Of a stretch of DNA of 64,000 nucleotides, positions 1-64,000 are shown in pieces (the stretch's first letter is position 1; every line of letters starts with the position of its first letter). A program made the translations under genes and the position numbers. Source of the stretch: Natrinema sp. SYSU A 869 (GTDB lineage Archaea; Halobacteriota; Halobacteria; Halobacteriales; Natrialbaceae). The notes under the pieces were generated by a model. That model was given only the letters and a program-made list of their open reading frames with translations. It did no database searches and had not been told where the DNA came from. The DNA is taken from positions 992,001 to 1,056,000 of the forward strand of contig NZ_CP082249.1 in assembly GCF_019879105.1 (NCBI RefSeq), written 5' to 3'.

Positions 1-431
1 ACGACGGCGTCGAGCCCGACATCGGCGTCGTCGACTGTGTCACGAAACAGCGTGGCATCGGAACGATCGACGACGATCCGCGGATCAAGTACGCCTCCTC
101 GCCCGTCGACATGACCGGGATCGGCATCAAGCTCTCGGAGTTCCTCAAGGAGTTCTACGAGACCCGTGGGCTCACCGAAAATCGCGTCCTCCTTCACTCC
201 GTCTCGACGCTGTTGATGTACTCCGACCTCCAGACTGTCTTCCGGTTTCTCCACGTCTTTACGGGCCGGATTCAGAGCGCTGACGCGCTGGGCGTTTACG
301 TCATCGACTCGACGGCCCACGACGACCAGACGATGAACACGCTCAAACAGCTCTTCGATGCCGTCGTCGAACTCGAGGAGACGGCCGACGACGAAGAGTT
401 CGAGATCCGGACGGCTGGGCTGTCGACGTAG
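1..431 (+). CDS. DUF7504-like RecA-superfamily protein, C-terminal part (5' truncated)
   Basis: An open frame runs in from the window edge (codons from base 3) to the TAG at 429-431, giving about 142 residues. The internal ATG at 111 is probably not the start, because the same frame upstream encodes well-formed protein (VVDCVTKQRGIGTIDDDPRI). The text, with a strand-order stretch LLHSVSTLLMYSDLQTVFRF and the end HDDQTMNTLKQLFDAVVEL, resembles the haloarchaeal KaiC/GvpD-like RecA-superfamily proteins now called DUF7504. The Walker A part would lie outside the window. Such proteins are thought to be signalling ATPases; no specific role can be given. Family assignment is from memory of the motif text. 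Confidence 0.7.
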   Translation, partial: DGVEPDIGVVDCVTKQRGIGTIDDDPRIKYASSPVDMTGIGIKLSEFLKEFYETRGLTENRVLLHSVSTLLMYSDLQTVFRFLHVFTGRIQSADALGVYVIDSTAHDDQTMNTLKQLFDAVVELEETADDEEFEIRTAGLST

Positions 432-710
432 GCTTCTGTTGCAGCGTGCTGTATTCGACGGTGTGAGATGAGATACACTACAGCCGTCCACACTTCCACC
501 ATCGGGTGGGAAATCAAAAGGGGCCGAACGGTCGCGAGCCGAACCGACGCAAGCACGGCCGACAGGCCGCGCACAGCGAGGTGCAGGCCGCGAGCGTGAG
601 GGGGCTTTCGGGCTGGTATCACTGCGCCGATGATAGGTACCGCTACGAGATCCCGTCTGTTTGCCACCGCGACCCTGAGACGTTTAGCCCTCGAACCCGT
701 ATACTCGTGT

Positions 711-1121
711 ATGCCAGTCGAATCCACGGACGAGCTCGAGGAAATTCTCGAGTACGAGACGATCGCCGTCGTCGGCTGCTCGAGCACGCCCGGCAAGGCG
801 GCCCACGACGTGCCGAAGTACCTGCTCGATCACGGCTACGACGTAATTCCGGTCAATCCATTCGCGGATGAGATTTTCGGCCGCGACGTCTATGACTCGC
901 TGGCAGACGTCGAGGAAGAGATCGATGTCGTCTGTATCTTCCGGCCCAGCGAAGAGGTCAGCGAGATCGTCGATGCGGCCCTCGAGCGCGAGGACGTGAC
1001 AGTCATCTGGACCCAGCAGGGGATTCGCGACGACGAGGCGGCAGCCCGCGCGGAGACTGCGGGTCGAGCCGTCGTCCAAGATCGGTGTATGAAGGTCCAG
1101 CACCGGCGGCTCGTCGCCTAG
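711..1121 (+). CDS. CoA-binding (YccU-like) protein
   Basis: 136 residues. The N-terminal Rossmann fold has the nucleotide/CoA-binding loop VVGCSSTPGKAAHDVPKYL (about residues 18-36), followed by GYDVIPVNP and a second half with VCIFRPSEEVSEIVDAAL and WTQQGI, the full CoA_binding_2 family pattern and length. The family binds CoA; its cellular role is unknown. The start at 711 is chosen because MPVESTDELEEIL is the usual beginning of the fold; an upstream in-frame ATG at 630 would add 27 residues unlike the family. It converges with the cysteine synthase gene on the other strand, 53 bases away. Confidence 0.88.
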   Translation: MPVESTDELEEILEYETIAVVGCSSTPGKAAHDVPKYLLDHGYDVIPVNPFADEIFGRDVYDSLADVEEEIDVVCIFRPSEEVSEIVDAALEREDVTVIWTQQGIRDDEAAARAETAGRAVVQDRCMKVQHRRLVA

Positions 1122-1174
1122 ACGCCAATTTTTCGAACGTCCGTACGACGACCCGCGCCGACGACTGATCGAAC

Positions 1175-2155
1175 CTACGACGTCCACTCCTCGAACGAGC
1201 GGTAGATCCCCTTCGAGAGGTAGCGTTCGCTCGAGTCCGGAAAGAGCGTCACGACCGTCTCGTGGGGAACGTCGAGATCGCCGCCCTCGATCTCGCGAGC
1301 GACTCGTTTCGCGGCCACGCTCGCGGCACCCGCGCTCGAGGCGACCAGATGGCCCTCTTCGCGAGCGAGGCGTTTGAGTTCGTCGTGGGCGTTGCGATCC
1401 GGGATGGCGTCGACGTCGTCGACCAGATCGGGCTCGAACAGTTCGTTGGTCGCGGTGTCGTGGGTGCCGATCCCTTCGGTCTTGTACTCGTCTTCGGCGC
1501 GGTCCTCACCGAGAAGTTCGCCGTAGACGGACCCCTCGGGTTCGACGGCGACGATGTGGGTCTCGGGATCCTGCTCGAGGGCGTAGCGAGCGATTCCCAT
1601 GAGGGTGCCGGCGGTGCCACAGCCGGCGACGACCGCTCCCACCCGTCCGTCCAGCGCGTCGAAGATTTCGGGGGCCGTCGTCTCGTAGTGCGCCTCGGTG
1701 TTGAGCGGATTCGAGAACTGCTGTGGGACGGCTGCGTTGTCGAGTTCCGCTGCGAGCTCGTGAGCGCGGTCGATCGCACGCTCCATTCCGTCTTCCGTCG
1801 GCGTGTTGATGACCTCCCCGCCCAGTGCCGCCATCAACTGCTGTTTCTCCACGCTGAACCGCTCGGGAACGACGAAGATCGCGTCCAGTCCCAGTTGTTC
1901 GGCCGCGATTGCCAGCCCGATGCCCGTGTTGCCAGCCGTCGGCTCGATGATCGTCCCGTCCGGCGAGACGTCGCCGCGCTCGAGCATCCGCTCAAGCATG
2001 TATCGACCGATACGGTCCTTGATGCTCGCCCCGGGATTGAACGACTCGAGTTTCGCGTAGATCGGGACCGTGTTGGGACCGTCCTGGAGCCGAACGAGCG
2101 GCGTTCGACCGATCGTCTCGAGTACCGAATCCACCGGCTCCTCGTGGGTCGTCAT
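1175..2155 (-). CDS. cysK: Cysteine synthase (PLP-dependent, CysK/CysM family)
   Basis: 326 residues, normal length for the fold-type II PLP family. Visible: N-terminal TIGRTPLVRL, the PLP lysine in NPGASIKDR (K46), the substrate loop EPTAGNTGIGLA, the phosphate-binding loop GCGTAGTLMG, and the C-terminal serine motif ASSAGAAS. The reaction is replacement of the acetyl (or phosphate) group of an activated serine by sulfide to give cysteine, in the cytoplasm. CysK, CysM and cystathionine beta-synthase cannot be firmly separated by eye, but no CBS regulatory domain is present and the ETIGRTP start fits CysK/CysM. The gene stands alone, convergent with the CoA-binding gene. Confidence 0.9.
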   Translation of the reverse strand: MTTHEEPVDSVLETIGRTPLVRLQDGPNTVPIYAKLESFNPGASIKDRIGRYMLERMLERGDVSPDGTIIEPTAGNTGIGLAIAAEQLGLDAIFVVPERFSVEKQQLMAALGGEVINTPTEDGMERAIDRAHELAAELDNAAVPQQFSNPLNTEAHYETTAPEIFDALDGRVGAVVAGCGTAGTLMGIARYALEQDPETHIVAVEPEGSVYGELLGEDRAEDEYKTEGIGTHDTATNELFEPDLVDDVDAIPDRNAHDELKRLAREEGHLVASSAGAASVAAKRVAREIEGGDLDVPHETVVTLFPDSSERYLSKGIYRSFEEWTS

Positions 2156-2251
2156 CGGTTCGGCAAAAGTTGCCCGCGTTGTTAGCTTTTGTCCCGGCGG
2201 GGAATCGGGACACGGCCCTGCGTGCGGACGGCGCTCGACTCGATGGAGACG

Positions 2252-2590
2252 TTATTCGGCTGTCGTCTCCCCGGCCGCTGCGTCAGTCGTCTCGTCCTCG
2301 TTCGCCGCCGATTCGGCGTCCGCCTCGCTCTCGGCCTCGAGTTCGGCTTCGTCGATCGCGGCATCTGCCAGGATCTCCTCGCCGTCGATCCCCTGTTCTT
2401 CGGCGATCGCGAGCAAGAGCGCGCGCTGCTCAGTGAGCTGGTGGTCCATGCGCGTGACCGTATCGTGAGTTTCGTCCATTTCCTCCTCCAGTCCGGTGAT
2501 GCGCTGCTGGAGTTTCTGTACTTGCTTGTACATCGCCTCGGCCCGGTCCGAGAGGCTCTGAATCTTCTTTGCGGTACTGCCAAGTCCCAT
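2252..2590 (-). CDS. DUF5798 family coiled-coil protein
   Basis: 112 residues. Residues 1-60 are a predicted coiled coil (MGLGSTAKKIQSLSDRAEAM, then heptad-like LQQRITGLEEEMDETHDTV), and residues 75-112 are an acidic, alanine-rich tail. This matches the haloarchaeal DUF5798 family as I remember it, including the MGLGSTAKKIQ start. No function is known. It lies between cysteine synthase and hsp20 and is divergent from hsp20. Confidence 0.78.
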   Translation of the reverse strand: MGLGSTAKKIQSLSDRAEAMYKQVQKLQQRITGLEEEMDETHDTVTRMDHQLTEQRALLLAIAEEQGIDGEEILADAAIDEAELEAESEADAESAANEDETTDAAAGETTAE

Positions 2591-2763
2591 ACGTAATCAA
2601 TTTGTCGACGTACTAATGGGCCTTTTCCTCCGATGGACATGCCGCGTGCTCGACCCGTGACAGTCCTCCCAACTGGTCAGACTTGTTTGCCAAATACTCG
2701 CATGATTCGACAGATTTATTACGAACCGTGGACAATCTCCTACTGAACTCGAGGTGATCAGCT

Positions 2764-3132
2764 ATGGTGCGAGCAAGCCCACCTAGCACTTGGATGCAAG
2801 GCCTCGACCTCCCGTCCCAACTATTCGGAGACACCGGAGGCAGCGACTACGAACTGTATGAGGAGGACGACGAGTTCGTCCTCACGATCGACATGCCGGG
2901 CTTCGAGACCGACGAAATCGAGCTGGCATGGGACGACGGTGTCCTGAACGTCGCCGCCGAACACACCGACGAAAGTCGCGGACGCAAGAAGACGTACCAC
3001 CGTCGATTCCGCTTCCCCAAGACGGTTGACGACGAGGAAATCGCTGCCGAGTACACCAACGGCGTGCTCGAAGTCCGGCTGCCCACGGCCGAGTCGACTG
3101 CCCATGGCAAGGAGATCCCACTCGGGGGCTAA
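2764..3132 (+). CDS. hsp20: Hsp20/alpha-crystallin small heat-shock protein
   Basis: 122 residues. The alpha-crystallin domain covers about residues 28-115: YELYEEDDEFVLTIDMPGF, DDGVLNVAAEH, RRFRFPKTVDDEEIAAEYTN, and the diagnostic GVLEVRLP near the end. It acts as an ATP-independent holdase for unfolding proteins in the cytoplasm. The C-terminal I-x-I-type tail is weak (KEIPLGG). The ATG at 2764 follows GAGGTGAT, a good ribosome-binding site. An AT-rich TTTATTA at 2714-2720 lies about 45 bases upstream and may be the TATA box. Cdc48 follows about 216 bases downstream, but is probably transcribed separately. Confidence 0.93.
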   Translation: MVRASPPSTWMQGLDLPSQLFGDTGGSDYELYEEDDEFVLTIDMPGFETDEIELAWDDGVLNVAAEHTDESRGRKKTYHRRFRFPKTVDDEEIAAEYTNGVLEVRLPTAESTAHGKEIPLGG

Positions 3133-3348
3133 TCGCCACCTGACTCGGCGGTCGCGACGTCCTGGCTCCGTCCTATCACCGCAGACGAACCGCTCCCCGG
3201 CTCCGCTCGGTGAACTACCTCCCCGTCGACGCAATTAACGGTTCGCGCGCGTCGACCGGTCGGTCCCTGTCCTGACTTCGTCGTTCACACGGTCGCTCGC
3301 GTCGGCGAGGGAATTCCAGACGACCGTTACGAAATCCAACATAAGACC

Positions 3349-5616
3349 ATGCGACTCCGAGTGAAACCGCTCAAACGGAAGGACGCAGGCAGCGATCTGG
3401 CCGCGATCGATCGCGAAACGATGGCCGAACTCGGTGTCTCGAGCGGCGAGTTCGTCGCGATCGAGGGTCCAGACGGTCGCGTCGTCGCGCGCGTCTGGCC
3501 GGGCCGCAGCGAGGACACCGGTCGGGGAATCGTCCGCATCGACGGCCAGCTCCGGCAGGCCGCCGGCGTTCGGATCGACGACGCGGTCGACGTCGAGGCG
3601 GCCGACGTCGAACCCGCCGAGCGAGTCACGCTCGCACTGCCGGAGAACGTCCGCATTCAGGGTGACGTCGGTTCCTACCTCAAGGACAAGCTCTCCGAAC
3701 GGGCCGTCAGCCCCGGCGATACGTTCTCACTGTCGCTCGGCTTCGGCCTCCTCTCGACGCGCTCCGGCCGGCGGCTGCCGGTCACCGTCATCGATACCGA
3801 ACCGAGCGGCTCCGTCATCGTCGGCGGCGACACCGATGTCGAGGTGACCGAACGCGGCGGCGAAGAGCTCTCGGTCGAAGCGACCGGCCCGCTCGAGGGC
3901 GAGGGAGACGCCGACGGCCAGCCGCCGGACGTCACCTACGAGGATGTCGGCGGCTTAGACGACGAACTCGAGCAGGTCCGCGAGATGATCGAACTGCCGA
4001 TGCGCCATCCCGAACTCTTCAGAGCGCTCGGCATCGAGCCGCCGAAGGGTGTCCTGCTCCACGGCCCGCCGGGCACCGGCAAGACGCTGATCGCCCGCGC
4101 GGTGGCCAACGAGATCGACGCTCACTTCCAGACGATCTCCGGGCCGGAGATCATGTCGAAGTACTACGGCGAGAGCGAAGAGCAGCTCCGCGAGGTGTTC
4201 GAGGAAGCGGCCGAAAACGAGCCATCGATCGTCTTCATCGACGAACTCGACTCCATCGCACCCAAGCGCGAGGATGTCCAGGGCGACGTCGAGCGCCGCG
4301 TCGTCGCCCAGCTCCTCTCGCTGATGGACGGCTTAGAGCAGCGCGGCGAGATCACCGTCATCGGGACGACCAACCGCGTCGACGCCATCGATCCTGCCTT
4401 GCGCCGTCCTGGCCGATTCGACCGCGAGATCGAGATCGGCGTCCCCGACGCCGCGGGCCGCGAGGAGATCCTGCAGATCCACACCCGCGGCATGCCGCTG
4501 GCCGAGGACGTCGACCTCGAGCGCTACGCCGAGAACACCCACGGCTTCGTCGGGGCCGACCTCGAGAACCTCGCGAAGGAGGCCGCGATGACCGCCATGC
4601 GGCGAGTGCGGCCCGAGCTCGACCTCGACGAAGACGAGATCGACGCCGAGGCGCTCGAGGCAATCGAGATCGGGGAGGCCGACTTCAAGAGCGCCCTTCG
4701 CGGGATCGAACCCTCCGCGATGCGCGAGGTCTTCGTCGAGGTCCCCGACATCAGCTGGGAGGACGTCGGCGGCCTCGAGGACGCCAAGGAACGCCTACGC
4801 GAGAGCGTCCAGTGGCCGATGGAACACGCAGACGCCTACGAGCGAGTCGCGCTCGAGCCCGCCAAGGGCATCCTGCTGCACGGGCCGCCAGGCACCGGGA
4901 AGACCCTGCTCGCGAAAGCGGTGGCCAACGAGTCCCAGTCGAACTTCATCTCGGTGAAGGGCCCTGAGCTCTTCGATAAGTACGTCGGCGAATCGGAGAA
5001 GGGCGTCCGCGAGGTCTTCAGCAAGGCCCGCGAGAACGCCCCGACGATCGTCTTCTTCGACGAGATCGACGCTATCGCGAGCGAGCGCGGCAGCGGCGTT
5101 GGCGACTCCAACGTCGGCGAGCGCGTCGTCTCCCAGCTGCTGACCGAACTCGACGGGCTCGAGGAACTCGAGGACGTCGTCGTCATCGCGGCCTCGAACC
5201 GGCCCGAACTGATCGATGATGCGCTCCTCCGGCCGGGCCGGCTCGACCGCCACGTCTCCGTCGGCGAACCCGACGAGGACGCCCGCCGCGAAATCTTCGA
5301 GATTCACACTCAGGACCGACCGCTGGCCGACGATGTCGATCTCGACGAGCTCGCGGCCAAGACGGAGAGCTACACCGGTGCGGACGTCGAGGCCGTCTGC
5401 CGCGAGGCCGCGACGATCGCCGTCCGCGAACACGTCCGCGCCGCGGCGACCGGCGAGGAGCGCGATGTCGACGAGATCGAACTGACGGCCGATCACTTCG
5501 AGCGAGCGCTCGCAGAGATTTCGCCCGAATCGGCCGCCGAGTTCGAATCCGGCCCACGGGCCGGCGACTTCGACGAGGTCTTCGAGGGTTCCGAGACCGA
5601 AACCGAGGCGGAGTAA
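3349..5616 (+). CDS. cdc48: Cdc48/VAT family AAA+ ATPase
   Basis: 755 residues, the normal archaeal Cdc48 length. The N-terminal double-psi barrel ([14 protein letters not shown] to about 180) precedes two AAA+ modules. D1 has GPPGTGKT near residue 239 and Walker [18 protein letters not shown]2 has GPPGTGKT near residue 512 and [15 protein letters not shown]. Arginine-finger regions ([17 protein letters not shown]) follow each. It unfolds and extracts substrate proteins, working with the proteasome. The acidic C-terminus ends [14 protein letters not shown]. The ATG at 3349 is supported by the conserved first residues. The 7S RNA promoter lies about 280 bases downstream. Confidence 0.96.
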
Positions 5617-5891
5617 CCGATCGGTCCCGCCGACACGTTGCCGCTTCGCGGTCACCGTCGCCGGTTCCGTCGGCGTCGGGCCTATCAGTCCGTATCGAAC
5701 AACGAGTGAACGGAATTCGTTCCGCTCGAGGTGAGTAGAGATGGGCGACGCCAGATCTGACGCCAATTTCGACCTCAAAGCACCGGCGCAATAAGAGATC
5801 GGTCGCCGCGAACGCAGCGATGGGCTCGAGAGCGCCGTCGTTCGCTTCCTCGTTCACGCCCGACCCGTGTGCTGTCCGGCGATCCGAGAGG

Positions 5892-5906
5892 CGAAAGGTC
5901 CTTAAG
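5892..5906 (+). promoter_or_regulatory. Strong archaeal BRE/TATA promoter of the 7S RNA
   Basis: CGAAA (BRE-like, 5892-5896) followed by CCTTAAG (TATA box, about 5900-5906) sits about 25 bases before the presumed 5' end of the SRP RNA. This arrangement is typical of strong haloarchaeal stable-RNA promoters. Confidence 0.75.
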
Positions 5907-5927
5907 TCCCAGCCCCCAATAATGGGA

Positions 5928-6233
5928 TGGACTAGGTCGGGCAGTTTGGCCCTGCTCATTACCCGCGCTATGGTCATTAGCGGGGACCGAACACCGCAGG
6001 CGTCCGGTCAGACCGACCGGGGCCTCGGGAGCCAACAGAGAAGCCTCGTCCGTCGGGGACAGCGGTCCGCGATGGCCGTCCGCAGGGACGACCCATCGCG
6101 GTTAGTCGGCGACAGCCCATCAGGCGCGGAAGCGAGCAGTGGACCGCCGGACACCTGTCGCTCGACGGGTTGCGGGGTGGAGAAGGCAACCGAGATTCCC
6201 CCGATCGGAACGTCGGGCAACTGCGGCCGTCCG
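5928..6233 (+). ncRNA. ffs: Archaeal signal recognition particle 7S RNA
   Basis: About 306 nt, the usual archaeal 7S RNA size. The 5' domain begins GGACTAGGTCGGGCAGTTTG and continues with the conserved GGGGACCGAACACCGCAGGC. The SRP54-binding helix 8 is clear: AGGCGCGGAAGCGAGCAG with the GGAA tetraloop at 6128-6131 and the asymmetric GCAG loop. The 3' end (CTGCGGCCGTCC) returns to pair with the 5' end. It is the RNA scaffold of the SRP, binding SRP19 and SRP54 to target ribosomes to the membrane. The exact ends are estimated to within a few bases. The protein frames that cross it are not coding. Confidence 0.94.
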
Positions 6234-6305
6234 CATTCATACACAAGGAAACTTTGTTCTGCGCGAGCGGCAGCGCTACGCGCCTTGCTCGCTCGACAAA
6301 ATCCG

Positions 6306-6403
6306 CAAAAGAGCACTCCGCGCTCTTTTGGACTGGGCGATTCCGTCGGAATCGCTTGCAGTCGGCGCTTCGCGCCGACTGCTCGAGGGACCGAGGTCCC
6401 TCG
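6306..6403. repeat. Array of four short-loop perfect hairpins downstream of the 7S RNA
   Basis: Four separate perfect inverted repeats follow one another: 6306-6314/6322-6330 (9 bp, 7-nt loop); 6337-6344/6348-6355 (8 bp, loop GTC); 6358-6368/6372-6382 (11 bp, loop TTC); 6384-6392/6395-6403 (9 bp, very short loop). They begin about 70 bases after the 7S RNA. They could act in termination or processing, or be relics of a repeat. No gene is evident between 6234 and 6558. Confidence 0.8.
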
Positions 6404-6570
6404 CCGCTCAAGAAACGTGCTCTTCCGTAGAGTCACGCGGTTCTCACCGTTGTTCGAGCCGCGCTCTCGGCCATCGAACTCCTCGATCCTCGAGTCGTGT
6501 TCGATTCGGATCCTGTAACGCGGTTCTCCGTTTGTCAGGGGTTATATACGTTCTACCGATGCCAAAATGT

Positions 6571-6831
6571 ATGTTGGTAGGTCTGTTGCAACTCCCTCTC
6601 GGCCCGATCGAACTGACCATTTATTTCGCGGCAGTGGCGATCGTACTCAGTATCGTCGGCAGGCGGATTTACCGGGATGCGAAAGCGCGAGGGAGTAACT
6701 GGGCGTGGCAGTGGGCCGTCGGCATCGTCTTCTTATTGCTCGCTGGGCTCGGTCCCGGGGTAATTGGAGTTCTCCTCTATGTCACAGTTCGAGGAGACTA
6801 CACGAAATCGAGTCGAAATAACGAGCGGTGA
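6571..6831 (+). CDS. Small two-helix membrane protein, unknown
   Basis: 86 residues from 6571. Two hydrophobic segments, about residues 12-30 (IELTIYFAAVAIVLSIVG) and 45-70 (WQWAVGIVFLLLAGLGPGVI), are separated by a short basic loop (RRIYRDAKARGS). A TATA-like TTATATA at 6542-6548 is centred about 26 bases upstream of the ATG at 6571, so the transcript is probably leaderless from this codon; an in-frame ATG at 6559 would lie upstream of the expected transcription start. I do not recognise the family. The two-helix topology resembles phospholipase D N-terminal-like membrane proteins, but no signature is present. Confidence 0.6.
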   Translation: MLVGLLQLPLGPIELTIYFAAVAIVLSIVGRRIYRDAKARGSNWAWQWAVGIVFLLLAGLGPGVIGVLLYVTVRGDYTKSSRNNER

Positions 6832-6890
6832 GAAGACTGGCATGTAGCATGGCTACGACACGCCGTCTGGTCCTACCTCCTCCTTGCGGA

Positions 6891-7805
6891 TTATTCGGCG
6901 GGCTGTACAACGCTTTGCCCGCTCTCGAGGTTGAAACCGCCCTCGAGGGTGCGGACGGGGTAGGGGATGTCGATCCCGTCCTCGTCGAAGCGCTGTTTGA
7001 CTGCGGTGACGTACTCCCCGCGGGTTCGAACGAAGTCGGAACGGGAGGGGTTCGAGATCCAGAACCGGGACTGGAGGCCAACGTCGGAGTCGCCAAGTTC
7101 CGTCAGTCGGACCGAGGGCGCGGGGTCGTCCATGATGTCAGGGTGGCGCTCGGCTTCCTCGACGATGATCTCGGTCGCCCGTTCGATGTCGTCGTCGTAG
7201 CCGATCCCAAAGATGAACTTTAGCCGGAGTTTGTCGGCGTCAACGGGGTTCTTGAGTACGCCGTCGGTGAGTGCCGAGTTTGGCACGGTAAGCAGTTCGT
7301 TGTCGAACGTTCGCACGCGAGTTACTCGGAGACTGATGTCCTCGACGGTGCCTGAGTACGTGCCGTCGTCCCACTCGATCCAATCGCCGATGCGGAACGG
7401 CTTGTCGGTGTAGATGAAGACACCCGCGACGAAGTTCGAGATCACGTCCTGCATTGCGAGCCCGATCGCGAGCGCCCCGGCCGCCGCGATGCCGGCCATC
7501 GAGACGAGGAAGTTTCCGTAGTCGGCGAACCCGAAGGCGACCGCAACGGCACCGAACCCGATGCCGAACCGCGTCAGCATCAACAGCGGGTTCTGGGCGT
7601 GTTCGTCGATCCCGCGCGTATCGAACGTTCGCTTGACAAGCGGTAAGACGACCGCTCGGCCGACGACCCAGATCGCGACGAGCGCGATGGCGAACTTAAC
7701 TGCGCTCTCCGCGGCAGCGGCCTGCGCGACGGTGAGTCCGAACTCATCGAGGCTACGACCGATCGGACCGAGGGCTTGCAACGGGACTATCCCGCCGCCG
7801 TTCAT
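6891..7805 (-). CDS. mscS: MscS family mechanosensitive channel
   Basis: 304 residues. Membrane helices lie at about residues 30-58, 75-98 and 102-135; the last contains the glycine/alanine-rich pore helix AAGALAIGLAMQDVISNFVAG typical of MscS TM3. The cytoplasmic beta domain follows with FRIGDWIEWDDGTYSGTVED and the conserved PNSAL. It releases solutes on hypo-osmotic shock. It is the last gene of an operon with the YhbY-like gene, whose stop codon overlaps this start (7802-7805). A family member of this small size has no extra N-terminal domain. Confidence 0.92.
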   Translation of the reverse strand: MNGGGIVPLQALGPIGRSLDEFGLTVAQAAAAESAVKFAIALVAIWVVGRAVVLPLVKRTFDTRGIDEHAQNPLLMLTRFGIGFGAVAVAFGFADYGNFLVSMAGIAAAGALAIGLAMQDVISNFVAGVFIYTDKPFRIGDWIEWDDGTYSGTVEDISLRVTRVRTFDNELLTVPNSALTDGVLKNPVDADKLRLKFIFGIGYDDDIERATEIIVEEAERHPDIMDDPAPSVRLTELGDSDVGLQSRFWISNPSRSDFVRTRGEYVTAVKQRFDEDGIDIPYPVRTLEGGFNLESGQSVVQPAE

Positions 7806-8050
7806 CGATGGACGACTGCCGTATGGCCGCGCGTATCGATTAGCTCGGCATTGACGCGCTCAGCGAGGTCCGCCGCTTTCTCCTCGGTCGAACTCCCTGC
7901 ACGGGCAGCACGGAGGAATTTCACTTTCACGAGGTTCCGGCTCGAGAGTTGGTCGTCGAGTTCGTCGACGACCGAGTCGATACCGCTCTTCCCAACCCAG
8001 ACGGTGACGTCGAGATCGTGTGCTTGTTGCTTGAGTTCCTGTTTATCCAT
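7802..8050 (-). CDS. YhbY/CRM-domain RNA-binding protein
   Basis: 82 residues, one complete CRM domain: KQQAHDLDVTVWVGKSGID (the GxxG-type loop is GKSG), NLVKVKF, and the C-terminal strand ELIDTRGHTAVVHR. In bacteria YhbY binds pre-50S ribosomal particles; the archaeal protein is presumed to bind rRNA or another structured RNA. The ATG at 8050 gives the family start MDKQELKQQAHDLDV; a longer frame to 8149 adds unrelated basic residues. It lies between rnp4 and mscS on the same strand and overlaps mscS by 4 bases, so the three are probably co-transcribed. Confidence 0.85.
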   Translation of the reverse strand: MDKQELKQQAHDLDVTVWVGKSGIDSVVDELDDQLSSRNLVKVKFLRAARAGSSTEEKAADLAERVNAELIDTRGHTAVVHR

Positions 8051-8145
8051 GGACCCGAATAACGAACCAAGGCGCTTCAATCTTCCCGATTCGGAAGCTG
8101 ATTGAAGACCCGGTCGAGAACACCGAACCCGGGGCGAAACGGCAA

Positions 8146-8424
8146 TCACTCCTCATAGGGATACCGCGCGTGTGCACCGCAGTCACAGGTAATAACGACG
8201 TGGCCGTCCCGTACTCTCACACGGGCATTCTTTCCTGGGCGGAGGTATGTGTCACACCGGTCACAGGTAAACCGACGAAACTCCCGCGGCAGCGTCAGCC
8301 GGTTTCGCTCTGCGACCCGCCGGGCGAGCCGGACGTAGTATCGGGCCCGATCGTCCGAACCGTCCGCTGCCGCCGCTCGAGCAAGGCCGTGAAGTCGCTC
8401 GATCCGTTCGACAGCGACGTCCAT
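8146..8424 (-). CDS. rnp4: Ribonuclease P protein component 4 (Rpr2 family)
   Basis: 92 residues from the ATG at 8424 (MDVAVERIERLHGLARAAAA). The helical N-terminal region with RARYYVRLARRVAERNR is followed by a zinc ribbon with two cysteine pairs, FTCDRCDTYLRPG and VITCDCGAHARYP. This is the Rpr2/Rpp21 layout; with Rpp29 the protein supports the specificity domain of RNase P RNA in tRNA 5' maturation. The upstream extension of the frame (to 8520) is not family-like. The YhbY-like gene follows after about 95 bases, an arrangement common in haloarchaea. Confidence 0.9.
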   Translation of the reverse strand: MDVAVERIERLHGLARAAAADGSDDRARYYVRLARRVAERNRLTLPREFRRFTCDRCDTYLRPGKNARVRVRDGHVVITCDCGAHARYPYEE

Positions 8425-8639
8425 GCCCACCTTTTCGTCGGTCGACCTATTGATGTTGCGCTCCGACGGTGTGATGGAGTCGACCGCGTTCGCTGGAGGC
8501 TGTCTGTTAGTCAATCCCACGTCAGAATACAGTTAAGAGGACTATGCTGCTGATTGAAAAGATTCTTTACCCTGCCACGTATTCGTTTGTAATACGCAAT
8601 ATGTTATATATCAAATGAGAAGAGGTGTTACATAACGGT

Positions 8640-10436
8640 ATGAGTCGAAAGCCCTCCCCTAACGACGGCGTGAGCAGACGGTCGTTTCTGGCTGCCGGTG
8701 TAACCGGGGCGGCCCTCACGATGAGTGGCTGTATTGATCGTGTTCAGAGCGTCGTCGATCAGGACGGAGACGATCAATTCTCGCTGTCCATCACGACGGT
8801 TCCAGCAGACTCGGACCGACAAAACATCCGGATCGCCCGCCGGCTCGAGGCGAACCTCGAGAAGGTGGGTATCGATGTCTCGCTGGATATGCGGTCTCGG
8901 TCCGAGTTACTAGAGACCGTCTTGATCGACCACGACTTCGATTGCTACGTCGGACTCCATCCCGCCGACTACGACCCCGACTTCCTCTACGAGGCCCTCC
9001 ACTCCACGTATGCGAGCGAAGCCGGTCGGCAGAACCCCTTCGGGTTCACCAATATGGCGTTCGATACGCATCTTGAGAACCAGCGGCAAACCGACGGTGA
9101 CGAACGCAAACGACACGTCCAGTCCGTCCTAACGGGACTGGCACAGGCAAAACCGTTCGACCCGATCTGTATTCCCGAGGAACATCGCGTCGCCCGAGCG
9201 AATCGGTTCGACGGCTGGAGCGAGGGCCACCTCGCAACCCGCCACGGCTATCTGGGCCTCGAGCCCGAGGACGATGTCGACCGACTGCACGCGCTCGTGA
9301 CCGACAGTCGGATGACCCGGAACCTCAATCCGCTTTCGGCGACGTTCCGGAACCGCGGGACGACCATCGATCTGCTCTACGACTCTCTGGGGACCGAACA
9401 CGAGGGTGAAGTCAAACCATGGCTCGCCAAGTCGTGGGATTTCCCGGAGGAAACGATGGGTTCGGGCTCCGAGACAGCAGATGGAGAGACGATGCGGACG
9501 GCGACGGTCACACTTCGAGAGGAGTGTCAGTTCCACGACGGTGAACCCGTGACCGCCGAGGACGTCGCCTTCACCTATAAGTTCCTCAGCGATACGTCGT
9601 GGGGTCGGGCACCGGTCGCGTCACCGGCACCGCGGTACCGAGGGTATGCCGACGTGATCAAGGCAGTGACGGTCGACAGCGACCGCGAGCTCACGGTCAC
9701 CGTGACGGGCGGCCAAGAGACTGTCAAGCGGGCGTTTACCGTACCGATTTTGCCCAGACACATCTGGCTCAAACTGATCGATAAGTACGCCACGGGCGAT
9801 GATTTCACTGCACCGCAGGGACGGTGGACAGTCGTCTCCGGAAGCAATATCCCACCCGTCGGCAGCGGCCCGTTCCAATTCGACAGTCGATCCGAAGACG
9901 AGTCCCTCGTCCTCCAGCGCTTCGAGGACCACTTTACGCTTCGGGACGACGTCGAACTCCCCGAACCGACGGTCGAGGAAGTGCAGTTCACCGTCGATCC
10001 CGCGAGCAACTCGTCGATCACTCGAGTCGAAGACGGTGGGGCGGATGTCACGGCGACGATGCTCAGTGCACACTCGGTGCCAGCAATTCCCGACTCGTCG
10101 GAACTCGAGCAGCTCCGGTCCCCGTCGCGAACGTTCTATCATCTCGGATTCAACGTCCGAAACGCACCCTTCAGCAACCCCCACGTCCGCAGGGCGATCA
10201 CGCAGTTACTGGACAAGGAGGCGATCGCGACGGACGTGTTCTACGGGAACGCAACGCCCGTCGCATCGCCGGTGACCGATGAGTGGGTTCCCGAGAGCCT
10301 CGGGTGGGATGGCGACGATCCAGTGACGCCGTTTGCCGGCACTGATGGCGACCTCAATGTCGACGCCGCAAAGGTGGCGTTCGAGCGAGCCGGGTTTCGA
10401 TACGATGATAACGGGCGACTACTTGGAGGCTATTAG
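8640..10436 (+). CDS. Orphan solute-binding lipoprotein, circularly permuted SBP_bac_5 fold
   Basis: 598 residues. Tat motif SRRSFLAAG and lipobox with lipid cysteine C31 predict an exported lipoprotein. The order of the family 5 (peptide/nickel-type) binding-protein parts is reversed: residues about 43-200 match the part normally at the C-terminus (SITTVPADSDRQNIRIARRL, NLEKVGIDVSL, DYDPDFLYEALHS, NPFGFTN), while residues about 212-598 match the normal N-terminal and middle part (LNPL, LLYDSL, CQFHDGEPVTAEDVAFTYKF, GSGPFQFDS, FYHLGFNVRNAPFSN). The protein ends at AFERAGFRYDDNGRL, where a normal member would go on. No permease or ATPase gene is adjacent. A TATA-like GTTATATATC at 8603-8612 fits the ATG at 8640. 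Confidence 0.88.
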   Translation: MSRKPSPNDGVSRRSFLAAGVTGAALTMSGCIDRVQSVVDQDGDDQFSLSITTVPADSDRQNIRIARRLEANLEKVGIDVSLDMRSRSELLETVLIDHDFDCYVGLHPADYDPDFLYEALHSTYASEAGRQNPFGFTNMAFDTHLENQRQTDGDERKRHVQSVLTGLAQAKPFDPICIPEEHRVARANRFDGWSEGHLATRHGYLGLEPEDDVDRLHALVTDSRMTRNLNPLSATFRNRGTTIDLLYDSLGTEHEGEVKPWLAKSWDFPEETMGSGSETADGETMRTATVTLREECQFHDGEPVTAEDVAFTYKFLSDTSWGRAPVASPAPRYRGYADVIKAVTVDSDRELTVTVTGGQETVKRAFTVPILPRHIWLKLIDKYATGDDFTAPQGRWTVVSGSNIPPVGSGPFQFDSRSEDESLVLQRFEDHFTLRDDVELPEPTVEEVQFTVDPASNSSITRVEDGGADVTATMLSAHSVPAIPDSSELEQLRSPSRTFYHLGFNVRNAPFSNPHVRRAITQLLDKEAIATDVFYGNATPVASPVTDEWVPESLGWDGDDPVTPFAGTDGDLNVDAAKVAFERAGFRYDDNGRLLGGY

Positions 10437-10441
10437 GAGCG

Positions 10442-11304
10442 ATGCTCGCCGATGTGCTGATTCAACTCGTCGTCGTGATCGGGTTCCTTATCCCGATCTC
10501 GGTAGCACTCTTCATCGGCCGTGAGCGCCTCGTACAGACGCGGTCGGAGTGGCGAACCCGACTCAAAACGTCAGCACCGGCTATCGCCGTCTTGCTCGTC
10601 GTCTTGTTGATCAATCGCTTCGCCAGACAACGTGCACCGCGGCTCTCCCGAGAGATCGGATACCATCTCACTGCGAGTTTCTACAATATCGAGGGGAGTT
10701 TATCCTGATCTTCAAGTCAATCGCGACCCCAGAGACGACGGCGTATTTCACGACGATCTACGTCTACGGCTACGTCTTCCTGCTCATCTTCCCAGTTATC
10801 GCGTACTTTACACTGCCAGATACGCGACTGTTTCGTCGGTTGTTGGCAGCGTACGCGCTCAACTATGTGATCGGGCTCGTTCTCTATATCTTCGTTATCG
10901 CGTACGGCCCCCGAAACGTGATGCCCGCCGAAGTCGCAGAAAGGATGATTTTTGATACCAATCCACAGTATCAATATCTTACCCGCGAGGTCAACAGTAA
11001 CACTAACGTCTTCCCGTCGCTTCACACCTCGCTCTCGGCGACCGTCGCGACGTTCGCAGCGATAACGCGCTCGGCGTTTCCGAAGTGGTTCCCAGTCGCA
11101 ATCGTGCTGGCGGCCAGCGTCGCGATTTCGACGATGTTCCTCGGAATCCACTGGGGGATCGACGTGATCGCCGGAATGCTTCTCGCAGCCCTCAGTGTCA
11201 TCCTCTCGGATCGACTCGTTGATCGCTGGTCCGTGTCCGAACTCCTCGACGAGCGACTCCAGCAGTTCGAGGACTGGATACCGTGGATGGAACGAAGCGA
11301 GTAA
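10442..11304 (+). pseudogene. PAP2 family membrane phosphatase, interrupted by a one-base frameshift
   Basis: Two frames together form one haloarchaeal PAP2-type protein of about 287 residues. Frame one (10442-10708) gives MLADVLIQLVVVIGFLIPIS to SFYNIEG. The other frame, from about 10697, continues GEFILIFKSIATPETTAYF to the stop at 11302-11304. Adding one G to the GGGG at 10693-10696 joins them cleanly. About six membrane segments are predicted. Catalytic elements are AYGPRN, PSLHTSLS and GIHWGIDVIAG, as in the AUR1/inositolphosphotransferase-like branch of PAP2. It starts 5 bases after the stop of the first binding protein, so co-transcription is likely. A sequencing error is possible. Confidence 0.82.
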
Positions 11305-11462
11305 CTGCGATGTCGTGCCGCCCAATAGACCGGGAACACGATTGATAGCCGCAACGACGTGGCTACGAATTGCCCTCTAGCAAGCGATCGGTAGCGCTCC
11401 TACAATCTGGGAGAGCGCAATACTGTTATATCATGGCTCTTCAACTATGATAAACGAACGAA

Positions 11463-13241
11463 ATGAATAGGAGACGGGCCGCCCCGAATCGAGATAACCG
11501 CGGCGGTGATAGCGGAGCCCTCAGTCGTCGTGCCATGTTAGCAGCGACGGCCGGACTGACCGTCTCGAGCAGCGGCTGTCTCCGCCAGGTTCGGAACATC
11601 GTCAGGTCGGACGACATCAAGCAGCTCTCCGTGACGATCACGACGGTCCCGGCGGACGCGGACAGACAACCCGTTCGAATCGCCCGTCACCTCGAGGAGA
11701 ACCTCGAGGCCGTCGGAGTCGACGTTTCCCTCGACATTCGATCCGACATCGAGTTCCGCCGAGCCGTATTGTACAACCACGAGTTCGATATCTGCATCGG
11801 ACGTCATCCGGGCGGGACCGATCCCGACTTCCTCTACGAGGCGTTGTACTCGCGGTATATCGATGAATCGGGATGGCAGAACCCGTTCGGGTTCACCAAC
11901 CAAAACATCGACGAACTCCTCAAGGACCAGCGCAACGCCGAGGGTGATGCGCGCCGCGAAGCCGTCACAGCAATGCTCGAGGAGATCGCGACCGAACAGC
12001 CGTTCGTTCCGATCTGTATCCCCGAGGAACACCGGGTCGTCAGGACGAATCGGCTCGACGGCTGGAAAGAAGGCCATCTCGCGACACGCCACGGCTATCT
12101 CGGTCTCGAGCCGGCTAACGGCGTCGATACGCTCCGAGTTGCCCACACTGACGCCAGGCTGACGGAGAACCTCAATCCGATCGCGACCGACTACCGTCAT
12201 CGCGGAACGATCACCGATCTATTGTACGACTCGCTGGCGACCCAGAACGGCGACGGCGCTATCCAGCCGTGGCTCGCAGAATCGTGGGAATGGGATGGCC
12301 GGACGGTCGATGTCGTCCTCCGTGATGATTGCGAGTTCCACGACGGGGAGCCGTTGACCGCCGAGGATATTGACTTCACGTATCGGTTCCTCCAGGATAC
12401 CTCGCTTGGTGATCACGACACGGCCTCGCCCGCACCACTGTACCGGGGACAGGTCGACGCCATCGAATCGATCAATATCCACCACGGCCACCGCATCGAA
12501 CTCACGGTTGAAACGTCGCCGGCGGTCGGCGAACGCGCGCTTCTCGTTCCGATACTCCCCGCCCATCTCTGGCGTGATCGGGCGACCGACGTCATGGGAC
12601 CCGGTAGCCCCAGCATTGCTCAAGGGACCACGGAGGCCGTCGTCACGAACAACATCCCGCCGATCGGTAGCGGCCCGTTCCAGTTCGACAGTCGGACCGA
12701 GGGGGCCCAACTGACGCTCGAGCGGTTCGATTCCCACTTCACACGTCGCCCGTCCGTCGATCTCCCGGAACCGACTGTCGACGAGTACTCCGTCGGAATC
12801 CACCCGAGCGGCGACACGGCGGCACAGGTTGTCGAAAACAGTGACGCCGACGTAACGAGTCTCCCGCTTGGCCCCACTGATATCGGCGGTGTCGACACGT
12901 CCGACGACGTACAGTTGCTCGAGTCGCCATCGTGGTCGTTTTACTGTCTTGGATTCAACACCCGCGACGCACCATTTAGCAACTACCGGTTCCGGCGGGT
13001 GATCGCACAGTTACTCGACAAGGAGTGGTTGATTGGCGAGATATTCCACGGCTACGCCAGCCCCGTCGCAACCCCCGTCACCGACGAGTGGGTACCCAAG
13101 AGCCTCGAGTGGGATGGTAGTGACCCCGAAACGCCGTTCATGGGCTCGGAGGGCGAGGTCGACGTCCGCGCAGCGAAGGCGGCGTTCAAAGCTGCCGGCT
13201 TCCGATACGACGACCACGGCCGGCTTCGGGTCAGACAGTAA
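11463..13241 (+). CDS. Second orphan solute-binding lipoprotein, circularly permuted SBP_bac_5 fold
   Basis: 592 residues, a close paralogue of the gene at 8640 over its whole length. SRRAMLAATAG and the lipobox cysteine C39 predict Tat export and lipid anchoring. Residues about 50-210 carry the normally C-terminal part (SVTITTVPADADRQPVRIAR, NLEAVGVDVSLDI, TDPDFLYEALYS, NPFGFTNQNIDELL, PFVPICIPEEHRVVR). Residues about 220-592 carry the normally N-terminal part (LTENLNPI, LLYDSL, CEFHDGEPLTAEDIDFTYRF, IGSGPFQFDSR, WSFYCLGFNTRDAPFSNYRF), ending AAFKAAGFRYDDHGRL. A TATA-like GTTATAT at 11423-11429 precedes the start. The ligand is unknown; no transporter partner is present. Confidence 0.88.
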   Translation: MNRRRAAPNRDNRGGDSGALSRRAMLAATAGLTVSSSGCLRQVRNIVRSDDIKQLSVTITTVPADADRQPVRIARHLEENLEAVGVDVSLDIRSDIEFRRAVLYNHEFDICIGRHPGGTDPDFLYEALYSRYIDESGWQNPFGFTNQNIDELLKDQRNAEGDARREAVTAMLEEIATEQPFVPICIPEEHRVVRTNRLDGWKEGHLATRHGYLGLEPANGVDTLRVAHTDARLTENLNPIATDYRHRGTITDLLYDSLATQNGDGAIQPWLAESWEWDGRTVDVVLRDDCEFHDGEPLTAEDIDFTYRFLQDTSLGDHDTASPAPLYRGQVDAIESINIHHGHRIELTVETSPAVGERALLVPILPAHLWRDRATDVMGPGSPSIAQGTTEAVVTNNIPPIGSGPFQFDSRTEGAQLTLERFDSHFTRRPSVDLPEPTVDEYSVGIHPSGDTAAQVVENSDADVTSLPLGPTDIGGVDTSDDVQLLESPSWSFYCLGFNTRDAPFSNYRFRRVIAQLLDKEWLIGEIFHGYASPVATPVTDEWVPKSLEWDGSDPETPFMGSEGEVDVRAAKAAFKAAGFRYDDHGRLRVRQ

Positions 13242-13323
13242 CAGGTCGATCTTCGTTCTCGAGACGCGTCGATAGCGCCGTCGCTGGTCGGCGTAAAAAC
13301 GACAAAAACGAAGTGAACAGCCG

Positions 13324-13721
13324 TTAGTCCTCGAGCGCGTCGGCGATACGCTTCAGCGCGCGGGTCTGGTCGCGGAGTTCGTCGCGCATCTGTCGGACCT
13401 CGCGGACGAGTTCTTCGTTGCTCTCGTCCTGTCCGCCAGCGCTCGGGCCGCCGGCACCGGGACCACCAGGACCGGCACCGGGGCCGCCACCGCCGCCCAT
13501 CATGCCGCCCATCATCTGCGCGAACGGGTTGCCGCCCATGCCACCGGGGCCGCCGGGGCCGCCACCGCCGCCGCCGCCGCCGAACGGACTCTCGGGGGCT
13601 CACCCTCGCCCTCGCCTTCCTCGGCTCGCTTCTCTCGGATTTCCTCGACGCGTTCGCGGAAGGATTTCTCCTCGCTTTCCTCGCCTGCGTCTCCGTCGGG
13701 GGATTCGTTTTCGTCCGTCAT
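13324..13721 (-). pseudogene. Gly/Pro-rich coiled-coil protein, interrupted by a one-base frameshift
   Basis: The start MTDENESPDGDAGEESEE is at 13721 and runs through SFRERVEEIREKRAEEGEGE. Near the run of five Gs (plus strand) at 13594-13598 the frame must change to continue as PPESPFGGGG, a Gly-rich stretch with NPFAQMMGGMMGGGGG, and a C-terminal helix ELVREVRQMRDELRDQTRAL. Restoring one base gives a 132-residue protein like a haloarchaeal family with an acidic head, Gly-rich middle and helical tail. Function unknown. As printed, the gene is split; either a recent mutation or a homopolymer error. Confidence 0.72.
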
Positions 13722-13849
13722 ACTATCGGATTCCGTTGCGTGAGGGAAAAGGGTTGCCATGTTTCGGATACTCGTGCGACCGTCTCCCGTATTCACTCGG
13801 CGATCAATGCTTGCACAAAACCGACCCGAGAGGATCCGGTACCCATCGT

Positions 13850-14202
13850 ATGGACGACGACCGATCCGACCGAGAACCGATCGTCAGCGAGGGGCCGTAC
13901 GCGATCGTCAACGCGAGCGACGGCGAACGAGCGGACTACTGGCTCGTCTCGACGGACGATGACGGGATCGGCGACGCGGCTGACCACCAGCGCGGCGTCC
14001 CGATCGACGACACTTCGATCGCCGATCTCGACGCCGCCGTCTCGCGGCTTCGAGGACTGAAAACCGACGTCAAGGACGCGTCGGAGTCGGTCGAGCTCAC
14101 CTGCCACGAGTGCGGCAAACGTGGACATACACCGGGTCGGACGAGCACGCGTCGTGTCCGAACTGCGAGACGGAGGTTCCCGCCGAGGGGATCGGTCCGT
14201 GA
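13850..14202 (+). pseudogene. Small zinc-ribbon protein, interrupted by a one-base frameshift
   Basis: The ATG at 13850 starts MDDDRSDREPIVSEGPYAI and the frame encodes ADYWLVSTDDDG and VELTCHECGK. One missing base at the AAA of 14117-14119 breaks it. The next frame supplies TWTYTGSDEHASCPNCETEV and a stop at 14200-14202. Joined, this is a 117-residue protein with a CxxC...CxxC zinc ribbon. Without the repair the first frame runs on into implausible Arg-rich sequence and into the next gene. Function unknown; probably a haloarchaeal zinc-ribbon family. Confidence 0.7.
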
Positions 14203-14371
14203 GTGTGTGATTGCACGGGTAACGACAGACCTTGAGGGCCATCGCCACCACGAGCACGAAGGCCGAACGATTGTGAGCGGCGGCGTCGAATCGAGACATC
14301 CGAGTCAGCATGGTTCAGAGGACACGAAAACGCGGCTACCGGTCGGTCTCCGAACGCCAACGGAGTGTACG

Positions 14372-15004
14372 ATGACGCGGCCGACAAGACTGGAGACGAT
14401 CGTCGGGATTGGAACGTCGGTGGCGACCGTCGGCGAGACGGGCGTCGTCGCCGGACCGACGGATTCAGCGGCCGTTCTTGAGACGGAGTGGGAGACCGAT
14501 TACCCTCGCTGCGTGTATCAGCCGGACGGTGACGGCGGGTGGGACGTCACGATGCCGATCACCATGCATGTCGCCGTTCCGGGCGAGCAACGAGCGCTCA
14601 CTGCGATCGAAGCCGAGTTTACGGGCCTCGAGAATCCGCGCTGGACGCGAGTCTTTCCCAACGCGGAGACCGTGGCGTGGGACAGCGACAGCGAGGAACT
14701 CGTCGCCCCGAACTACTCGGTTCGCCGGCCGCGGCTGGGCGACGAGTGGACTCACGTCCACATCTGGGAACTCGATGCGGACCAAGTGGCGATCCACGCA
14801 CACCTAGACGTCATCGATCTAGAGTACGCGTATCTCCACCGCGGCGCTCACTACGACGTTGCCACGCGGCAGGTCCGAGAGCATCTCACCGCGAACGATT
14901 GGCGACGAGAAACGCCCTACAGCATCGAGTATGGCGTCGACGAGGAGAAACGGGCGACCTGGGGCCCGACGGGAGATACGAAACTCGAGTATGTCTCCGG
15001 CTGA
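14372..15004 (+). CDS. Hypothetical, possibly exported protein
   Basis: 210 residues from the ATG at 14372 (MTRPTRLETIVGIGTSVATV). The N-terminal 30 residues are mildly hydrophobic and could be a weak signal, but there is no RR motif or lipobox. The body has well-spaced aromatic residues and the acidic composition of a real haloarchaeal protein: WETDYPRCVYQPDGDGGWDV, EWTHVHIWELDADQVAIHAH, TPYSIEYGVDEEKRATWG. I do not recognise the domain. The same frame extends upstream through the preceding broken gene, so the start rests on the return of protein-like composition. A hairpin-rich repeat follows the stop. Confidence 0.6.
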   Translation: MTRPTRLETIVGIGTSVATVGETGVVAGPTDSAAVLETEWETDYPRCVYQPDGDGGWDVTMPITMHVAVPGEQRALTAIEAEFTGLENPRWTRVFPNAETVAWDSDSEELVAPNYSVRRPRLGDEWTHVHIWELDADQVAIHAHLDVIDLEYAYLHRGAHYDVATRQVREHLTANDWRRETPYSIEYGVDEEKRATWGPTGDTKLEYVSG

Positions 15005-15099
15005 TCGGTATGGAGCGAAACGAAGTCCTCGATTGGCGAACGGTGACCGCAGGGAACCGTGAGCACAGCGAACCGCTGCGTGAACCCGTTCGAGGTCGT

Positions 15100-15320
15100 C
15101 GCGAACTCGTGAGTGACTGCTCGGAAGACCACTGCGTCTTCCGGTGGATGAGCGAACGAACGTAGTGAGTGAGCGGTAGCGCGGAACCCCGGTTCCGCGA
15201 GCAGTCGAACGGGTTCGAAGCACTCGTGAGACGACGGTGAAACCGTCTCACAGCGCCCGTGAGGAGAACTCGGTTGGGGTAGGTGTGGCATCGCCTTGTT
15301 GCCAGCATGAGTAGATCGCT
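15100..15320 (+). repeat. Dispersed non-coding repeat, copy A
   Basis: One of five related non-coding copies. It has a GGAAGAC/GTCTTCC hairpin at about 15123-15142, the shared module TGGATGAGCGA at 15145-15155, further inverted repeats (GCGGAACC/GGTTCCGC; GTGAGACG/CGTCTCAC), and the tail CGGTTGGGG (15271-15279) leading to TTGCCAGCATGAGTAG (15299-15314). It lies immediately 3' of the gene ending at 15004 and in the same orientation. Confidence 0.7.
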
Positions 15321-15400
15321 CTCCTTGTCAGTCCACTGGGGACGGTCGAATACTCGTTTAACCGGTTCCCACTCTACCGAACGGAGATGATTACTAGTCG

Positions 15401-16156
15401 TTACTCGAACGATCCGAGTGACGACTGGAGATCCTGATCCGATGTGCCTGCCTCGAGGTCGTATCCAACCAGATCGCGCATGTCGACGGCGTAGGTCGTC
15501 CCGCCGTTTGCGAGGACCAGCAGCCGACCTTTGACGCCGACGACGGTTCCCGAGGCAATCGTCTCACGTACCGGGCGAGCCGCAAGCTCCATCCCGTAGT
15601 CGAGCTCGAACCGGTCGATGACGTCGAACGCCGTGAGGGCGGACTCCCAGGCGTCCTCGTCGATGTCGGCCGCGAGCGCGGCGACCTTCGGGCCGGTTCG
15701 AACACGGTCGACGAGCCGGGTCGCGATTTCGGCCTCAAGTTCGCGGGCGATCCGGCCGTTCGAGACAGTGTGGACGTGAGCCGCGCGGTCGGCCCCCTGC
15801 TCGCGCAGGCGGGTCTCGAGTCGCCGGTGTTTCGTGACGCCGACCTTGAACGTGTCCGGGGCGAAAGCCGCGATGTAGACGGCGTGTTCCTCGTAACAGT
15901 CCATCTCGTCTTTCAGGCAGGTGCCGGTACAGCGCGCACAGACCCACGTGCTCGTATGGTAGTCGCAGTAGGGGACCGACGGCCGGTTACAGGAGACGTG
16001 TTCGCCGTCATGGATGGTGCCAGCACAGTGGCGATCCTCGAGCGCGTACGCGAGGTCGTCGCCGGCCTCGAGCGGGCGGTGGTCGACATCGCCGCTGCCG
16101 TCGCTGATCAGCAGCGCCGATCCCCGTCCACTCGGTTCGTAGCCGACCAGTTGCAC
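15401..16156 (-). CDS. DUF2797 family protein
   Basis: 251 residues. The centre is cysteine/histidine-rich (HCAGTIHDGEHVSCNRPSVP, CDYHTSTWVCARCTGTCLKD), probably binding zinc. It is followed by a GIY-YIG-like segment, AVYIAAFAPDTFKVGVTKHR with RLREQGA, which is the hallmark of DUF2797. The C-terminus has a beta-rich region (GTVVGVKGRLLVLANGG). Function is unknown; a nuclease-like fold is suggested only by the GIY-YIG resemblance. It is divergent from the PhoD gene. Confidence 0.87.
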   Translation of the reverse strand: MQLVGYEPSGRGSALLISDGSGDVDHRPLEAGDDLAYALEDRHCAGTIHDGEHVSCNRPSVPYCDYHTSTWVCARCTGTCLKDEMDCYEEHAVYIAAFAPDTFKVGVTKHRRLETRLREQGADRAAHVHTVSNGRIARELEAEIATRLVDRVRTGPKVAALAADIDEDAWESALTAFDVIDRFELDYGMELAARPVRETIASGTVVGVKGRLLVLANGGTTYAVDMRDLVGYDLEAGTSDQDLQSSLGSFE

Positions 16157-16314
16157 GCCGCCACCTTCGAGTCGGGCGCAAATAGACGTAGCGCTCTCGG
16201 GATATGGACGGGCTCCGTTCGTGTCTCGGCGTCAGGGATACGGTCCCTGTCGCTACTGTCGAATACATACCGATACGACGACGAAGTTGTTAATTCGTGT
16301 TGTAAACACTCCAA

Positions 16315-16327
16315 TTTATATAAAATA
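16315..16327 (+). promoter_or_regulatory. Probable TATA box of the PhoD-type gene
   Basis: The AT-rich block TTTATATAAAATA stands out from the GC-rich background about 45 bases upstream of the ATG at 16370, with CGGAGAT as a likely ribosome-binding site at 16363-16369. It should give a short leader. Confidence 0.55.
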
Positions 16328-16369
16328 TACAAGATATTGTGCTAGTTCGGGGGTGTATCTATCGGAGAT

Positions 16370-18616
16370 ATGTCGGGTACACACTCCAACGGACGAGCGG
16401 ATTCGACGACGAACGATCGGCGAACGTTTCTGCAGACGATCGGACTAGCCGCGGCGTCGACCGGTCTCGTCGGCACCGCGACCGCGGATCCCGAGTCAGG
16501 CGAATCGACGGTCAATGAACGTGATGCCGACAGAGACCTCGTCGCGCTCACGCACGGCGTCGCCGCGGGCGACGTCACGGCGACGACGGCGACGATCTGG
16601 GGACGTGCGGATGGCGACGCGACCATCCATATCGCGTACGGCCACGACGGGTCGTTCGACGATGTCGGCTACGATCGAACGACGGTCGACCCCGAGACCG
16701 ACTACACCGGCCGCGTCCGACTCGAGTTCCTCGAGTCCGGGACCCGGTATCGGTACCACGTCTGGGCTACGCGGTCTGAGACGGCGTATCGAACACTGCG
16801 CGACGGAGACGACGGTAACGGCGCTCGAGGCCGAGACGGTGGACGGGAACCCGACTCGGACGGGGCAGGTAAAAACGGCCGCGGACCGCGCGAAGACGAC
16901 TCTCTCGAGACGGGGCGCGGCCCCGGTGAGAATCCGGAACGCGGCGGTCAAGGCGGAAACGGGCCGGCCGACGGCGACGTTCCCGACGATCTGATCCCCA
17001 ATGTGGTCGAAAGCGGGACCTTCGTCACCGCACCGGCCCCTGACGACGAAGCGAGCGTCACCTTCGCCTGGAGCGGCGACACGTGGGGCTACGGTGACGA
17101 TCCTATCGAGCCGCCGTTCCCGGGATTGCGGACGATCGCGGAGCGCGAGCCGGACTTCTTCCTGTATCACGGCGACACGATCTACGCTGACGCGCAGACG
17201 CCGGCCGGGAAGATCACTGAGGATACGCCGATCGACGACGCCCTCGAGATCTATCGGGACAAGTACAAGGAGATGCGCGATCCGCCAGAAGCGGTCGCAG
17301 AGCGGACGAATTTGCGGGAATTGCTCGAGACGACGTCGGTGTATACCGTCTGGGACGACCACGAGGTCATCAACAACTTCGCGGGGCCAATCGAGCCGCT
17401 GATGCCCGAGGGTCGGCGGGCCTTCCGCGAGTACTGGCCGCTCGACCGGGACGACGGGGCCGATCCCGGCGAGTCAAATCGGTTCTACGACTCGTTCCGC
17501 TGGGGGAAACACGTCGAGTTGTTCGTCATCGACACCCGCCAGTACCGCGATCCGAACGTCGAACTCGACTCGAAGACGCTGCTCGGCGAGGAGCAACTCG
17601 AGTGGCTGAAAGGTGCGCTCGCCGGCTCCGACGCGACCTGGAAGGTCCTCGCCTCGCCGGCCCCGCTTGGCTATCCGTCGGACTCGTGGGCGACGCCGGC
17701 CGATCGAACCGGCTACGAGGCGGAACTGCTCGAGGTCGTCGAGCACGTCCGGACGGAACCGGTCTCGAACCTGGTCGTCGTCGCCGGCGATGTTCACAAG
17801 TCGGTCGTGGGCGCGTTCGATCCGGACGACGACGGCGAGTTCGAGTTCTTTGAGGCCATCGCTGGACCACTGGGCGCGCCGGCGGGCGAACCCGACGACC
17901 TCTATCCGGCGCTGAACCCGACGGAGTTCTTCGCTAAGGGCGAGTACGCCAACTTCGGCACCGTCGATGTCGACGAATCGGGTGAGACCCTGACGATCGG
18001 CATCTACGACGAACAGGGAACTGAACAGTTCACGAAGACGATTCACGCTGACGATATCGACGCCGGTACCGGTCCCGAGTCGGTCGACCGCGTCGAGAGC
18101 ACGTTTGACGAGGACGGCGACGGCTGGCTCATCTCGCAGAACGGAGGGAGCAATCATCCGGTCTACCGCGAGAGCGGCGGCAACTCCGGCGGCCACGTCA
18201 GCGACGAGGAAAATCAGGGCGGAGTCGCTTGGTACTATCAAGCGCCGTTCAAGTTCCTCGGCGACCGCGAGGAGTTCTACGGCGGTTCCCTCTCCTTCGA
18301 CGTTCGGCAGGTCCAGATCGACCGCCAGTTCGACGCCGAACCGGTCGAAGGCGGTGACGTTCTGCTCGCAAACGGTGACACGAAACTCGTCTACGAGTTC
18401 CGCGGCCCCGAGAGCACGCCGGGCGAGGAGTGGACCGACTTCGAGGTGCCGCTTTCGGCCGACGCGACCTGGATCAATCTGACGAGCCAAGAGCTACTTG
18501 CCACCGAAGAGCGGCTCCGAGAGGTCCTTGGTAATCTCGAGGCCCTCCGAATTCGCGGCGAGTACCGGTCAGGCGACGACACGAGCTACCTTGACAACGT
18601 CGTCCTCTCGAGATAG
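16370..18616 (+). CDS. PhoD-type alkaline phosphatase with C-terminal laminin-B-like domain
   Basis: 748 residues. Tat signal DRRTFLQTIGLAAAST (RR at residues 17-18). Residues about 50-140 form the N-terminal Ig-like PhoD domain (VAAGDVTATTATIWGRADGD). A Gly/Asn/Arg-rich linker (about 145-205) precedes the metallophosphatase core: FAWSGDTWGYGDD, FFLYHGDTIYAD, TVWDDHEVINNF, VIDTRQYRDP, LVVVAGDVHKSVVG. Residues about 575-748 (DEDGDGWLISQNGGS, GGNSGGHVS, APFKFLGDREEFYGGSLSFD, SYLDNVVLSR) match the laminin IV/B pattern, perhaps a glycan-binding module. It would be exported folded and release phosphate from organic phosphates. The combination is unusual. Confidence 0.9.
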   Translation: MSGTHSNGRADSTTNDRRTFLQTIGLAAASTGLVGTATADPESGESTVNERDADRDLVALTHGVAAGDVTATTATIWGRADGDATIHIAYGHDGSFDDVGYDRTTVDPETDYTGRVRLEFLESGTRYRYHVWATRSETAYRTLRDGDDGNGARGRDGGREPDSDGAGKNGRGPREDDSLETGRGPGENPERGGQGGNGPADGDVPDDLIPNVVESGTFVTAPAPDDEASVTFAWSGDTWGYGDDPIEPPFPGLRTIAEREPDFFLYHGDTIYADAQTPAGKITEDTPIDDALEIYRDKYKEMRDPPEAVAERTNLRELLETTSVYTVWDDHEVINNFAGPIEPLMPEGRRAFREYWPLDRDDGADPGESNRFYDSFRWGKHVELFVIDTRQYRDPNVELDSKTLLGEEQLEWLKGALAGSDATWKVLASPAPLGYPSDSWATPADRTGYEAELLEVVEHVRTEPVSNLVVVAGDVHKSVVGAFDPDDDGEFEFFEAIAGPLGAPAGEPDDLYPALNPTEFFAKGEYANFGTVDVDESGETLTIGIYDEQGTEQFTKTIHADDIDAGTGPESVDRVESTFDEDGDGWLISQNGGSNHPVYRESGGNSGGHVSDEENQGGVAWYYQAPFKFLGDREEFYGGSLSFDVRQVQIDRQFDAEPVEGGDVLLANGDTKLVYEFRGPESTPGEEWTDFEVPLSADATWINLTSQELLATEERLREVLGNLEALRIRGEYRSGDDTSYLDNVVLSR

Positions 18617-18683
18617 CGCGACACTGCACTCCTGTTTCGGGCCACGGGGAAGACCTATCCACGACGGCCGCCAAACCTGAGTC

Positions 18684-19028
18684 ATGAGCCTCGAGGGATC
18701 GCTCGAGACGCCGGCTGACGGGTCCAGAGATGCCGTGATGTTCGTATTCGCCGTCACCAATACGGGCGACGAGCCCGTCGAACTCGAGTTCTCGGACGCG
18801 TGCAAGGCGGAGTTCGTGCTCGCAGCTGACGACGAAGAGGTCTGGCGATTCAGCGAGGAGCGCATGTTCGCGCAGGTACTCAGTTCGGAAACGCTCGACC
18901 CCGGCGAGTCGACGACTTACGAGGCGGAATGGTCCGACCTCGAGCCGGGCGAGTACACAGCTACCGCGGCGTTGCAAGCGAGAGAGCGGACCTGTAAGGC
19001 GACAACTCCGGTCACCGTCTCGGGATGA
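18684..19028 (+). CDS. BsuPI-like (intracellular proteinase inhibitor) domain protein
   Basis: 114 residues, a single immunoglobulin-like beta sandwich. Visible strands: MFVFAVTNTGDEPVELEFSD, EEVWRFSEERMFAQVLSSE, LDPGESTTYEAEWSDLEPGE, YTATAALQARER. The spacing (tDeP.EL.F..., vWRwS.d..F.Q....L.PGE) is that of the BsuPI domain, first seen in a Bacillus proteinase inhibitor. Inhibition is not established in archaea. No signal peptide is seen, so it is probably cytoplasmic. It follows PhoD on the same strand by 67 bases. Confidence 0.8.
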   Translation: MSLEGSLETPADGSRDAVMFVFAVTNTGDEPVELEFSDACKAEFVLAADDEEVWRFSEERMFAQVLSSETLDPGESTTYEAEWSDLEPGEYTATAALQARERTCKATTPVTVSG

Positions 19029-19185
19029 ACGGGTGGTGACACCGTCCGGGACGGAGTCGTTCATCCGAACTGGTTCGGCTTTACGGACCCTATTTTATCC
19101 AAACCAGAATTATATTTCGGCTATCGAAGAGGAACTATTGTGCATCTCCATAGGGTATATACCAGTTCCGTCCGAACGATCGACC

Positions 19186-20103
19186 ATGCAAGCGCTGGTC
19201 ATCGCGGCACACGGATCGCACCTGAATCCGGACGCGTCGGACCCGACCTACGCCCACGCGGACACGATCCGCGAAACGGGCGCGTTCGACGAGGTCCGCG
19301 AGGCGTTCTGGAAGGAGGAACCCCACTTCCGCGAGGTGATCCGCACCCTCGAGTCCGACGAAGTGTTCGTCGTCCCGCTCTTCATCAGCGAGGGCTATTT
19401 CACCGAGCAGATCATTCCGCGGGAACTGCGACTCGATGACTGGGACCCCGATCAGTGGGAGTCCGACGGTACCAGTGCCTCACAGGCCACGCTTGAGGCC
19501 GAGGACGTCGGGAAGACGATCCACTACTGCGGTCCGGTCGGGACCCACGATGCGATGACGGACGTGATCATCCAGCGGGCCGAGACCGCGACGGAGGATC
19601 CGAACGTCGGCGACGGATTCGGGCTGACGGTCGTCGGCCACGGTACCGACCGGAACGAGAACTCCGCGAAGGCCATCGAGTACCACAGCGACCGCATCGC
19701 CGAGCGCGACCGCTTCGACGAGGTGACGGCGCTGTTCATGGACGAGGAGCCGGAGGTCGACGACGTCACCGATTACTTCGAGAGCGACGACATCGTTGTC
19801 GTCCCGCTGTTCATCGCCGACGGTTACCACACCCAGGAGGACATCCCCGAGGACATGGGGCTGACCGAGGACTACCGGCTCGGCTGGGACGTGCCGAGCG
19901 AGGTCGACGGTCACCAGATCTGGTACACCGGTGCTGTCGGCACGGAGGACCTGCTGGCCGATGTCCTCCTCGAGCGGGCGGCCGACGCCGGGGCCGACAT
20001 CGGCGACGCCCGCGAGGCGGTCCAGAAACTCGCCGCATCGGTCGCCGAAACCGGGGCCGACTCCGGTCCAGAACCGAACGCGGGAGCGGGCGCGGGGGAC
20101 TGA
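19186..20103 (+). CDS. CbiX family protein (sirohydrochlorin chelatase-like)
   Basis: 305 residues with two internally similar halves. Half one has LVIAAHGSHLNPDASDPTYA and VFVVPLFISEGYFTE; half two has LTVVGHGTDRNENSAKAIEY and IVVVPLFIADGYHTQEDIPE. The histidines in AHGSH, VGHGT and GYHT are positioned as in CbiX metal-chelatase active sites. CbiX inserts cobalt (or iron in relatives) into sirohydrochlorin. The next gene begins 3 bases after this stop and encodes the DR2241-like partner domain, which in some bacteria is fused to CbiX. That pairing suggests a specialised tetrapyrrole or metal role. Start at 19186 gives the canonical MQALVIAAHGS. Confidence 0.88.
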   Translation: MQALVIAAHGSHLNPDASDPTYAHADTIRETGAFDEVREAFWKEEPHFREVIRTLESDEVFVVPLFISEGYFTEQIIPRELRLDDWDPDQWESDGTSASQATLEAEDVGKTIHYCGPVGTHDAMTDVIIQRAETATEDPNVGDGFGLTVVGHGTDRNENSAKAIEYHSDRIAERDRFDEVTALFMDEEPEVDDVTDYFESDDIVVVPLFIADGYHTQEDIPEDMGLTEDYRLGWDVPSEVDGHQIWYTGAVGTEDLLADVLLERAADAGADIGDAREAVQKLAASVAETGADSGPEPNAGAGAGD

Positions 20104-20106
20104 CGC

Positions 20107-21276
20107 ATGACGGTGGCGACGGACGACCTCGAGATACTGCTCGAACGCGCGTCCGCTGGCGTCGCGTTCGACGGCCTACACGTCGCGGAAACCGACGGCG
20201 AGTACACCCTCGAGACACCGGTCAACGAGTGGACCGGCCTCAACGAGACCGACCTCCGTCAAGCGCTTGAATCCGCCGATGAGTACGTCACGAACTGGCG
20301 CTACTGGCAGGAGGAGATCGGCAGCGAAGGAACCGCTCGTCGGGCCTTCCTCCGGTGGTGTGAGCGAGCGCCGGTCACGGACGCCGAACCGGACGAAGCG
20401 ACGACCGGTCCCTGGAGCGACGGTGACGGTGACGCGGATGCCGACGGAGATGCGCTCCCAGTCCACGAACGGTACGATGCGCTCCGCGACGGCATCAACC
20501 GCGAGTGGGGCCAACTCTCTATCACTGCCCGCTTCGTCGATATCGACGACCCCGACGGCGAGCGCGTCTACGATCTCTGGCACGTCGACGACGCCGGTAC
20601 CGATCTCGGCGACCTCGAGGTTTACGACGACCCTCGCGATGCACGCGACCTCGCGACCTACGACGAGGACGGCCGGTATCGGCCGCTGAAAACCGCGCCG
20701 ACGCTGCCCGGTGGCTGGACGTTTACCGGCCTCTCGGGGGACGAACTCGTCGAAACGGTCGAGTTCTTCTATCCCGCGACGGTCGCCAACTGGCACCGCG
20801 AGTTGCGGGGCAACCTTGACGTTGACCACTGGCTCGAGACCGCCGAGCGACAGACAGGGATCTACGATGTGATCGACGAACTCCCCCGCGAGGCCGTCGA
20901 GTGGATGGTAGAGGCCTGCTGTGTCGACTCCCAGTGTCTCCGCCGCCGCGAGTGGCAGTACGAGGAGGGCGACGACCTCGATGTCGACGGCGGCGACGGG
21001 CCGTTCCCCTGCCGCGAGCCGTGCTCGCTCGTGATTGCCGCCGCTCGCAAGTGGGCCATCCTCGAGTCCGAGTCGGAACGCACCTACGAACTCGAGTTGA
21101 CGACCAGCGAACTCAACCAGCTTGAAGAACTAATCGACGCGGTCGCAGAGGGTCACACCGACGAGATCCGCGAGGCGGACGTCAACGACGGCGCGAACCG
21201 CTACCGGGCGCGCTACCTTCGAGCGAAGCGGTTCGACGACGAGGGCGACCTCGAGGCGACACAGGTCGACGAGTGA
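20107..21276 (+). CDS. DR2241-like iron-sulfur protein, CbiX partner
   Basis: 389 residues. The N-terminal helical domain (VNEWTGLNETDLRQALESAD, ATVANWHRELRGNLD) is followed by a cysteine cluster CCVDSQCLRRREWQYE and FPCREPCSLVIAAARKW near residues 275-320, the probable 4Fe-4S ligands. In Deinococcus the DR2241 type joins CbiX and this region in one chain; here they are separate adjacent genes with a 3-base gap. The role is not known beyond this link to sirohydrochlorin-type chemistry. An acidic low-complexity stretch (GDGDADADGDALP) sits near residue 110. Confidence 0.82.
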   Translation: MTVATDDLEILLERASAGVAFDGLHVAETDGEYTLETPVNEWTGLNETDLRQALESADEYVTNWRYWQEEIGSEGTARRAFLRWCERAPVTDAEPDEATTGPWSDGDGDADADGDALPVHERYDALRDGINREWGQLSITARFVDIDDPDGERVYDLWHVDDAGTDLGDLEVYDDPRDARDLATYDEDGRYRPLKTAPTLPGGWTFTGLSGDELVETVEFFYPATVANWHRELRGNLDVDHWLETAERQTGIYDVIDELPREAVEWMVEACCVDSQCLRRREWQYEEGDDLDVDGGDGPFPCREPCSLVIAAARKWAILESESERTYELELTTSELNQLEELIDAVAEGHTDEIREADVNDGANRYRARYLRAKRFDDEGDLEATQVDE

Positions 21277-21311
21277 CCACCGACCCGCTGGCTCCACCTC
21301 TGCTCTGAGTG

Positions 21312-21395
21312 TATAGTAGCCACTGAAACGAGTAACACGCTGATCGCATAGCTGTCATGCGATCGGGTGTGCAGTGACTGTCAGTAGCGACGATA
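21312..21395. mobile_element. MITE copy 1 (84 bp, IS630-like ends)
   Basis: An imperfect palindrome of two arms of about 40 bp: TATAGTAGCCACTGAAACG at the left end and, read on the other strand, TATCGTCGCTACTGACAGT at the right, with GATCGCAT/ATGCGATC inside. The ends resemble those of the IS630 element at 57519. It is non-coding and falls between the DR2241-like and DUF7524 genes. Confidence 0.75.
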
Positions 21396-21442
21396 GCCTT
21401 CGCCGACCGATGACGCCCTTCGTCTCTCGGTCGGCGAAGATG

Positions 21443-22033
21443 CTACTGTATCAGCAAGAATAGCGCCACGAGAACGCCGACGACGACGATCCCCATCCCG
21501 GCGGTCGCGACGGGGCCACCGATCGTCGCTGTCGTCAGCGCTGCGACACCGACCGCGACCGCGCCGAGCGCGAGCACAACGAGCGTCGCTGGCTCGAGCC
21601 CGCCTACGGCGGTGAACCGGTCGACGCCCCGTTCGAGTGCCGTCGGGTCGGGCTCCGGTCGAGCGGGTTCGGCGAGCGATTCGTCGACATCGACGTCCGG
21701 CGTCCCGGGGACGACGGTGACGCCGATCGAGACCGATTCGGAACCGTAGCCGGTCAGTACCTCGAGGCGGCCGTCAACGGGGCGGTCGATGACGTCGACA
21801 TTGACGGCGACCGGAACCGCGGTTACGGTATCCGGTTCGACGTAGTAGTTGGTCTCGCCGAGCGATGCGATCCGTTCGAGGTCATCGTCGAGACGGCAGT
21901 GAACGTGCGCGGGCGTCTCGTGGCCGTATAACAGGACCGCGAACGGCTCGCTGGTTTCGAGCGTCTCGCTCGCTGCCTCAAGCGCGTCGGCGGCCCCGCG
22001 GTTGACGTGGACGGTGACCTCGGATCCGGACAT
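21443..22033 (-). CDS. DUF7524 family membrane protein
   Basis: 196 residues. An N-terminal soluble beta-rich region (residues 1-120, VTVHVNRGAADALEAASETL, FAVLLYGHETPAHVHCRLDD) leads by a Pro/Asp-rich linker to two C-terminal membrane helices (about 148-170 and 175-195, ending VVGVLVALFLLIQ). The text matches my memory of the haloarchaeal DUF7524 family. Function unknown. The Trm112 gene follows 15 bases downstream on the opposite reading direction of the sequence but the same strand is used (gene end 21443, next upstream gene on the minus strand starts at 22243). Confidence 0.72.
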   Translation of the reverse strand: MSGSEVTVHVNRGAADALEAASETLETSEPFAVLLYGHETPAHVHCRLDDDLERIASLGETNYYVEPDTVTAVPVAVNVDVIDRPVDGRLEVLTGYGSESVSIGVTVVPGTPDVDVDESLAEPARPEPDPTALERGVDRFTAVGGLEPATLVVLALGAVAVGVAALTTATIGGPVATAGMGIVVVGVLVALFLLIQ

Positions 22034-22048
22034 AGTCAGTGGGGCCGA

Positions 22049-22243
22049 TCAGGCCGGTGTCTCCTCTCGCATATCCGGTGGCAGCAGGTTTGGAATGCCG
22101 TCTTCGATCGGGTAGGCCTCGCCACACTCGGTACAGACGAGTTCGCCGCCGACGACCTCCTCGTCGTCGTACTCGGCGTCCTCGAGCACCAAGTCGTGTT
22201 TGTCGAGCGGACAGCAGAGAATGTCCAGTAACGACTCCTTCAT
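22049..22243 (-). CDS. Trm112 family methyltransferase activator
   Basis: 64 residues. MKESLLDILCCPLDKHDLVL and the second zinc pair VCTECGEAYPIEDGIPNLLP are the complete Trm112 pattern (CCP ... CxxC ... GIPNLLP). Trm112 is a small activating subunit of several tRNA, rRNA and protein methyltransferases. The ATG at 22243 gives the family start; the longer frame to 22270 is not family-like. It is 15 bases upstream of the DUF7524 gene on the minus strand. Confidence 0.9.
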   Translation of the reverse strand: MKESLLDILCCPLDKHDLVLEDAEYDDEEVVGGELVCTECGEAYPIEDGIPNLLPPDMREETPA

Positions 22244-22321
22244 ACTACGTAGGCTTGCCGCCTGCAGCAAAAGGTTTCGGGAACGGCACGAGCGAGTTGC
22301 GTGCGACCGTCCCCTCGCGGC

Positions 22322-23686
22322 TTACTCGTACGGGTTCTCGACGACGACGGTCTCTTCGCGACCCGGGCCGACGCCGACGGCGTAGATCGGTGCGTCGAGT
22401 TCGTCGCTGATGTACTCGAGGTAGGTGCGTGCGTTTTCGGGGATCGCCTCGTAGCCGTCCTCGGCGACCGCGGCCCAGTCGACCGCTGGCCAGCCGTCGA
22501 ACGATTTGAAGGTGGCTTCACAGCGCCCCCACTGTTCGGTCGTCGGGGGCATCGTGAAGATTTCCTCACCGTCGAACTCGTAGCTGTGGCCGACGTCGAC
22601 CGTGTCGAGTCCGGACAGGACGTCGATGTGGTTGACTGCGAGCCCGGTGAAGCCGTTCGCGCGGGCCGCGTGGCGGAGCATGGGCATGTCGAGCCAGCCG
22701 ACCCGCCGCGGGCGGCCGGTGACGGTGCCGTACTCCCCACCCTCGTCGCGGATGTAGGTCGCGAGTTCCTCTTCGTCCTCGCTGGATCCCTGATCCGCGT
22801 CGTAGTCGGGCGTCTGGTCCTCGACGCCACCGAGTTCAGTCGGCAGCGGACCGGTCCCGACCCGCGAGAGGTAGGCCTTGACGATGCCGATGACTTCGCC
22901 GTCGCCGATGACGGTCGGACCGAGCCCGGTGCCGACAGTCGCGCCGCCCGCGGTCGGGTTCGAGGAGGTGACGTAGGGGTAGACCCCGTGGTCGATGTCG
23001 AGCGAGGTCCCCTGTGCCCCCTCGAGCATGACGTTGTCGCCGTCGTCGATGCGGTCCTGGAGGAAGGTGCCACAGTCGACGGTCATGTCCTCTTCCGCGA
23101 GGCGCTCGCCGTACTCGCGGTAGGTCTCATAGAGGTGATCAATATCGAACTCCTCGCCGGTCTCCTTGTCGAAGACCTCCTCGGCGAGGGCCGTCTTCTG
23201 CGGAACGACGTACTCGAGGCGCTCGCGGAGCACGTCGGGATCGAGCAGATCGCCCACTCGGACGCCGCGGCGGCCGGCCTTGTCCTCGTAGGTCGGTCCG
23301 ATGCCGCGTTTGGTCGTCCCGGCAGCGAGATCTTCCTTTTCCTCCTCCTCGATGCCATCAAGCGCACGGTGATAGGGGAGAATGACATGGGCGCGCTCGG
23401 CCACGCGGACGTCCGGCTCGAGTCCGCGGTCGCGGAGGGTATCGATCTCGTCGAACAGCGTCTCGGGGTTGACGACGCAACCGTTGCCGAGCACGCCGAC
23501 TTTCCCTCGGACGGCACCCGACGGCACGAGCGACAGTTTGTACTTCGTACCGTCGTGGACGACGGTATGTCCAGCGTTGTCCCCGCCCTGATAGCGGGCG
23601 ACGACGTCGGCGGCGTCGCCGTAGAGGTCGACGACACCACCCTTGCCTTCGTCGCCGAGTTGCGACCCGACGATAGTGACGGTCAT
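22322..23686 (-). CDS. purA: Adenylosuccinate synthetase
   Basis: 454 residues. The start MTVTIVGSQLGDEGKGGVVD holds the GDEGKG P-loop; DVVARYQGGDNAGHT, the IMP loop, and TTKRGIGPTYEDKAGRRG follow, and later GAQGTSLDIDHGVYPYVTSS, the usual signature. It makes adenylosuccinate from IMP, aspartate and GTP, the first committed step to AMP. The annotated start 23686 is far inside a longer open frame to 23974; the extra 96 residues are not family-like. The gene stands alone; the region to 24083 is AT-richer non-coding sequence with no other gene seen. Confidence 0.96.
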   Translation of the reverse strand: MTVTIVGSQLGDEGKGGVVDLYGDAADVVARYQGGDNAGHTVVHDGTKYKLSLVPSGAVRGKVGVLGNGCVVNPETLFDEIDTLRDRGLEPDVRVAERAHVILPYHRALDGIEEEEKEDLAAGTTKRGIGPTYEDKAGRRGVRVGDLLDPDVLRERLEYVVPQKTALAEEVFDKETGEEFDIDHLYETYREYGERLAEEDMTVDCGTFLQDRIDDGDNVMLEGAQGTSLDIDHGVYPYVTSSNPTAGGATVGTGLGPTVIGDGEVIGIVKAYLSRVGTGPLPTELGGVEDQTPDYDADQGSSEDEEELATYIRDEGGEYGTVTGRPRRVGWLDMPMLRHAARANGFTGLAVNHIDVLSGLDTVDVGHSYEFDGEEIFTMPPTTEQWGRCEATFKSFDGWPAVDWAAVAEDGYEAIPENARTYLEYISDELDAPIYAVGVGPGREETVVVENPYE

Positions 23687-24049
23687 AACAGCGGCGGATT
23701 CTTGCCCGGCCGATAAACAGATTTCGGTATACGGGTGGCTGGCAGTCAGCAAACGGATTCGACGAGCCGGCGGTCGACAGCTTTCGTCCCGAGAGCTACC
23801 AGTATATATGTGAGTGGTTCCAACGATCGATAGACGACGCGTACCGACCGTCTTCGGTCGAGGGAACGAGACGACTGGCGACGGTGGTCGACCGTGCGAT
23901 CCGAGTTCCGCTCCGCGGCCGTTCGCGACCCACGGGGCTAACCGGATCCGAGAGCCGACGATTCCGGGGACCACCGGGATCGGAAACGTTAACTACTGAC
24001 AGGATCGACCATTTAGTTGAGAGTGGTCCTTTCAGTCGCCGAGAGTAAC

Positions 24050-24058
24050 TTTTAAAAG
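24050..24058 (+). promoter_or_regulatory. TATA box of the HTH gene at 24084
   Basis: ACTTTTAAAAGG gives a TATA-like core TTTTAAAA centred near 24054, about 28 bases before the ATG at 24084, so the transcript is probably leaderless or nearly so. Confidence 0.65.
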
Positions 24059-24083
24059 GTCCAAAGACAAGTTAACAAATGCC

Positions 24084-24389
24084 ATGATAGATAGACTCGA
24101 GAAGGAAGTTGATATGCTGGAACGTCATCTCCAGGTCCTGAAGATGGTTATCGAGAACGAACCGATCGGGATCGTCAAAATGTCCAACGAGACGGGCTAC
24201 CCCCACCACAAGGTTCGCTACTCGCTTCGGGTCCTCGAGGAAGAAAACCTAATCGAGCCCTCGAGCCAGGGTGCGATCAAGACCGAGCGCACCGCCGAGT
24301 TCGTCGACGAACTCGACGGCAAGATCGACGACATCGTCGACAAGCTCGACGGCATGAAGATCGAAGACGTCGCGGAGATCGAAGGGTAG
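24084..24389 (+). CDS. Small winged-helix transcriptional regulator-like protein
   Basis: 101 residues. An N-terminal helix (MIDRLEKEVDMLERHLQVLK) is followed by a winged helix: IVKMSNETGYPHHKVRYSLR (recognition helix HHKVRYSL) and VLEEENLIEPSSQGAIKT (wing). A C-terminal helical tail (FVDELDGKIDDIVDKLDGMK) may dimerise. Conserved haloarchaeal one-domain regulators look like this, but no target is known. A strong promoter precedes it, and no ribosome-binding site is needed if it is leaderless. Confidence 0.78.
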   Translation: MIDRLEKEVDMLERHLQVLKMVIENEPIGIVKMSNETGYPHHKVRYSLRVLEEENLIEPSSQGAIKTERTAEFVDELDGKIDDIVDKLDGMKIEDVAEIEG

Positions 24390-24599
24390 TCTCTGTCCAG
24401 TTCGGACGTTGTCGCCCGTCCCCGCGATCGATAGTCGGTGTGACGCCGACTAATCATCTTATCGCCGTTTTCGGGTCCGCGAGCGGATCGCTTCTCTGTC
24501 GCTACTGACCCCGCGTTGAGAGATACGTCCCACGTCGAATAGGAGCTACAACGGATCGGATAACGGGAGACGGTCGTATCTTGACGAGGAGCAGTCTGC

Positions 24600-24950
24600 T
24601 ATCACTGACACAAGGAGAGCTACACTCATCCCAGCCGATTTCTACTCACGGCGGCTCCGCCGCCGTCTGCGAGACCAGAGGTCACGCACTAGTCGTCTGG
24701 TTCGCGGGACTGTCGGTTCCGTGCTAGCGCTCGCCGCTTATGGGTCTCGTCTGTCACCCCTCGCACCGCTTTCTCAGCCAGTAGAAGCCGCGTTGCGTCT
24801 TCCAAGCAGTCGCTCGTTGTACTCGCGACGACCTCGCACAGTTCGTGTCGCGAGTTGTTCATCACTCATCGCGACACAGCGCGCGCCATCGCTAGTGGCC
24901 CGTCAATCCGGAACGAAATGCCGATCCGAAACGAGAACAGGCGGTCGGGC
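24600..24950 (-). repeat. Dispersed non-coding repeat, copy R2a
   Basis: Read on the minus strand, the tail AATCGGCTGGG (24630-24640) is preceded by GTGAGTAGAAA and by a GGAAGAC-type arm and GAGCGACTGC motif near 24800-24820. It is diverged but aligns with copy R2b. It lies 3' of the DUF7527 gene in the same orientation. The gap from 24390 to 25023 contains nothing else recognisable. Confidence 0.65.
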
Positions 24951-25023
24951 GGTTGATCGATTGGAACCAGTGTGATCCGCTCGCGGGGGTCAAAACCGGA
25001 AAATCAGTTGTCCGTTCGACGGC

Positions 25024-27813
25024 CTACAGCTCTGGCACGTTCATGTGGAACCCTTCGGAGCGCGACTCGACCAGACAGAGGTGGTAGCCATCCTTGCGCG
25101 AGAGGTTGACGTAACTCAGTTTCGAGCCACGACTGAGGAACCCGCCGCTGGTCGCCTGCTCGGTGACCTCGAGCGCGCCGGGCTCGAAGTAACTCGAGGT
25201 GACGGCGAACGCGGCTGCGAGATCCGGATAGTTCGCTTTGACCGCGGAGGCAGCCTCTTCTAACTCCCCGAGCATGTCCTTGGTCGCCGGTTCTCGCGAG
25301 TCATTGAGGGTGACGAGGACCAGCGGATTCCCCATCTTGTCGAACACGACGATATCAAAGGTCACCTGATCGGGAACGTCGTCGGTATCGTCGTCCTCGA
25401 GCGAGATGGTCGCGTCGAGTTCGGCCCGATCGATGCGGGGAATGGCGTCATAGAGGTCAGCCAGGCCGTCAGCGTTACCGGTGTCGCGGATCTCGTAGAG
25501 GACGACCGCGGTAAGCCAGTCGACGAACCGGAACTCCATCGACGACGGGAGGAAGTCCGCGTACGGCTCTCCATCGACCGCGGCGTCAGCCGAGTCGAAC
25601 TGAGTATGGTGTTCGAGCCGGAGGTTTGACGCGACCTCGCTGCGATCGGCGTCGCCGTCGTGGGCCGTCTCGAGGGTCGGTTGGCTCTTCGAGGCGTACC
25701 GGACGAAGAGGTTGGTCCCCGAGAGCGCCTGCTGGATCGAGAGCCGAGTTCCAGCGTGTACCTCGGAGCCCGCGGCGTCAGGATCGCTGGTCCGCTGCCG
25801 TTCGCGTTCCAGTTCCGTCTCGAGTTCCTCGATCCGGGATCGGAGCCGCTCGACCGTCGATGACAGTTCGTCGTTTTTCGACTGCAGCCGGTTGCGTTCG
25901 GCCTCCAGCTCCTCGGCCTTCGTCGCGAGGGCATCGCGTTGCTCCTCTAACACCTCGAGTTTCTCGGTGAGTGCTTCGATCCGTTGTCGCTCCTGCTCGG
26001 CGGTCTGCCGGTCAGCCGCTGACTCCGACTGTGGTTGGGTTGACTCCGGCTGTGCTTGGGCTGACTCCTGTTGGCGGGTCTGCTCCTGGGAGCGGTCCTC
26101 GCGAGTCTCAGCCGACGTCGCGGCCGACGAGGCGGCTGATGTCGTTGACGTCGCTGTCCGCTCCCTGCCGTTCGAAGCGGTCTGTGTTCCGTCCGATGCG
26201 GCGGCGTCTACGGTGTCCGTGCTCGCCGACGATTCGGATGAGCGGTTCGTCCGCGCGCGACGATCGCTCTTGCTCGAGCCCGTTGTGTCCGCCGGTTCGC
26301 TGTCGTCCGGGTCGATCGATGGAATGCGTCGCGTCTCCCGCCACGCTTCTTCGCGCTCGAGTTGCTCGTCGAGATCCCCTTCTTCGCCTTCTGCGGGAGC
26401 GTCCTCTGATTCGGTGGCGGATTCGTCGGCCGCCGGTCGGTCCGACCGATCGCCATCTCGTTCCTCGTCGACCCAGGAGATATCGTTGCGCTCTAACTCC
26501 TCAGCCGCCGCCTCGACCTCCGCGAGGTCCGGGCTCGAGTCCGACGCCGCCTCGGTGTCAGCGTCAGTCTCGGACTCGATTTCCGATTCGTCGGCGGGAG
26601 TGACATCGATGTTCACTTCGGCTTCGCCCCTGTTGGCCGAGTTCGAAGCTGCGGCCGGGTTGCTCTCGTCGCCGGCGACCGGCTCGGCGTCGGTCGCGCC
26701 GGACTCGCCGGCCGGCGAGTCGCTGCCGGCGGGTCCGTCAGTCGACGGCTCTGGCGCGTCGTCGGTTGCAGGTCCGGCCGTTTCGTCAGCCGTCGTCCGA
26801 TCTTCCTGCGACACTTGCTCGGTACCTCCGTCCTGATGATCGACGTGGTCGTCGGATGGGTCTGTCCCGATGGAGGAATCAGGTTCGGAAGCCGAATCGG
26901 TATCGAGAGTCGAACCGGAATCGGTATCGGACGGCTCCAGATCGGTGATTCCGGCCGAGGTTGATTCCGGCTCCGTCGCGGCGTCGTCGGTCGCGGTAAT
27001 GCCGGATGCTTCGCCGGTCAGATCGATATCCGTCGTCAGTGACGATGGGTCGTCCGCGGTACCGTCCTCGATCGGATCGGTCTCCGTCGCGCCGGCGGTG
27101 CTGGTCGATTCGGTGCTCGAGACGTCGATGGGATCGATCGCCGAGCCCGACGTATCGACGGCCGGCTCGGACCCGGAACTGTCCCGATCGGACGCGTTAG
27201 AACCGACGGCGGACACCGACGGATTGGTCGAATCAGTCCCGTCCACGGATCCGGAGCCGGCGGCAGCGTCGGCCATCCCCGGTACGTCGGTGACCCTGAT
27301 CTCGACATCGGTCACCTCATAGATGCCGACTTCGTCAGCCGCGCGCTCGAAGGCTTCGTCGCCGGTGAGTAGCCGTTCAGCGTTGCCGATATAGGCGGCG
27401 GCCATGCGGCGACCACCGTAGTAGACGGCGTAGTAGTCGCCGCTGAGTACGTTCTCGCTCAGTTCGACGTAGCCGGTAAACGAGCCGCTCTGGAGGGTGT
27501 TATCGACCTCTCGGAGCGGCGTCTCGTTGGTGTAGTATTTCGCTCGCGTCTCGCCGCCGCGTTCCTCCATTGCACAGAGCAGAGGAAGCGACGGGTGGGG
27601 TGCCTCGTACCGCGTGCCCGAGGTGGTTTCGAAGTCCTCGATATCGCCGTCAACGATGCCGATAATACGGCCGTTGAGCATGAATAACCACGTGCCAACT
27701 GCCGACACGGCACCGGAGAAATCAGCGGCAGCGAGATCGGAGAGACCATCGAACCCACCGTTGAACGGGCGGGAGTCCCACTCCTCAACGCGCTCTTGCG
27801 TGCGCGGGTCCAT
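25024..27813 (-). CDS. Giant DUF7527-type protein with acidic Ser-rich middle
   Basis: 929 residues. Residues 1-180 are a conserved folded domain (MDPRTQERVEEWDSRPFNGG, TWLFMLNGRIIGIVDGDIED, YYAVYYGGRRMAAAYIGNAE). Residues about 180-560 are disordered, made of Asp, Ser, Thr, Glu, Ala and Gly (TSGSAIDPIDVSSTESTST). Residues about 600-690 are a coiled coil (EKLEVLEEQRDALATKAEEL). Residues 690-929 are a second conserved domain (FADYLPSSMEF-like strands, FDIVVFDKMGNPLVLVTL, GFLSRGSKLSYVNLSRKDGY). It fits the haloarchaeal DUF7527 family; role unknown. No signal peptide or membrane helix is seen. Confidence 0.8.
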   Translation of the reverse strand: MDPRTQERVEEWDSRPFNGGFDGLSDLAAADFSGAVSAVGTWLFMLNGRIIGIVDGDIEDFETTSGTRYEAPHPSLPLLCAMEERGGETRAKYYTNETPLREVDNTLQSGSFTGYVELSENVLSGDYYAVYYGGRRMAAAYIGNAERLLTGDEAFERAADEVGIYEVTDVEIRVTDVPGMADAAAGSGSVDGTDSTNPSVSAVGSNASDRDSSGSEPAVDTSGSAIDPIDVSSTESTSTAGATETDPIEDGTADDPSSLTTDIDLTGEASGITATDDAATEPESTSAGITDLEPSDTDSGSTLDTDSASEPDSSIGTDPSDDHVDHQDGGTEQVSQEDRTTADETAGPATDDAPEPSTDGPAGSDSPAGESGATDAEPVAGDESNPAAASNSANRGEAEVNIDVTPADESEIESETDADTEAASDSSPDLAEVEAAAEELERNDISWVDEERDGDRSDRPAADESATESEDAPAEGEEGDLDEQLEREEAWRETRRIPSIDPDDSEPADTTGSSKSDRRARTNRSSESSASTDTVDAAASDGTQTASNGRERTATSTTSAASSAATSAETREDRSQEQTRQQESAQAQPESTQPQSESAADRQTAEQERQRIEALTEKLEVLEEQRDALATKAEELEAERNRLQSKNDELSSTVERLRSRIEELETELERERQRTSDPDAAGSEVHAGTRLSIQQALSGTNLFVRYASKSQPTLETAHDGDADRSEVASNLRLEHHTQFDSADAAVDGEPYADFLPSSMEFRFVDWLTAVVLYEIRDTGNADGLADLYDAIPRIDRAELDATISLEDDDTDDVPDQVTFDIVVFDKMGNPLVLVTLNDSREPATKDMLGELEEAASAVKANYPDLAAAFAVTSSYFEPGALEVTEQATSGGFLSRGSKLSYVNLSRKDGYHLCLVESRSEGFHMNVPEL

Positions 27814-27861
27814 AGTTCAACAAGCGAGAACCACACTAAATACGTTTCGCCTAGATACTGT

Positions 27862-28140
27862 CTATATTTTTGACTCTGCGTCTTCGGCGAGTTCCTTCAT
27901 CCGCTTGCCGATCCGACCAGCGCTCGAGAACTCGTCTTCGCTCATCGCGCTCGCGAGGGCGTTCCCAAGGACGAAGACGGCGTGTTTGTGTTCGCTCTTC
28001 GACTTGTGGACGTGTGAGGGATCGACATCGAGTTGTCGGTAGGGATCGAACAGCGTTTCGTCGACCTCCTCGCGATCCGAGAAGTACTCCATGATGACGA
28101 CGAGTTCTTCGTGGAGCTCGAGGAGTTCGTCTTTATGCAT
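27862..28140 (-). CDS. UPF0058 family protein
   Basis: 92 residues from the ATG at 28140 (MHKDELLELHEELVVIMEYF). The rest, DPYRQLDVDPSHVHKSKSEHKHAVFVLG, NALASAMSEDEFSSAGRIGK, is the full conserved UPF0058 text of haloarchaea. It is a small helical protein with a histidine cluster; no function is established. A second ATG at 28146 would add MC. Same strand as DUF7527, 48 bases away. Confidence 0.88.
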   Translation of the reverse strand: MHKDELLELHEELVVIMEYFSDREEVDETLFDPYRQLDVDPSHVHKSKSEHKHAVFVLGNALASAMSEDEFSSAGRIGKRMKELAEDAESKI

Positions 28141-28208
28141 ACACATCGTTAGGGACGGTTTCGATTTAAGCGTTGTGTGGCCGAGAGTCGCAAACCGGAC
28201 TGGAGCGC

Positions 28209-28853
28209 TCAGCGGTTTGGGATGGTACGTTCGCTGTCGTCCCGACGGATGAGAGTGATCGCGAGAACGAGGATCCAGCCGCCGAATGCGACAGCAGCGA
28301 CGAATTCGGGGACAGCGAACCACGTCCCGGAGTCTGCATCGCCGCCGAGTGACAGCAGCCACCCCAACCAAGCGATGGGATGGACGATCCCGAACCAGAA
28401 TGACGCGACTGCGAGCCGACCGTCGCCGGCCAGCGCTGCACCGGAGCCGTAGATCCACCCTGCAAACGGGGCCACACCGAAGACAGTCAGCGCCGCGAGC
28501 CCGTGGAGACTCGTTTCGAGGTAGACCGCCGTGTGTTCAAGGAAGAAGATCCCGACGCCGATCTGTCCGACGACCGCTATCGCGAGCAACGCGATGCCGA
28601 GGCGCTCGAGGACGTTGTGGCTCGCGATCCAGCACCGCCAGGCAAAGGGTAACCCCAGTAGTCCGCCGATGACCAACCCCCCGTTGAATAGCGGGAACGT
28701 CGGCGCGCCGTAGCGACCCATATCCGAGAGGGCTCGGTCTTGCCAGGTGAACGTCTCGGGCGAGGCGACGATCGTCGCGAGCGCGATCGCGCCCAGCGAC
28801 ACGATCGCACCGGCGATGCCACAGTACGTCGCGATCTCCCGCCTATCAGCCAT
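28209..28853 (-). CDS. DUF998 family membrane protein
   Basis: 214 residues with about six hydrophobic helices: YCGIAGAIVSLGAIALATIV, LFNGGLVIGGLLGLPFAW, LGIALLAIAVVGQIGVGIFF, LHGLAALTVFGVAPFAGWIY, VASFWFGIVHPIAWLGWLL, FVAAVAFGGWILVLAITLI. The phrase DMGRYGAPTFPLFNGGLVIGG is typical of DUF998. The family is uncharacterised. The ATG at 28853 (MADRREIATYCGIAG) is favoured over an upstream in-frame ATG at 28916, which adds 21 hydrophilic residues. Confidence 0.85.
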   Translation of the reverse strand: MADRREIATYCGIAGAIVSLGAIALATIVASPETFTWQDRALSDMGRYGAPTFPLFNGGLVIGGLLGLPFAWRCWIASHNVLERLGIALLAIAVVGQIGVGIFFLEHTAVYLETSLHGLAALTVFGVAPFAGWIYGSGAALAGDGRLAVASFWFGIVHPIAWLGWLLSLGGDADSGTWFAVPEFVAAVAFGGWILVLAITLIRRDDSERTIPNR

Positions 28854-28969
28854 ATGCCTGCTCCCGTGTGCGTATGTATCAACGTGACTGTTCTGGTCGC
28901 TAACTCGAGTGATCACGGGTCACAAAGAGACGAAAGAGTGAACCGGAGCCGGTAGCGTTTCGGGATGGA

Positions 28970-30142
28970 TCAGTCTGCGTCGGTGGAAACTGCGTCCGCA
29001 TCCGCGTCGGTGTCCTCGCGGTGGTCGGCGGGGAACCACGCGAGTTCGTGGTCGGCGGTCACGCGGACGCCGACGCGCTCGTCCAAGTCGATCCGGTCGG
29101 AATGGTTGTGCATACACTCGATAGTTTCGCCGCCGTCGAGTTCCACCCGATAGAGAACCGTCGGGCCGAGATAGCGTCGATAGACGACGCGGCCGTCGGC
29201 CTCCGCTTCCGTCGCGGTGTAGGCAGTCACGTCGTCCGGGCGTACCAGCAAGTCGACGACGCTCCCGTCGTACTGGTGGGCCAGTCCGTGGACGTCGTCG
29301 CGGAGCACGCGACCGAGCGCGGTGTCAACGTGATCGCCGTGAACCTCGCCCGAGAGGAAGCTGGCGTGACCGAGGAAGCCGGCCACGAACCGCGATTCGG
29401 GTTGTTGAAAGACCTGCTGGGGGGTATCGATCTGTTCGATATCGCCGTCGTTCATCACGGCGACCCGGTCGGAGATCGACAGCGCCTCCTCCTGATCGTG
29501 CGTGACGGAAATAGCGGTGACACCCGTCTCCTTGATGATCCGGCGGACCTCCTCGCGCATCTCGACGCGCAGGTCCACGTCTAGGTTCGAGAACGGCTCG
29601 TCGAGCAACAGCATCTCCGGTTCGGGGGCCAGCGAGCGCGCGAGCGCGATCCGCTGTTGTTGCCCGCCTGAGAGCTCGTCCGGGTAGTCCTCGCCGTGGT
29701 CCGCGAGCCCGACGAGTTCGAGGAGTTCGTCGACGCGAGCGTTGCGGTCGGCCTCGTCCCACTCCTGCAGGCCGAAGGCGACGTTCTCGTGAGCGGTCAG
29801 GTGGGGAAAGAGTGCGAAATCTTGAAAGACGACGCCGACGCCGCGTTCCTCCGGCGGGACGAAGCGACCGTCCCCAGCGACGGTCTCGTCTTGAAGCCGG
29901 ACCTGTCCGGCGTTGGGTTTCTCGAGGCCGGCGATCAGACGCAGCGTCGTGGTCTTCCCACAGCCCGACGGACCGAGCAGCGTCAAAATCTCGCCGTCGC
30001 GAACGGACAGCGAGAGATCCCCAATGACGTCCTCGCTGCCGAAACGCTTCACGATTCCATCGAGTTCGAGAACTGTCTCCGAGGCCATCGGTTCCTGGGC
30101 TTTGTTCTCGACCGCCGTCGTGAGTAGTTGTCCGTTTGCCAT
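28970..30142 (-). CDS. ABC transporter ATP-binding protein, iron(III)-type (FbpC-like)
   Basis: 390 residues. Walker A LLGPSGCGKTTTLRLIAGLE, Q-loop FQDFALFPHLTAHENVAFGL, signature LSGGQQQRIALARSLA, Walker B MLLLDEPFSNLD and H-loop AISVTHDQEEALSISDR are all present. A C-terminal TOBE-like domain follows from about residue 250. The sequence is of the CysA/FbpC/PotA type. No permease or binding protein is adjacent. The start 30142 gives 18 residues before MASETVLELDGI; 30088 is an alternative. The iron-box-like palindrome upstream (30177-30192) supports an iron role. Confidence 0.85.
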   Translation of the reverse strand: MANGQLLTTAVENKAQEPMASETVLELDGIVKRFGSEDVIGDLSLSVRDGEILTLLGPSGCGKTTTLRLIAGLEKPNAGQVRLQDETVAGDGRFVPPEERGVGVVFQDFALFPHLTAHENVAFGLQEWDEADRNARVDELLELVGLADHGEDYPDELSGGQQQRIALARSLAPEPEMLLLDEPFSNLDVDLRVEMREEVRRIIKETGVTAISVTHDQEEALSISDRVAVMNDGDIEQIDTPQQVFQQPESRFVAGFLGHASFLSGEVHGDHVDTALGRVLRDDVHGLAHQYDGSVVDLLVRPDDVTAYTATEAEADGRVVYRRYLGPTVLYRVELDGGETIECMHNHSDRIDLDERVGVRVTADHELAWFPADHREDTDADADAVSTDAD

Positions 30143-30176
30143 GAATCGACTCCGCCGTCTGCCGGCGTATGCTTCC

Positions 30177-30192
30177 TTTAGGCGGGCCTAAA
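30177..30192 (-). promoter_or_regulatory. DtxR/Idr-type iron-box palindrome upstream of the ABC ATPase
   Basis: A perfect 16-bp palindrome, TTTAGGC-GG-GCCTAAA, lies between a TATA-like element read on the minus strand (GTTATAAG, about 30197-30204) and the ATPase start at 30142. It resembles DtxR-family iron boxes (TTAGGTTAGCCTAA). Its position over the expected transcription start fits repression. Confidence 0.7.
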
Positions 30193-30249
30193 ACACTTAT
30201 AACTGCCGGTCGGTCCCAGCCGGTGGAAGAATGGACAGAACGGAGACGG

Positions 30250-30720
30250 CTAGAGCTCGACGCCGCTAGGGATCAAACTATGCTGGCGGAGCAGGCTCCC
30301 CTCGTCGTCGTAGACGAGAAACGTTCGTTTGTCGTAGCTGACGAACGGGTCGCCGTCGAGCGTGATCGCGACCTCGTAGCGGCCCTCCTCGTCGGCAGCG
30401 TCCTCTCCGTAGCCCCGTGCCGCCCGGATGAACTGGAGGACGTCGGCGGCATCCTCGTTGAGTTCGAGGATGAACTCGCCGGTGATGCGGTTGGTCACGC
30501 TCACTACCCCCGTGGTGTCGTCCCCGAGCGGTCCCTGCAGGCGAAGGGCCACGTCCGTTTCGCTTGCCTCGAGAACGTCTCCGTCAGGACCAGTGAGGCG
30601 CTCGCGAAGCATGGTCGCCGGGCCGGTGAAATCGATCGATACCGAGGGCTTCGCTGGCTCGCTGCTGGTTTCGACCCAGTCGATATTGTTGACGTCTAAC
30701 GTGAAGTGCTCGCGCCTCAT
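30250..30720 (-). CDS. DUF5793 family protein
   Basis: 156 residues from the ATG at 30720 (MRREHFTLDVNNIDWVETSS). Continuing KPSVSIDFTGPATMLRERLT, LRLQGPLGDDTTGVVSVTNR and EFILELNEDAADVLQFIRAA match the haloarchaeal DUF5793 family. Cytoplasmic, acidic, no catalytic motif seen, function unknown. The longer frame to 30786 is not family-like. It is transcribed towards the ABC ATPase promoter, ending 58 bases before the iron-box palindrome, and is divergent from the TadA-like gene. Confidence 0.83.
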   Translation of the reverse strand: MRREHFTLDVNNIDWVETSSEPAKPSVSIDFTGPATMLRERLTGPDGDVLEASETDVALRLQGPLGDDTTGVVSVTNRITGEFILELNEDAADVLQFIRAARGYGEDAADEEGRYEVAITLDGDPFVSYDKRTFLVYDDEGSLLRQHSLIPSGVEL

Positions 30721-30863
30721 TCCGTATCGGTAACTTCGGACTCCCACCGTATCAACGTAACGCACGAAAATAGGCCGAGCGGACAATCCATCGGACGGAA
30801 TGTCACTGATCGGCCACCCGATTTATGCTGATCGGGTCCGCAGGTGTCACGAAATCGCGTTCA

Positions 30864-32624
30864 ATGGAACCTCCAGCACACACCGACGCAGACGCGGATC
30901 GGGACGATGCCGTCGAAACCGACGGTACCGGCGACAGTCACCGTGAATCGACCATCGACGCTGCTCGTCGAACGGTCCAGCGCGTCGTCGAAACCCTGCG
31001 GGGATCGACCGTCGATATCGGAGCCTACGATCCCGACGCCCACGGACCGCTGGTCACGGGCGACGGCCCGGACGGGCTCGAGGAGGTCGAGCGCTACTGG
31101 GTTGACGCACCGTTTTCGTTCGTCTCGATCGGGTACGATCACGAGGCGAACGAACACCGGTATCACACCGTCGAACCCACGCTCCGCGAGGACGAATCGG
31201 TCCTGCTCGAGACGCTGTTCGAGGACGTTCGCGATCCCCTGCTCTACCGCGAGGACGAGCGCGACGACGTCGAGACGCTGTTGCGGGAGACTATCCAGGA
31301 TTCGCTCGAGCGCTACGGGGCTGAGATCGATGCGGCGACGTTCTACCGGCTGTTTTACTTCATTCACCGGGATTTCCGAGGGTACGGGCCGCTCGACCCG
31401 ATCATGCGCGATCCCCACGTCGAGGATGTCTCCTGTGATGGCTACGACCTGCCGATCTTCGTCTACCACGACGAGTACACTGACATCGAAACATCGGTTT
31501 CCTTCGGAAAGGCCGATCTCGATCGCTTCGTCGTTCGGCTGGCCCAGCACTCCGGTCGGCATATCTCCATCGGCGACCCGATGGTCGAGACGACCCTGCC
31601 CAACGGCTCGCGCGCCGAACTCGCGCTAGGCGAGGAGGTGACGCCGCGGGGCTCCGCATTCACGATCCGGAAGTACGCCGACGACCCCTTCACGCCGATC
31701 GACCTGCTCGAGTACGGTACGTTCAACGTCGAGCAACTGGCCTACCTCTGGCTCGCGATCGAGCACAATAAGAGCCTGGTGTTCGCGGGCGGCACCGCCT
31801 CGGGGAAGACGACGAGTATGAACGCCATCTCGATGTTCATTCCACCGCGGTCGAAGGTGGTGACCATCGAGGACACCCGAGAACTCCAACTCTCCCACGA
31901 CAACTGGCTCTCCTCGATCACGCGCGAGCGTATCCACGAGGGCACGGACGTGACGATGTACGACCTGCTGCGGTCGGCCCTGCGTCACCGCCCTGAGTAC
32001 ATCGTCGTCGGTGAGGTCCGCGGCGAGGAGGCGATGACCCTCTTCCAGGCGATGAATACCGGCCACACGACCTACTCGACGATGCACGCCGATTCGGTGC
32101 AGACGGCTATCAACCGGCTCGAGAACGAACCGATCAACGTCCCCCGGTCGATGGTCCGGAGCCTCGACATCCTCTCGGTTCAGACGCTGACTCGCTCTGG
32201 CGACCAGCGCGTGCGTCGAAACAAAGTACTCGCCGAGATCGAGGGCGTCGACCAGCGAACCGGCGAACTCGACTACTCGACGGCCTACACGTGGGACAGC
32301 GAGAGCGATACATTCCGGAGCAGCGGCAGTCATGTCCTTTCGGAGATCCGTGACGAACGCGGCTGGAGCCAGACGGAACTGCTGACCGAACTCGAGCGCC
32401 GCGAGCGGTTCCTCGAGTATCTCCAGGAAAACGGAATCTCCGGCTACCGGCGGTTTACTGCGCTGGTCAACCAGTACTACAGCGACCCGGACCGGATCCT
32501 CGAGACGATCTCGGACGACGATGCCGACGAGGGTACCGACGGCGAAAGCGGGACGCAATCAGCGACCGAGCACGGTGCCACGACGGAAGCAGGAACCGAT
32601 AACGACGCGCCTCGAGATCGATGA
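30864..32624 (+). CDS. Type IV pilus/secretion ATPase (TadA/PilB/FlaI superfamily)
   Basis: 586 residues from the ATG at 30864. The core has FRGYGPLDPIMRDPHVEDVS, Walker A FAGGTASGKTTSMNAISMFI near residue 308, the Asp box TIEDTRELQL, Walker B YIVVGEVRGEEAMTLFQAM, and His box TGHTTYSTMHADS. The N- and C-terminal ends are acidic and disordered. It powers pilin or secreted-protein assembly together with the TadC-like membrane protein encoded just downstream (ATGA overlap at 32621-32624). An upstream in-frame ATG at 30825 lies over the likely TATA region (GATTTATGC), so 30864 is favoured. No pilin gene is nearby. Confidence 0.88.
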   Translation: MEPPAHTDADADRDDAVETDGTGDSHRESTIDAARRTVQRVVETLRGSTVDIGAYDPDAHGPLVTGDGPDGLEEVERYWVDAPFSFVSIGYDHEANEHRYHTVEPTLREDESVLLETLFEDVRDPLLYREDERDDVETLLRETIQDSLERYGAEIDAATFYRLFYFIHRDFRGYGPLDPIMRDPHVEDVSCDGYDLPIFVYHDEYTDIETSVSFGKADLDRFVVRLAQHSGRHISIGDPMVETTLPNGSRAELALGEEVTPRGSAFTIRKYADDPFTPIDLLEYGTFNVEQLAYLWLAIEHNKSLVFAGGTASGKTTSMNAISMFIPPRSKVVTIEDTRELQLSHDNWLSSITRERIHEGTDVTMYDLLRSALRHRPEYIVVGEVRGEEAMTLFQAMNTGHTTYSTMHADSVQTAINRLENEPINVPRSMVRSLDILSVQTLTRSGDQRVRRNKVLAEIEGVDQRTGELDYSTAYTWDSESDTFRSSGSHVLSEIRDERGWSQTELLTELERRERFLEYLQENGISGYRRFTALVNQYYSDPDRILETISDDDADEGTDGESGTQSATEHGATTEAGTDNDAPRDR

Positions 32625-34688
32625 GGGTCGTGACCGTCGTCCCGCTGGGACTCGCGGCGCTCCTCTGTGTTCCCCTCCTCGTCGCCAGCTACTCGAGCCG
32701 CATCGACCGGGCCTTGCATCGGATCGCGATCGAGGTCGCCGGAAACCACGTCGCCGCCGTCCAAGGCGAGCGCTCGGAACGAACGGCGTCGTTGCGGGCC
32801 GCACACGTTCCGACGACGACCCGCGAGTACGGGTCGATGACCCTGCTCTATGCAGCCGTCGCGGCCATCGTCGGCTCGATCAGTGGCCCCTATGCCGTTT
32901 GGGGGCTACTGGCGCTCCGCTCGGTCGACGCCGAAACCCTGCGCACGGCCCTGCCGAGCGTCCTCGAGTTCCTCGTGGCGCTGAGCGGCGTCCCATCGCT
33001 ATCGACTGGCGAACTGGCTGTGCTGTTCGCCGTCTCCTCGCTCGCGCTGGGAGCCGTCACCGGCGGTGGGGTCTACTGGCTCCGGTGGTGGTACCCGAGC
33101 TACGTCGCCGACGGGCGCGTGCGGCGGATCGAAGCGGGGTTGCCCGCGACGGTCGCGTTCGTCTACGCGCTCTCGAAGAGCGGGATGGCGTTCCCGGACG
33201 TTGTCAGGGTCGTCGCCGCACAGGAGGACACTTACGGTGAGGCCGCCGCGGAGTTTTCGGTCGCGGTTCGAGAAATGGACACGTTCGGCACTGATGTCAT
33301 CACCGCTCTGCAGACGATGGGGCGGCGCTCGCCGAGTCCACAGTTCCGCGAGTTCACCGAGAACCTCGTCGGCGTCCTCCAGAGCGGCCATGGACTGTCC
33401 GGGTTTCTCGAGCGGCAGTATCAGGAGTACCGCGAAGTGGCTGAGTCCCAACAGGAGGGCATCCTCGATTTACTCGCGACGCTAGCCGAGGCCTACGTCA
33501 CGGTGCTGGTCGCGGGCCCGCTCTTTCTCATCACCATTCTGGTCGTCATCGGAATCGCCGCCGGCGACACGTTCGGACAACTGCAGGTCGTCGTCTACGC
33601 GATCTTGCCGGTCGCTAACGTCGGATTCATGGTGTACCTGAGTATGGTGACGGACAAACTCGACACAAGCAACGGGGTCGACGCGGAGCCAGACGGCATC
33701 GATCCGCCGTCCGCGGCTCGATCGAGCCGAGCGACGGACGTCGCCAGCAATGAGACGGGGCCGCGTCCCCATTCGAACATCGAACGGGTGCGGTGCTATC
33801 GTCGGCTCGAGGGGCTCCGTGATCGCTTTGGCCATCCGATTCGAACGCTCATCGAGCGACCGTCACTCACGCTCGCGATCACCGTTCCGATCGCGCTCGC
33901 AGCCGTTCTCAACCGGCTTCCCGCAGCCCGTGACGGCGGGTTCGACGTGACTGCGGTCGACGATATCATCGCCGTGGGTGCGTTCGGCGTCGCGACCGTC
34001 TTCGCCATCGCGTACGAACTCCACCGGCGACGGCTCACGGCGATCGAGAACGCAGTGCCGGACCTGCTCGATCGGCTTGCCAGCGTCAACGAGGCCGGGC
34101 TATCGATCATAGCGGCGATCGACCGGGTCAGAGAGTCGGATCTGGGGCCGCTCAGCGCCGAACTCGACCGGGTCTGGGCCGATGTCGAGTGGGGATGATC
34201 TCCAGACGGCGCTCCGGCGACTCGAGGCGCGGGTCGGGACCCGATCGATCTCCCGCGTCGTCACGTTACTCACCGAATCGATGAACGCGACCGGGACCCT
34301 CGCGACGACGCTCCGAATCGCCGCGCGACAGGCCGCGGCCGACCGCCGCCTCGAGCGCGAACGAAGACAGGCAATGCTCGAGTACATGGTCGTCGTCTAC
34401 GTCTCGTTCCTAGTCTTCCTCTTCATCATCGGGGTGCTCGCGGGCTACCTGCTGCCGAACCTTCCGACGGAGAGCGCGGAGCTGGCCGCCGGGTCGGATA
34501 TCAGCGAACTCGGCGGGCTCTCCGACGGCGACGCCTACACGACGCTGTTCTACCACGCGGCGCTCGTCCAGGGATCGTTCTCGGGGGTGATCGCTGGCCA
34601 GTTGAGCACCGGGGACGTCAGAGCCGGCGCGAAACACGCCGCCATCATGATCGGACTCGCCGTGGTGCTCTTCGCGATCCTCACCTGA
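32621..34688 (+). pseudogene. TadC/PilC-like secretion membrane protein, split by a frameshift
   Basis: The first frame (32621-34198, 525 residues) holds one T2SSF domain and the start of a second, ending SAELDRVWADVEWG. A second frame continues DDLQTALRRLEARVGTRSIS, TLLTESMNATGTLATTLRIA, and helices to a stop at 34686-34688. Together they give the normal haloarchaeal length of about 688 residues with two T2SSF domains and about eight membrane helices. The join is at GGGG, 34191-34194: one extra G, or two missing, explains it. The gene overlaps the TadA-like ATPase by 4 bases and is its assembly platform. A sequencing error or a real split is possible. Confidence 0.78.
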
Positions 34689-34756
34689 ACGCCGTCCGAA
34701 CGCGCTCGGCGTCAATGGCGATGTAGAAACCCTTTAGTCCCCGACGCAAGAAGTGA

Positions 34757-34860
34757 GCGTGGGAAGCGCACGGCCGCAAATCCGACTGTGTCACCCCCTC
34801 TTTCGGGTGACTTGGGATTGCGGAAGTGCACGGCGAGAGCCTGATGCTGTCAGTAGACAG
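34757..34860 (+). other. Structured leader or small RNA upstream of rps15
   Basis: Two nested stems, 34774-34782/34816-34823 (CCGCAAATC with GATTGCGG, one bulge) and 34790-34796/34805-34811 (GTCACCC with GGGTGAC), make an extended hairpin. AAACCCTTTA (34727-34736) looks like a promoter about 25 bases before 34757. It may be a 5' leader of rps15 or a separate sRNA; no C/D or H/ACA boxes are clear. Confidence 0.4.
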
Positions 34861-34896
34861 CGCAACGAGCGGTCAGTGCGATTCCTATCCTCAACA

Positions 34897-35370
34897 ATGG
34901 CACGAATGCACACCCGCCGTCGCGGCTCGTCCGGCTCGGACAAGCCGTCGGCAGACGAACCACCGGAGTGGAGCGACGTCGACCCCGAAGACATCGAAGA
35001 CCGGGTCGTCGAACTAGCAGAACAGGGCCACGAACCCAGCCAGATCGGGATGAAGCTGCGTGACGAAGGTGTCACCGGCACGCCCGTTCCGGACGTCAAG
35101 CTGGCGACCGGCAAGAAGATCACCGAGATCCTCGAGGAGAACGACGCGCGAGCGGATATCCCCGAGGACCTCTGGAACCTGATGGAACGCGCCGTGCGCC
35201 TGCGCGAGCACGTCCAGCAGAACCAGCAGGACTACCAGAACAAGCGCGCCCTGCAGAACACCGAAGCGAAGGTCCGTCGCCTGGTCAAGTACTACCGCGG
35301 CGACAAGCTTAACCCAGACTTCACGTACACCCCCGAGTTCGCGAAGGAACTCATCGAAGACGCCGAATAA
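34897..35370 (+). CDS. rps15: 30S ribosomal protein S15 (S13e)
   Basis: 157 residues. MARMHTRRRGSSGSDKPSAD begins the archaeal/eukaryotic-type N-terminal extension; IGMKLRDEGVTGTPVPDVKL, LMERAVRLREHVQQNQQDYQ and RRLVKYYRGDKLNPDFTYTP are the diagnostic S15p/S13e segments. It binds the central domain of 16S rRNA. The ATG at 34897 is the family start, though the frame is open to 34753. It heads the operon rps15-recJ-pcc1-rps3ae, the usual archaeal arrangement. Six bases separate it from the RecJ-like gene. Confidence 0.96.
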   Translation: MARMHTRRRGSSGSDKPSADEPPEWSDVDPEDIEDRVVELAEQGHEPSQIGMKLRDEGVTGTPVPDVKLATGKKITEILEENDARADIPEDLWNLMERAVRLREHVQQNQQDYQNKRALQNTEAKVRRLVKYYRGDKLNPDFTYTPEFAKELIEDAE

Positions 35371-35376
35371 CGTCAC

Positions 35377-36600
35377 ATGTCCACCGAGGGTCGATCCGCC
35401 GAGCCGGTGTCCGCCACGAGCGCACTCGAGAGCGCCGGCTTCGTCCGCCTGATCGCACGCGCGGACGGCGACGGGCTCGCGGCGAGTGGCCTCCTCGCGA
35501 CGGCGCTGGCCGACCGCGAGACGCCGTTTCAGGTGACCGTCGGACGGACGGTCGCGGAGCGATCCGAACGCGTCCGTACACCACCCAACGAGGGCGACGT
35601 AACGGTCGTCGTCGGCACCGCCGATGCGGCCGCCGATACCGACGATACGATCCGACTCGCGGGAACCGACCGGCCGGCGACCCTCGAGGCCGTCGACCTC
35701 GTCCGCGAACTCGGTGTAACCCCGGATCCGGTGCTCGCGCTCGCTGGCGTCGTTGCCGGCGGGAGCGATCCCGGTGCGGGCGAGACCGAGTGGCTCCTCG
35801 AGACCGCGCTCGAACGCGGACTCGTCGAGCAGCGACCCGGCGTCGCGGTGCCGACTGTTGACCCGGTCGACGGGCTTGCACACTCGACGCGGGTCCGCGC
35901 GCCGTGGTCGGGCGACCCCGACGCGACGCGCGAGGCGCTTTCGGACGCCTACGACGGCGATCTCGACGCGCTCGACGCGGACGACCGCCGCGCGATTGGC
36001 TCGCTCGTCGCACTCGACGTCGTCGGTACCGACGAGGCAACCGATGCTGCCGCGGAGACGATCGGTCAGGCACTGCGGCCGTATGCCACGCCCGAGCACG
36101 CCTTCGCGACGCTCGGCGGCGTCGCCGACGTGCTCGAGGCGCTGGCTCGAACCCAGCCCGGCACGGGGACGGCACTCGCGATGGGACACAACGTCCGCGA
36201 CGCCGCACTCGACGCATGGCGCGAGCGCGGACGCCGTGCCCACGCAGCACTCGAGGACGCGTCGACTGGCCGCTACGACGGACTGTTCGTCGTCGGCATC
36301 GACGACGGCCCCGTCGAGGCAGTCGCGACGATTGCAGCGGCCTACCGGTCGCCGGAACCAGCCGTCCTCGCCGTCGGAAACGGTGAGGCGGCGATTGCGA
36401 CCCGCGAGGCCGACCCCCTCGGCGCGACCGTCGAGGGCGTCGCTCGCGAACTCGCGGGCACGGGGGCGGACGCGGACTCGGAGACGGATTCCGACGCCAT
36501 CGCCGTCGAATACGATGTTGGCCATCGACGCGGCTACCTTCGATACGACACAGACGTGGACGACTCGACGATCATCGCGGCAGCGAGGGACCTGCTATGA
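35377..36600 (+). CDS. RecJ-like DHH-superfamily protein (GAN-related), probably inactive
   Basis: 407 residues. It occupies the position of the archaeal RecJ-like gene between S15 and Pcc1. The N-terminal region has ADGDGLAASGLLATALADRE, which is the DHH-family motif I region, but the expected DHH triad and other aspartate/histidine metal sites are not seen: VVVGTADAAADTDDTI replaces the second site. The C-terminal DHHA1-like region has GRYDGLFVVGIDDGPVEAVA and MGHNVRDAALDAWRERGR. Some archaeal homologues attach to GINS/CMG as nuclease or structural partner. Loss of catalytic residues suggests a structural role. It overlaps pcc1 by 4 bases. Confidence 0.8.
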   Translation: MSTEGRSAEPVSATSALESAGFVRLIARADGDGLAASGLLATALADRETPFQVTVGRTVAERSERVRTPPNEGDVTVVVGTADAAADTDDTIRLAGTDRPATLEAVDLVRELGVTPDPVLALAGVVAGGSDPGAGETEWLLETALERGLVEQRPGVAVPTVDPVDGLAHSTRVRAPWSGDPDATREALSDAYDGDLDALDADDRRAIGSLVALDVVGTDEATDAAAETIGQALRPYATPEHAFATLGGVADVLEALARTQPGTGTALAMGHNVRDAALDAWRERGRRAHAALEDASTGRYDGLFVVGIDDGPVEAVATIAAAYRSPEPAVLAVGNGEAAIATREADPLGATVEGVARELAGTGADADSETDSDAIAVEYDVGHRRGYLRYDTDVDDSTIIAAARDLL

Positions 36601-36935
36601 GCCGGCGAGCGACGATTCGGACTGACCACGACGACGCAGCACTCGTCGCGCAGGCGCTCAGTCCGGACAATACCGACGAGATGACGACGGCCGTCGAACG
36701 AGACGGTGCCGTCGACACGGTAAACAGTGATGACGGCCATGCAGGGACGATCATCACGCAGATCGACCGCGAGACGACCAGCGGACTCCAGTCGACGGTC
36801 GACGACTACGTCGTTAACCTCTCGGTCGCGATCGACGTCACTTCGCAGGCACGAACCGTACAGGATGACCGACCAACGGACACGGGACCTGTGTCCAACC
36901 ACGATACCGACTCAGACACAACACACAATGAGTGA
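36597..36935 (+). CDS. pcc1: KEOPS complex subunit Pcc1
   Basis: 112 residues. The Pcc1 core runs ATIRTDHDDAALVAQALSPD, then GTIITQIDRETTSGLQSTVD and DYVVNLSVAIDVTSQA. Pcc1 is the dimerising subunit of KEOPS, which makes t6A37 in ANN-decoding tRNAs together with Kae1, Bud32 and Cgi121. The tail after residue 90 is acidic and disordered (DTGPVSNHDTDSDTTHNE), as usual for halophiles. It overlaps the RecJ-like gene (ATGA, 36597-36600) and rps3ae by 8 bases. Confidence 0.9.
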   Translation: MSRRATIRTDHDDAALVAQALSPDNTDEMTTAVERDGAVDTVNSDDGHAGTIITQIDRETTSGLQSTVDDYVVNLSVAIDVTSQARTVQDDRPTDTGPVSNHDTDSDTTHNE

Positions 36936-37566
36936 ACGATCAGTTTCACGTGCGAAACAGGAAAAGCGGTGGTACACCGTCCTGGCACCCGAGCAGTTCG
37001 ACCGCCAGGAACTCGGCGAAACCCCCGCTGACGAACCGGACAAAGTCTACGGCCGAACGCTCGAAACGACGCTCGGCGAACTCAACAACAACGCTAGCGA
37101 GAACAACACCAAGCTGACCTTCAAGATCAACGATGTCGGCAGCGACAGCGCGTACACGGAGTTCGTGGAACACTCCCTGACCCGTGACTACCTGCGCTCG
37201 TTGGTCCGTCGCGGTGCCTCGAAAATCGAGGCCTACGTCACCGTCCTCACGACGGACGACTACCGCGTCCAGATCCAGCCCGTCGCCTTCACGACCAAAA
37301 AGGCCGACGCGAGCCAGGAGAAGGCCATCCGCGAACGAATGGTCCAGATGATCGAAGAGGCCGCCGAAGAGCGGTCCTTCGAGGAACTCATCGACAGCGT
37401 CGTCGAAGGTCGTCTCTCTTCCGGCATTTACGGCGAGGCCAAGACGATCTACCCGCTGCGCCGCGTCGAAATCCAGAAGGCCACCCTCGAGGCCCACCCC
37501 GAAGAAGTCGCCGAAGAGGAAGCGACCGCGGTCGACGTCGACGAAGAAGACGTCTCCGCGGACTGA
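36928..37566 (+). CDS. rps3ae: 30S ribosomal protein S3Ae
   Basis: 212 residues. MSERSVSRAKQEKRWYTVLA begins a full S3Ae protein: PDKVYGRTLETTLGELNNNA, LTFKINDVGSDSAYTEFVEH, SLTRDYLRSLVRRGASKIEA and YGEAKTIYPLRRVEIQKATL, with an acidic tail. S3Ae is an archaeal/eukaryotic small-subunit protein. The ATG at 36928 overlaps the end of pcc1. A T-rich site at 37612-37617 probably ends the operon transcript. Confidence 0.96.
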   Translation: MSERSVSRAKQEKRWYTVLAPEQFDRQELGETPADEPDKVYGRTLETTLGELNNNASENNTKLTFKINDVGSDSAYTEFVEHSLTRDYLRSLVRRGASKIEAYVTVLTTDDYRVQIQPVAFTTKKADASQEKAIRERMVQMIEEAAEERSFEELIDSVVEGRLSSGIYGEAKTIYPLRRVEIQKATLEAHPEEVAEEEATAVDVDEEDVSAD

Positions 37567-37611
37567 TCGCGGTCAGCGAATCGACTCGATTTTCGTTGGG
37601 ACGCGATTTGC

Positions 37612-37617
37612 TTTTTT
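37612..37617 (+). terminator. Oligo-T terminator of the rps15 operon
   Basis: TTTTTT at 37612-37617 follows the S3Ae stop by about 46 bases, the usual archaeal oligo-T termination signal, in the gap before a convergent gene. Confidence 0.5.
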
Positions 37618-37636
37618 ACAGTACGATAGCCACCGC

Positions 37637-37942
37637 TCAGAGCTCGACGTCTTCCGCCGACTCGACGTCGAACCGAGTGACGTCAGGCTCCCCGGCGAGC
37701 AGGTCCGGCAGCGCCGCCGCGAACTCCTGGAAGTGGTCCGCCTGTGCGTGTGCGCCGAACGCTGCCTCGTCCTCGTACTGCTCGAAGAAGCGCACGACGG
37801 TCGGGTCGGAAACATCCGTTGCGGCCCGATAGTCGATTACTCCCGCTTCCTGCTGTGATTCGGCGACGAGGTCGTCGATCAGCTCGAGTGCCTCTTCGCG
37901 GTGGTCGGGGTCGATCGGAAAACTCGCGTGGATGACGATCAT
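37637..37942 (-). CDS. Antibiotic biosynthesis monooxygenase (ABM/YgiN) family protein
   Basis: 101 residues with the dimeric alpha-beta barrel pattern: MIVIHASFPIDPDHREEALE, LVAESQQEAGVIDYRAATDV, FFEQYEDEAAFGAHAQADHF and FAAALPDLLAGEP. ABM proteins include quinone and haem oxygenases, and simple stress proteins; the substrate cannot be told from the sequence. It converges with rps3ae and is followed on the minus strand by nothing before that operon's end. The halocyanin gene lies 66 bases upstream on the same strand. Confidence 0.85.
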   Translation of the reverse strand: MIVIHASFPIDPDHREEALELIDDLVAESQQEAGVIDYRAATDVSDPTVVRFFEQYEDEAAFGAHAQADHFQEFAAALPDLLAGEPDVTRFDVESAEDVEL

Positions 37943-38008
37943 TGTGCCAGAACTATTCGCTCGTCTGGGGATAAAACTGGCCCCGCAGGGGTCGGACCGG
38001 TTGACGAC

Positions 38009-38440
38009 CTACTCGACGACGATCTCGCCGATCATCTCGGCACCTTCGTGAGGAATACAGAAGTACGCGTAGGTGCCCGGCACTTCGAAGGTGTGTTCGA
38101 ACGTATCGCGTGTCCCAAGTCGACCACCGCGGTCCTCCCAGGCCTCGTACGCGGCCGTCTGGCTCTCGTAGCCGCCGGAGGCGAAGTACTCGGCCTCGTC
38201 CGGGATCCCGCCCTCGTAGGCCGTGATGGTGTGGTCGGCCTCGCTGGTGTTCTTCCAGACGACCGTGTCGCCGGCAGCGACCTCGTAGACGTCGGGCATG
38301 AACTCGGTGCGGTTCATCCCGATGTGGCAGTCCTCGCCGCGACAGGGATCGTCGTCGAACGCGCTGAGCACGGACGAACACCCGGCCAAGCTCGCTGTGA
38401 CGGCGGTTCCGACGGCGGCGAGACAGGCGCGCCGTTGCAT
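38009..38440 (-). CDS. Halocyanin-like blue copper lipoprotein
   Basis: 143 residues. MQRRACLAAVGTAVTASLAG with a following Cys (about residue 21) is a Tat-like, lipobox signal. The cupredoxin fold has FMPDVYEVAAGDTVVWKNTS, the histidine ligand in DHTITAYEGG, and the second-site cluster YAYFCIPHEGAEMIGEIVVE with Cys, His and Met. It is an extracytoplasmic copper electron carrier anchored to the membrane. Two extra cysteines (CRGEDC) near residue 33 may form a disulfide. It is divergent from the archaetidylserine synthase gene. Confidence 0.9.
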   Translation of the reverse strand: MQRRACLAAVGTAVTASLAGCSSVLSAFDDDPCRGEDCHIGMNRTEFMPDVYEVAAGDTVVWKNTSEADHTITAYEGGIPDEAEYFASGGYESQTAAYEAWEDRGGRLGTRDTFEHTFEVPGTYAYFCIPHEGAEMIGEIVVE

Positions 38441-38546
38441 ACCGCATCGTACGCAGAGTCGCGGTATAACCGCCCCGGTTCAGTTCTCGAAAACCCGCCT
38501 GCGGAAACGAAAACACGTAAGGTAACTCCCCGTCGAATCCGGGCAT

Positions 38547-39272
38547 ATGCTTCCCCGGTTCGTCGGTCGGCTGGGTGTCGCCGACGCGGTGACGATCGCC
38601 AACGCCGCTCTGGGGTTCGTCGCGGTCGTCGTCGCGGTCGTCGACATCGATCTGGCCGCCCGCCTCATCCTCCTGGCAGCGATCGCGGACGGTCTCGATG
38701 GCATCCTCGCGCGCCGCTACGGCGGCACCGATGCCGGCCCCTATCTCGACTCGCTCGCCGACGTCGCCTCCTTCGCCGTCGCCCCCGCCGTCCTCTCCTT
38801 TGTCGTCGTCACCGGCGGCCTCAAGATCGGGTTCGAATCGATCACGCCCCAACTCCTGCTCGTGACGGCGGTCTGTGCGCTATTTGTCGCCATGGCCGTC
38901 ACTCGGCTGGGCATGTACACCGCCTACGACGTCGCCGGGAGCCACACCGAGGGCGTCCAGACGACGCTGGCCGCGACGGTACTCGGCGCGGCAATCCTCG
39001 CGGGCGAACCGAAGCCGTGGCTCGTCCTCGCGGTCACCGGCGCGTTCTGTTACCTGATGGTCTCGCGAATCCAGTACCCCGATCTACTGACTCGAGACGC
39101 CGCGATCATGGGCGTCGTCCACGCGCTCGCAATCCTCGTTCCCGATTTCGCCGGTCGGACGTTTCCCTACGCCCTCCTGACGCTCGGGCTGGCGTACATG
39201 ATATGCAGTCCCGTGTTGTACTGGGGCGACGCCGAACGAGCCGGCGAGGTCGACGTGCATGGAAACGCTTAG
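38547..39272 (+). CDS. pssA: Archaetidylserine synthase (CDP-alcohol phosphatidyltransferase)
   Basis: 241 residues with about six membrane helices. The family motif reads DGLDGILARRYGGTDAGPYL followed by DSLAD, containing the DGxxAR, G and DxxxD metal ligands. It joins serine to CDP-archaeol. Haloarchaeal members of this length are annotated as the protein-sorting-system synthase because archaetidylserine is needed with archaeosortase for lipid-linked surface proteins; that link is from family knowledge, and no sortase is visible here. The ATG at 38547 begins MLPRFVGRLGVADAVTIANA. Confidence 0.88.
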   Translation: MLPRFVGRLGVADAVTIANAALGFVAVVVAVVDIDLAARLILLAAIADGLDGILARRYGGTDAGPYLDSLADVASFAVAPAVLSFVVVTGGLKIGFESITPQLLLVTAVCALFVAMAVTRLGMYTAYDVAGSHTEGVQTTLAATVLGAAILAGEPKPWLVLAVTGAFCYLMVSRIQYPDLLTRDAAIMGVVHALAILVPDFAGRTFPYALLTLGLAYMICSPVLYWGDAERAGEVDVHGNA

Positions 39273-39338
39273 GGCCGTGCTGACACGACCGTAGAGTATG
39301 TACACTGTCACGCGTCGGCGTCGTCCTGAGGTGGGACC

Positions 39339-40682
39339 ATGAGCGAGGACGAGGCGAACGGTGACGACGCGGCCGCCGAGGAAGAAGTAGACGAGACGGA
39401 GTCCGTCGACCTTGAGGCCATCCGCGAGCGACTCGAGGCCCTGTCGACCGACCTTGAGGAACTCGATTCAACCCTTGAGGCTGCCGATACCGAAGACGAC
39501 CTGGACGTCGTCGAAGCTGATCTCGAGTCATTCCGCGCCGAACTCAAGAGCGTCGAGGTTCCGGAGCCGCCCGAAACCGACGAGGAGGAAGCAGAAGACG
39601 AGGAACCTGCCCCCGAAGAAGAGCTTCAGGAGGAATACGACGAGATCGAGAGCGATCTCTCGGACCTCGAGTCCGATCTGGAGGACCAGCGCGGTCCCTA
39701 CGGCGAGGACGTCGTGGGCGAGATTGACGACGCGAGCAGCACGATCACGAGCACCCGCTGGACCGAGGAGGGCAACGCTGAATTGATCGAGGCGGTCGAC
39801 GACTTCCTCGATGAACTCAACGGCCTGCTCGGAACGTCAGTTGCGCTGGTCGACGAGGGGGACGAAGTCGCCGGGCAACTCGACGCGACCCTCGACAACG
39901 CCACCAACGCCGTCGAGGACGCCGAACTCGACGCCGACGACGACTCCGAGACCATCGCCGGCTTGCTCGAGACGACCGACGACCTCCAGAGCGATATCGA
40001 CGACGCGACCGAGTGGACGGATCTCGAGATCCGCGAACAGCTCCGCCGCGAGGGCTACTACGACGTGCTCGACCACGTCAAGGACTTCCCGCCGGAGTGG
40101 CACGCACTGAAAGTCCACGAGAAGCAGGGCAACGTCGACCAGATCCTGCTCGCACTCGAGACCTTCGACTCCGACTTCATGGAGGACCACTGCATGGAGT
40201 CCTTAGAGCGGATGGGTCCCGAGGAGGCCATCGACCCGATGCTCCAGAAGGCCAACCGCCGTGATCAAGCCGCGATGCGGATCCTCGGCAAGATCGGCGT
40301 CGACGACGAAGAGATCGTCGATACGCTGGTCGATTACGTCGACTCCAATCCGAACCTCCAGCAGCCCGCGTTCCGCGCGCTCGGCGAGATCGGTGCCGCA
40401 GACGCGGTCGAGCCGATCGCACAGCAACTCGTCGCCGACGAAGCGGACGTCCGTAGCTGGGCCGCCCGCGCGCTCGGCCTCATCGGGGACACCCGCGCTA
40501 TCGAGCCGCTCGCGGACGTCCTCGAAGATGACGACGCCGACCGCGTCCGCGCCAGCGCCGCGTGGGCGCTCAACCGCATCGGCACTCAGGAGGCCCTCGA
40601 GATCGTCGCCGACTACGACGACGACCGCGCCTATCTTGTCCAAGCCGAAGCCGAGAGCGTGGATCTCGAGCCGGCAGCCTGA
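39339..40682 (+). CDS. HEAT-repeat protein with acidic coiled-coil head
   Basis: 447 residues. Residues 1-230 are strongly acidic and coiled-coil-like (LEAIRERLEALSTDLEELDS, EEYDEIESDLSDLESDLEDQ). From about residue 300 come PBS-lyase-type HEAT repeats (AMRILGKIGVDDEEIVDTLV, PAFRALGEIGAADAVEPIAQ, RSWAARALGLIGDTRAIEPL, RASAAWALNRIGTQEALEIV). Such proteins are adaptors or phosphate/lyase-like scaffolds; the partner is unknown. No signal peptide. A non-coding repeat (copy B) follows the stop in the same orientation. Confidence 0.82.
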   Translation: MSEDEANGDDAAAEEEVDETESVDLEAIRERLEALSTDLEELDSTLEAADTEDDLDVVEADLESFRAELKSVEVPEPPETDEEEAEDEEPAPEEELQEEYDEIESDLSDLESDLEDQRGPYGEDVVGEIDDASSTITSTRWTEEGNAELIEAVDDFLDELNGLLGTSVALVDEGDEVAGQLDATLDNATNAVEDAELDADDDSETIAGLLETTDDLQSDIDDATEWTDLEIREQLRREGYYDVLDHVKDFPPEWHALKVHEKQGNVDQILLALETFDSDFMEDHCMESLERMGPEEAIDPMLQKANRRDQAAMRILGKIGVDDEEIVDTLVDYVDSNPNLQQPAFRALGEIGAADAVEPIAQQLVADEADVRSWAARALGLIGDTRAIEPLADVLEDDDADRVRASAAWALNRIGTQEALEIVADYDDDRAYLVQAEAESVDLEPAA

Positions 40683-40789
40683 CGATCGCGGTTACACAAT
40701 CCTGATTCAAACGCGCTGGTTCTCATACTGCTCTGAGATGATCTAAGCACCTGCGGTAGCGCGCACTGGGCCGCAGCGAACCGAAGAAC

Positions 40790-41000
40790 AGCTGTGTCCG
40801 ATCCTGCGCGACCTCTTCGCGAACGCGTGAGCGAAGGCGTGGAAGACGCTTCGCGTCTTCCTGTGGATGAGCGAGCGGAGCGAGGCGCGAACACTGTGAG
40901 CGCCTCGGAAAGCGAACGGTGACCAGTGGGAATTGTGAGCAGCGAGCGAATCGGCTGGGGAGGGTGTGGCCCTCCTAGCAGCCAGTCGTCGCAGAAAGAC
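40790..41000 (+). repeat. Dispersed non-coding repeat, copy B
   Basis: Has the hairpin GGAAGACGC-TTC-GCGTCTTCC (40841-40861), the module TGGATGAGCGA (40864-40874), a GAGGCGC/GCGCCTC arm, and the tail AATCGGCTGGGGAGGGTGTGG (about 40949-40969, written here within 20 plus one bases of the tail region). It lies about 110 bases 3' of the HEAT-repeat gene. Confidence 0.72.
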
Positions 41001-41094
41001 TCCGTCCCATTACCAACGTATTCGGACACCAATCGGACCGACCTGACCGAGTCACTCCGACACTTTAAGTACGAACGGACGGCCAGACGGAGCG

Positions 41095-42921
41095 ATGGAT
41101 AGCCGGCGGGCGGCCCTCGTCGTAGCGTTCACTTGTTGTCTCGTCGTCAGCACCGCGATACTCGCGGGCTTTCCCGTCGCCGACGGAACGACGAGAGCCG
41201 ACCAGCCGGCCGCTCGAGCACCTACCGACCCGGACGCGAACGCGACCGCCATCGCCTGTCCACCTCGAGCGGGCGACGCAAATTCGACGACGGCCACGAC
41301 CTCACCGATAACCGACACGCCGGAGCGACCGCGAATCGTCGGCCTCTCCCCGAATCCCACAACCGATGGTAACGTCGGCGAGTTCGTCGTCCTCGAGACG
41401 CCGCCCGAAACCCGACTCGAGAACGTCACGCTCACCGACGGCCACACGACGGCACACCTCCCGAACGAGACGGTTTCGGGACGCGTCGCACTGAGTACCG
41501 CGCCGAACGTCACGGAGACGCTGACCGACGCGCCTGTCCTGGCACTCGAGGGCCGTCTCCAACTCGCGAACGACGGTGACGACCTCCGACTTCGGAACGC
41601 GACGGCCGGGATCGATTCGGTATCCTACGACCGCGCACCGACAGCAGAGCGATGGTATCGAACGGAGCCGGCCACCAATGGAGAGAACAGCGACAACGAC
41701 GATACTGGCGGTCAGTGGTGGCCCACCGGCGCGACCTGTCTCCCCGTTGCGAGCGCCGCGGGCGACGAGGCGACGGCGTTCGTCCTCCCCGACGGACCTG
41801 AGGTTCCGCGGAAAACGATCCGAAACGCTGACGACCGGTTACTGCTAGCCGGCTACACCGTCACCTCGGAAGCAATCGCCGCCGCCCTCGTCGACGCGGC
41901 CGAGCGCGGCGTCGACGTCGCAGTCCTCCTCGAGGCGAGCCCGGTCGGTGGCACGCCGGCACCGACCGAGGGCGTCCTCGAGACGCTCGAGGCAGGCGGC
42001 GTCGACGTCCGCGCCATCGGTGGCGAGAGCGCGCGCTATCGGTATCATCACCCGAAATACGCTGTCGCCGACGACCGCGTGCTGGTCACGACCGAGAACT
42101 GGAAGCCCGCGGGCGTCGGCGGCGAGAGCAGCCGCGGCTGGGGCGTCCGTCTCGAGAACGAGGCGCTCGCGACCAAGCTCGCGACGGTTTTCCGGGCTGA
42201 CTTCGAGGGCAGGGACACGACAGCCGGGGCGGCCTACCGCGCGAACACCTCATTCGTCGATGACGAGAATCAGGGCGTCTCGTCTGACTCCGAGTCCGAG
42301 TCCGAGTATCCGACAAATTACGAGCCGGCGACGGTGCCCGTCGAGTCGGCCGAACTCCTGATCGCACCAGACAACGCAGACGTCCGGATACAGGAGCTAC
42401 TGGCCGCAGCCGACGACGAAATCCTCATCGTCCAGCCCAGTATCGCCGCCGACGTCTCGCTGCTCGAATCGACCCTCGAGGCGGCCCGCCGCGGCGTCAA
42501 CGTCAAACTCCTGCTCGGTTCGACGTGGTACAACGCCGACGAAAACGAGGCGCTAGCCGCCGACCTCGAGCGGATCGCCGACCGAGAGGACCTCTCGCTC
42601 GAGGTCCGCCTCGTCGAAGACACTGATCGATTCGCGAAAATCCACGCGAAGGGCGTCGTGATCGATCGGGAGACGGCAATCGTAGGCAGTGCGAACTGGA
42701 ATTCGAACTCGCTCGAGAACAACCGCGAGATACTCGTCGCGCTCCACGGTGAGGCGGCCGCAAACTACTACGCCGACGTGTTCGAAGCGGACTGGACGGG
42801 CGGCTCGTGGTCGTTTCCGATTGGCCTCAGCGTCGCGGTCGTCGTCGCCCTCGTGGCTGCTGCGATCGTCGGCCGACGATACGTCCGATTCGGTGATCGG
42901 GACGCGTCCGACCACACGTGA
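41095..42921 (+). CDS. Secreted, membrane-anchored phospholipase D-like protein
   Basis: 608 residues. A signal peptide (MDSRRAALVVAFTCCLVVST) and a C-terminal helix (FPIGLSVAVVVALVAAAIVG) bracket an extracytoplasmic body. Residues about 75-150 resemble a lamin-tail domain (GNVGEFVVLETPPETRLENV). Two HxKxxxxD motifs are present: YHHPKYAVADDRVLVTTENW and KIHAKGVVIDRETAIVGSAN, with the following NW pairs, as expected of a two-domain PLD enzyme. Substrate unknown (nuclease or lipase are both possible). Haloarchaeal PLD/lamin-tail proteins of this layout are common. Confidence 0.86.
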   Translation: MDSRRAALVVAFTCCLVVSTAILAGFPVADGTTRADQPAARAPTDPDANATAIACPPRAGDANSTTATTSPITDTPERPRIVGLSPNPTTDGNVGEFVVLETPPETRLENVTLTDGHTTAHLPNETVSGRVALSTAPNVTETLTDAPVLALEGRLQLANDGDDLRLRNATAGIDSVSYDRAPTAERWYRTEPATNGENSDNDDTGGQWWPTGATCLPVASAAGDEATAFVLPDGPEVPRKTIRNADDRLLLAGYTVTSEAIAAALVDAAERGVDVAVLLEASPVGGTPAPTEGVLETLEAGGVDVRAIGGESARYRYHHPKYAVADDRVLVTTENWKPAGVGGESSRGWGVRLENEALATKLATVFRADFEGRDTTAGAAYRANTSFVDDENQGVSSDSESESEYPTNYEPATVPVESAELLIAPDNADVRIQELLAAADDEILIVQPSIAADVSLLESTLEAARRGVNVKLLLGSTWYNADENEALAADLERIADREDLSLEVRLVEDTDRFAKIHAKGVVIDRETAIVGSANWNSNSLENNREILVALHGEAAANYYADVFEADWTGGSWSFPIGLSVAVVVALVAAAIVGRRYVRFGDRDASDHT

Positions 42922-43346
42922 ACAGACGCGGGTCATCATAAAATTTTCACTTTGACCAGTACTCTCACTGTATTCAATTCACTGATCAGTCCAGAAGTAG
43001 CGATGCAGGAGGCGTCTCTCTCGATTAGACGGAGTTCAGTGTATTCCGGATATCGCGATAGCAACCGCTCATGGTTGTTTAAGCGACGGGGTAGGTCAGT
43101 CAGGTGAACACACGTGGAAACCACGTGTGCTGAAAGGTAGCTGTCTGACCGTGCCGTCTACCAGTCCCTCTGGTCTCTCACTACAAAACACCTCCGATAC
43201 ACAGGTCCGGTGAGCGGCAGGTCCGTCGAGAGCCATCGCTCGAGGAGCGACTGGATAGAGTGAGCGTTCCGTGACTCCCCATCCGTCCTGTTCGTTGAAC
43301 GCAATGAGTACGGAAACGCGTCGGTAAAACTCGAGAAAACGGGAAC
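42922..43346. other. Non-coding gap with a long two-part hairpin
   Basis: No gene is seen in these 425 bases. Near 43060-43150 the text TGGTTGTTTAAGCGACGGGG is followed by a hairpin: outer arms 43094-43103/43141-43150 (9 of 10 pairs) and inner perfect 9-bp arms 43109-43117/43121-43129 (CACACGTGG/CCACGTGTG). This could be a remnant of an insertion sequence end or a structured RNA. Confidence 0.5.
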
Positions 43347-43781
43347 TCAGTCCGCTCGTCCGCTGGCCTCGAGTTCGAGCAGTTCACAGCAGTCTTGCTC
43401 GGCGTCGAAACAGTCGGGACACTGGTCGGGTCGATCGATGATGGTGTCGAGGCGCTCCGCGACCGTATCGTCGATGACGCTCTCCAGCGCGTGGGCCTCG
43501 TCGCGAAACTCCTCGACCTCGAGGACGTTTGCGAGGAATCGCTCGATGATGCAGTAGGTCTGAAGGGCGTTGTGGGCTCGTTCGAGTCCCTCGTCAGTCA
43601 GGCTAGCCCCCTTGTACTTCTCGTGGTCAACGAGTTCGCGCTCCTCGAGTTTTCCGATCATTTCGTTGACGCTGGCTGGGCTCACCTCGAGTAGGTCCGC
43701 GAGCGTCCCGGTGGATGCGGGACCGTCCTCGATTCGCTGCGCCAGATAGATCGCCTTGAGATATTGATCGGCAGTGTTCAT
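43347..43781 (-). CDS. DtxR-family metal-dependent transcriptional regulator
   Basis: 144 residues. N-terminal winged helix: MNTADQYLKAIYLAQRIEDG, TLADLLEVSPASVNEMIGKL, then LVDHEKYKGASLTDEGLERA. The dimerisation/metal domain has ERFLANVLEVEEFRDEAHAL with Glu and His ligands, and a cysteine tail (QCPDCFDAEQDCCELLEL). It is of the SirR/Idr type that represses iron uptake when metal is plentiful. There is no SH3-like third domain. Its neighbours (ferritin-like, sufCBD) fit an iron role. No regulator site is seen directly upstream. Confidence 0.88.
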   Translation of the reverse strand: MNTADQYLKAIYLAQRIEDGPASTGTLADLLEVSPASVNEMIGKLEERELVDHEKYKGASLTDEGLERAHNALQTYCIIERFLANVLEVEEFRDEAHALESVIDDTVAERLDTIIDRPDQCPDCFDAEQDCCELLELEASGRAD

Positions 43782-43917
43782 AGCGTCCCTCCGTCAGTGG
43801 TGGTACGTGTCGCGTCAGTCGCTCGCCGGTGTAACCGAACTTGGGGGCCGATTCGCGTCGTGGACGGCACTTCACCGCCGGTAACGGCTGCTGTGACCGG
43901 CGTGCTCGTTACCCTGA

Positions 43918-44412
43918 TCATGCTCTGTGCTCCATGATCTCGGTCACTTCTTCGACGCCCTCCTTTTCCTCCTCGCGGATGCTGTACAGCGTCTCGAGCA
44001 GTCGGTCGCGGTCGACGGCGAACTCGGCGTCGGACGCCTCGATCGCCTCGATCAGGTCATCGTAGAACTTGTAGGCCGTCTCCTCGTTGGCCAGCTGATC
44101 GTAGAGGACACCGTCCGTGTCCTCCGGCGGTCCGTACTGTGCGTCGACCAGTGCGTTGATTTCTTCGTATCCGACCGTTTCGGCCTCGAGATCGTCGATC
44201 AGCGCCTCGAGTCGCTCGCGGTGCTCGGCCGACTCCGTGGCGGCCTCGGCGAGCAACTCTTCCACCTCCTCGTCGAATTCCGCCCGCTCTTCGGGGGGCA
44301 GGGACTCGATGTGGTGGGCGGCGCGTGACTCGACGAGTTCCTCCAGCACGACCCCGATCTGCAGCAATCGGGTCAGCTGGTGGTCGCTCGAGACACGCTG
44401 TCCCAGACTCAT
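43918..44412 (-). CDS. Ferritin-like/rubrerythrin-related di-iron protein
   Basis: 164 residues, a four-helix bundle. Metal ligands are suggested by LEELVESRAAHH, ESAEHRERLEAL, LANEETAYKFYDDL and SIREEEKEGVEEVTEIMEHR. There is no rubredoxin domain. It may detoxify peroxide or store iron. The DtxR gene lies 136 bases downstream on the same strand; the sufD end is 111 bases upstream of its start. The start MSLGQRVSSDHQLTRLLQIG fits the length. Confidence 0.82.
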   Translation of the reverse strand: MSLGQRVSSDHQLTRLLQIGVVLEELVESRAAHHIESLPPEERAEFDEEVEELLAEAATESAEHRERLEALIDDLEAETVGYEEINALVDAQYGPPEDTDGVLYDQLANEETAYKFYDDLIEAIEASDAEFAVDRDRLLETLYSIREEEKEGVEEVTEIMEHRA

Positions 44413-44523
44413 GGTTCGACAAGTGAGCCGCTGTTACTTAGTCGTCTCGGAGCGCGGACAGCGAAAACGGACGGTCGAAACGTGGGTAGAATATAAATCG
44501 AATCGAAACGGCTGCGACAGCGA

Positions 44524-45744
44524 TTACTCTCGCTGGCGCAGTCGAGCACCGATCAGACCCTCGAGGTCGTCACGGAGCTCGTCGACGTCGATCTCCTCGA
44601 GGACTGGCACGAAGAAGCCCTCGACGAGCATGTTGCGGGCAGAGCGCGGGTCGACACCACGGGAGGTCATGTACAGCAGGTCCTCCGCGTCGATCTGGCC
44701 GACCGTCGCGGAGTGGCTGGCCTCGGTGTCGTGGTTGTTGATGATCAGCTTCGGGGAGGCGTCGGCCTCGCTCTCGTCGCTCAGCATCAGCGTGTTCTCG
44801 CGCTGGTAGGAGCTGGTGTCCCAGGCATCGGCACCGACGTCCTGGACGCCCTCGTAAACCGAGCGGGCGACATCGTCGGTGACTCCGCGAGTGACGAGGT
44901 CTGCCGTCGTGTGCTCGGCACGGTGCCAGACCTTCGCGTCGAGGTCGAAGTGCTGATCGTTGTGGCCGTAGAAGGCCCCGACGATCTGCGTTTCCGACGA
45001 GTCGCCGCTGAGCGTCGTCGAGACCTCGGTCTTGGTCAGCTGCGTGCCAAGGTTGCCCTCGATCCAGTCAATCGTGGCGTAGGTGTCGGCGACGCCGCGC
45101 TTGACGGTGAAGTTGTAGGCCTCCTCCGAGAGGTTCTGGAGGCTACCGTACTGCACGTAGCTGTTCTCGCCGGCGGCGACTTCGACGACGCCACTGTAGT
45201 ACTGCTCCTCGGCTTCCTCGCCGGTCGACTGGCGCTCGAGGATCGTGACCGAAGAGGATTCCTCGGTGACGACGAGCGTGTAGTTGAACAGCGAGCGGGA
45301 GTTCTGCTCGGTCCGGATGGCGACATCCTCAGCGTCGACGCCTTCGGGCACATAGACGACCGTCCCGGTGCTGAACAGTGCCGTCGAGAGCGCCGTCAGG
45401 TAGTTCTCCTGCGGGTCGACGATACTGCCGAAGTGCTCCTTCAGGAGGTCCTCGTGCTCCTGTACGGCGTCGCTCCAGGACAGGATTTCGGCCTCATCGG
45501 GACCGACCTGGTCCTTGTTTTCGGCTGCATTCAGCGGGTCCACGAGGGACTCGAAGTCCAGATCGTGGAGGTTCGTCCAGTCCCGACCTGGCGTCCGGAT
45601 GACGTCGGGCATGTCGAGGTCCTCGAGCGCCTCGAGCGCCTCGAGACGGGTCTCGAGGAGCCACTCGGGCTCGTCGAGGTCCCCGCTGATTTCGCGTACC
45701 TGTTCTTCCGTTAGATTGGCGTGTACCTGTGTTCCTGCGCTCAT
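44524..45744 (-). CDS. sufD: Fe-S cluster assembly protein SufD
   Basis: 406 residues. Continuous SufBD domain: VQYGSLQNLSEEAYNFTVKR, TEVSTTLSGDSSETQIVGAF, HNDQHFDLDAKVWHRAEHTT, NTLMLSDESEADASPKLIIN, NNHDTEASHSATVGQIDAED, and the C-terminal GFFVPVLEEIDVDELRDDLE. SufD pairs with SufB and SufC to form the scaffold that builds Fe-S clusters. It begins 1 base after the sufB stop, so the two are co-transcribed. Confidence 0.94.
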   Translation of the reverse strand: MSAGTQVHANLTEEQVREISGDLDEPEWLLETRLEALEALEDLDMPDVIRTPGRDWTNLHDLDFESLVDPLNAAENKDQVGPDEAEILSWSDAVQEHEDLLKEHFGSIVDPQENYLTALSTALFSTGTVVYVPEGVDAEDVAIRTEQNSRSLFNYTLVVTEESSSVTILERQSTGEEAEEQYYSGVVEVAAGENSYVQYGSLQNLSEEAYNFTVKRGVADTYATIDWIEGNLGTQLTKTEVSTTLSGDSSETQIVGAFYGHNDQHFDLDAKVWHRAEHTTADLVTRGVTDDVARSVYEGVQDVGADAWDTSSYQRENTLMLSDESEADASPKLIINNHDTEASHSATVGQIDAEDLLYMTSRGVDPRSARNMLVEGFFVPVLEEIDVDELRDDLEGLIGARLRQRE

Positions 45745-45745
45745 A

Positions 45746-47176
45746 TTATCCGAGGCTCCCCTCCATCTCGAGTTCGATGAGGCGGTTGAGTTCGACCGCG
45801 TATTCGATCGGCAGTTCCTCCGTGATCGGCTCGATGAAGCCGGCGACGATCATCTTCTTGGCGTCGTCGTCGTCCAGTCCGCGCGACTGGAGGTAGAAGA
45901 TGTCTTCGTCGCCGATCTTGCCGACGGTCGCCTCGTGAGCGACGTCGACCTTCGACTCCTCGATTTCCATGTACGGCATGGTGTCCGACGTGGACTCGTT
46001 GTCGAACATCAGGGCGTCACACTCGACGGCGGTGCTCGCATTCTCGGCACCGTCGGCGATGTGGACGAGCCCGCGGTAGTTGGTTCGGCCGCCGTCCTTG
46101 GAAATCGACTTGGACTCGATGGTCGAGCTGGTGTCGGGGGCGTTGTGATAGACCTTCGCGCCGGTGTCGATGTTCTGGCCCTCGCCCGCCAGGGCGATGG
46201 TGATGTGGGTGTCAGTCGATCCACGACCCTTGAGGATCGTACACGGGTAGAGCATGGTCACTTTCGATCCCATGCTGCCCGAAACCCACTCCATCGTGGC
46301 GTTCTCCTCGCAGATGGCACGCTTGGTGTTCAGGTTGAAGGTGTTCTTCGACCAGTTCTGGACGGTCGAGTACTGAACGTGTGCGTCTTCACCGACGAAG
46401 ACTTCGACGCCGCCCGAGTGGAGATTGTGGGTGCCGTACTTGGGTGCGGAACAGCCCTCGATGTAGTGGACTTCCGACCCTTCCTCGGCGATGATGAGCG
46501 TGTGCTCGAACTGACCCATACCCTCCGAATTCATCCGGAAGTAGGCCTGAACGGGCATTTCGACGGTGACGTCTTCTGGAACGTAGACGAACGACCCGCC
46601 GGACCAGACGGCTCCGTGCAGCGCGGCGAACTTGTTGTCGCTCGGTGGCACGCAGGTCGTCATGAAGTGCTCTTTGACGAGCTCGGGGTGCTCCCGGACG
46701 GCCTCATCCATGTTACAGAAGATGACGCCTTTCTCTTCCCACTGCTCCTGCATGTTCTGGTAGACGACTTCGGACTCGTACTGGGCACCGACGCCCGAGA
46801 GGGCGTTTTTCTCCGCTTCCGGGATGCCAAGTTTGTCGAACGTGTCCTTGATCTCGTCAGGCAGCTCCGTCCAGTCGTCGACGCCTTCGCGCTTGTCGAC
46901 GTCCGGTCGGATATACGGAATGATCTCCTCGACGTTCAGCTCGGAGAGATCGGGCATGCCGGGCCAGTCGGACGGCATCGGCATGTTGTGATACTGCTCG
47001 AGGGCGCGGAGACGCCGCTCAAGCATCCAGTCGGGCTCGTCCTTGTCGTCGGAGATCATGCGGATGACCTCCTCGGTCAGGCCCTTGCCGGATCTGACGG
47101 CGGAGTTCTCCTCTTTCTTGAACTCGAACCGGGCCTCAGTATCTGTCTCTTGTAGGTGATCTTGATCGGAACTCAT
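45746..47176 (-). CDS. sufB: Fe-S cluster assembly protein SufB
   Basis: 476 residues. The N-terminal KEENSAVRSGKGLTEEVIRM and KDEPDWMLERRLRALEQYHN, and the SufBD core (SEVHYIEGCSAPKYGTHNLH, AHVQYSTVQNWSKNTFNLNT, TMLYPCTILKGRGSTDTHIT, YRGLVHIADGAENASTAVEC, TLMFDN-like DNESTSDTMPYMEIEESKVD, HEATVGKIGDEDIFYLQSRG), identify SufB. SufB is the scaffold subunit that receives sulfur and iron. The cysteine in GCSAPKYG and CDALMF are conserved. It lies between sufC (59 bases upstream) and sufD. Confidence 0.96.
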   Translation of the reverse strand: MSSDQDHLQETDTEARFEFKKEENSAVRSGKGLTEEVIRMISDDKDEPDWMLERRLRALEQYHNMPMPSDWPGMPDLSELNVEEIIPYIRPDVDKREGVDDWTELPDEIKDTFDKLGIPEAEKNALSGVGAQYESEVVYQNMQEQWEEKGVIFCNMDEAVREHPELVKEHFMTTCVPPSDNKFAALHGAVWSGGSFVYVPEDVTVEMPVQAYFRMNSEGMGQFEHTLIIAEEGSEVHYIEGCSAPKYGTHNLHSGGVEVFVGEDAHVQYSTVQNWSKNTFNLNTKRAICEENATMEWVSGSMGSKVTMLYPCTILKGRGSTDTHITIALAGEGQNIDTGAKVYHNAPDTSSTIESKSISKDGGRTNYRGLVHIADGAENASTAVECDALMFDNESTSDTMPYMEIEESKVDVAHEATVGKIGDEDIFYLQSRGLDDDDAKKMIVAGFIEPITEELPIEYAVELNRLIELEMEGSLG

Positions 47177-47235
47177 GATTGATGTAGTTGTGTTTACGGC
47201 TGCAGCGTTATTACGGTTGTTCTAGCTGAATTCGG

Positions 47236-48144
47236 TTACGCGGTGCCGTAGACTTCGTCGCGGACCCAGTCGTACCCCTTGTCCTCGAGTTTCTCGGCGA
47301 GCTCCGGACCGCCGCTCTTGGCGATCTGGCCGTCGATCATCACGTGGACGTGATCGGGCTCGACGTAGTCGAGGATGCGCTGGTAGTGGGTGATCTGGAG
47401 GATACCAGTGCCCTGCTCGTCGCGCAGCGCGTTGATCCCGTTCGATACGTCCTGCAGCCGGTCGATGTCGAGCCCGGAGTCGATCTCGTCGAGGACGGCG
47501 ATCGATGGCTCGAGGATGGCGGCCTGCAGCACTTCGTTCTGTTTCTTCTCCCCGCCGGAGAAGCCGGCGTTGAGGTAGCGCTGGGCGAACTTCTCGTCCA
47601 TCTCAAGTTGCTCCATCTTCTCTTGGAGGATCTGCTGGAACTCGGCGACGCCGACCTCGCCCTCGTCTGTAGGGCCTTCCATCGGCGAAGACTCGAAGCC
47701 TTCCTCGTCCTCTTCTTCGGCTTCTGCCTCCTCATCCTCGAAGAGCTCCTCGCGCTCTTCGATCTTGGCGTTCAGCGCCGTTCGGAGGAAGTTCGTCATC
47801 GTGACGCCCTCGATCTCGGCGGGATACTGGAAGCCGAGGAAGATGCCGAGCGCGGCGCGCTCGTTTGGCTCGAGGTCGAGGAGGTTCCAGGTGCGTAGAT
47901 CCTCGTCGATCTCGATGTCCTCACCGAACTCGCCCTCCTCTAAGTGAAGCAGGACCTCGCCCTCGGTGACCTCGTAGGCAGGGTGGCCGGCGATGACCTT
48001 CGCCGTCGTTGACTTCCCGGAGCCGTTGGGCCCCATCAGGGCGTGAATCTCGCCCGACTGAACCTCGAGGTTAACGCCCTCGAGAATTGTCTCGTCGCCC
48101 TCCGCCACTTCCGCATGCAGGTTGTTTAGTTCGAGGCGTGCCAT
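47236..48144 (-). CDS. sufC: Fe-S cluster assembly ATPase SufC
   Basis: 302 residues, longer than bacterial SufC (about 250) because of an acidic insert near residues 125-165 (LFEDEEAEAEEEDEEGFESS) within the helical domain, a halophile trait. Walker A MGPNGSGKSTTAKVIAGHPA, signature FSGGEKKQNEVLQAAILEPS and Walker B IAVLDEIDSGLDIDRLQDVS are intact, with QITHYQRILDYVEPDHVHVM. It is the ATPase of the SufBCD complex and heads the operon. A set of palindromic half-sites lies 48-115 bases upstream of its start. Confidence 0.96.
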   Translation of the reverse strand: MARLELNNLHAEVAEGDETILEGVNLEVQSGEIHALMGPNGSGKSTTAKVIAGHPAYEVTEGEVLLHLEEGEFGEDIEIDEDLRTWNLLDLEPNERAALGIFLGFQYPAEIEGVTMTNFLRTALNAKIEEREELFEDEEAEAEEEDEEGFESSPMEGPTDEGEVGVAEFQQILQEKMEQLEMDEKFAQRYLNAGFSGGEKKQNEVLQAAILEPSIAVLDEIDSGLDIDRLQDVSNGINALRDEQGTGILQITHYQRILDYVEPDHVHVMIDGQIAKSGGPELAEKLEDKGYDWVRDEVYGTA

Positions 48145-48191
48145 AGTATTCTGTCGTGTGAACAGTGGGTCGTATGACTGATAACGGTTTC

Positions 48192-48259
48192 GTATCCAAT
48201 TGGATACAGTTCCCCATACGCAAAATAAGTTTCCAATTTGAAAACCGTGGTTTGGATAC
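48192..48259 (-). promoter_or_regulatory. Cluster of palindromic half-sites (GTATCCAA) upstream of sufC
   Basis: A perfect 16-bp palindrome GTATCCAATTGGATAC (48192-48207), a near-palindrome GTTTCCAA-T-TTGAAAAC (48229-48245), and a third half-site TTGGATAC (48252-48259). A TATA-like CTTATTTT read on the minus strand (about 48222-48229) sits between the first two. The first palindrome would cover the transcription start of sufC. The remaining gap to 48452 holds nothing recognisable. Confidence 0.65.
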
Positions 48260-48452
48260 TCCGAGATAATCGCGTATGCGACCTACGTACTCACGGGCAT
48301 GTGAGCCGTGTCTACTGGGCGTTTTCGGGTGATATCCGGTATAGAGCGTATTATACATCGTTTGGACAGTACGATACCCTGAAAGCGGTACGGTTGAGAA
48401 CGACTGCGAGTCAGCATTGGGAACGCAGAAATCGGGACAACACCGCAAGCGC

Positions 48453-51191
48453 TTACATATAGCTATCCAGCCCCTTCTGCTCCTGGCCGTTTTTGACCTC
48501 GTCCCATGAGATATCCAGCGCCTCGAGGATGCGCTCGATCGGTCCCTGTAGCGTCTTCTCGAGCATCTTGTCGTAGTCGACCTTGAACTCCTCTGGGATT
48601 TGGTCCTCGTACTCGAAGCAGATGACGTCAGGATCGCGCTTGAACGCGCCGTAGAGAGGGTCAGTACGGGCGTCGAAGCCCTCTTCGGTCTCGAGGCGTT
48701 CGAAGAACGATGGATCGATGCGGTCGAGGTAGAGCCGCTTGGGTTTGCTCCCGCGCTGGAAGTTGGTTCCGAGCAGGAGATTGGCGTATTTCGCGCCCCT
48801 GACCTGTGCCGTGTCGGTGTCGTAGTTGTCCAGTCGCTTGCCGATCCCGCCCGGAATTGCGATGTCCTCGAGTGAGATTTCACCCGCCAGTACGTCCTCG
48901 ATGACGCCGTTGACATATTCCTTCGCGCCCTCAATATCGCCCTCGCGGACGATCATCTCGATGACCCGATGCTGGACTTCCTTGGTGATCGGCGCGATGT
49001 CCGAGCGCTGGTACTCGAAACCGACGATGTCGACGTTGTTGACGTCCTTTCCTTCCTTCCAGGTGATGTGGCCCGCGTAGCGCTTCTTCTTGCCGGCCTG
49101 GAAGAATCGTCGATAGAGCTTCTCGAACTCGATCTGGAAGCGGTGATCCTCAGCGTTCAGATCCTCGCGTGCGAAATCGTCGTAGCGGCCGTTGATGTAC
49201 TCCTCTATCTCGAAGGACTGCTCGAGTGCCTCCTCCTTCGAGACGTCGGGACCGAGCTCGAGCATCACGCTGTCCGTGTCTCCATACGCAACGGTATACT
49301 CCAACTCGCCTGCGGCAGTATCCGTGAATTCAATCACTTCACGACCAGTGGCGGTGATCGCGGAGGCGGCGTCCTTGTCGTAGAGTCGGAACTGTTCCCA
49401 CCCCGACACGCCATACAACGAGTTCATGATGACCTTGACCGCGCCCTGCTGGCGATCGTACTGCTCGTATTCCCGAGTCCCGGGTTCGTACTCGTTGCGT
49501 TGGGACTTCTTCTCCTCGCGTTCGGCCAGCAACTCGTTGATCATCTCCCGCATGACGCCGTCCGGTTCTTTCCGGAAGTGGGTCGGTTCTGGCTCGGTCG
49601 GGGCGACGAACGTCTCGCCATCGTACTCGTTTGGATCGACCCGCGTCTCTGGCGAGGCGTTAATCGTCGTCATGCACATCGGGTACAGCGACTTCAGGTC
49701 GAGTACGGTGACGTTCTCTTTGACACCCGTGATCGGCTCGAACACCGCGCCGCCCTCGTACTCCTCGCCGGCCTCCTGTTGGCCCTTCGACGGGAGCGCG
49801 AATCGCCCATAGGCCTCGTGGAGGACATACATGTCGACTGCGTCGCCCGGCGTCGGCGCGTCCTCGAGTTTACAGCCGACGAACGAACGTACCTCGTCCC
49901 AGAAGGCGACGATCTCCTGCTGGCGGTCAAGTTCGACGCAGAGTTCGACGTCCCGCAGGTTGTACTCGAGCAGTCGAGTTGGATCGCCCTCCCAGAGGTC
50001 GCCGATATCGCCGGCGTAGCGCTCTTTCCCGACGCCGAGTTCTACCTCCCCGACAGCGTCGAGGCGATAGGAGTCGAGTTCGGAGAAGACCGTCCGCTGG
50101 TAGGCGTAGAGCAGGTCGAAGACGATGCGACCCTTGATGTCGGGGCCGCCCCAGTTGCTGCGCCAGACTTCGTCGACTCGAGAGAGTTGATTGATCGAGA
50201 GGTCATACTCGTGGTCCGGGCCGGCGAGTTCCTCAAGCCGGTCGAGGAAGTACGGCGCGTCGAAGTCCTCGAAGTTCCAGCCCGTGAGGATGTCGGGATC
50301 GGTTTCGTCGATGTACTCGATGAACGCCTCGAGCATGGCCTCCTCCTCGTCGAAGCTGCGAACCTCGTGATCGATCTCGCCCTCGATGGGATCGTACTCG
50401 TCGATTTCGGTGGGTATCTCGCCGTCGCCGATCGGGGCTTCGTAGAGCCACATGATGTACTCGTCGCGGTAGGAGTCGTGGCTGGTGAGACAGACGATCG
50501 GTTCTTCGCCGTCCTCGGGGAATCCCGAGCGATCGTCGACCTCGATGTCGAAGGTGTTGACGCGCGGGTCGGCATCGACGTCGACCGCTTCGACTTCGTC
50601 GTGGGGGACGACTAGCGAGTCGTCGTCGGCCCGCCGTTCGGGCACCCGGATACCGCTCCGGACATCCTTGTCGATCAGGAACCGGTTCGGGAACAGGATG
50701 TCGGCCTCGTAGTGCTCGAAGTCGTCACGGATCTGCCCGACGTCGCGGGGCGTCTGGCCGAAGATCTTGGTGAGTTTCTCTCCGCGGATACTCTCGTAGG
50801 GCTCGCCGTCCTCGCCGTACTCCCGACTCCCCGTCAGACGGTCGTACTGCTCCTCTGGCGCTCGATCGAGGGTATCCGTCGGCGCGTAGAAATACGGTTT
50901 GAAGCCGACGACCTGCACGTGCTCGAGCGTGCCATCAGGCGTGCGTCCGAACACGTGCATGATCGGACGCTCCTCGTCGCCGTAGCCAGCGATCGTGTAG
51001 TCGACCTGCATCACTGCGAGCTCGAGGTTGCCCTCGGGTTCGGGGAGGGTCTCCTCGACGACGTCGATCACCTCCGCAGCGTTCGATCTGCCGTTGCCGG
51101 CGATGGCAACCGCCTCTTCCTCCGGCCGGTCGTCGGTCTCGTCGGAGTCGCCGCCGAACGCCGCGAGTCCGGTCTGGCCCGCCTCAGTCAT
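48453..51191 (-). CDS. polB: Family B DNA polymerase (PolB)
   Basis: 912 residues. The N-terminal region (LAVMQVDYTIAGYGDEERPI) leads into a 3'-5' exonuclease: NTFDIEVDDRSGFPED (Exo I), LTGWNFEDFDAPYFLDRLEE (Exo II) and LEYNLRDVELCVELDRQQEI (Exo III). Polymerase motifs are LDLKSLYPMCMTTINASPET (motif A), VIMNSLYGVSGWEQFRLYDK (motif B) and YGDTDSVMLELG (motif C), then KKRYAGHITWKEGKDVNNVD. It is the main archaeal replicative or repair polymerase of the B family. No intein is present. The ATG at 51191 (MTEAGQTGLAAFGG) is favoured over an upstream one at 51248. The 3' end faces the suf promoter region. Confidence 0.96.
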   Translation of the reverse strand: MTEAGQTGLAAFGGDSDETDDRPEEEAVAIAGNGRSNAAEVIDVVEETLPEPEGNLELAVMQVDYTIAGYGDEERPIMHVFGRTPDGTLEHVQVVGFKPYFYAPTDTLDRAPEEQYDRLTGSREYGEDGEPYESIRGEKLTKIFGQTPRDVGQIRDDFEHYEADILFPNRFLIDKDVRSGIRVPERRADDDSLVVPHDEVEAVDVDADPRVNTFDIEVDDRSGFPEDGEEPIVCLTSHDSYRDEYIMWLYEAPIGDGEIPTEIDEYDPIEGEIDHEVRSFDEEEAMLEAFIEYIDETDPDILTGWNFEDFDAPYFLDRLEELAGPDHEYDLSINQLSRVDEVWRSNWGGPDIKGRIVFDLLYAYQRTVFSELDSYRLDAVGEVELGVGKERYAGDIGDLWEGDPTRLLEYNLRDVELCVELDRQQEIVAFWDEVRSFVGCKLEDAPTPGDAVDMYVLHEAYGRFALPSKGQQEAGEEYEGGAVFEPITGVKENVTVLDLKSLYPMCMTTINASPETRVDPNEYDGETFVAPTEPEPTHFRKEPDGVMREMINELLAEREEKKSQRNEYEPGTREYEQYDRQQGAVKVIMNSLYGVSGWEQFRLYDKDAASAITATGREVIEFTDTAAGELEYTVAYGDTDSVMLELGPDVSKEEALEQSFEIEEYINGRYDDFAREDLNAEDHRFQIEFEKLYRRFFQAGKKKRYAGHITWKEGKDVNNVDIVGFEYQRSDIAPITKEVQHRVIEMIVREGDIEGAKEYVNGVIEDVLAGEISLEDIAIPGGIGKRLDNYDTDTAQVRGAKYANLLLGTNFQRGSKPKRLYLDRIDPSFFERLETEEGFDARTDPLYGAFKRDPDVICFEYEDQIPEEFKVDYDKMLEKTLQGPIERILEALDISWDEVKNGQEQKGLDSYM

Positions 51192-51312
51192 GATACCGAG
51201 ATTTGCAGTCGGCGGATAAAAACCCCTGCAATCCCCGTCCGCGAGCACCCTCGTGTGGGTGTACTCGAGCCGTGATATACTCGAGCAGTGCTATCGATAC
51301 GAGCGGTCGGAG

Positions 51313-51435
51313 TATAGTAACAACTGGAACGATTTACACGCCGATCGCATAGTCCGTGGTTCTCGCTCACGTAGCTCGCTCCGAACCGCGCTACCGTCGT
51401 GCGATCGGATGTGCATTGACTTTCAGTGTACTATA
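51313..51435. mobile_element. MITE copy 2 (123 bp, IS630-like ends)
   Basis: Left TATAGTAACAACTGGAACG and right, on the other strand, TATAGTACACTGAAAGTCA. It shares the arms GATCGCAT and GTGCGATCGG with copy 1 but has an extra internal segment (about 51351-51402). No coding sequence is seen from 51192 to 51741 apart from this element; the open frames there are not protein-like. Confidence 0.75.
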
Positions 51436-51741
51436 GTGGACCCGAACCGTTCAGAGACCGACAGGGCTCCCGTAGGCGGAACGTCTCTGAAGCCGTCCGC
51501 GTCACCGACCTGCTCACCGCTGATCGGACCGCTCTCAGTCGTCACCGTCGGATCGAGCTACGAAGATCTGGTTCTCGTCATGAATGATGCGCGCTTCGAT
51601 CCGTTATTCCAGGTTCTGACTTTTTCTATATACGACAGATTATTTATAGAATCCGGGTGCAGACGGAGGCTTGCAGGAGCAACAAGACATATAACATGGT
51701 AACACATAGCATGGGGACAGGTGATCGATGTGTCCACCCAT

Positions 51742-51906
51742 ATGAACGACGACGCGACGGATCGGAGCGAGCCGAGTAGCGAACCCGCGGGGACCGCAAC
51801 GATCGAGTCATACGAGACTGAGGACGGTATCGTCTTCTACGACGCCCAAAACCCGCTCGCGTGGGTAGAAACCTCCCGGACGCTCACGCTCGAGGATCTG
51901 GCCTGA
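51742..51906 (+). CDS. DUF7331-like small protein
   Basis: 54 residues from the ATG at 51742 (MNDDATDRSEPSSEPAGTAT). The C-terminal half, SYETEDGIVFYDAQNPLAWV with ETSRTLTLEDLA, is the conserved core of a short haloarchaeal family I know as DUF7331. An upstream ATG at 51721 would add seven residues. An AT-rich ACATATAACATG near 51688-51699 may be the promoter. It heads the group DUF7331-DUF7322-DUF7346 convergent with mre11-rad50. Function unknown. Confidence 0.68.
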   Translation: MNDDATDRSEPSSEPAGTATIESYETEDGIVFYDAQNPLAWVETSRTLTLEDLA

Positions 51907-51949
51907 GACAGCACTCGCGAAGCGAACGTTTTTCCGCTCTCTGGGCATC

Positions 51950-52513
51950 GTGCCGCATGTGGTATTCGACCGGACCGAGAACGAACCCGAAGAGTGGGAC
52001 CCCGAAGAGGACCTCTATGATGCCGAGAGCGGCGGGCTCACGATCCCGCAGGTGTCGACGGGGGATGACGGTCCGGACGACGATCTGAGCGACCTGTCGA
52101 ACACGATCGACCCGCCCACCGTTTCTACCGCCGAGACCGACGTTCCCAGCGACGTTCTCCAGACCTTCTGGGCACTGGTGTTGGTCCTCAACGCCGCTGT
52201 GCTGGTTGTGTCACTCGGACTGCTGCTGATCGTGTTCGAGGCGGATCTGTTCCGCGGCGGCGTCCTCGTCGCCGCCGGGATCGTACTGTTCGGTTTCGCC
52301 GGTCGACGATACAGGCAGTTCCAGCGGGGCGGCAGCGCTGACACGGCGGCCGATACCGACACCGACGACGGCACCGATACCGACACCGACAACGGCACCG
52401 ATACCGACACCGACGACAGGACAGATGCCGACGCGAGACCGGCCGACGCAGCCGAAACTACTTCAGGGGACGTTCCCCAAAACCGGTCACCGGACCCGAA
52501 CGACAGCCCATGA
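51950..52513 (+). CDS. DUF7322-like membrane protein with TD repeats
   Basis: 187 residues starting at GTG 51950 (MPHVVFDRTENEPEEWDPEE). A hydrophilic acidic head precedes two membrane helices (TFWALVLVLNAAVLVVSLGL and FRGGVLVAAGIVLFGFAGRR, about residues 70-115). The tail has near-perfect repeats of the residues TDTD with D/N/G (about 52348-52425), a low-complexity tandem repeat in DNA also. GTG 51959 is a possible start. It overlaps the next gene by 4 bases. The family name is from memory of the haloarchaeal DUF7322 text. Confidence 0.65.
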   Translation: MPHVVFDRTENEPEEWDPEEDLYDAESGGLTIPQVSTGDDGPDDDLSDLSNTIDPPTVSTAETDVPSDVLQTFWALVLVLNAAVLVVSLGLLLIVFEADLFRGGVLVAAGIVLFGFAGRRYRQFQRGGSADTAADTDTDDGTDTDTDNGTDTDTDDRTDADARPADAAETTSGDVPQNRSPDPNDSP

Positions 52514-52971
52514 AAACAGTCGAGGACGACACCGGCAAACGGTACCTGCTTCTCAAACAATCGGACAGTGCGAGTCTCGTACGCGACCCAGAAAACGGCA
52601 ACGAGTGTTACATCCAGAACGACCGTCTCGATGCCGTCGGCGAGGAATCCGCCCTCGAGACGGCCGCGCGAAGCGTCAGTGATCCAGTCGTGACGTTGCT
52701 GACCAACGTCCACGACGAAGAGACGCTCGGACTGTTGGTCGAACTCTCGGAGCGAGGCCCACTCGGCGTTCGCACCCTGCTCGGCGGCTACGACTTCTGT
52801 GAGAGCGACCTGCACGGTCGTCTCACGGTCCTCTCCGCCGCCGGGCTACTCGAGGAAACCGAGATCGCCGGCGAACGCGGCTATCGGCTCACCGAGGACT
52901 GTGAGACCGCACTCGAAACGATTCGGCCGAGCATCGGCTCGGGAACCGAGACGACGGGGGACGGTTCCTGA
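52510..52971 (+). CDS. DUF7346-like winged-helix protein
   Basis: 153 residues. N-terminal MKTVEDDTGKRYLLLKQSDS, LVRDPENGNECYIQNDRLDA is a haloarchaeal signature; the C-terminal half is a winged helix (TLLGGYDFCESDLHGRLTVL, AAGLLEETEIAGERGYRLTE). It lies tail-to-tail with rad50 (41 bases between stops) in a conserved haloarchaeal arrangement, so a link to Mre11-Rad50 is a guess. No metal site is seen. Confidence 0.72.
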   Translation: MKTVEDDTGKRYLLLKQSDSASLVRDPENGNECYIQNDRLDAVGEESALETAARSVSDPVVTLLTNVHDEETLGLLVELSERGPLGVRTLLGGYDFCESDLHGRLTVLSAAGLLEETEIAGERGYRLTEDCETALETIRPSIGSGTETTGDGS

Positions 52972-53012
52972 ATCCGAACCGGCCGAACTAACCGGCGGAC
53001 ACACTCTCGCCG

Positions 53013-55694
53013 TTAGTCAGACGCGAGTAATTCCGCCTCCGGCGGCTCGCCGCGCTCGAGTCGTGAGCGGTTCGACGTCGCATCTTTTTCGACGCGGACG
53101 AGCGAGTCCGCCGCACCGACGAGTTCCTCGTCGTGGCTGACGACGACGATCTGTTCGACGCCGAGATCCCGCATTGACTCGACCAACGAGACGAGTTGGG
53201 TGACGTGGCCCGAATCGAGGAAGACCGTCGGCTCGTCGAGAATGAGTGGCGGCATCGGAGCCGTTCCCTCGACTCCCTCGGCGAGCAGCCGGTAGATCGC
53301 ACACCGCAGGCTGAGGTTGAACAGCGCCCGTTCGCCGCCGGATAGCTGCTCGGGCTCGAGGGCTTCGCCGTCTTTCTGGTAGACGGTTAATCGGTAGTCG
53401 CCGTCGAGATCGATCGCCGCATAGGAGTCGTTCTGGTAGACCAGTTCGAACGTTTCGTTCAGCAGGCGCTCTAAGGTCTCGACGTTGTGCTGGCGCAGTT
53501 CCGCGCGCAGTTCTCCGTACGTCGTCTGCAGCGTCTCGGCCTCCTCGTAGAGCGAGTCGAGGCGCTCGCACCGATCCTCGACCGTCTCGAGGCGCTCGCG
53601 GAGGCGTTCGAGTTCCTCGTGTTCGTTCTCGACAGCGCCGATGGCGTTCTGAATCCCGTTCCGTTGCTCCTCGAGGTCGTCGAGTTTGTCGTCGACCTGC
53701 TGGATGTAGGTCTCGGCGTTCGCCCTGTCTTCGCGAGCGGTCTCGACCCGCTCTTCGTCGAACTCCGACTCGAGATCGCCCTTGCGATCGCGCTTTGCCG
53801 AGAGTGTCTCGCGGCGCTCGTCGTTCATTTCCGCCCAGTCCTGTCGCCGTTCGCGAAGCGTTTCGATCTCTCTTTCGAGGCTTGTCCGCTCGTCGGCGAT
53901 CTCCGAGACGCGTTCCAGAGACTCGAGCGTCTCCGTGATATCCCCGCGTTCGGTGTTGAGCTCGCCAAGTTCCGCCCGCGCGTCGGCCACCTCGTCCTCG
54001 CGTTCGGCTGCCGCGGATCGCTTTTCTTCGGCGTCGGCCGCGTACTCCTCGGCGTCGGCTCGCAGCTGATCGCGCTGGTCGCGTCGGTCCCCGAGGGTCT
54101 CCCGTTTCTCAGCGAGCAACTGTTCAATGTTGTTGCGGTTCTCCTCGAGGCGGTCGACCTGCCGTTCGGCCTCTCGGAGTTCCTCGGCGCGGTCGATCCG
54201 CTCGTCGATGTCGTCGCGCTCCGCTTCGAGGTCCTCACGCTCGGCCTCGAGGTCGGCGAGTTCCTCCCGGCGCTCATCCAGCACATCGACGTGGGGCGAG
54301 TCCTCGACCGGCTGACCGCACTCGGGGCACTTGCCTTCCTCGAGCAGGCGTTCGCCCTCTTCGATCGCGTTCTCGGCGGTCCGGATGTCGGCAGTGACGT
54401 CGTTGATAGCTGAGACCAGTTCCTCGCGTTCGGTTTCGAGGTCGTCAAGGTGAGACGCTGCCGCGCCGAACGCGACCGGCGCGTCCTCGAACGTCGCCCG
54501 CGCGGCCTCAATCTCCTCGTTGAGTTCCTCGAGTTTCGTCTCGCGGTCCGCGATCGTTTCCTCGTCGGCATCGATTCGCTCGTCAAGTTCGTCAGCCTCC
54601 TCGCGAGCGTTTTCAGCCTGTGCATCGAGGTCGTCGGCCTCCTCGCGGAGTCGCTCGATCTCGTCGGTTCCCGTTTCGATCGTCACCGTCAGCTCCTGTA
54701 GCTCGTCGCCGAGTTCCTCGTCGCGAGCCTCGAGGTCCGCAATGCGGCTCTGCACCGCGTCCTCGTCGGGGTCGTCCTCGAGATCGACGGCGTCGACGAG
54801 TTCGGTGCGCTCGGCCGCGAGGTTCTCGCGCTGGTCCCGAACCTCGCTAATTTCGTCACTCGCTTCCTCGCGCTTACGTTCGGTCTCGCTGATCTTCGAC
54901 CGCAGTTCGTCGATCTCCTCGTCGAGGTCTGCGATCTCCTCGCGGGTCTCTTCGTGGTGCTCGAGAACGTCTTCGGCTGTCTCGAGGGTCTCTTGGGCCT
55001 GCTCGCGCTGTGTCTCGTAGTGATCGATCTTCTCGACGACGTCAGTTCGGCGGGACTCGAGGCTATTCAGCCGCTCGTGGAGGTCCTTTTCCTCCTTTTG
55101 CTGGACTTGATTTCGAACGTCCTCGAGGACCTCTTGCTGGCCGTCGAGGACTGTTTTGACGCCGAGTCGGGCCTCGCTGGCACGCTCGCGGTAATCCTCG
55201 AGCGCGCCGAGCTGGAGCAGGTCGTCGATCATGTCCTGGCGATCGCTCGGCGAGGCGTGAATGAGCTTGTTGACCTCGCCCTGTCGGACGTACGCGCAGT
55301 TGACGAACGCCTCGGCGTCCATCCGCAGGAGTTTGGTCACTTCCCGACGAACGTCGCGGGCCCCCTCGATCGTCTCCGTCGGCGTCTCGAGGACGCATTT
55401 TGTCGTGGTCGCGCGGTCGCCGCGCAGTTTGAGGTGGCGCTCGACGTGGTACTCACGGCCGTCGTGCGTGAACCAGAGTTCGACCTCGGCTTCCTCCTCA
55501 CCGGTGGTGATCACGTCGTCGAGTGTTCGTTCGTCTAAGGCCTTCGAGCCGTAGAGTGCGAAGAAGACGGCCTCGAGCAGCGTCGACTTCCCGCTGCCGT
55601 TGACGCCGTGGACGACCGTGACGCCGCGCTCGAGCGTAAGGTCGGCGTCGCCGTAGCACTTGAAGTTCAGCAACCGAACGCGGTCGACCCTCAT
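53013..55694 (-). CDS. rad50: DNA double-strand break repair ATPase Rad50
   Basis: 893 residues. N-terminal half ATPase: VNGSGKSTLLEAVFFALYGS (Walker A). Long antiparallel coiled coils surround the zinc hook GKCPECGQPVEDSPHVDVLD near residue 455. C-terminal half ATPase: QLSGGERALFNLSLRCAIYR (signature) and LILDEPTVFLDSGHVTQLVS (Walker B), with a D-loop. With Mre11 it tethers and processes DNA ends. The start at 55694 overlaps the mre11 stop by 4 bases, so the two are translationally coupled. Confidence 0.96.
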   Translation of the reverse strand: MRVDRVRLLNFKCYGDADLTLERGVTVVHGVNGSGKSTLLEAVFFALYGSKALDERTLDDVITTGEEEAEVELWFTHDGREYHVERHLKLRGDRATTTKCVLETPTETIEGARDVRREVTKLLRMDAEAFVNCAYVRQGEVNKLIHASPSDRQDMIDDLLQLGALEDYRERASEARLGVKTVLDGQQEVLEDVRNQVQQKEEKDLHERLNSLESRRTDVVEKIDHYETQREQAQETLETAEDVLEHHEETREEIADLDEEIDELRSKISETERKREEASDEISEVRDQRENLAAERTELVDAVDLEDDPDEDAVQSRIADLEARDEELGDELQELTVTIETGTDEIERLREEADDLDAQAENAREEADELDERIDADEETIADRETKLEELNEEIEAARATFEDAPVAFGAAASHLDDLETEREELVSAINDVTADIRTAENAIEEGERLLEEGKCPECGQPVEDSPHVDVLDERREELADLEAEREDLEAERDDIDERIDRAEELREAERQVDRLEENRNNIEQLLAEKRETLGDRRDQRDQLRADAEEYAADAEEKRSAAAEREDEVADARAELGELNTERGDITETLESLERVSEIADERTSLEREIETLRERRQDWAEMNDERRETLSAKRDRKGDLESEFDEERVETAREDRANAETYIQQVDDKLDDLEEQRNGIQNAIGAVENEHEELERLRERLETVEDRCERLDSLYEEAETLQTTYGELRAELRQHNVETLERLLNETFELVYQNDSYAAIDLDGDYRLTVYQKDGEALEPEQLSGGERALFNLSLRCAIYRLLAEGVEGTAPMPPLILDEPTVFLDSGHVTQLVSLVESMRDLGVEQIVVVSHDEELVGAADSLVRVEKDATSNRSRLERGEPPEAELLASD

Positions 55695-57127
55695 GCGAAA
55701 TCACCAAGCGAGGCGGTATCGGTGTTCGCGTCGTCGGCATCATCGGCCGACTCGGTGGCCACGTCGTCCTCGGTCGGTTCCGCACGGTCGGCGGTGTCCA
55801 CTGGCTCCTCGCTGTCAGCGGCGTCCGCTGATCGCTCGGCGTCGGCGGCGTCTACTGGTTCCGCGCCACCGTTGGCTGCAGTCTCGACGGTTTCCGCTGC
55901 ACTGTCCGGCTCGGTGTCGGGTGCTGAACCGGCCGCAGAATCCGTCTCCTCGGTGAGGTGATCGGCGACTGTCGTCACGTCCTCGTCGCCCGGTTCACGC
56001 TCCGGTGCGGGCTCGAACGCCGACTCGTCGTCCTCGAGCAGGTCTCGAACCCGCCGCTCGACGGATTCGCGGACGTTTGAATCGGCAAGATCACCGCTCC
56101 GGACGGTCTCGTCGATCTCGAGGGCAGCGTTACTGAGCCCCATCTCGCGCACCCGCTCGCGGACGGCGTCGTCCGGGTTGGCGAAGCTGACCGACACGTC
56201 CTCGTCGGGGAGGTCCCGGCGGTCATTGACCCGGGCGACGAGTGCCCCACGGTCGATCGCGAGCTCCTCGATGGCCGCCGGGGCGATCGGTCGCCCCTCG
56301 CCTTCGATGGTGACGATGACGACCGCATCCGCGAGGTCGTGCTGGCGGACCCGTTCTTGGACGCGGTCGATTCCTTCGTCCTCGGTGAGTTCGACGTCGA
56401 CGAAGACGAACTCGCGGGTCGAGGAGAGACCGCGACGGCTGATGCCGACCGTTCCGTCGTCCTCGAAGTCGACGAGGTTGTAGCCTCGATCCTCGCGTTC
56501 GCTGGCGCTCGCGCGCTCGGTCGACCCGCAGTAGGTGACCCACGTGTCCAGCACCTCGGCGGTGTCCGGTTTGTGGTTGTCCCCCAGCAGGACGGCATCG
56601 AAGTCGACCGTCGACTCCTCGAGGACGGTTTCGGTGTCCCAGTCTGCGTGTGCAAAGGGGTCGAAGAGGCCGTGGCTCACCAGACTGGCGTGTGCTGCAC
56701 CGTTCGGCAGTGCGTCGAAGTCGTAGGTGAGGTCGTCCCGGCGCGAGCGGGGGACGAAGTCGAGTCCGTAGAAAGCGGTGTCGTCGACGACGACCGGGTC
56801 AGCACCTAGTCGCGTCGCCAGTCCGAGATCCGCGAAGAGATCGAGCCACTGTGCGTCGCGTTTTGATTCGTGGTTGCCGACGACGGCGAGAAAGGGAATG
56901 TCGGCGTCGGAGAGCGTCCGGAGGATCTCGACGGTTCCCTGCAGATCGACCAGTCCCGGCCGCCGATCGTGAAAGAGGTCGCCGGCGTGGATCACCGCGT
57001 CGACGTCGTCGGCGACCGCGTCCTCGACGACGTACCGGAACGCCTCGAGGAAGTCCCGTCGTCGCTCGGGCGAGTTGTACTGCTGGTACCCGATATGGGT
57101 ATCGCCCGTATGGATAACCCGCGTCAT
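55691..57127 (-). CDS. mre11: DNA double-strand break repair nuclease Mre11
   Basis: 478 residues. Phosphoesterase motifs: HTGDTHIGYQQYNSPERRRD, IHAGDLFHDRRPGLVDLQGT, LAVVGNHESKRDAQWLDLFA, LVSHGLFDPFAHADWDTETV, LLGDNHKPDTAEVLDTWVTY. These hold the two manganese ions and the catalytic histidine. Residues about 280-370 form the capping domain; from 380 on the tail is acidic and disordered (rich in Asp, Ala, Glu, Ser). It is the first gene of the mre11-rad50 operon. Confidence 0.96.
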   Translation of the reverse strand: MTRVIHTGDTHIGYQQYNSPERRRDFLEAFRYVVEDAVADDVDAVIHAGDLFHDRRPGLVDLQGTVEILRTLSDADIPFLAVVGNHESKRDAQWLDLFADLGLATRLGADPVVVDDTAFYGLDFVPRSRRDDLTYDFDALPNGAAHASLVSHGLFDPFAHADWDTETVLEESTVDFDAVLLGDNHKPDTAEVLDTWVTYCGSTERASASEREDRGYNLVDFEDDGTVGISRRGLSSTREFVFVDVELTEDEGIDRVQERVRQHDLADAVVIVTIEGEGRPIAPAAIEELAIDRGALVARVNDRRDLPDEDVSVSFANPDDAVRERVREMGLSNAALEIDETVRSGDLADSNVRESVERRVRDLLEDDESAFEPAPEREPGDEDVTTVADHLTEETDSAAGSAPDTEPDSAAETVETAANGGAEPVDAADAERSADAADSEEPVDTADRAEPTEDDVATESADDADDANTDTASLGDFA

Positions 57128-57299
57128 TGGCCAGTCGTAGACAGGCCGCCCCTAAAGGGGTTCCGTGACCGAAGTGAAAGTGAAAGCGACAGTTCAGCGA
57201 CCTCGAGGCGGCAGTCCCCATCGAACTGTCCTGACGAACTATCCGACGGTGGCGCACGCTGTCAGCCGTCCGAACGAGAGTGAGGGCGGACGATGACAC

Positions 57300-57380
57300 C
57301 GTGCGAGGGATGAGTGAAGGAACGAAGTGACTGAACGAATCGGCTGGGGAGGACAAGGATATTCCGTGTTGCCAGTATGA
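57300..57380 (+). repeat. Dispersed non-coding repeat, copy C
   Basis: Has the module GGGATGAGTGA (57307-57317), then AACGAAGTGACTGAACG, and the tail AATCGGCTGGGGAGGAC (57338-57354) with TTGCCAGTATGAGCAG downstream (57369-57384). It points toward the IS630 element and faces the split copy R2b. It is the only copy not placed 3' of a gene. Confidence 0.7.
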
Positions 57381-57386
57381 GCAGGA

Positions 57387-57442
57387 CGCTCAATACGCCC
57401 AATCGCTACGGTCGCGCTCAATACACCCAATCGCCACGGTCG
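57387..57442. repeat. Two tandem 28-nt units
   Basis: Two 28-base units starting CGCTCAATAC (57387-57414 and 57415-57442) match at 26 of 28 positions. They sit between repeat copy C and the IS630 element. Confidence 0.85.
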
Positions 57443-57518
57443 ATCACTGTCAGCCAAATCACGATACTGCAGACGGACACTCTACTAGCGCGGATACTGG
57501 TGGCACCACGTCCTCCTA

Positions 57519-58573
57519 TAGTAGGAGTTAGAAATAACTGCTCATCTTTGGTACAGAGAGGTGATTAAGTGCGGTATCGATCGCCGTTGTTAACTCGCCA
57601 AGTGAGTCAAAAAACCGATTGCTGAGAGCCGTTTGGAGCTGTCGCCAGCACTCTTCGACCGGATTGAGTTCAGGAGAGTACGCCGGTAACGTGACGAAGG
57701 CGAGGTCGTCACGGGCCGCCAGGTCCGTGACGGCCGATGCCTGGAAATACGGCGCTCCATCGAGCACGATGATTAGATCTTCTTCGAATTCTTTGCATAA
57801 CGCGAGAATGAAATGTTTCGCGTGATCGGCAGTGACGTACTCGGTGAATCGTGAGAAGAAGCACTCGCCGTCTTCGGTGATCGCGCCGAGCAGACACGTC
57901 CAGTCGCGTTGGCCAGAAAGTTCGACGCTCGGCCGCGTGCCGCGCGGAAACCACGCGGCACGCGGCTCAACCTGGACGGATTTCTTGGTCTGATCGATGC
58001 AGACTACTGTGGCGTCCATCTCCGCTCGCTTTTTTTGAGTTCGTCACGGAACTCTTCTGTGTCGGATTCCTCGGCTTCGTCGGCTGTGCGGCGCGGTTTT
58101 TGGTAACTCAATCCAGCTTCTTTGAGCAACCGCCGGCAACTCGGATAGGAGTACTCGACGCCGTAGGTTTCTTCAAGAAACTCCTGGACGAGCGCCGGCG
58201 TCCATGCCGGCGCGTCGATCCCGACTTCCTCGGGAGGTTCGTGAACGGTTTGTTCAAACTCTTCTTGCTGTGTTTCTGAGAGCTTTCGTTTTCTCCCGGA
58301 TCGGTGAGCATCAGAGACGGCTTGCTCAAGCGGTTCGTCCGTATCGAGTCGCATGAGCCAACTGTAGATCGTCCTTCGACCAGTGTCGTGCCACTCTGCA
58401 AGTTCGGTCTGTGTCACGCCGTTCTTGTACGCAATCGCCGCTAACAACCGTTGTGTCGGCTTGTTTCCCTTAACCTTGTCAAGGGCGTCTTGGAGTTCTT
58501 CAACGGAAATCTCGTCGAGATGGTCCATTGTCTACAGTAACAATCTACGGGCGAAAAATTCTAACGGTTACTA
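57519..58573 (-). mobile_element. IS630 family insertion sequence (1055 bp)
   Basis: Imperfect terminal inverted repeats start TAGTAGGAGTTAGAA (left) and TAGTAACCGTTAGAA (right, other strand). A TA dinucleotide is duplicated on each side (57517-57518 and 58574-58575), as expected for IS630/Tc1-mariner elements. It carries one transposase gene split in two overlapping frames and has inserted into the repeat copy R2b. Confidence 0.88.
57528..58528 (-). CDS. IS630 transposase, two frames joined by probable -1 frameshifting
   Basis: Frame A (58528-58004, 174 residues) has the N-terminal helix-turn-helix (GVTQTELAEWHDTGRRTIYS) and a winged helix with KEAGLSYQKPRR. Frame B (58019-57528, 163 residues) has the DDE catalytic core: VCIDQTKKSVQVEPRAAWFP, LIIVLDGAPYFQASAVTDLA and YSPELNPVEECWRQLQTALS. 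They overlap by 16 bases in frames related by -1. A run of seven As (plus-strand T7 at 58030-58036) sits in the overlap; shifting back one base there gives one chain, DELKKKRAEMDATVVCIDQ. This is typical of the family. Both frames look intact, so the element may be active. Confidence 0.85.
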
Positions 58574-58846
58574 TAGCCGGTTTCTACTCACGCGCGCAAG
58601 CACTCGTTCGTCTGGTTCGCAGAGCATCCGATTCCGCGCTAATGCTCCGGAAATCGCTCGCTCATCCAGTGGAAGACGTGCTACATCTTCCACGCAGTCG
58701 CTCGTTGTACTCGCGACGGCCTCACACGGTGTCGAACCGCGATTCGCTGGTCGTCCATCACGACACAGGCGCGCCACTACACGAAATCAGGCGATACACT
58801 GGACGCCCTCGAGACGGAGAGAAATCGGCGACGTAGAGCGGCGATC

Positions 58847-59116
58847 TTACGATTCGATATCCAGACTGTACAGACGCTTGCGGGCGTCCGAGAACGAAAA
58901 GCGCGAATCGATGACGCTCTCCTCGTCGAGCCGGTTCAGCGCGTACCGGACCGTCCGCGAGGGCAAGAGCGTCTCATCGGCGATCTGTTGTTGGGTCATC
59001 GTATCGTTGTACTCGAGGACCTTCGCGACGAGTTTCGCACTCGGGGGCAGATCCCGAACATCGTCCCACGTTCCCCGCTCGCTGGTCTCCTGTTGAAGCG
59101 ACTCTGAAGCACTCAT
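58847..59116 (-). CDS. Small MarR-like winged-helix regulator
   Basis: 89 residues. SAKLVAKVLEYNDTMTQQQI, ADETLLPSRTVRYALNRLDE and ESVIDSRFSFSDARKRLYSL form a complete winged helix with the recognition helix SRTVRYALNRL. It is divergent from pan, with a 126-base gap that would hold both promoters, so it could regulate pan; this is inference. Copy R2b of the repeat follows its stop. Confidence 0.82.
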   Translation of the reverse strand: MSASESLQQETSERGTWDDVRDLPPSAKLVAKVLEYNDTMTQQQIADETLLPSRTVRYALNRLDEESVIDSRFSFSDARKRLYSLDIES

Positions 59117-59242
59117 CCTATCTCCCCATTCCGAATACGAGGTGATAATATTTTCTATTCCGTTTAATGCCCATCAGTTATACCTCGAGCGCGAATGCAC
59201 CTACCCGAAGTCTCTTATGAACCAGCACCCAAAGGACGGGTG

Positions 59243-60460
59243 ATGAGCGACACCGTGGACGACGTCGACCTCCCATACGACGAGGACGAGGCGTCCCAAC
59301 AGGAGAAAATCCAGGCGCTCGAGGAACGGCTGGAGATCCTCGAGGCGCAAAACGAGGAGATGCGCGACAAGCTCCTCGACGCCAACGCCGAGAACAACAA
59401 GTACCAGCAGAAACTCGAGCGACTCACACACGAGAACAAGAAACTCAAGCAGTCCCCGCTGTTCGTCGCCACCGTCCAGGAAGTCACGGACGAGGGCGTC
59501 ATCATCAAACAACACGGGAACAATCAGGAGGCACTGACCGAAGTCACCGACGAGATGCGCGAGGACATCGAACCCGACGCCAGGGTCGCAGTCAACAACT
59601 CGCTGTCGATTGTCAAACCGCTCTCGAACGAGACCGACGTCCGGGCTCGCGTGATGGAAGTCACCGAGAGCCCCGACGTCAGCTACGAGGACATCGGCGG
59701 TCTTGAGGAGCAGATGCAGGAAGTCCGCGAGACCGTGGAGATGCCCCTCGAGAAGCCCGAGATGTTCGACGACGTCGGGATCGACCCGCCGAGCGGCGTC
59801 CTGCTCTACGGGCCGCCGGGCACGGGGAAGACGATGCTCGCCAAGGCCGTGGCCAACCAGACCGACGCCACCTTTATCAAGATGGCCGGCTCGGAACTGG
59901 TTCACAAGTTCATCGGTGAGGGTGCAAAGCTCGTCCGCGACCTCTTCGACGTCGCCCGCGAGCACGAGCCCGCCGTCATCTTCATTGACGAGATCGACGC
60001 CATCGCCGCCAAGCGGACCGAGTCCAAGACCTCCGGCGACGCCGAGGTCCAGCGGACCATGATGCAGCTCCTGAGCGAGATGGACGGCTTCGAGGAGCGC
60101 GGTGAGATCCGCATCATCGCCGCCACCAACCGCTTCGACATGCTCGATCGGGCCATTCTGCGCCCCGGCCGATTCGATCGCCTGATCGAGGTGCCCAAGC
60201 CGAACGCGGAGGGTCGCGAAATCATCTTCGAGATCCACACCCGCGGGATGAACGTCGCCGACGATGTCGAGTTCGCCCAACTGGCCGAAGACGCCGAGGA
60301 CGCCTCCGGTGCCGACATCAAAGCCGTCTGCACCGAGGCCGGCATGTTCGCCATCCGCGACGACCGCACCGAGATCCGGATGGAGGACTTCCTCAACGCG
60401 TGGGACAAAGTGCAGGCCGAATCCGACGAGACCGAAGAGGTCTCGAAGACGTTCGCCTGA
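59243..60460 (+). CDS. pan: Proteasome-activating nucleotidase (PAN)
   Basis: 405 residues. N-terminal coiled coil (QEKIQALEERLEILEAQNEE, residues about 15-75), OB domain (LFVATVQEVTDEGVIIKQHG), then one AAA+ module: [20 protein letters not shown] near residue 190, Walker B AVIFIDEIDAIAAKRTESKT, second region of homology ATNRFDMLDRAILRPGRFDR. It unfolds substrates and feeds the 20S proteasome. The C-terminus is EVSKTFA; the usual HbYX docking tail has a tyrosine before the last residue, here a phenylalanine. The ATG at 59243 (MSDTVDDVDLPYDED) is favoured over 59195. Confidence 0.95.
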   Translation: MSDTVDDVDLPYDEDEASQQEKIQALEERLEILEAQNEEMRDKLLDANAENNKYQQKLERLTHENKKLKQSPLFVATVQEVTDEGVIIKQHGNNQEALTEVTDEMREDIEPDARVAVNNSLSIVKPLSNETDVRARVMEVTESPDVSYEDIGGLEEQMQEVRETVEMPLEKPEMFDDVGIDPPSGVLLYGPPGTGKTMLAKAVANQTDATFIKMAGSELVHKFIGEGAKLVRDLFDVAREHEPAVIFIDEIDAIAAKRTESKTSGDAEVQRTMMQLLSEMDGFEERGEIRIIAATNRFDMLDRAILRPGRFDRLIEVPKPNAEGREIIFEIHTRGMNVADDVEFAQLAEDAEDASGADIKAVCTEAGMFAIRDDRTEIRMEDFLNAWDKVQAESDETEEVSKTFA

Positions 60461-60623
60461 ACGACTGACTCGAGGTCGACGATAGTTCTTTCTCTCTTTG
60501 GTTTTCGTTCGCTCGAGCGACGGCGTTGGCGATCACTGTATAGTTGCAGTGTGAACCGACCATTGCGTTATCTCTCGGCGAAAATAGTGGTAGCTGAGCC
60601 GTCCAACCCGTGTTACTCAGGAT

Positions 60624-61025
60624 CTACGCTCTCGATGCGAGTGAGCCCCGATACGGATAGTCGCCGAAGCCAAGCAGCGGGAAGCAGACGAATCCGAAGA
60701 ACCACAGCCCAAGAGTGAATCCGATGCCCTGACCGAATGCGTTCGAGACGCCGGCGAACATTTTGTACGCGGCGTAAATGTTCACGAGTGGGACGAACAG
60801 TACGAGGACCCACCACCACTCGTTGCCCCCTATTTTGAACATGATATACCAGTTGTAGATCGGAATAATCGCCGCCCATCCCGGTTGCCCGGCTTTCGCG
60901 AAGGTTTTCCACGTGCCAGCGATATACGCCACGGTAAATGCTATCCCAATGATCAGAGCGACGATACTGCCGCCTCCACCGCCACCTTGTTGCAAGATGA
61001 TTGCTGCCGAATCCAAAAATGACAT
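60624..61025 (-). CDS. DUF5684 family membrane protein
   Basis: 133 residues with four hydrophobic helices: SIVALIIGIAFTVAYIAGTW, WAAIIPIYNWYIMFKIGGNE, WWWVLVLFVPLVNIYAAYKM and FTLGLWFFGFVCFPLLGFGD. The motif GQPGWAAIIPIYNWYIMFKI is diagnostic of DUF5684. The last residues (YPYRGSLASRA) look like the lipid-facing tail. Role unknown. The ATG at 61025 (MSFLDSAAIILQQGGGGGGS) is used; an ATG at 61043 adds six residues. Confidence 0.85.
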   Translation of the reverse strand: MSFLDSAAIILQQGGGGGGSIVALIIGIAFTVAYIAGTWKTFAKAGQPGWAAIIPIYNWYIMFKIGGNEWWWVLVLFVPLVNIYAAYKMFAGVSNAFGQGIGFTLGLWFFGFVCFPLLGFGDYPYRGSLASRA

Positions 61026-61320
61026 CGGTTTTCCTTTAAACATATCACAGATAATCTTTCCGGTTAGATGAATTATTCTGCTGTCTCATGGAGACCGATC
61101 GTCCAGAGACGAACGATCGAGAAGGACCGGTCTGCAGCAGACATTCGCCCTATTCGGCGCTCTTGATAGGGTCCGAGAAAATCCTGCACAGCGTGCTCCA
61201 TCGTCAACCGCGACCGAACACTACTCGCGTGGCCGAATCGGAGACGTCCCACAACCCTCCTCACGTGGTCCCACTCGAGAACAACTTGGCACGGATCAGC
61301 CGTCGAAACTAGTTTCAGTG

Positions 61321-61458
61321 TTACAGCGCCGAGAAGACAAGCCACGGGACGATGAACATAACTAACACCAGCAGTGCAAGGATCAAACCGTACCCGATAC
61401 CCGTTCCTGCCGCAGTGAGCCACGACGGATGCTCGAATTCGCTGAGATCGACTGCCAT
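61321..61458 (-). CDS. Small single-helix membrane protein
   Basis: 45 residues, MAVDLSEFEHPSWLTAAGTG then IGYGLILALLVLVMFIVPWL and VFSAL. A short amphipathic N-terminus precedes one membrane helix. It is below the usual size cut-off for annotation, but the composition and the haloarchaeal look of the sequence support it. The gap 61044-61320 holds no other gene. Function unknown. Confidence 0.72.
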   Translation of the reverse strand: MAVDLSEFEHPSWLTAAGTGIGYGLILALLVLVMFIVPWLVFSAL

Positions 61459-61542
61459 ATGGGTTGCATCCGGCGATGAATGCATAAACGTACCGGAACG
61501 CCGAGTTGAAACTCGCCGTTTCCGTCACGGTACGCGCCCGGA

Positions 61543-61764
61543 CTACCGGTAGATGTTCTGGTACCGTTCGCGGTACTCTTGGAGGGCGAGTCTGGCTGTG
61601 CGCCGCGAGGGAAATCCGAAGCCGACCGCCTCACAGTCCTCATCGTCACACTCCCACCGGAAGGTCCCGGAATCGGGATCCCTCGTGACCGATGCGTCCG
61701 TTTCGCACAGCGGACAAGCCCATCCCCACTGCATATCGCCGGCGTCTATACTCGGGCGATTCAT
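61543..61764 (-). CDS. Small zinc-finger protein
   Basis: 73 residues from the ATG at 61764 (MNRPSIDAGDMQWGWACPLC). A CPLC pair and a CDDEDCEAVGFGFPSRR pair (C-x4-C) form a zinc ribbon, followed by a helix (TARLALQEYRERYQNIYR). Many haloarchaeal zinc-finger micro-proteins look like this. It is divergent from the glutamine amidotransferase gene. The longer frame to 61920 overlaps that promoter. Confidence 0.7.
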   Translation of the reverse strand: MNRPSIDAGDMQWGWACPLCETDASVTRDPDSGTFRWECDDEDCEAVGFGFPSRRTARLALQEYRERYQNIYR

Positions 61765-61919
61765 ACTGATTCTACGCCGGGATTGGAGCAAATACTGAAA
61801 AAACCACGCCTCGAGTGGTGCATCGTTTATCCGCCGGTGCCGTGATCGACCCGACACAGCGCTGGACTCGAGATCGATTTCCGGACTGCTTTTACCGGGT
61901 GACCCGCTACGAGCACCCA

Positions 61920-62474
61920 ATGACGAAGATCGTCGTGGTGGACAACCACGGACAGTTCACCCATCTAGAGCGCCGAGCGCTTCGCGACCTCGGCGTCGAC
62001 ACGGAGTTGATCGACAACGACACGCCGCCTGAAGACGTCGACGCCGACGGCGTCGTCCTCTCCGGCGGTCCAGACATGGATCGGATCGGGACGTCCGCCG
62101 ACTATCTCGAGGCGGACGTGCCGGTTCTGGGCATCTGCCTGGGAATGCAACTGATCGCCGCGGAACTCGACGGCAGCGTCGGAAGCGGTGAGTACGGCGG
62201 CTACGCGGACGTTAGCGTCGATATCTTCGACGACAACGACCCGCTGACTGGTTCCCTCCATCCTGAGACGCGCGTCTGGGCGAGCCACGCCGACGAGGTC
62301 ACGGAACTGCCCGACGGCTTCGAACTGACCGCGAAAAGCGACGTCTGTGACGTCGAAGCGATGAGCGACACCGACCGCGATCTCTACGGCGTCCAGTGGC
62401 ACCCCGAGGTCGCCCACACTGAGGAGGGTGACGAGATTTTCGAGAATTTCCTGGCGATCTGCGAATCGCAGTAG
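61920..62474 (+). CDS. guaAA: GMP synthase glutamine amidotransferase subunit
   Basis: 184 residues. MTKIVVVDNHGQFTHLERRA starts the class I amidotransferase fold; the nucleophile is Cys in VLGICLGMQLIAAELDGSVG, and the His-Glu pair is in GVQWHPEVAHTEEGDEIFEN. The length and the absence of an ATP-pyrophosphatase domain match the stand-alone archaeal GuaA small subunit, which supplies ammonia from glutamine to the GuaB-fed synthase subunit. The ATG at 61920 lies within a longer open frame. Confidence 0.92.
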   Translation: MTKIVVVDNHGQFTHLERRALRDLGVDTELIDNDTPPEDVDADGVVLSGGPDMDRIGTSADYLEADVPVLGICLGMQLIAAELDGSVGSGEYGGYADVSVDIFDDNDPLTGSLHPETRVWASHADEVTELPDGFELTAKSDVCDVEAMSDTDRDLYGVQWHPEVAHTEEGDEIFENFLAICESQ

Positions 62475-62575
62475 TCTCGTAGTCCGATTCGGACACTGTG
62501 ACGGCGGACGATGACCGTCTCAGATGCAAGCCACCTGTTTATTGAACTCAGCGCTGTCCACTCGGACGAGCACCT

Positions 62576-63073
62576 ATGACCGTAGATTCAACCGAAGACC
62601 TCTTCGTAGACGGACTCAAGCACGCGTACTACACCGAACAGCGCCTCGTCGACGCTCTCGATGAACTCGAGCAGACCTCCTCGAGCCAGGAACTCAAGTC
62701 GGGATTCGCGGAGCACCGCGAGGAGACCCAGAATCATATCGACCGCCTCGAGGAGGTATTCGAACAGATCGACGCCGATGCCGAGGGTGAGGAGGATCCG
62801 GTCGTCAAGGGGATGATCGAGGCTCACGAGGAGTTCATGGACAAAGATCCCAGCGACGAGGCGCTCGACCGGTTCAACATCGCCGCCGGCCAGAAGTCCG
62901 AACACTACGAGATCGCCGTCTACGGAAACCTGATTCCGATGGCCGACCAGATCGGTCTCGACGACGCCGCGGACACCTTAGAGCAGAACCTCCGCGAGGA
63001 ACAGGACGAACTCGACAGTCTCTCGGAGATGGGCGAGGAGTTCGATTACGGCGAACTGTCGGTCTCGGAGTAA
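62576..63073 (+). CDS. YciE/DUF892-like ferritin-superfamily protein
   Basis: 165 residues, helical: STEDLFVDGLKHAYYTEQRL, FAEHREETQNHIDRLEEVFE, GQKSEHYEIAVYGNLIPMAD, and EQNLREEQDELDSLSEMGEE. Ligand pattern E...ExxH fits a di-iron bundle of the DUF892 family, often stress-induced. No membrane part. The next recognisable gene on this strand is NmrA-like at 63477; the gap 63074-63476 is non-coding as far as I can see. Confidence 0.86.
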   Translation: MTVDSTEDLFVDGLKHAYYTEQRLVDALDELEQTSSSQELKSGFAEHREETQNHIDRLEEVFEQIDADAEGEEDPVVKGMIEAHEEFMDKDPSDEALDRFNIAAGQKSEHYEIAVYGNLIPMADQIGLDDAADTLEQNLREEQDELDSLSEMGEEFDYGELSVSE

Positions 63074-63476
63074 CGCCGATATATCCGCCAGTTTCTTTCC
63101 GGACCGCGTCGACCGGTAGATCTGCGCTCGAGCGGTGAGATCCAGAGCCGCGAGTAGCGATCAGTCGCCGCGGCGTCGCCTGCGGGATCGGTCGCCATCG
63201 CCATCACTACTTGGCCGTCGACGTGCGCGAGGGCTCAGTAGTCGAGGGAGTCGTGGCCGTCGGTGTACTCGGGAGTCTCCTCGTCGGTGATCCGGAGCGA
63301 TCGTTTCGCTGAGACATCGGTGACATCAGTGTTAGCTGGTGACTGTAATGTCCAAGATGCTATATTATCGTTCGGACCGAAGTGCGGTACGTGATGAACC
63401 CGGCCGATGACACCGCTCGAACTGCAGCCGTATCGCACGCAACCGACGAAGCGCCCGCGAGCGGGGGTGAACTGAG

Positions 63477-64000
63477 ATGACGACGAGCGTTCTCGTCACC
63501 GGTGCGACCGGCAATCAGGGCGGCGCGGTCGTCGAACATCTGCTCGAGGCCGACGCCGACTTCGACGTCTACGGCCTGACCCGCGACGCCTCGGGGGACC
63601 GGGCCCAAGAACTGGCCGACCGCGGCGTGACGATGGTCGAAGGCGACCTGAACGAGACGGAGTCGCTGACGCCCCACGTCACCGAGGTCGACGCCGTCTT
63701 CGCCGTCACGAACTTCTGGACGCAGGGGTACGACGCGCAGGTCCAGCAGGGGAAGAACATCGCCGAGGTCGCCGCCGAAGAGGGCGTCGACCAGTTCGTC
63801 CTCAGCGGCGTCGGCAGCCACGAGCGAGACACGGGGATTCCCCACTTCGACTCCGCGTGGGAGATCGATCAACACGCCCAGGAACTCGACCTCCCGCTGA
63901 CCGTCCTCCAGCCCGTGTTCTTCTTCCAGAACTTCGAGGCCTTCGCGGAGGACGTCGTCGAGGACGGCCAGATCGCGCTCCCCCTCGAGGAGGGCGTCTC
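63477..64000 (+). CDS. NmrA-like NAD(P)-binding protein (3' truncated)
   Basis: 174 codons to the window edge. Rossmann motif MTTSVLVTGATGNQGGAVVE (GxTGxxG), then VYGLTRDASGDRAQELADRG, VEGDLNETESLTPHVTEVDA and FVLSGVGSHERDTGIPHFDS. NmrA-like proteins sense NAD(P) or act as atypical SDR enzymes; the active site tyrosine typical of SDRs is not visible in this part. The rest of the gene lies beyond the window. Confidence 0.88.
   Translation, partial: MTTSVLVTGATGNQGGAVVEHLLEADADFDVYGLTRDASGDRAQELADRGVTMVEGDLNETESLTPHVTEVDAVFAVTNFWTQGYDAQVQQGKNIAEVAAEEGVDQFVLSGVGSHERDTGIPHFDSAWEIDQHAQELDLPLTVLQPVFFFQNFEAFAEDVVEDGQIALPLEEGV

Follow-up and report, generated by a model that had tools for sequence, protein, structure and literature searches.

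Permuted binding proteins are already known in a cluster other than the one considered here. TpMglB-2 (Tp0684) of Treponema pallidum, a 'type Ic / cluster Bc' protein, is a natural circularly permuted binding protein of solved structure, and this tethered lipoprotein still binds glucose and changes conformation (PMC4990184). The circular-permutation family reported with CPSARST joins glycine betaine- and molybdate-binding proteins with CysB (PMC2395249); it resembles the protein described below in that the permutation occurs among bilobed binding proteins, but its members are distant families of less than 24% identity, are not SBP_bac_5 proteins and do not stand within orthologous operons. The stretch of DNA analysed here (the window, 64,000 nucleotides from Natrinema sp. 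SYSU A 869) encodes two binding proteins (SBPs) that are very probably circularly permuted. They differ from TpMglB-2, which belongs to cluster B (MglB), is about 370 amino acids long, has a different lobe permuted and arose by an unrelated event; the Pfam and PDB matches of the window SBPs are all to family 5, and none is to MglB or cluster B. The likeness to SBP_bac_5, or cluster C (DppA, OppA, AppA, NikA, HbpA), lies in the profile match (E 1.7e-50 for copy 1), the motifs and the character of an extracytoplasmic lipoprotein, and groups B, C and much of group A (defined below) also head ABC operons. Unlike those proteins, the window SBPs have the parts of the chain swapped, with the break between AppA residues 345 and 356 and the predicted lipid anchor on the other lobe, and no PDB entry among the matches listed is collinear with the permuted chain. 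A search of the open-access literature (subscription papers were outside its scope) returned no paper on permutation in family 5 or cluster C, and the earlier note on this DNA likewise knew of no such description for SBP_bac_5. The recurrence of the permutation is the surprising part.

Order of the parts in the window proteins

The features of the locus are collected in Table 1. Both SBPs open with twin-arginine lipoprotein signals (RRSFLAAGVTGAALTMSGC and RRAMLAATAGLTVSSSGC) that were read from the sequence. The N-terminus of copy 1 (MSRKPSPND...TMSGC31) combines a Tat motif with a lipobox; Pfam TAT_signal reaches only E 0.2 on this protein, the export signal being read from RRSFLAAG...SGC, and the RR and Cys of the signal are invariant in an alignment of 18 relatives.

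Table 1. Features of the permuted SBP locus, in positions of the window
Feature	Position	Strand	Remarks
Copy 1, circularly permuted SBP_bac_5 protein, predicted lipoprotein	8640..10436	+	598 aa; ATG at 8640
Predicted Tat signal peptide and lipobox (RRSFLAAG...TMSGC, Cys31)	8640..8732	+	Read from sequence
Later part of C-terminal lobe and the chain's return, aa 44–208 (C-terminal end in canonical members)	8769..9263	+	Aligns to AppA 350–501, 352–501
Linker PEDDVDR, aa 209–215, from old C-terminus to old mature N-terminus	9264..9284	+	A2 profile against 1xoc, and alignment
Ancestral N-terminal half: LNPL first strand, domain II, GSGPFQF and first ~100 residues of C-terminal lobe; ends in loop after AGFRYDDNG	9285..10433	+	PF00496 profile 1–284; AppA 18–345
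PAP2_3-type membrane phosphatase gene	10442..11304	+	Start 5 bp past SBP stop; two frames here, intact in relatives
Copy 2, circularly permuted SBP_bac_5 protein, predicted lipoprotein, break point as in copy 1	11463..13241	+	592 aa; 54% identical to copy 1

Family membership is clear from the PF00496 (SBP_bac_5) scores of the two proteins, which at 172.6 and 156 bits exceed the curated cut-off of 32.4. In copy 1 the match places aa 257–592 on profile positions 1–284, and in copy 2 aa 267–585 fall on positions 2–283. The profile end absent from the copy 1 match, 284–360, was located upstream, at window positions 8772–8999 (E 9e-4 on the single sequence), so that copy 1 does not follow the profile collinearly and 284–360 precedes 1–284. 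The motifs are arranged in the same way, with NLEKVGIDVSL and DPDFLYEALHS first, LNPL, FHDGEPVTAEDVAF and GSGPFQF later, and the chain ending in ...AGFRYDDNGRLLGGY. When copy 1 was compared by phmmer with AppA (1xoc), aa 289–540 matched chain residues 83–307 and aa 36–192 matched residues 350–501. A profile of twelve permuted proteins extended these stretches to 223–552 on chain 18–345 (224 bits) and 50–203 on chain 356–502 (76 bits), which places the break between AppA residues 345 and 356. Among the best 60 PDB matches listed for this profile, no best stretch covered both parts. With a profile of the window's clade, the best 5 PDB matches, viewed residue by residue, were all in reversed order, the N-terminal stretch often being weak. 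The site of the linker was found with the A2 profile of the permuted family against 1xoc, in which one stretch stops at chain residue 502 and the other starts at 18.

Native and rotated chains were then scored with an HMM built from canonical proteins only. Rotation of copy 1 at about aa 220 raised its score from 150 bits (profile 50–366) to 218 bits as a single match (51–525), and copy 2 rose from 170 to 231 bits. Gains were also obtained for an alphaproteobacterial member (251 to 357 bits), L145 of group B (300 to 436 bits) and L159 of group C (210 to 300 bits), and the canonical control L155 did not gain in score. AlphaFold run on 18 close sequences returned a mean pLDDT of 43 for the full-length protein; for its N-terminal 172 aa the value was 48, and both models were of too low a quality for comparison by fold. 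Each ancestral part is present once, in swapped order, with the old termini joined and the new termini at one site, and we put the probability that the window protein is a circular permutant of a DppA/OppA/NikA-type binding protein (SBP_bac_5, SBP cluster C) at roughly 90%.

The earlier note had placed text of the C-terminal lobe ahead of the N-terminal part, and PF00496, phmmer on AppA and the PDB alignments all bear this out. It had proposed circular permutation, with the cut in the loop after AGY(K)DG; permutation, with the chain opened behind AGF(R)YDDNG, is still the best explanation, both halves being needed for one full family match, and the profile search with the halves in either order that it had suggested yields one continuous match after rotation. 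Its statement that the chain ends exactly at the entrance to the lobe is slightly off: the chain does end in the loop after AGFRYDDNG, but the lobe's opening ~100 residues (SNPHVRRAITQLLDK...) remain C-terminal, so that the break lies inside the lobe, about 100 residues past what we take, from general knowledge of the DppA/OppA domain limits, to be its start.

Groups A, B and C and the number of origins

The permuted proteins were divided into group A, the window type (the window's clade, ABC-linked haloarchaeal and bacterial members), group B, the type of Natrinema L081, and group C (L156, L159, L167 and L168). The PF00496 match ends at profile positions 284–286 in group A, 257 in group B and 275 in group C, and at 339–365 in the canonical L155 and L150; the breaks of groups C and B therefore lie 10 and 28 Pfam positions earlier than that of group A. 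Group B consists of L081 in the window's genome and its orthologues, which come from four further genomes of this genus. The L081 chain starts with the helix GPAEELIQEGF. Its identity to L150, a canonical relative of the group, amounts to 47% for one half of the chain and 36% for the other half. The canonical relatives of group C include L153–L155, L157 and others, and the closest pairs of permuted and canonical orthologues are 55–65% identical in both halves; L159 246–659, for example, corresponds to L157 58–469 at 64%, and L159 58–239 to L157 474–655 at 65%. The join of group C, ...VDREN-AAGDSDLSDLSEGG..., runs from the old C-terminus (WLDREE) through a few residues to the old mature N-terminus (DLQEGG). 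The operon is the same whether the group C gene in it is permuted or canonical, and the matching permeases and ATPases are mostly 65–80% identical. Orthologous Opp-type operons of Halobacteria with the binding protein permuted or canonical are also seen in L175–L178 versus L179–L182.

That the C-terminal lobe and the N-terminal half derive from different paralogues is unlikely. Acquisition from another gene was considered by the authors of the TpMglB-2 study (PMC4990184), and the halves of group A proteins are too diverged for comparison, but in proteins of groups B and C the two halves point to the same canonical relatives. A single ancient permutation, from which canonical members were re-formed by reversion, would agree with the position of the three breaks within 28 Pfam positions of each other; this is quite unlikely, as the breaks are three different ones and reversion requires more events than gain. 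In a tree for which the canonical chains had been rotated into register, canonical clades enclose groups B and C (SH-aLRT 97–100). The AU test rejects one clade of all permuted proteins (p=0.000275) as well as a clade of B and C (p=1e-52); group C alone as a clade is not rejected (p=0.42), nor is group A alone, which is slightly better than the free tree. Because one clade is rejected for all permuted proteins and for B and C together, and because B and C branch within canonical clades, these comparisons show, at the level of sequence, that SBP_bac_5 was permuted at least three independent times in salt-loving archaea, at nearly one point of the chain (Pfam ~285, ~257 and ~275), a count that rests on the two nested groups and two AU tests and on a tree made by a quick method with long branches.

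The N-terminal 170 residues could instead be an unrelated or extra domain on an SBP_bac_5 protein with a lost or divergent C-terminal lobe, as the weak N-terminal PF00496 match of the single sequence would allow. This is very improbable, since the family profile aligns the N-terminal piece to AppA from residue 356, continuing the stretch that had ended at 345, and since the two group C pieces together account for both halves of a single canonical protein, by which the extra domain is refuted in that group. The earlier note had named a separate N-terminal domain together with a complete C-terminal lobe as the finding that would speak against permutation, and the chain holds no second C-terminal lobe.

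Distribution and genomic setting

An error of assembly, frameshift or annotation at the locus, for which two frameshifted genes, nearby or related, in this genome could be cited (the PAP2 gene, at ~10690, and L080, in its signal-peptide part), is practically negligible as an explanation and already refuted, as the permuted frame is open for 598 codons and recurs in copy 2, in all 28 other genomes of the same genus and in many other Halobacteria searched. Among the genomes of relatives, 48 of 61 contained a match at E<=1e-20. In the loci examined, 124 of 155 SBP ORFs are permuted with the shared break and, by the same test, 16 are canonical with the stretches reversed; the count is partly redundant, many genes being present in two loci, and the 124 include L081-type proteins, whose break is slightly earlier. 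Dozens of homologues thus keep one break point, a comparison that the earlier note had proposed from a single member; copy 2, the wide distribution, the PAP2 linkage and the recurrence of the permutation go beyond that note. By Pfam, the window's genome has 14 SBP_bac_5 genes, of which four are permuted (the two in the window, L080 and L081) and ten canonical. When 247 genomes of the phylum were surveyed with the A2 profile at the strict threshold of E<=1e-80, with five candidates scored per genome, the listed matches were confined to the window's own order. Permuted homologues were also read as sequence on alphaproteobacterial plasmids of Nitratireductor, Ketogulonicigenium, Roseomonas, Maritalea and Neorhizobium, and one tblastn match was obtained in Microvirga, the bacterial distribution being known from plasmids only. 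Permutation at the window-type break is an old trait, present across Halobacteria and in Alphaproteobacteria. A Fusobacterium match that looked permuted in a joined table proved canonical, and viral contigs searched for further sequences gave nothing useful. A conserved tail of 25–30 aa, GEAWxAFVERxxxGxxxxRxxLxQxDFS, extends past the usual break in L132, L138, L125, L126 and L080; a leftover duplicated segment was sought in these L080-type tails, and no match to canonical proteins was obtained.

The wider permuted trait mostly sits in complete Opp/Dpp-type ABC operons. Permease genes, and mostly ATPase genes as well, follow the ABC-linked permuted members (e.g., L065, L067, L069, L071, L080, L121, L122 and L124); Opp/Dpp permease and ATPase neighbours are present for the ABC-linked relatives in group A and for groups B and C. 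Annotated ABC permease and ATPase genes adjoin the permuted gene in Nitratireductor, Ketogulonicigenium, Roseomonas and Maritalea, where in the last the gene next to the SBP is the ATPase; the Neorhizobium record is unannotated. Alphaproteobacterial operons with a permuted SBP (L102, L103 and L120) adjoin genes for M28 peptidase and hydantoinase/oxoprolinase, which hints at peptides or pyroglutamate-like compounds as ligands. No Opp/Dpp permease or ATPase genes neighbour the window SBPs, as all 61 BPD_transp_1 permeases of this genome are encoded outside the window. The gene order in Natrinema is SBP1-PAP2-SBP2. A PAP2_3 gene starts no more than 230 bp downstream of 70 permuted ORFs, 35 of them with the start 2 bp past the stop and 13 with a one-base overlap (the loci are partly redundant), and in the window's clade only SBP2, L052 and L056 lack it downstream, L063 stopping at a contig end. 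The link reaches almost to the base of this clade, and PAP2_3 was found beside none of the ABC-linked permuted members. The PAP2_3 frame of the window shifts near 10690–10697, at a run of G, and L080 (5374–7283; C3:2768.4–2770.3 kb in the window's genome), a permuted, ABC-linked SBP, has its signal-peptide part in another frame, which together suggests indel errors in the assembly. The window also encodes a PhoD-like phosphatase with a C-terminal Laminin_B domain (16370–18613).

Proposed mechanism and function

Judging from its motif, the signal peptide of copy 1 would be cleaved and Cys31 lipid-anchored. From there the chain is predicted to form the second part of the C-terminal lobe, return to domain I, pass through a short linker in place of the old termini, and then build domains I and II and finally the first part of the C-terminal lobe. 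A few residues link the ancestral N- and C-termini, and the new termini fall within the C-terminal lobe, in the loop that connects the AxxLLxxAGY helix to the strand after it. As the termini have moved, the signal peptide and lipid anchor would sit on the C-terminal lobe and not on domain I. The fold itself is presumably an unchanged, ordinary Venus-flytrap that closes on a peptide-like ligand. Retention of binding-protein function is argued for by the position of most of the ABC-linked group A members examined, and of groups B and C, at the head of binding-protein/permease/ATPase operons, and by the use of either order in orthologous operons. For the window's clade, the linkage gives about even odds that the protein is a binding lipoprotein which, on the outside of the membrane, works with a co-transcribed PAP2 phosphatase.

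Circular permutation usually proceeds by duplication, fusion and trimming. The permuted genes probably took this course, a tandem copy being fused in frame and the product then trimmed at its two ends; no duplication intermediate was found. It is conceivable, if doubtful, that the loops around the AxxLLxxAGY helix are a hot spot of permutation that was reused because ligand presentation is altered once the anchor sits on the C-terminal lobe and no longer on domain I, and that the window's clade left ABC transport to work with PAP2. Relocation of the anchor as the benefit of permutation is only a suggestion, and it cannot explain all cases, because the alphaproteobacterial permuted members have apparently ordinary secretory signals that lack a lipobox.

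Large transport proteins with two lobes are seldom found circularly permuted in nature, and the comparison is usually between a single old case and a relative that is very distant. Profile-based annotation names all of the proteins described here 'ABC transporter substrate-binding protein' and overlooks the rearrangement. In many Halobacteria the PAP2-linked clade forms a conserved, uncharacterised module, and the orthologous operons with either order provide natural pairs in which the cost, benefit and mechanism of permutation are open to test.
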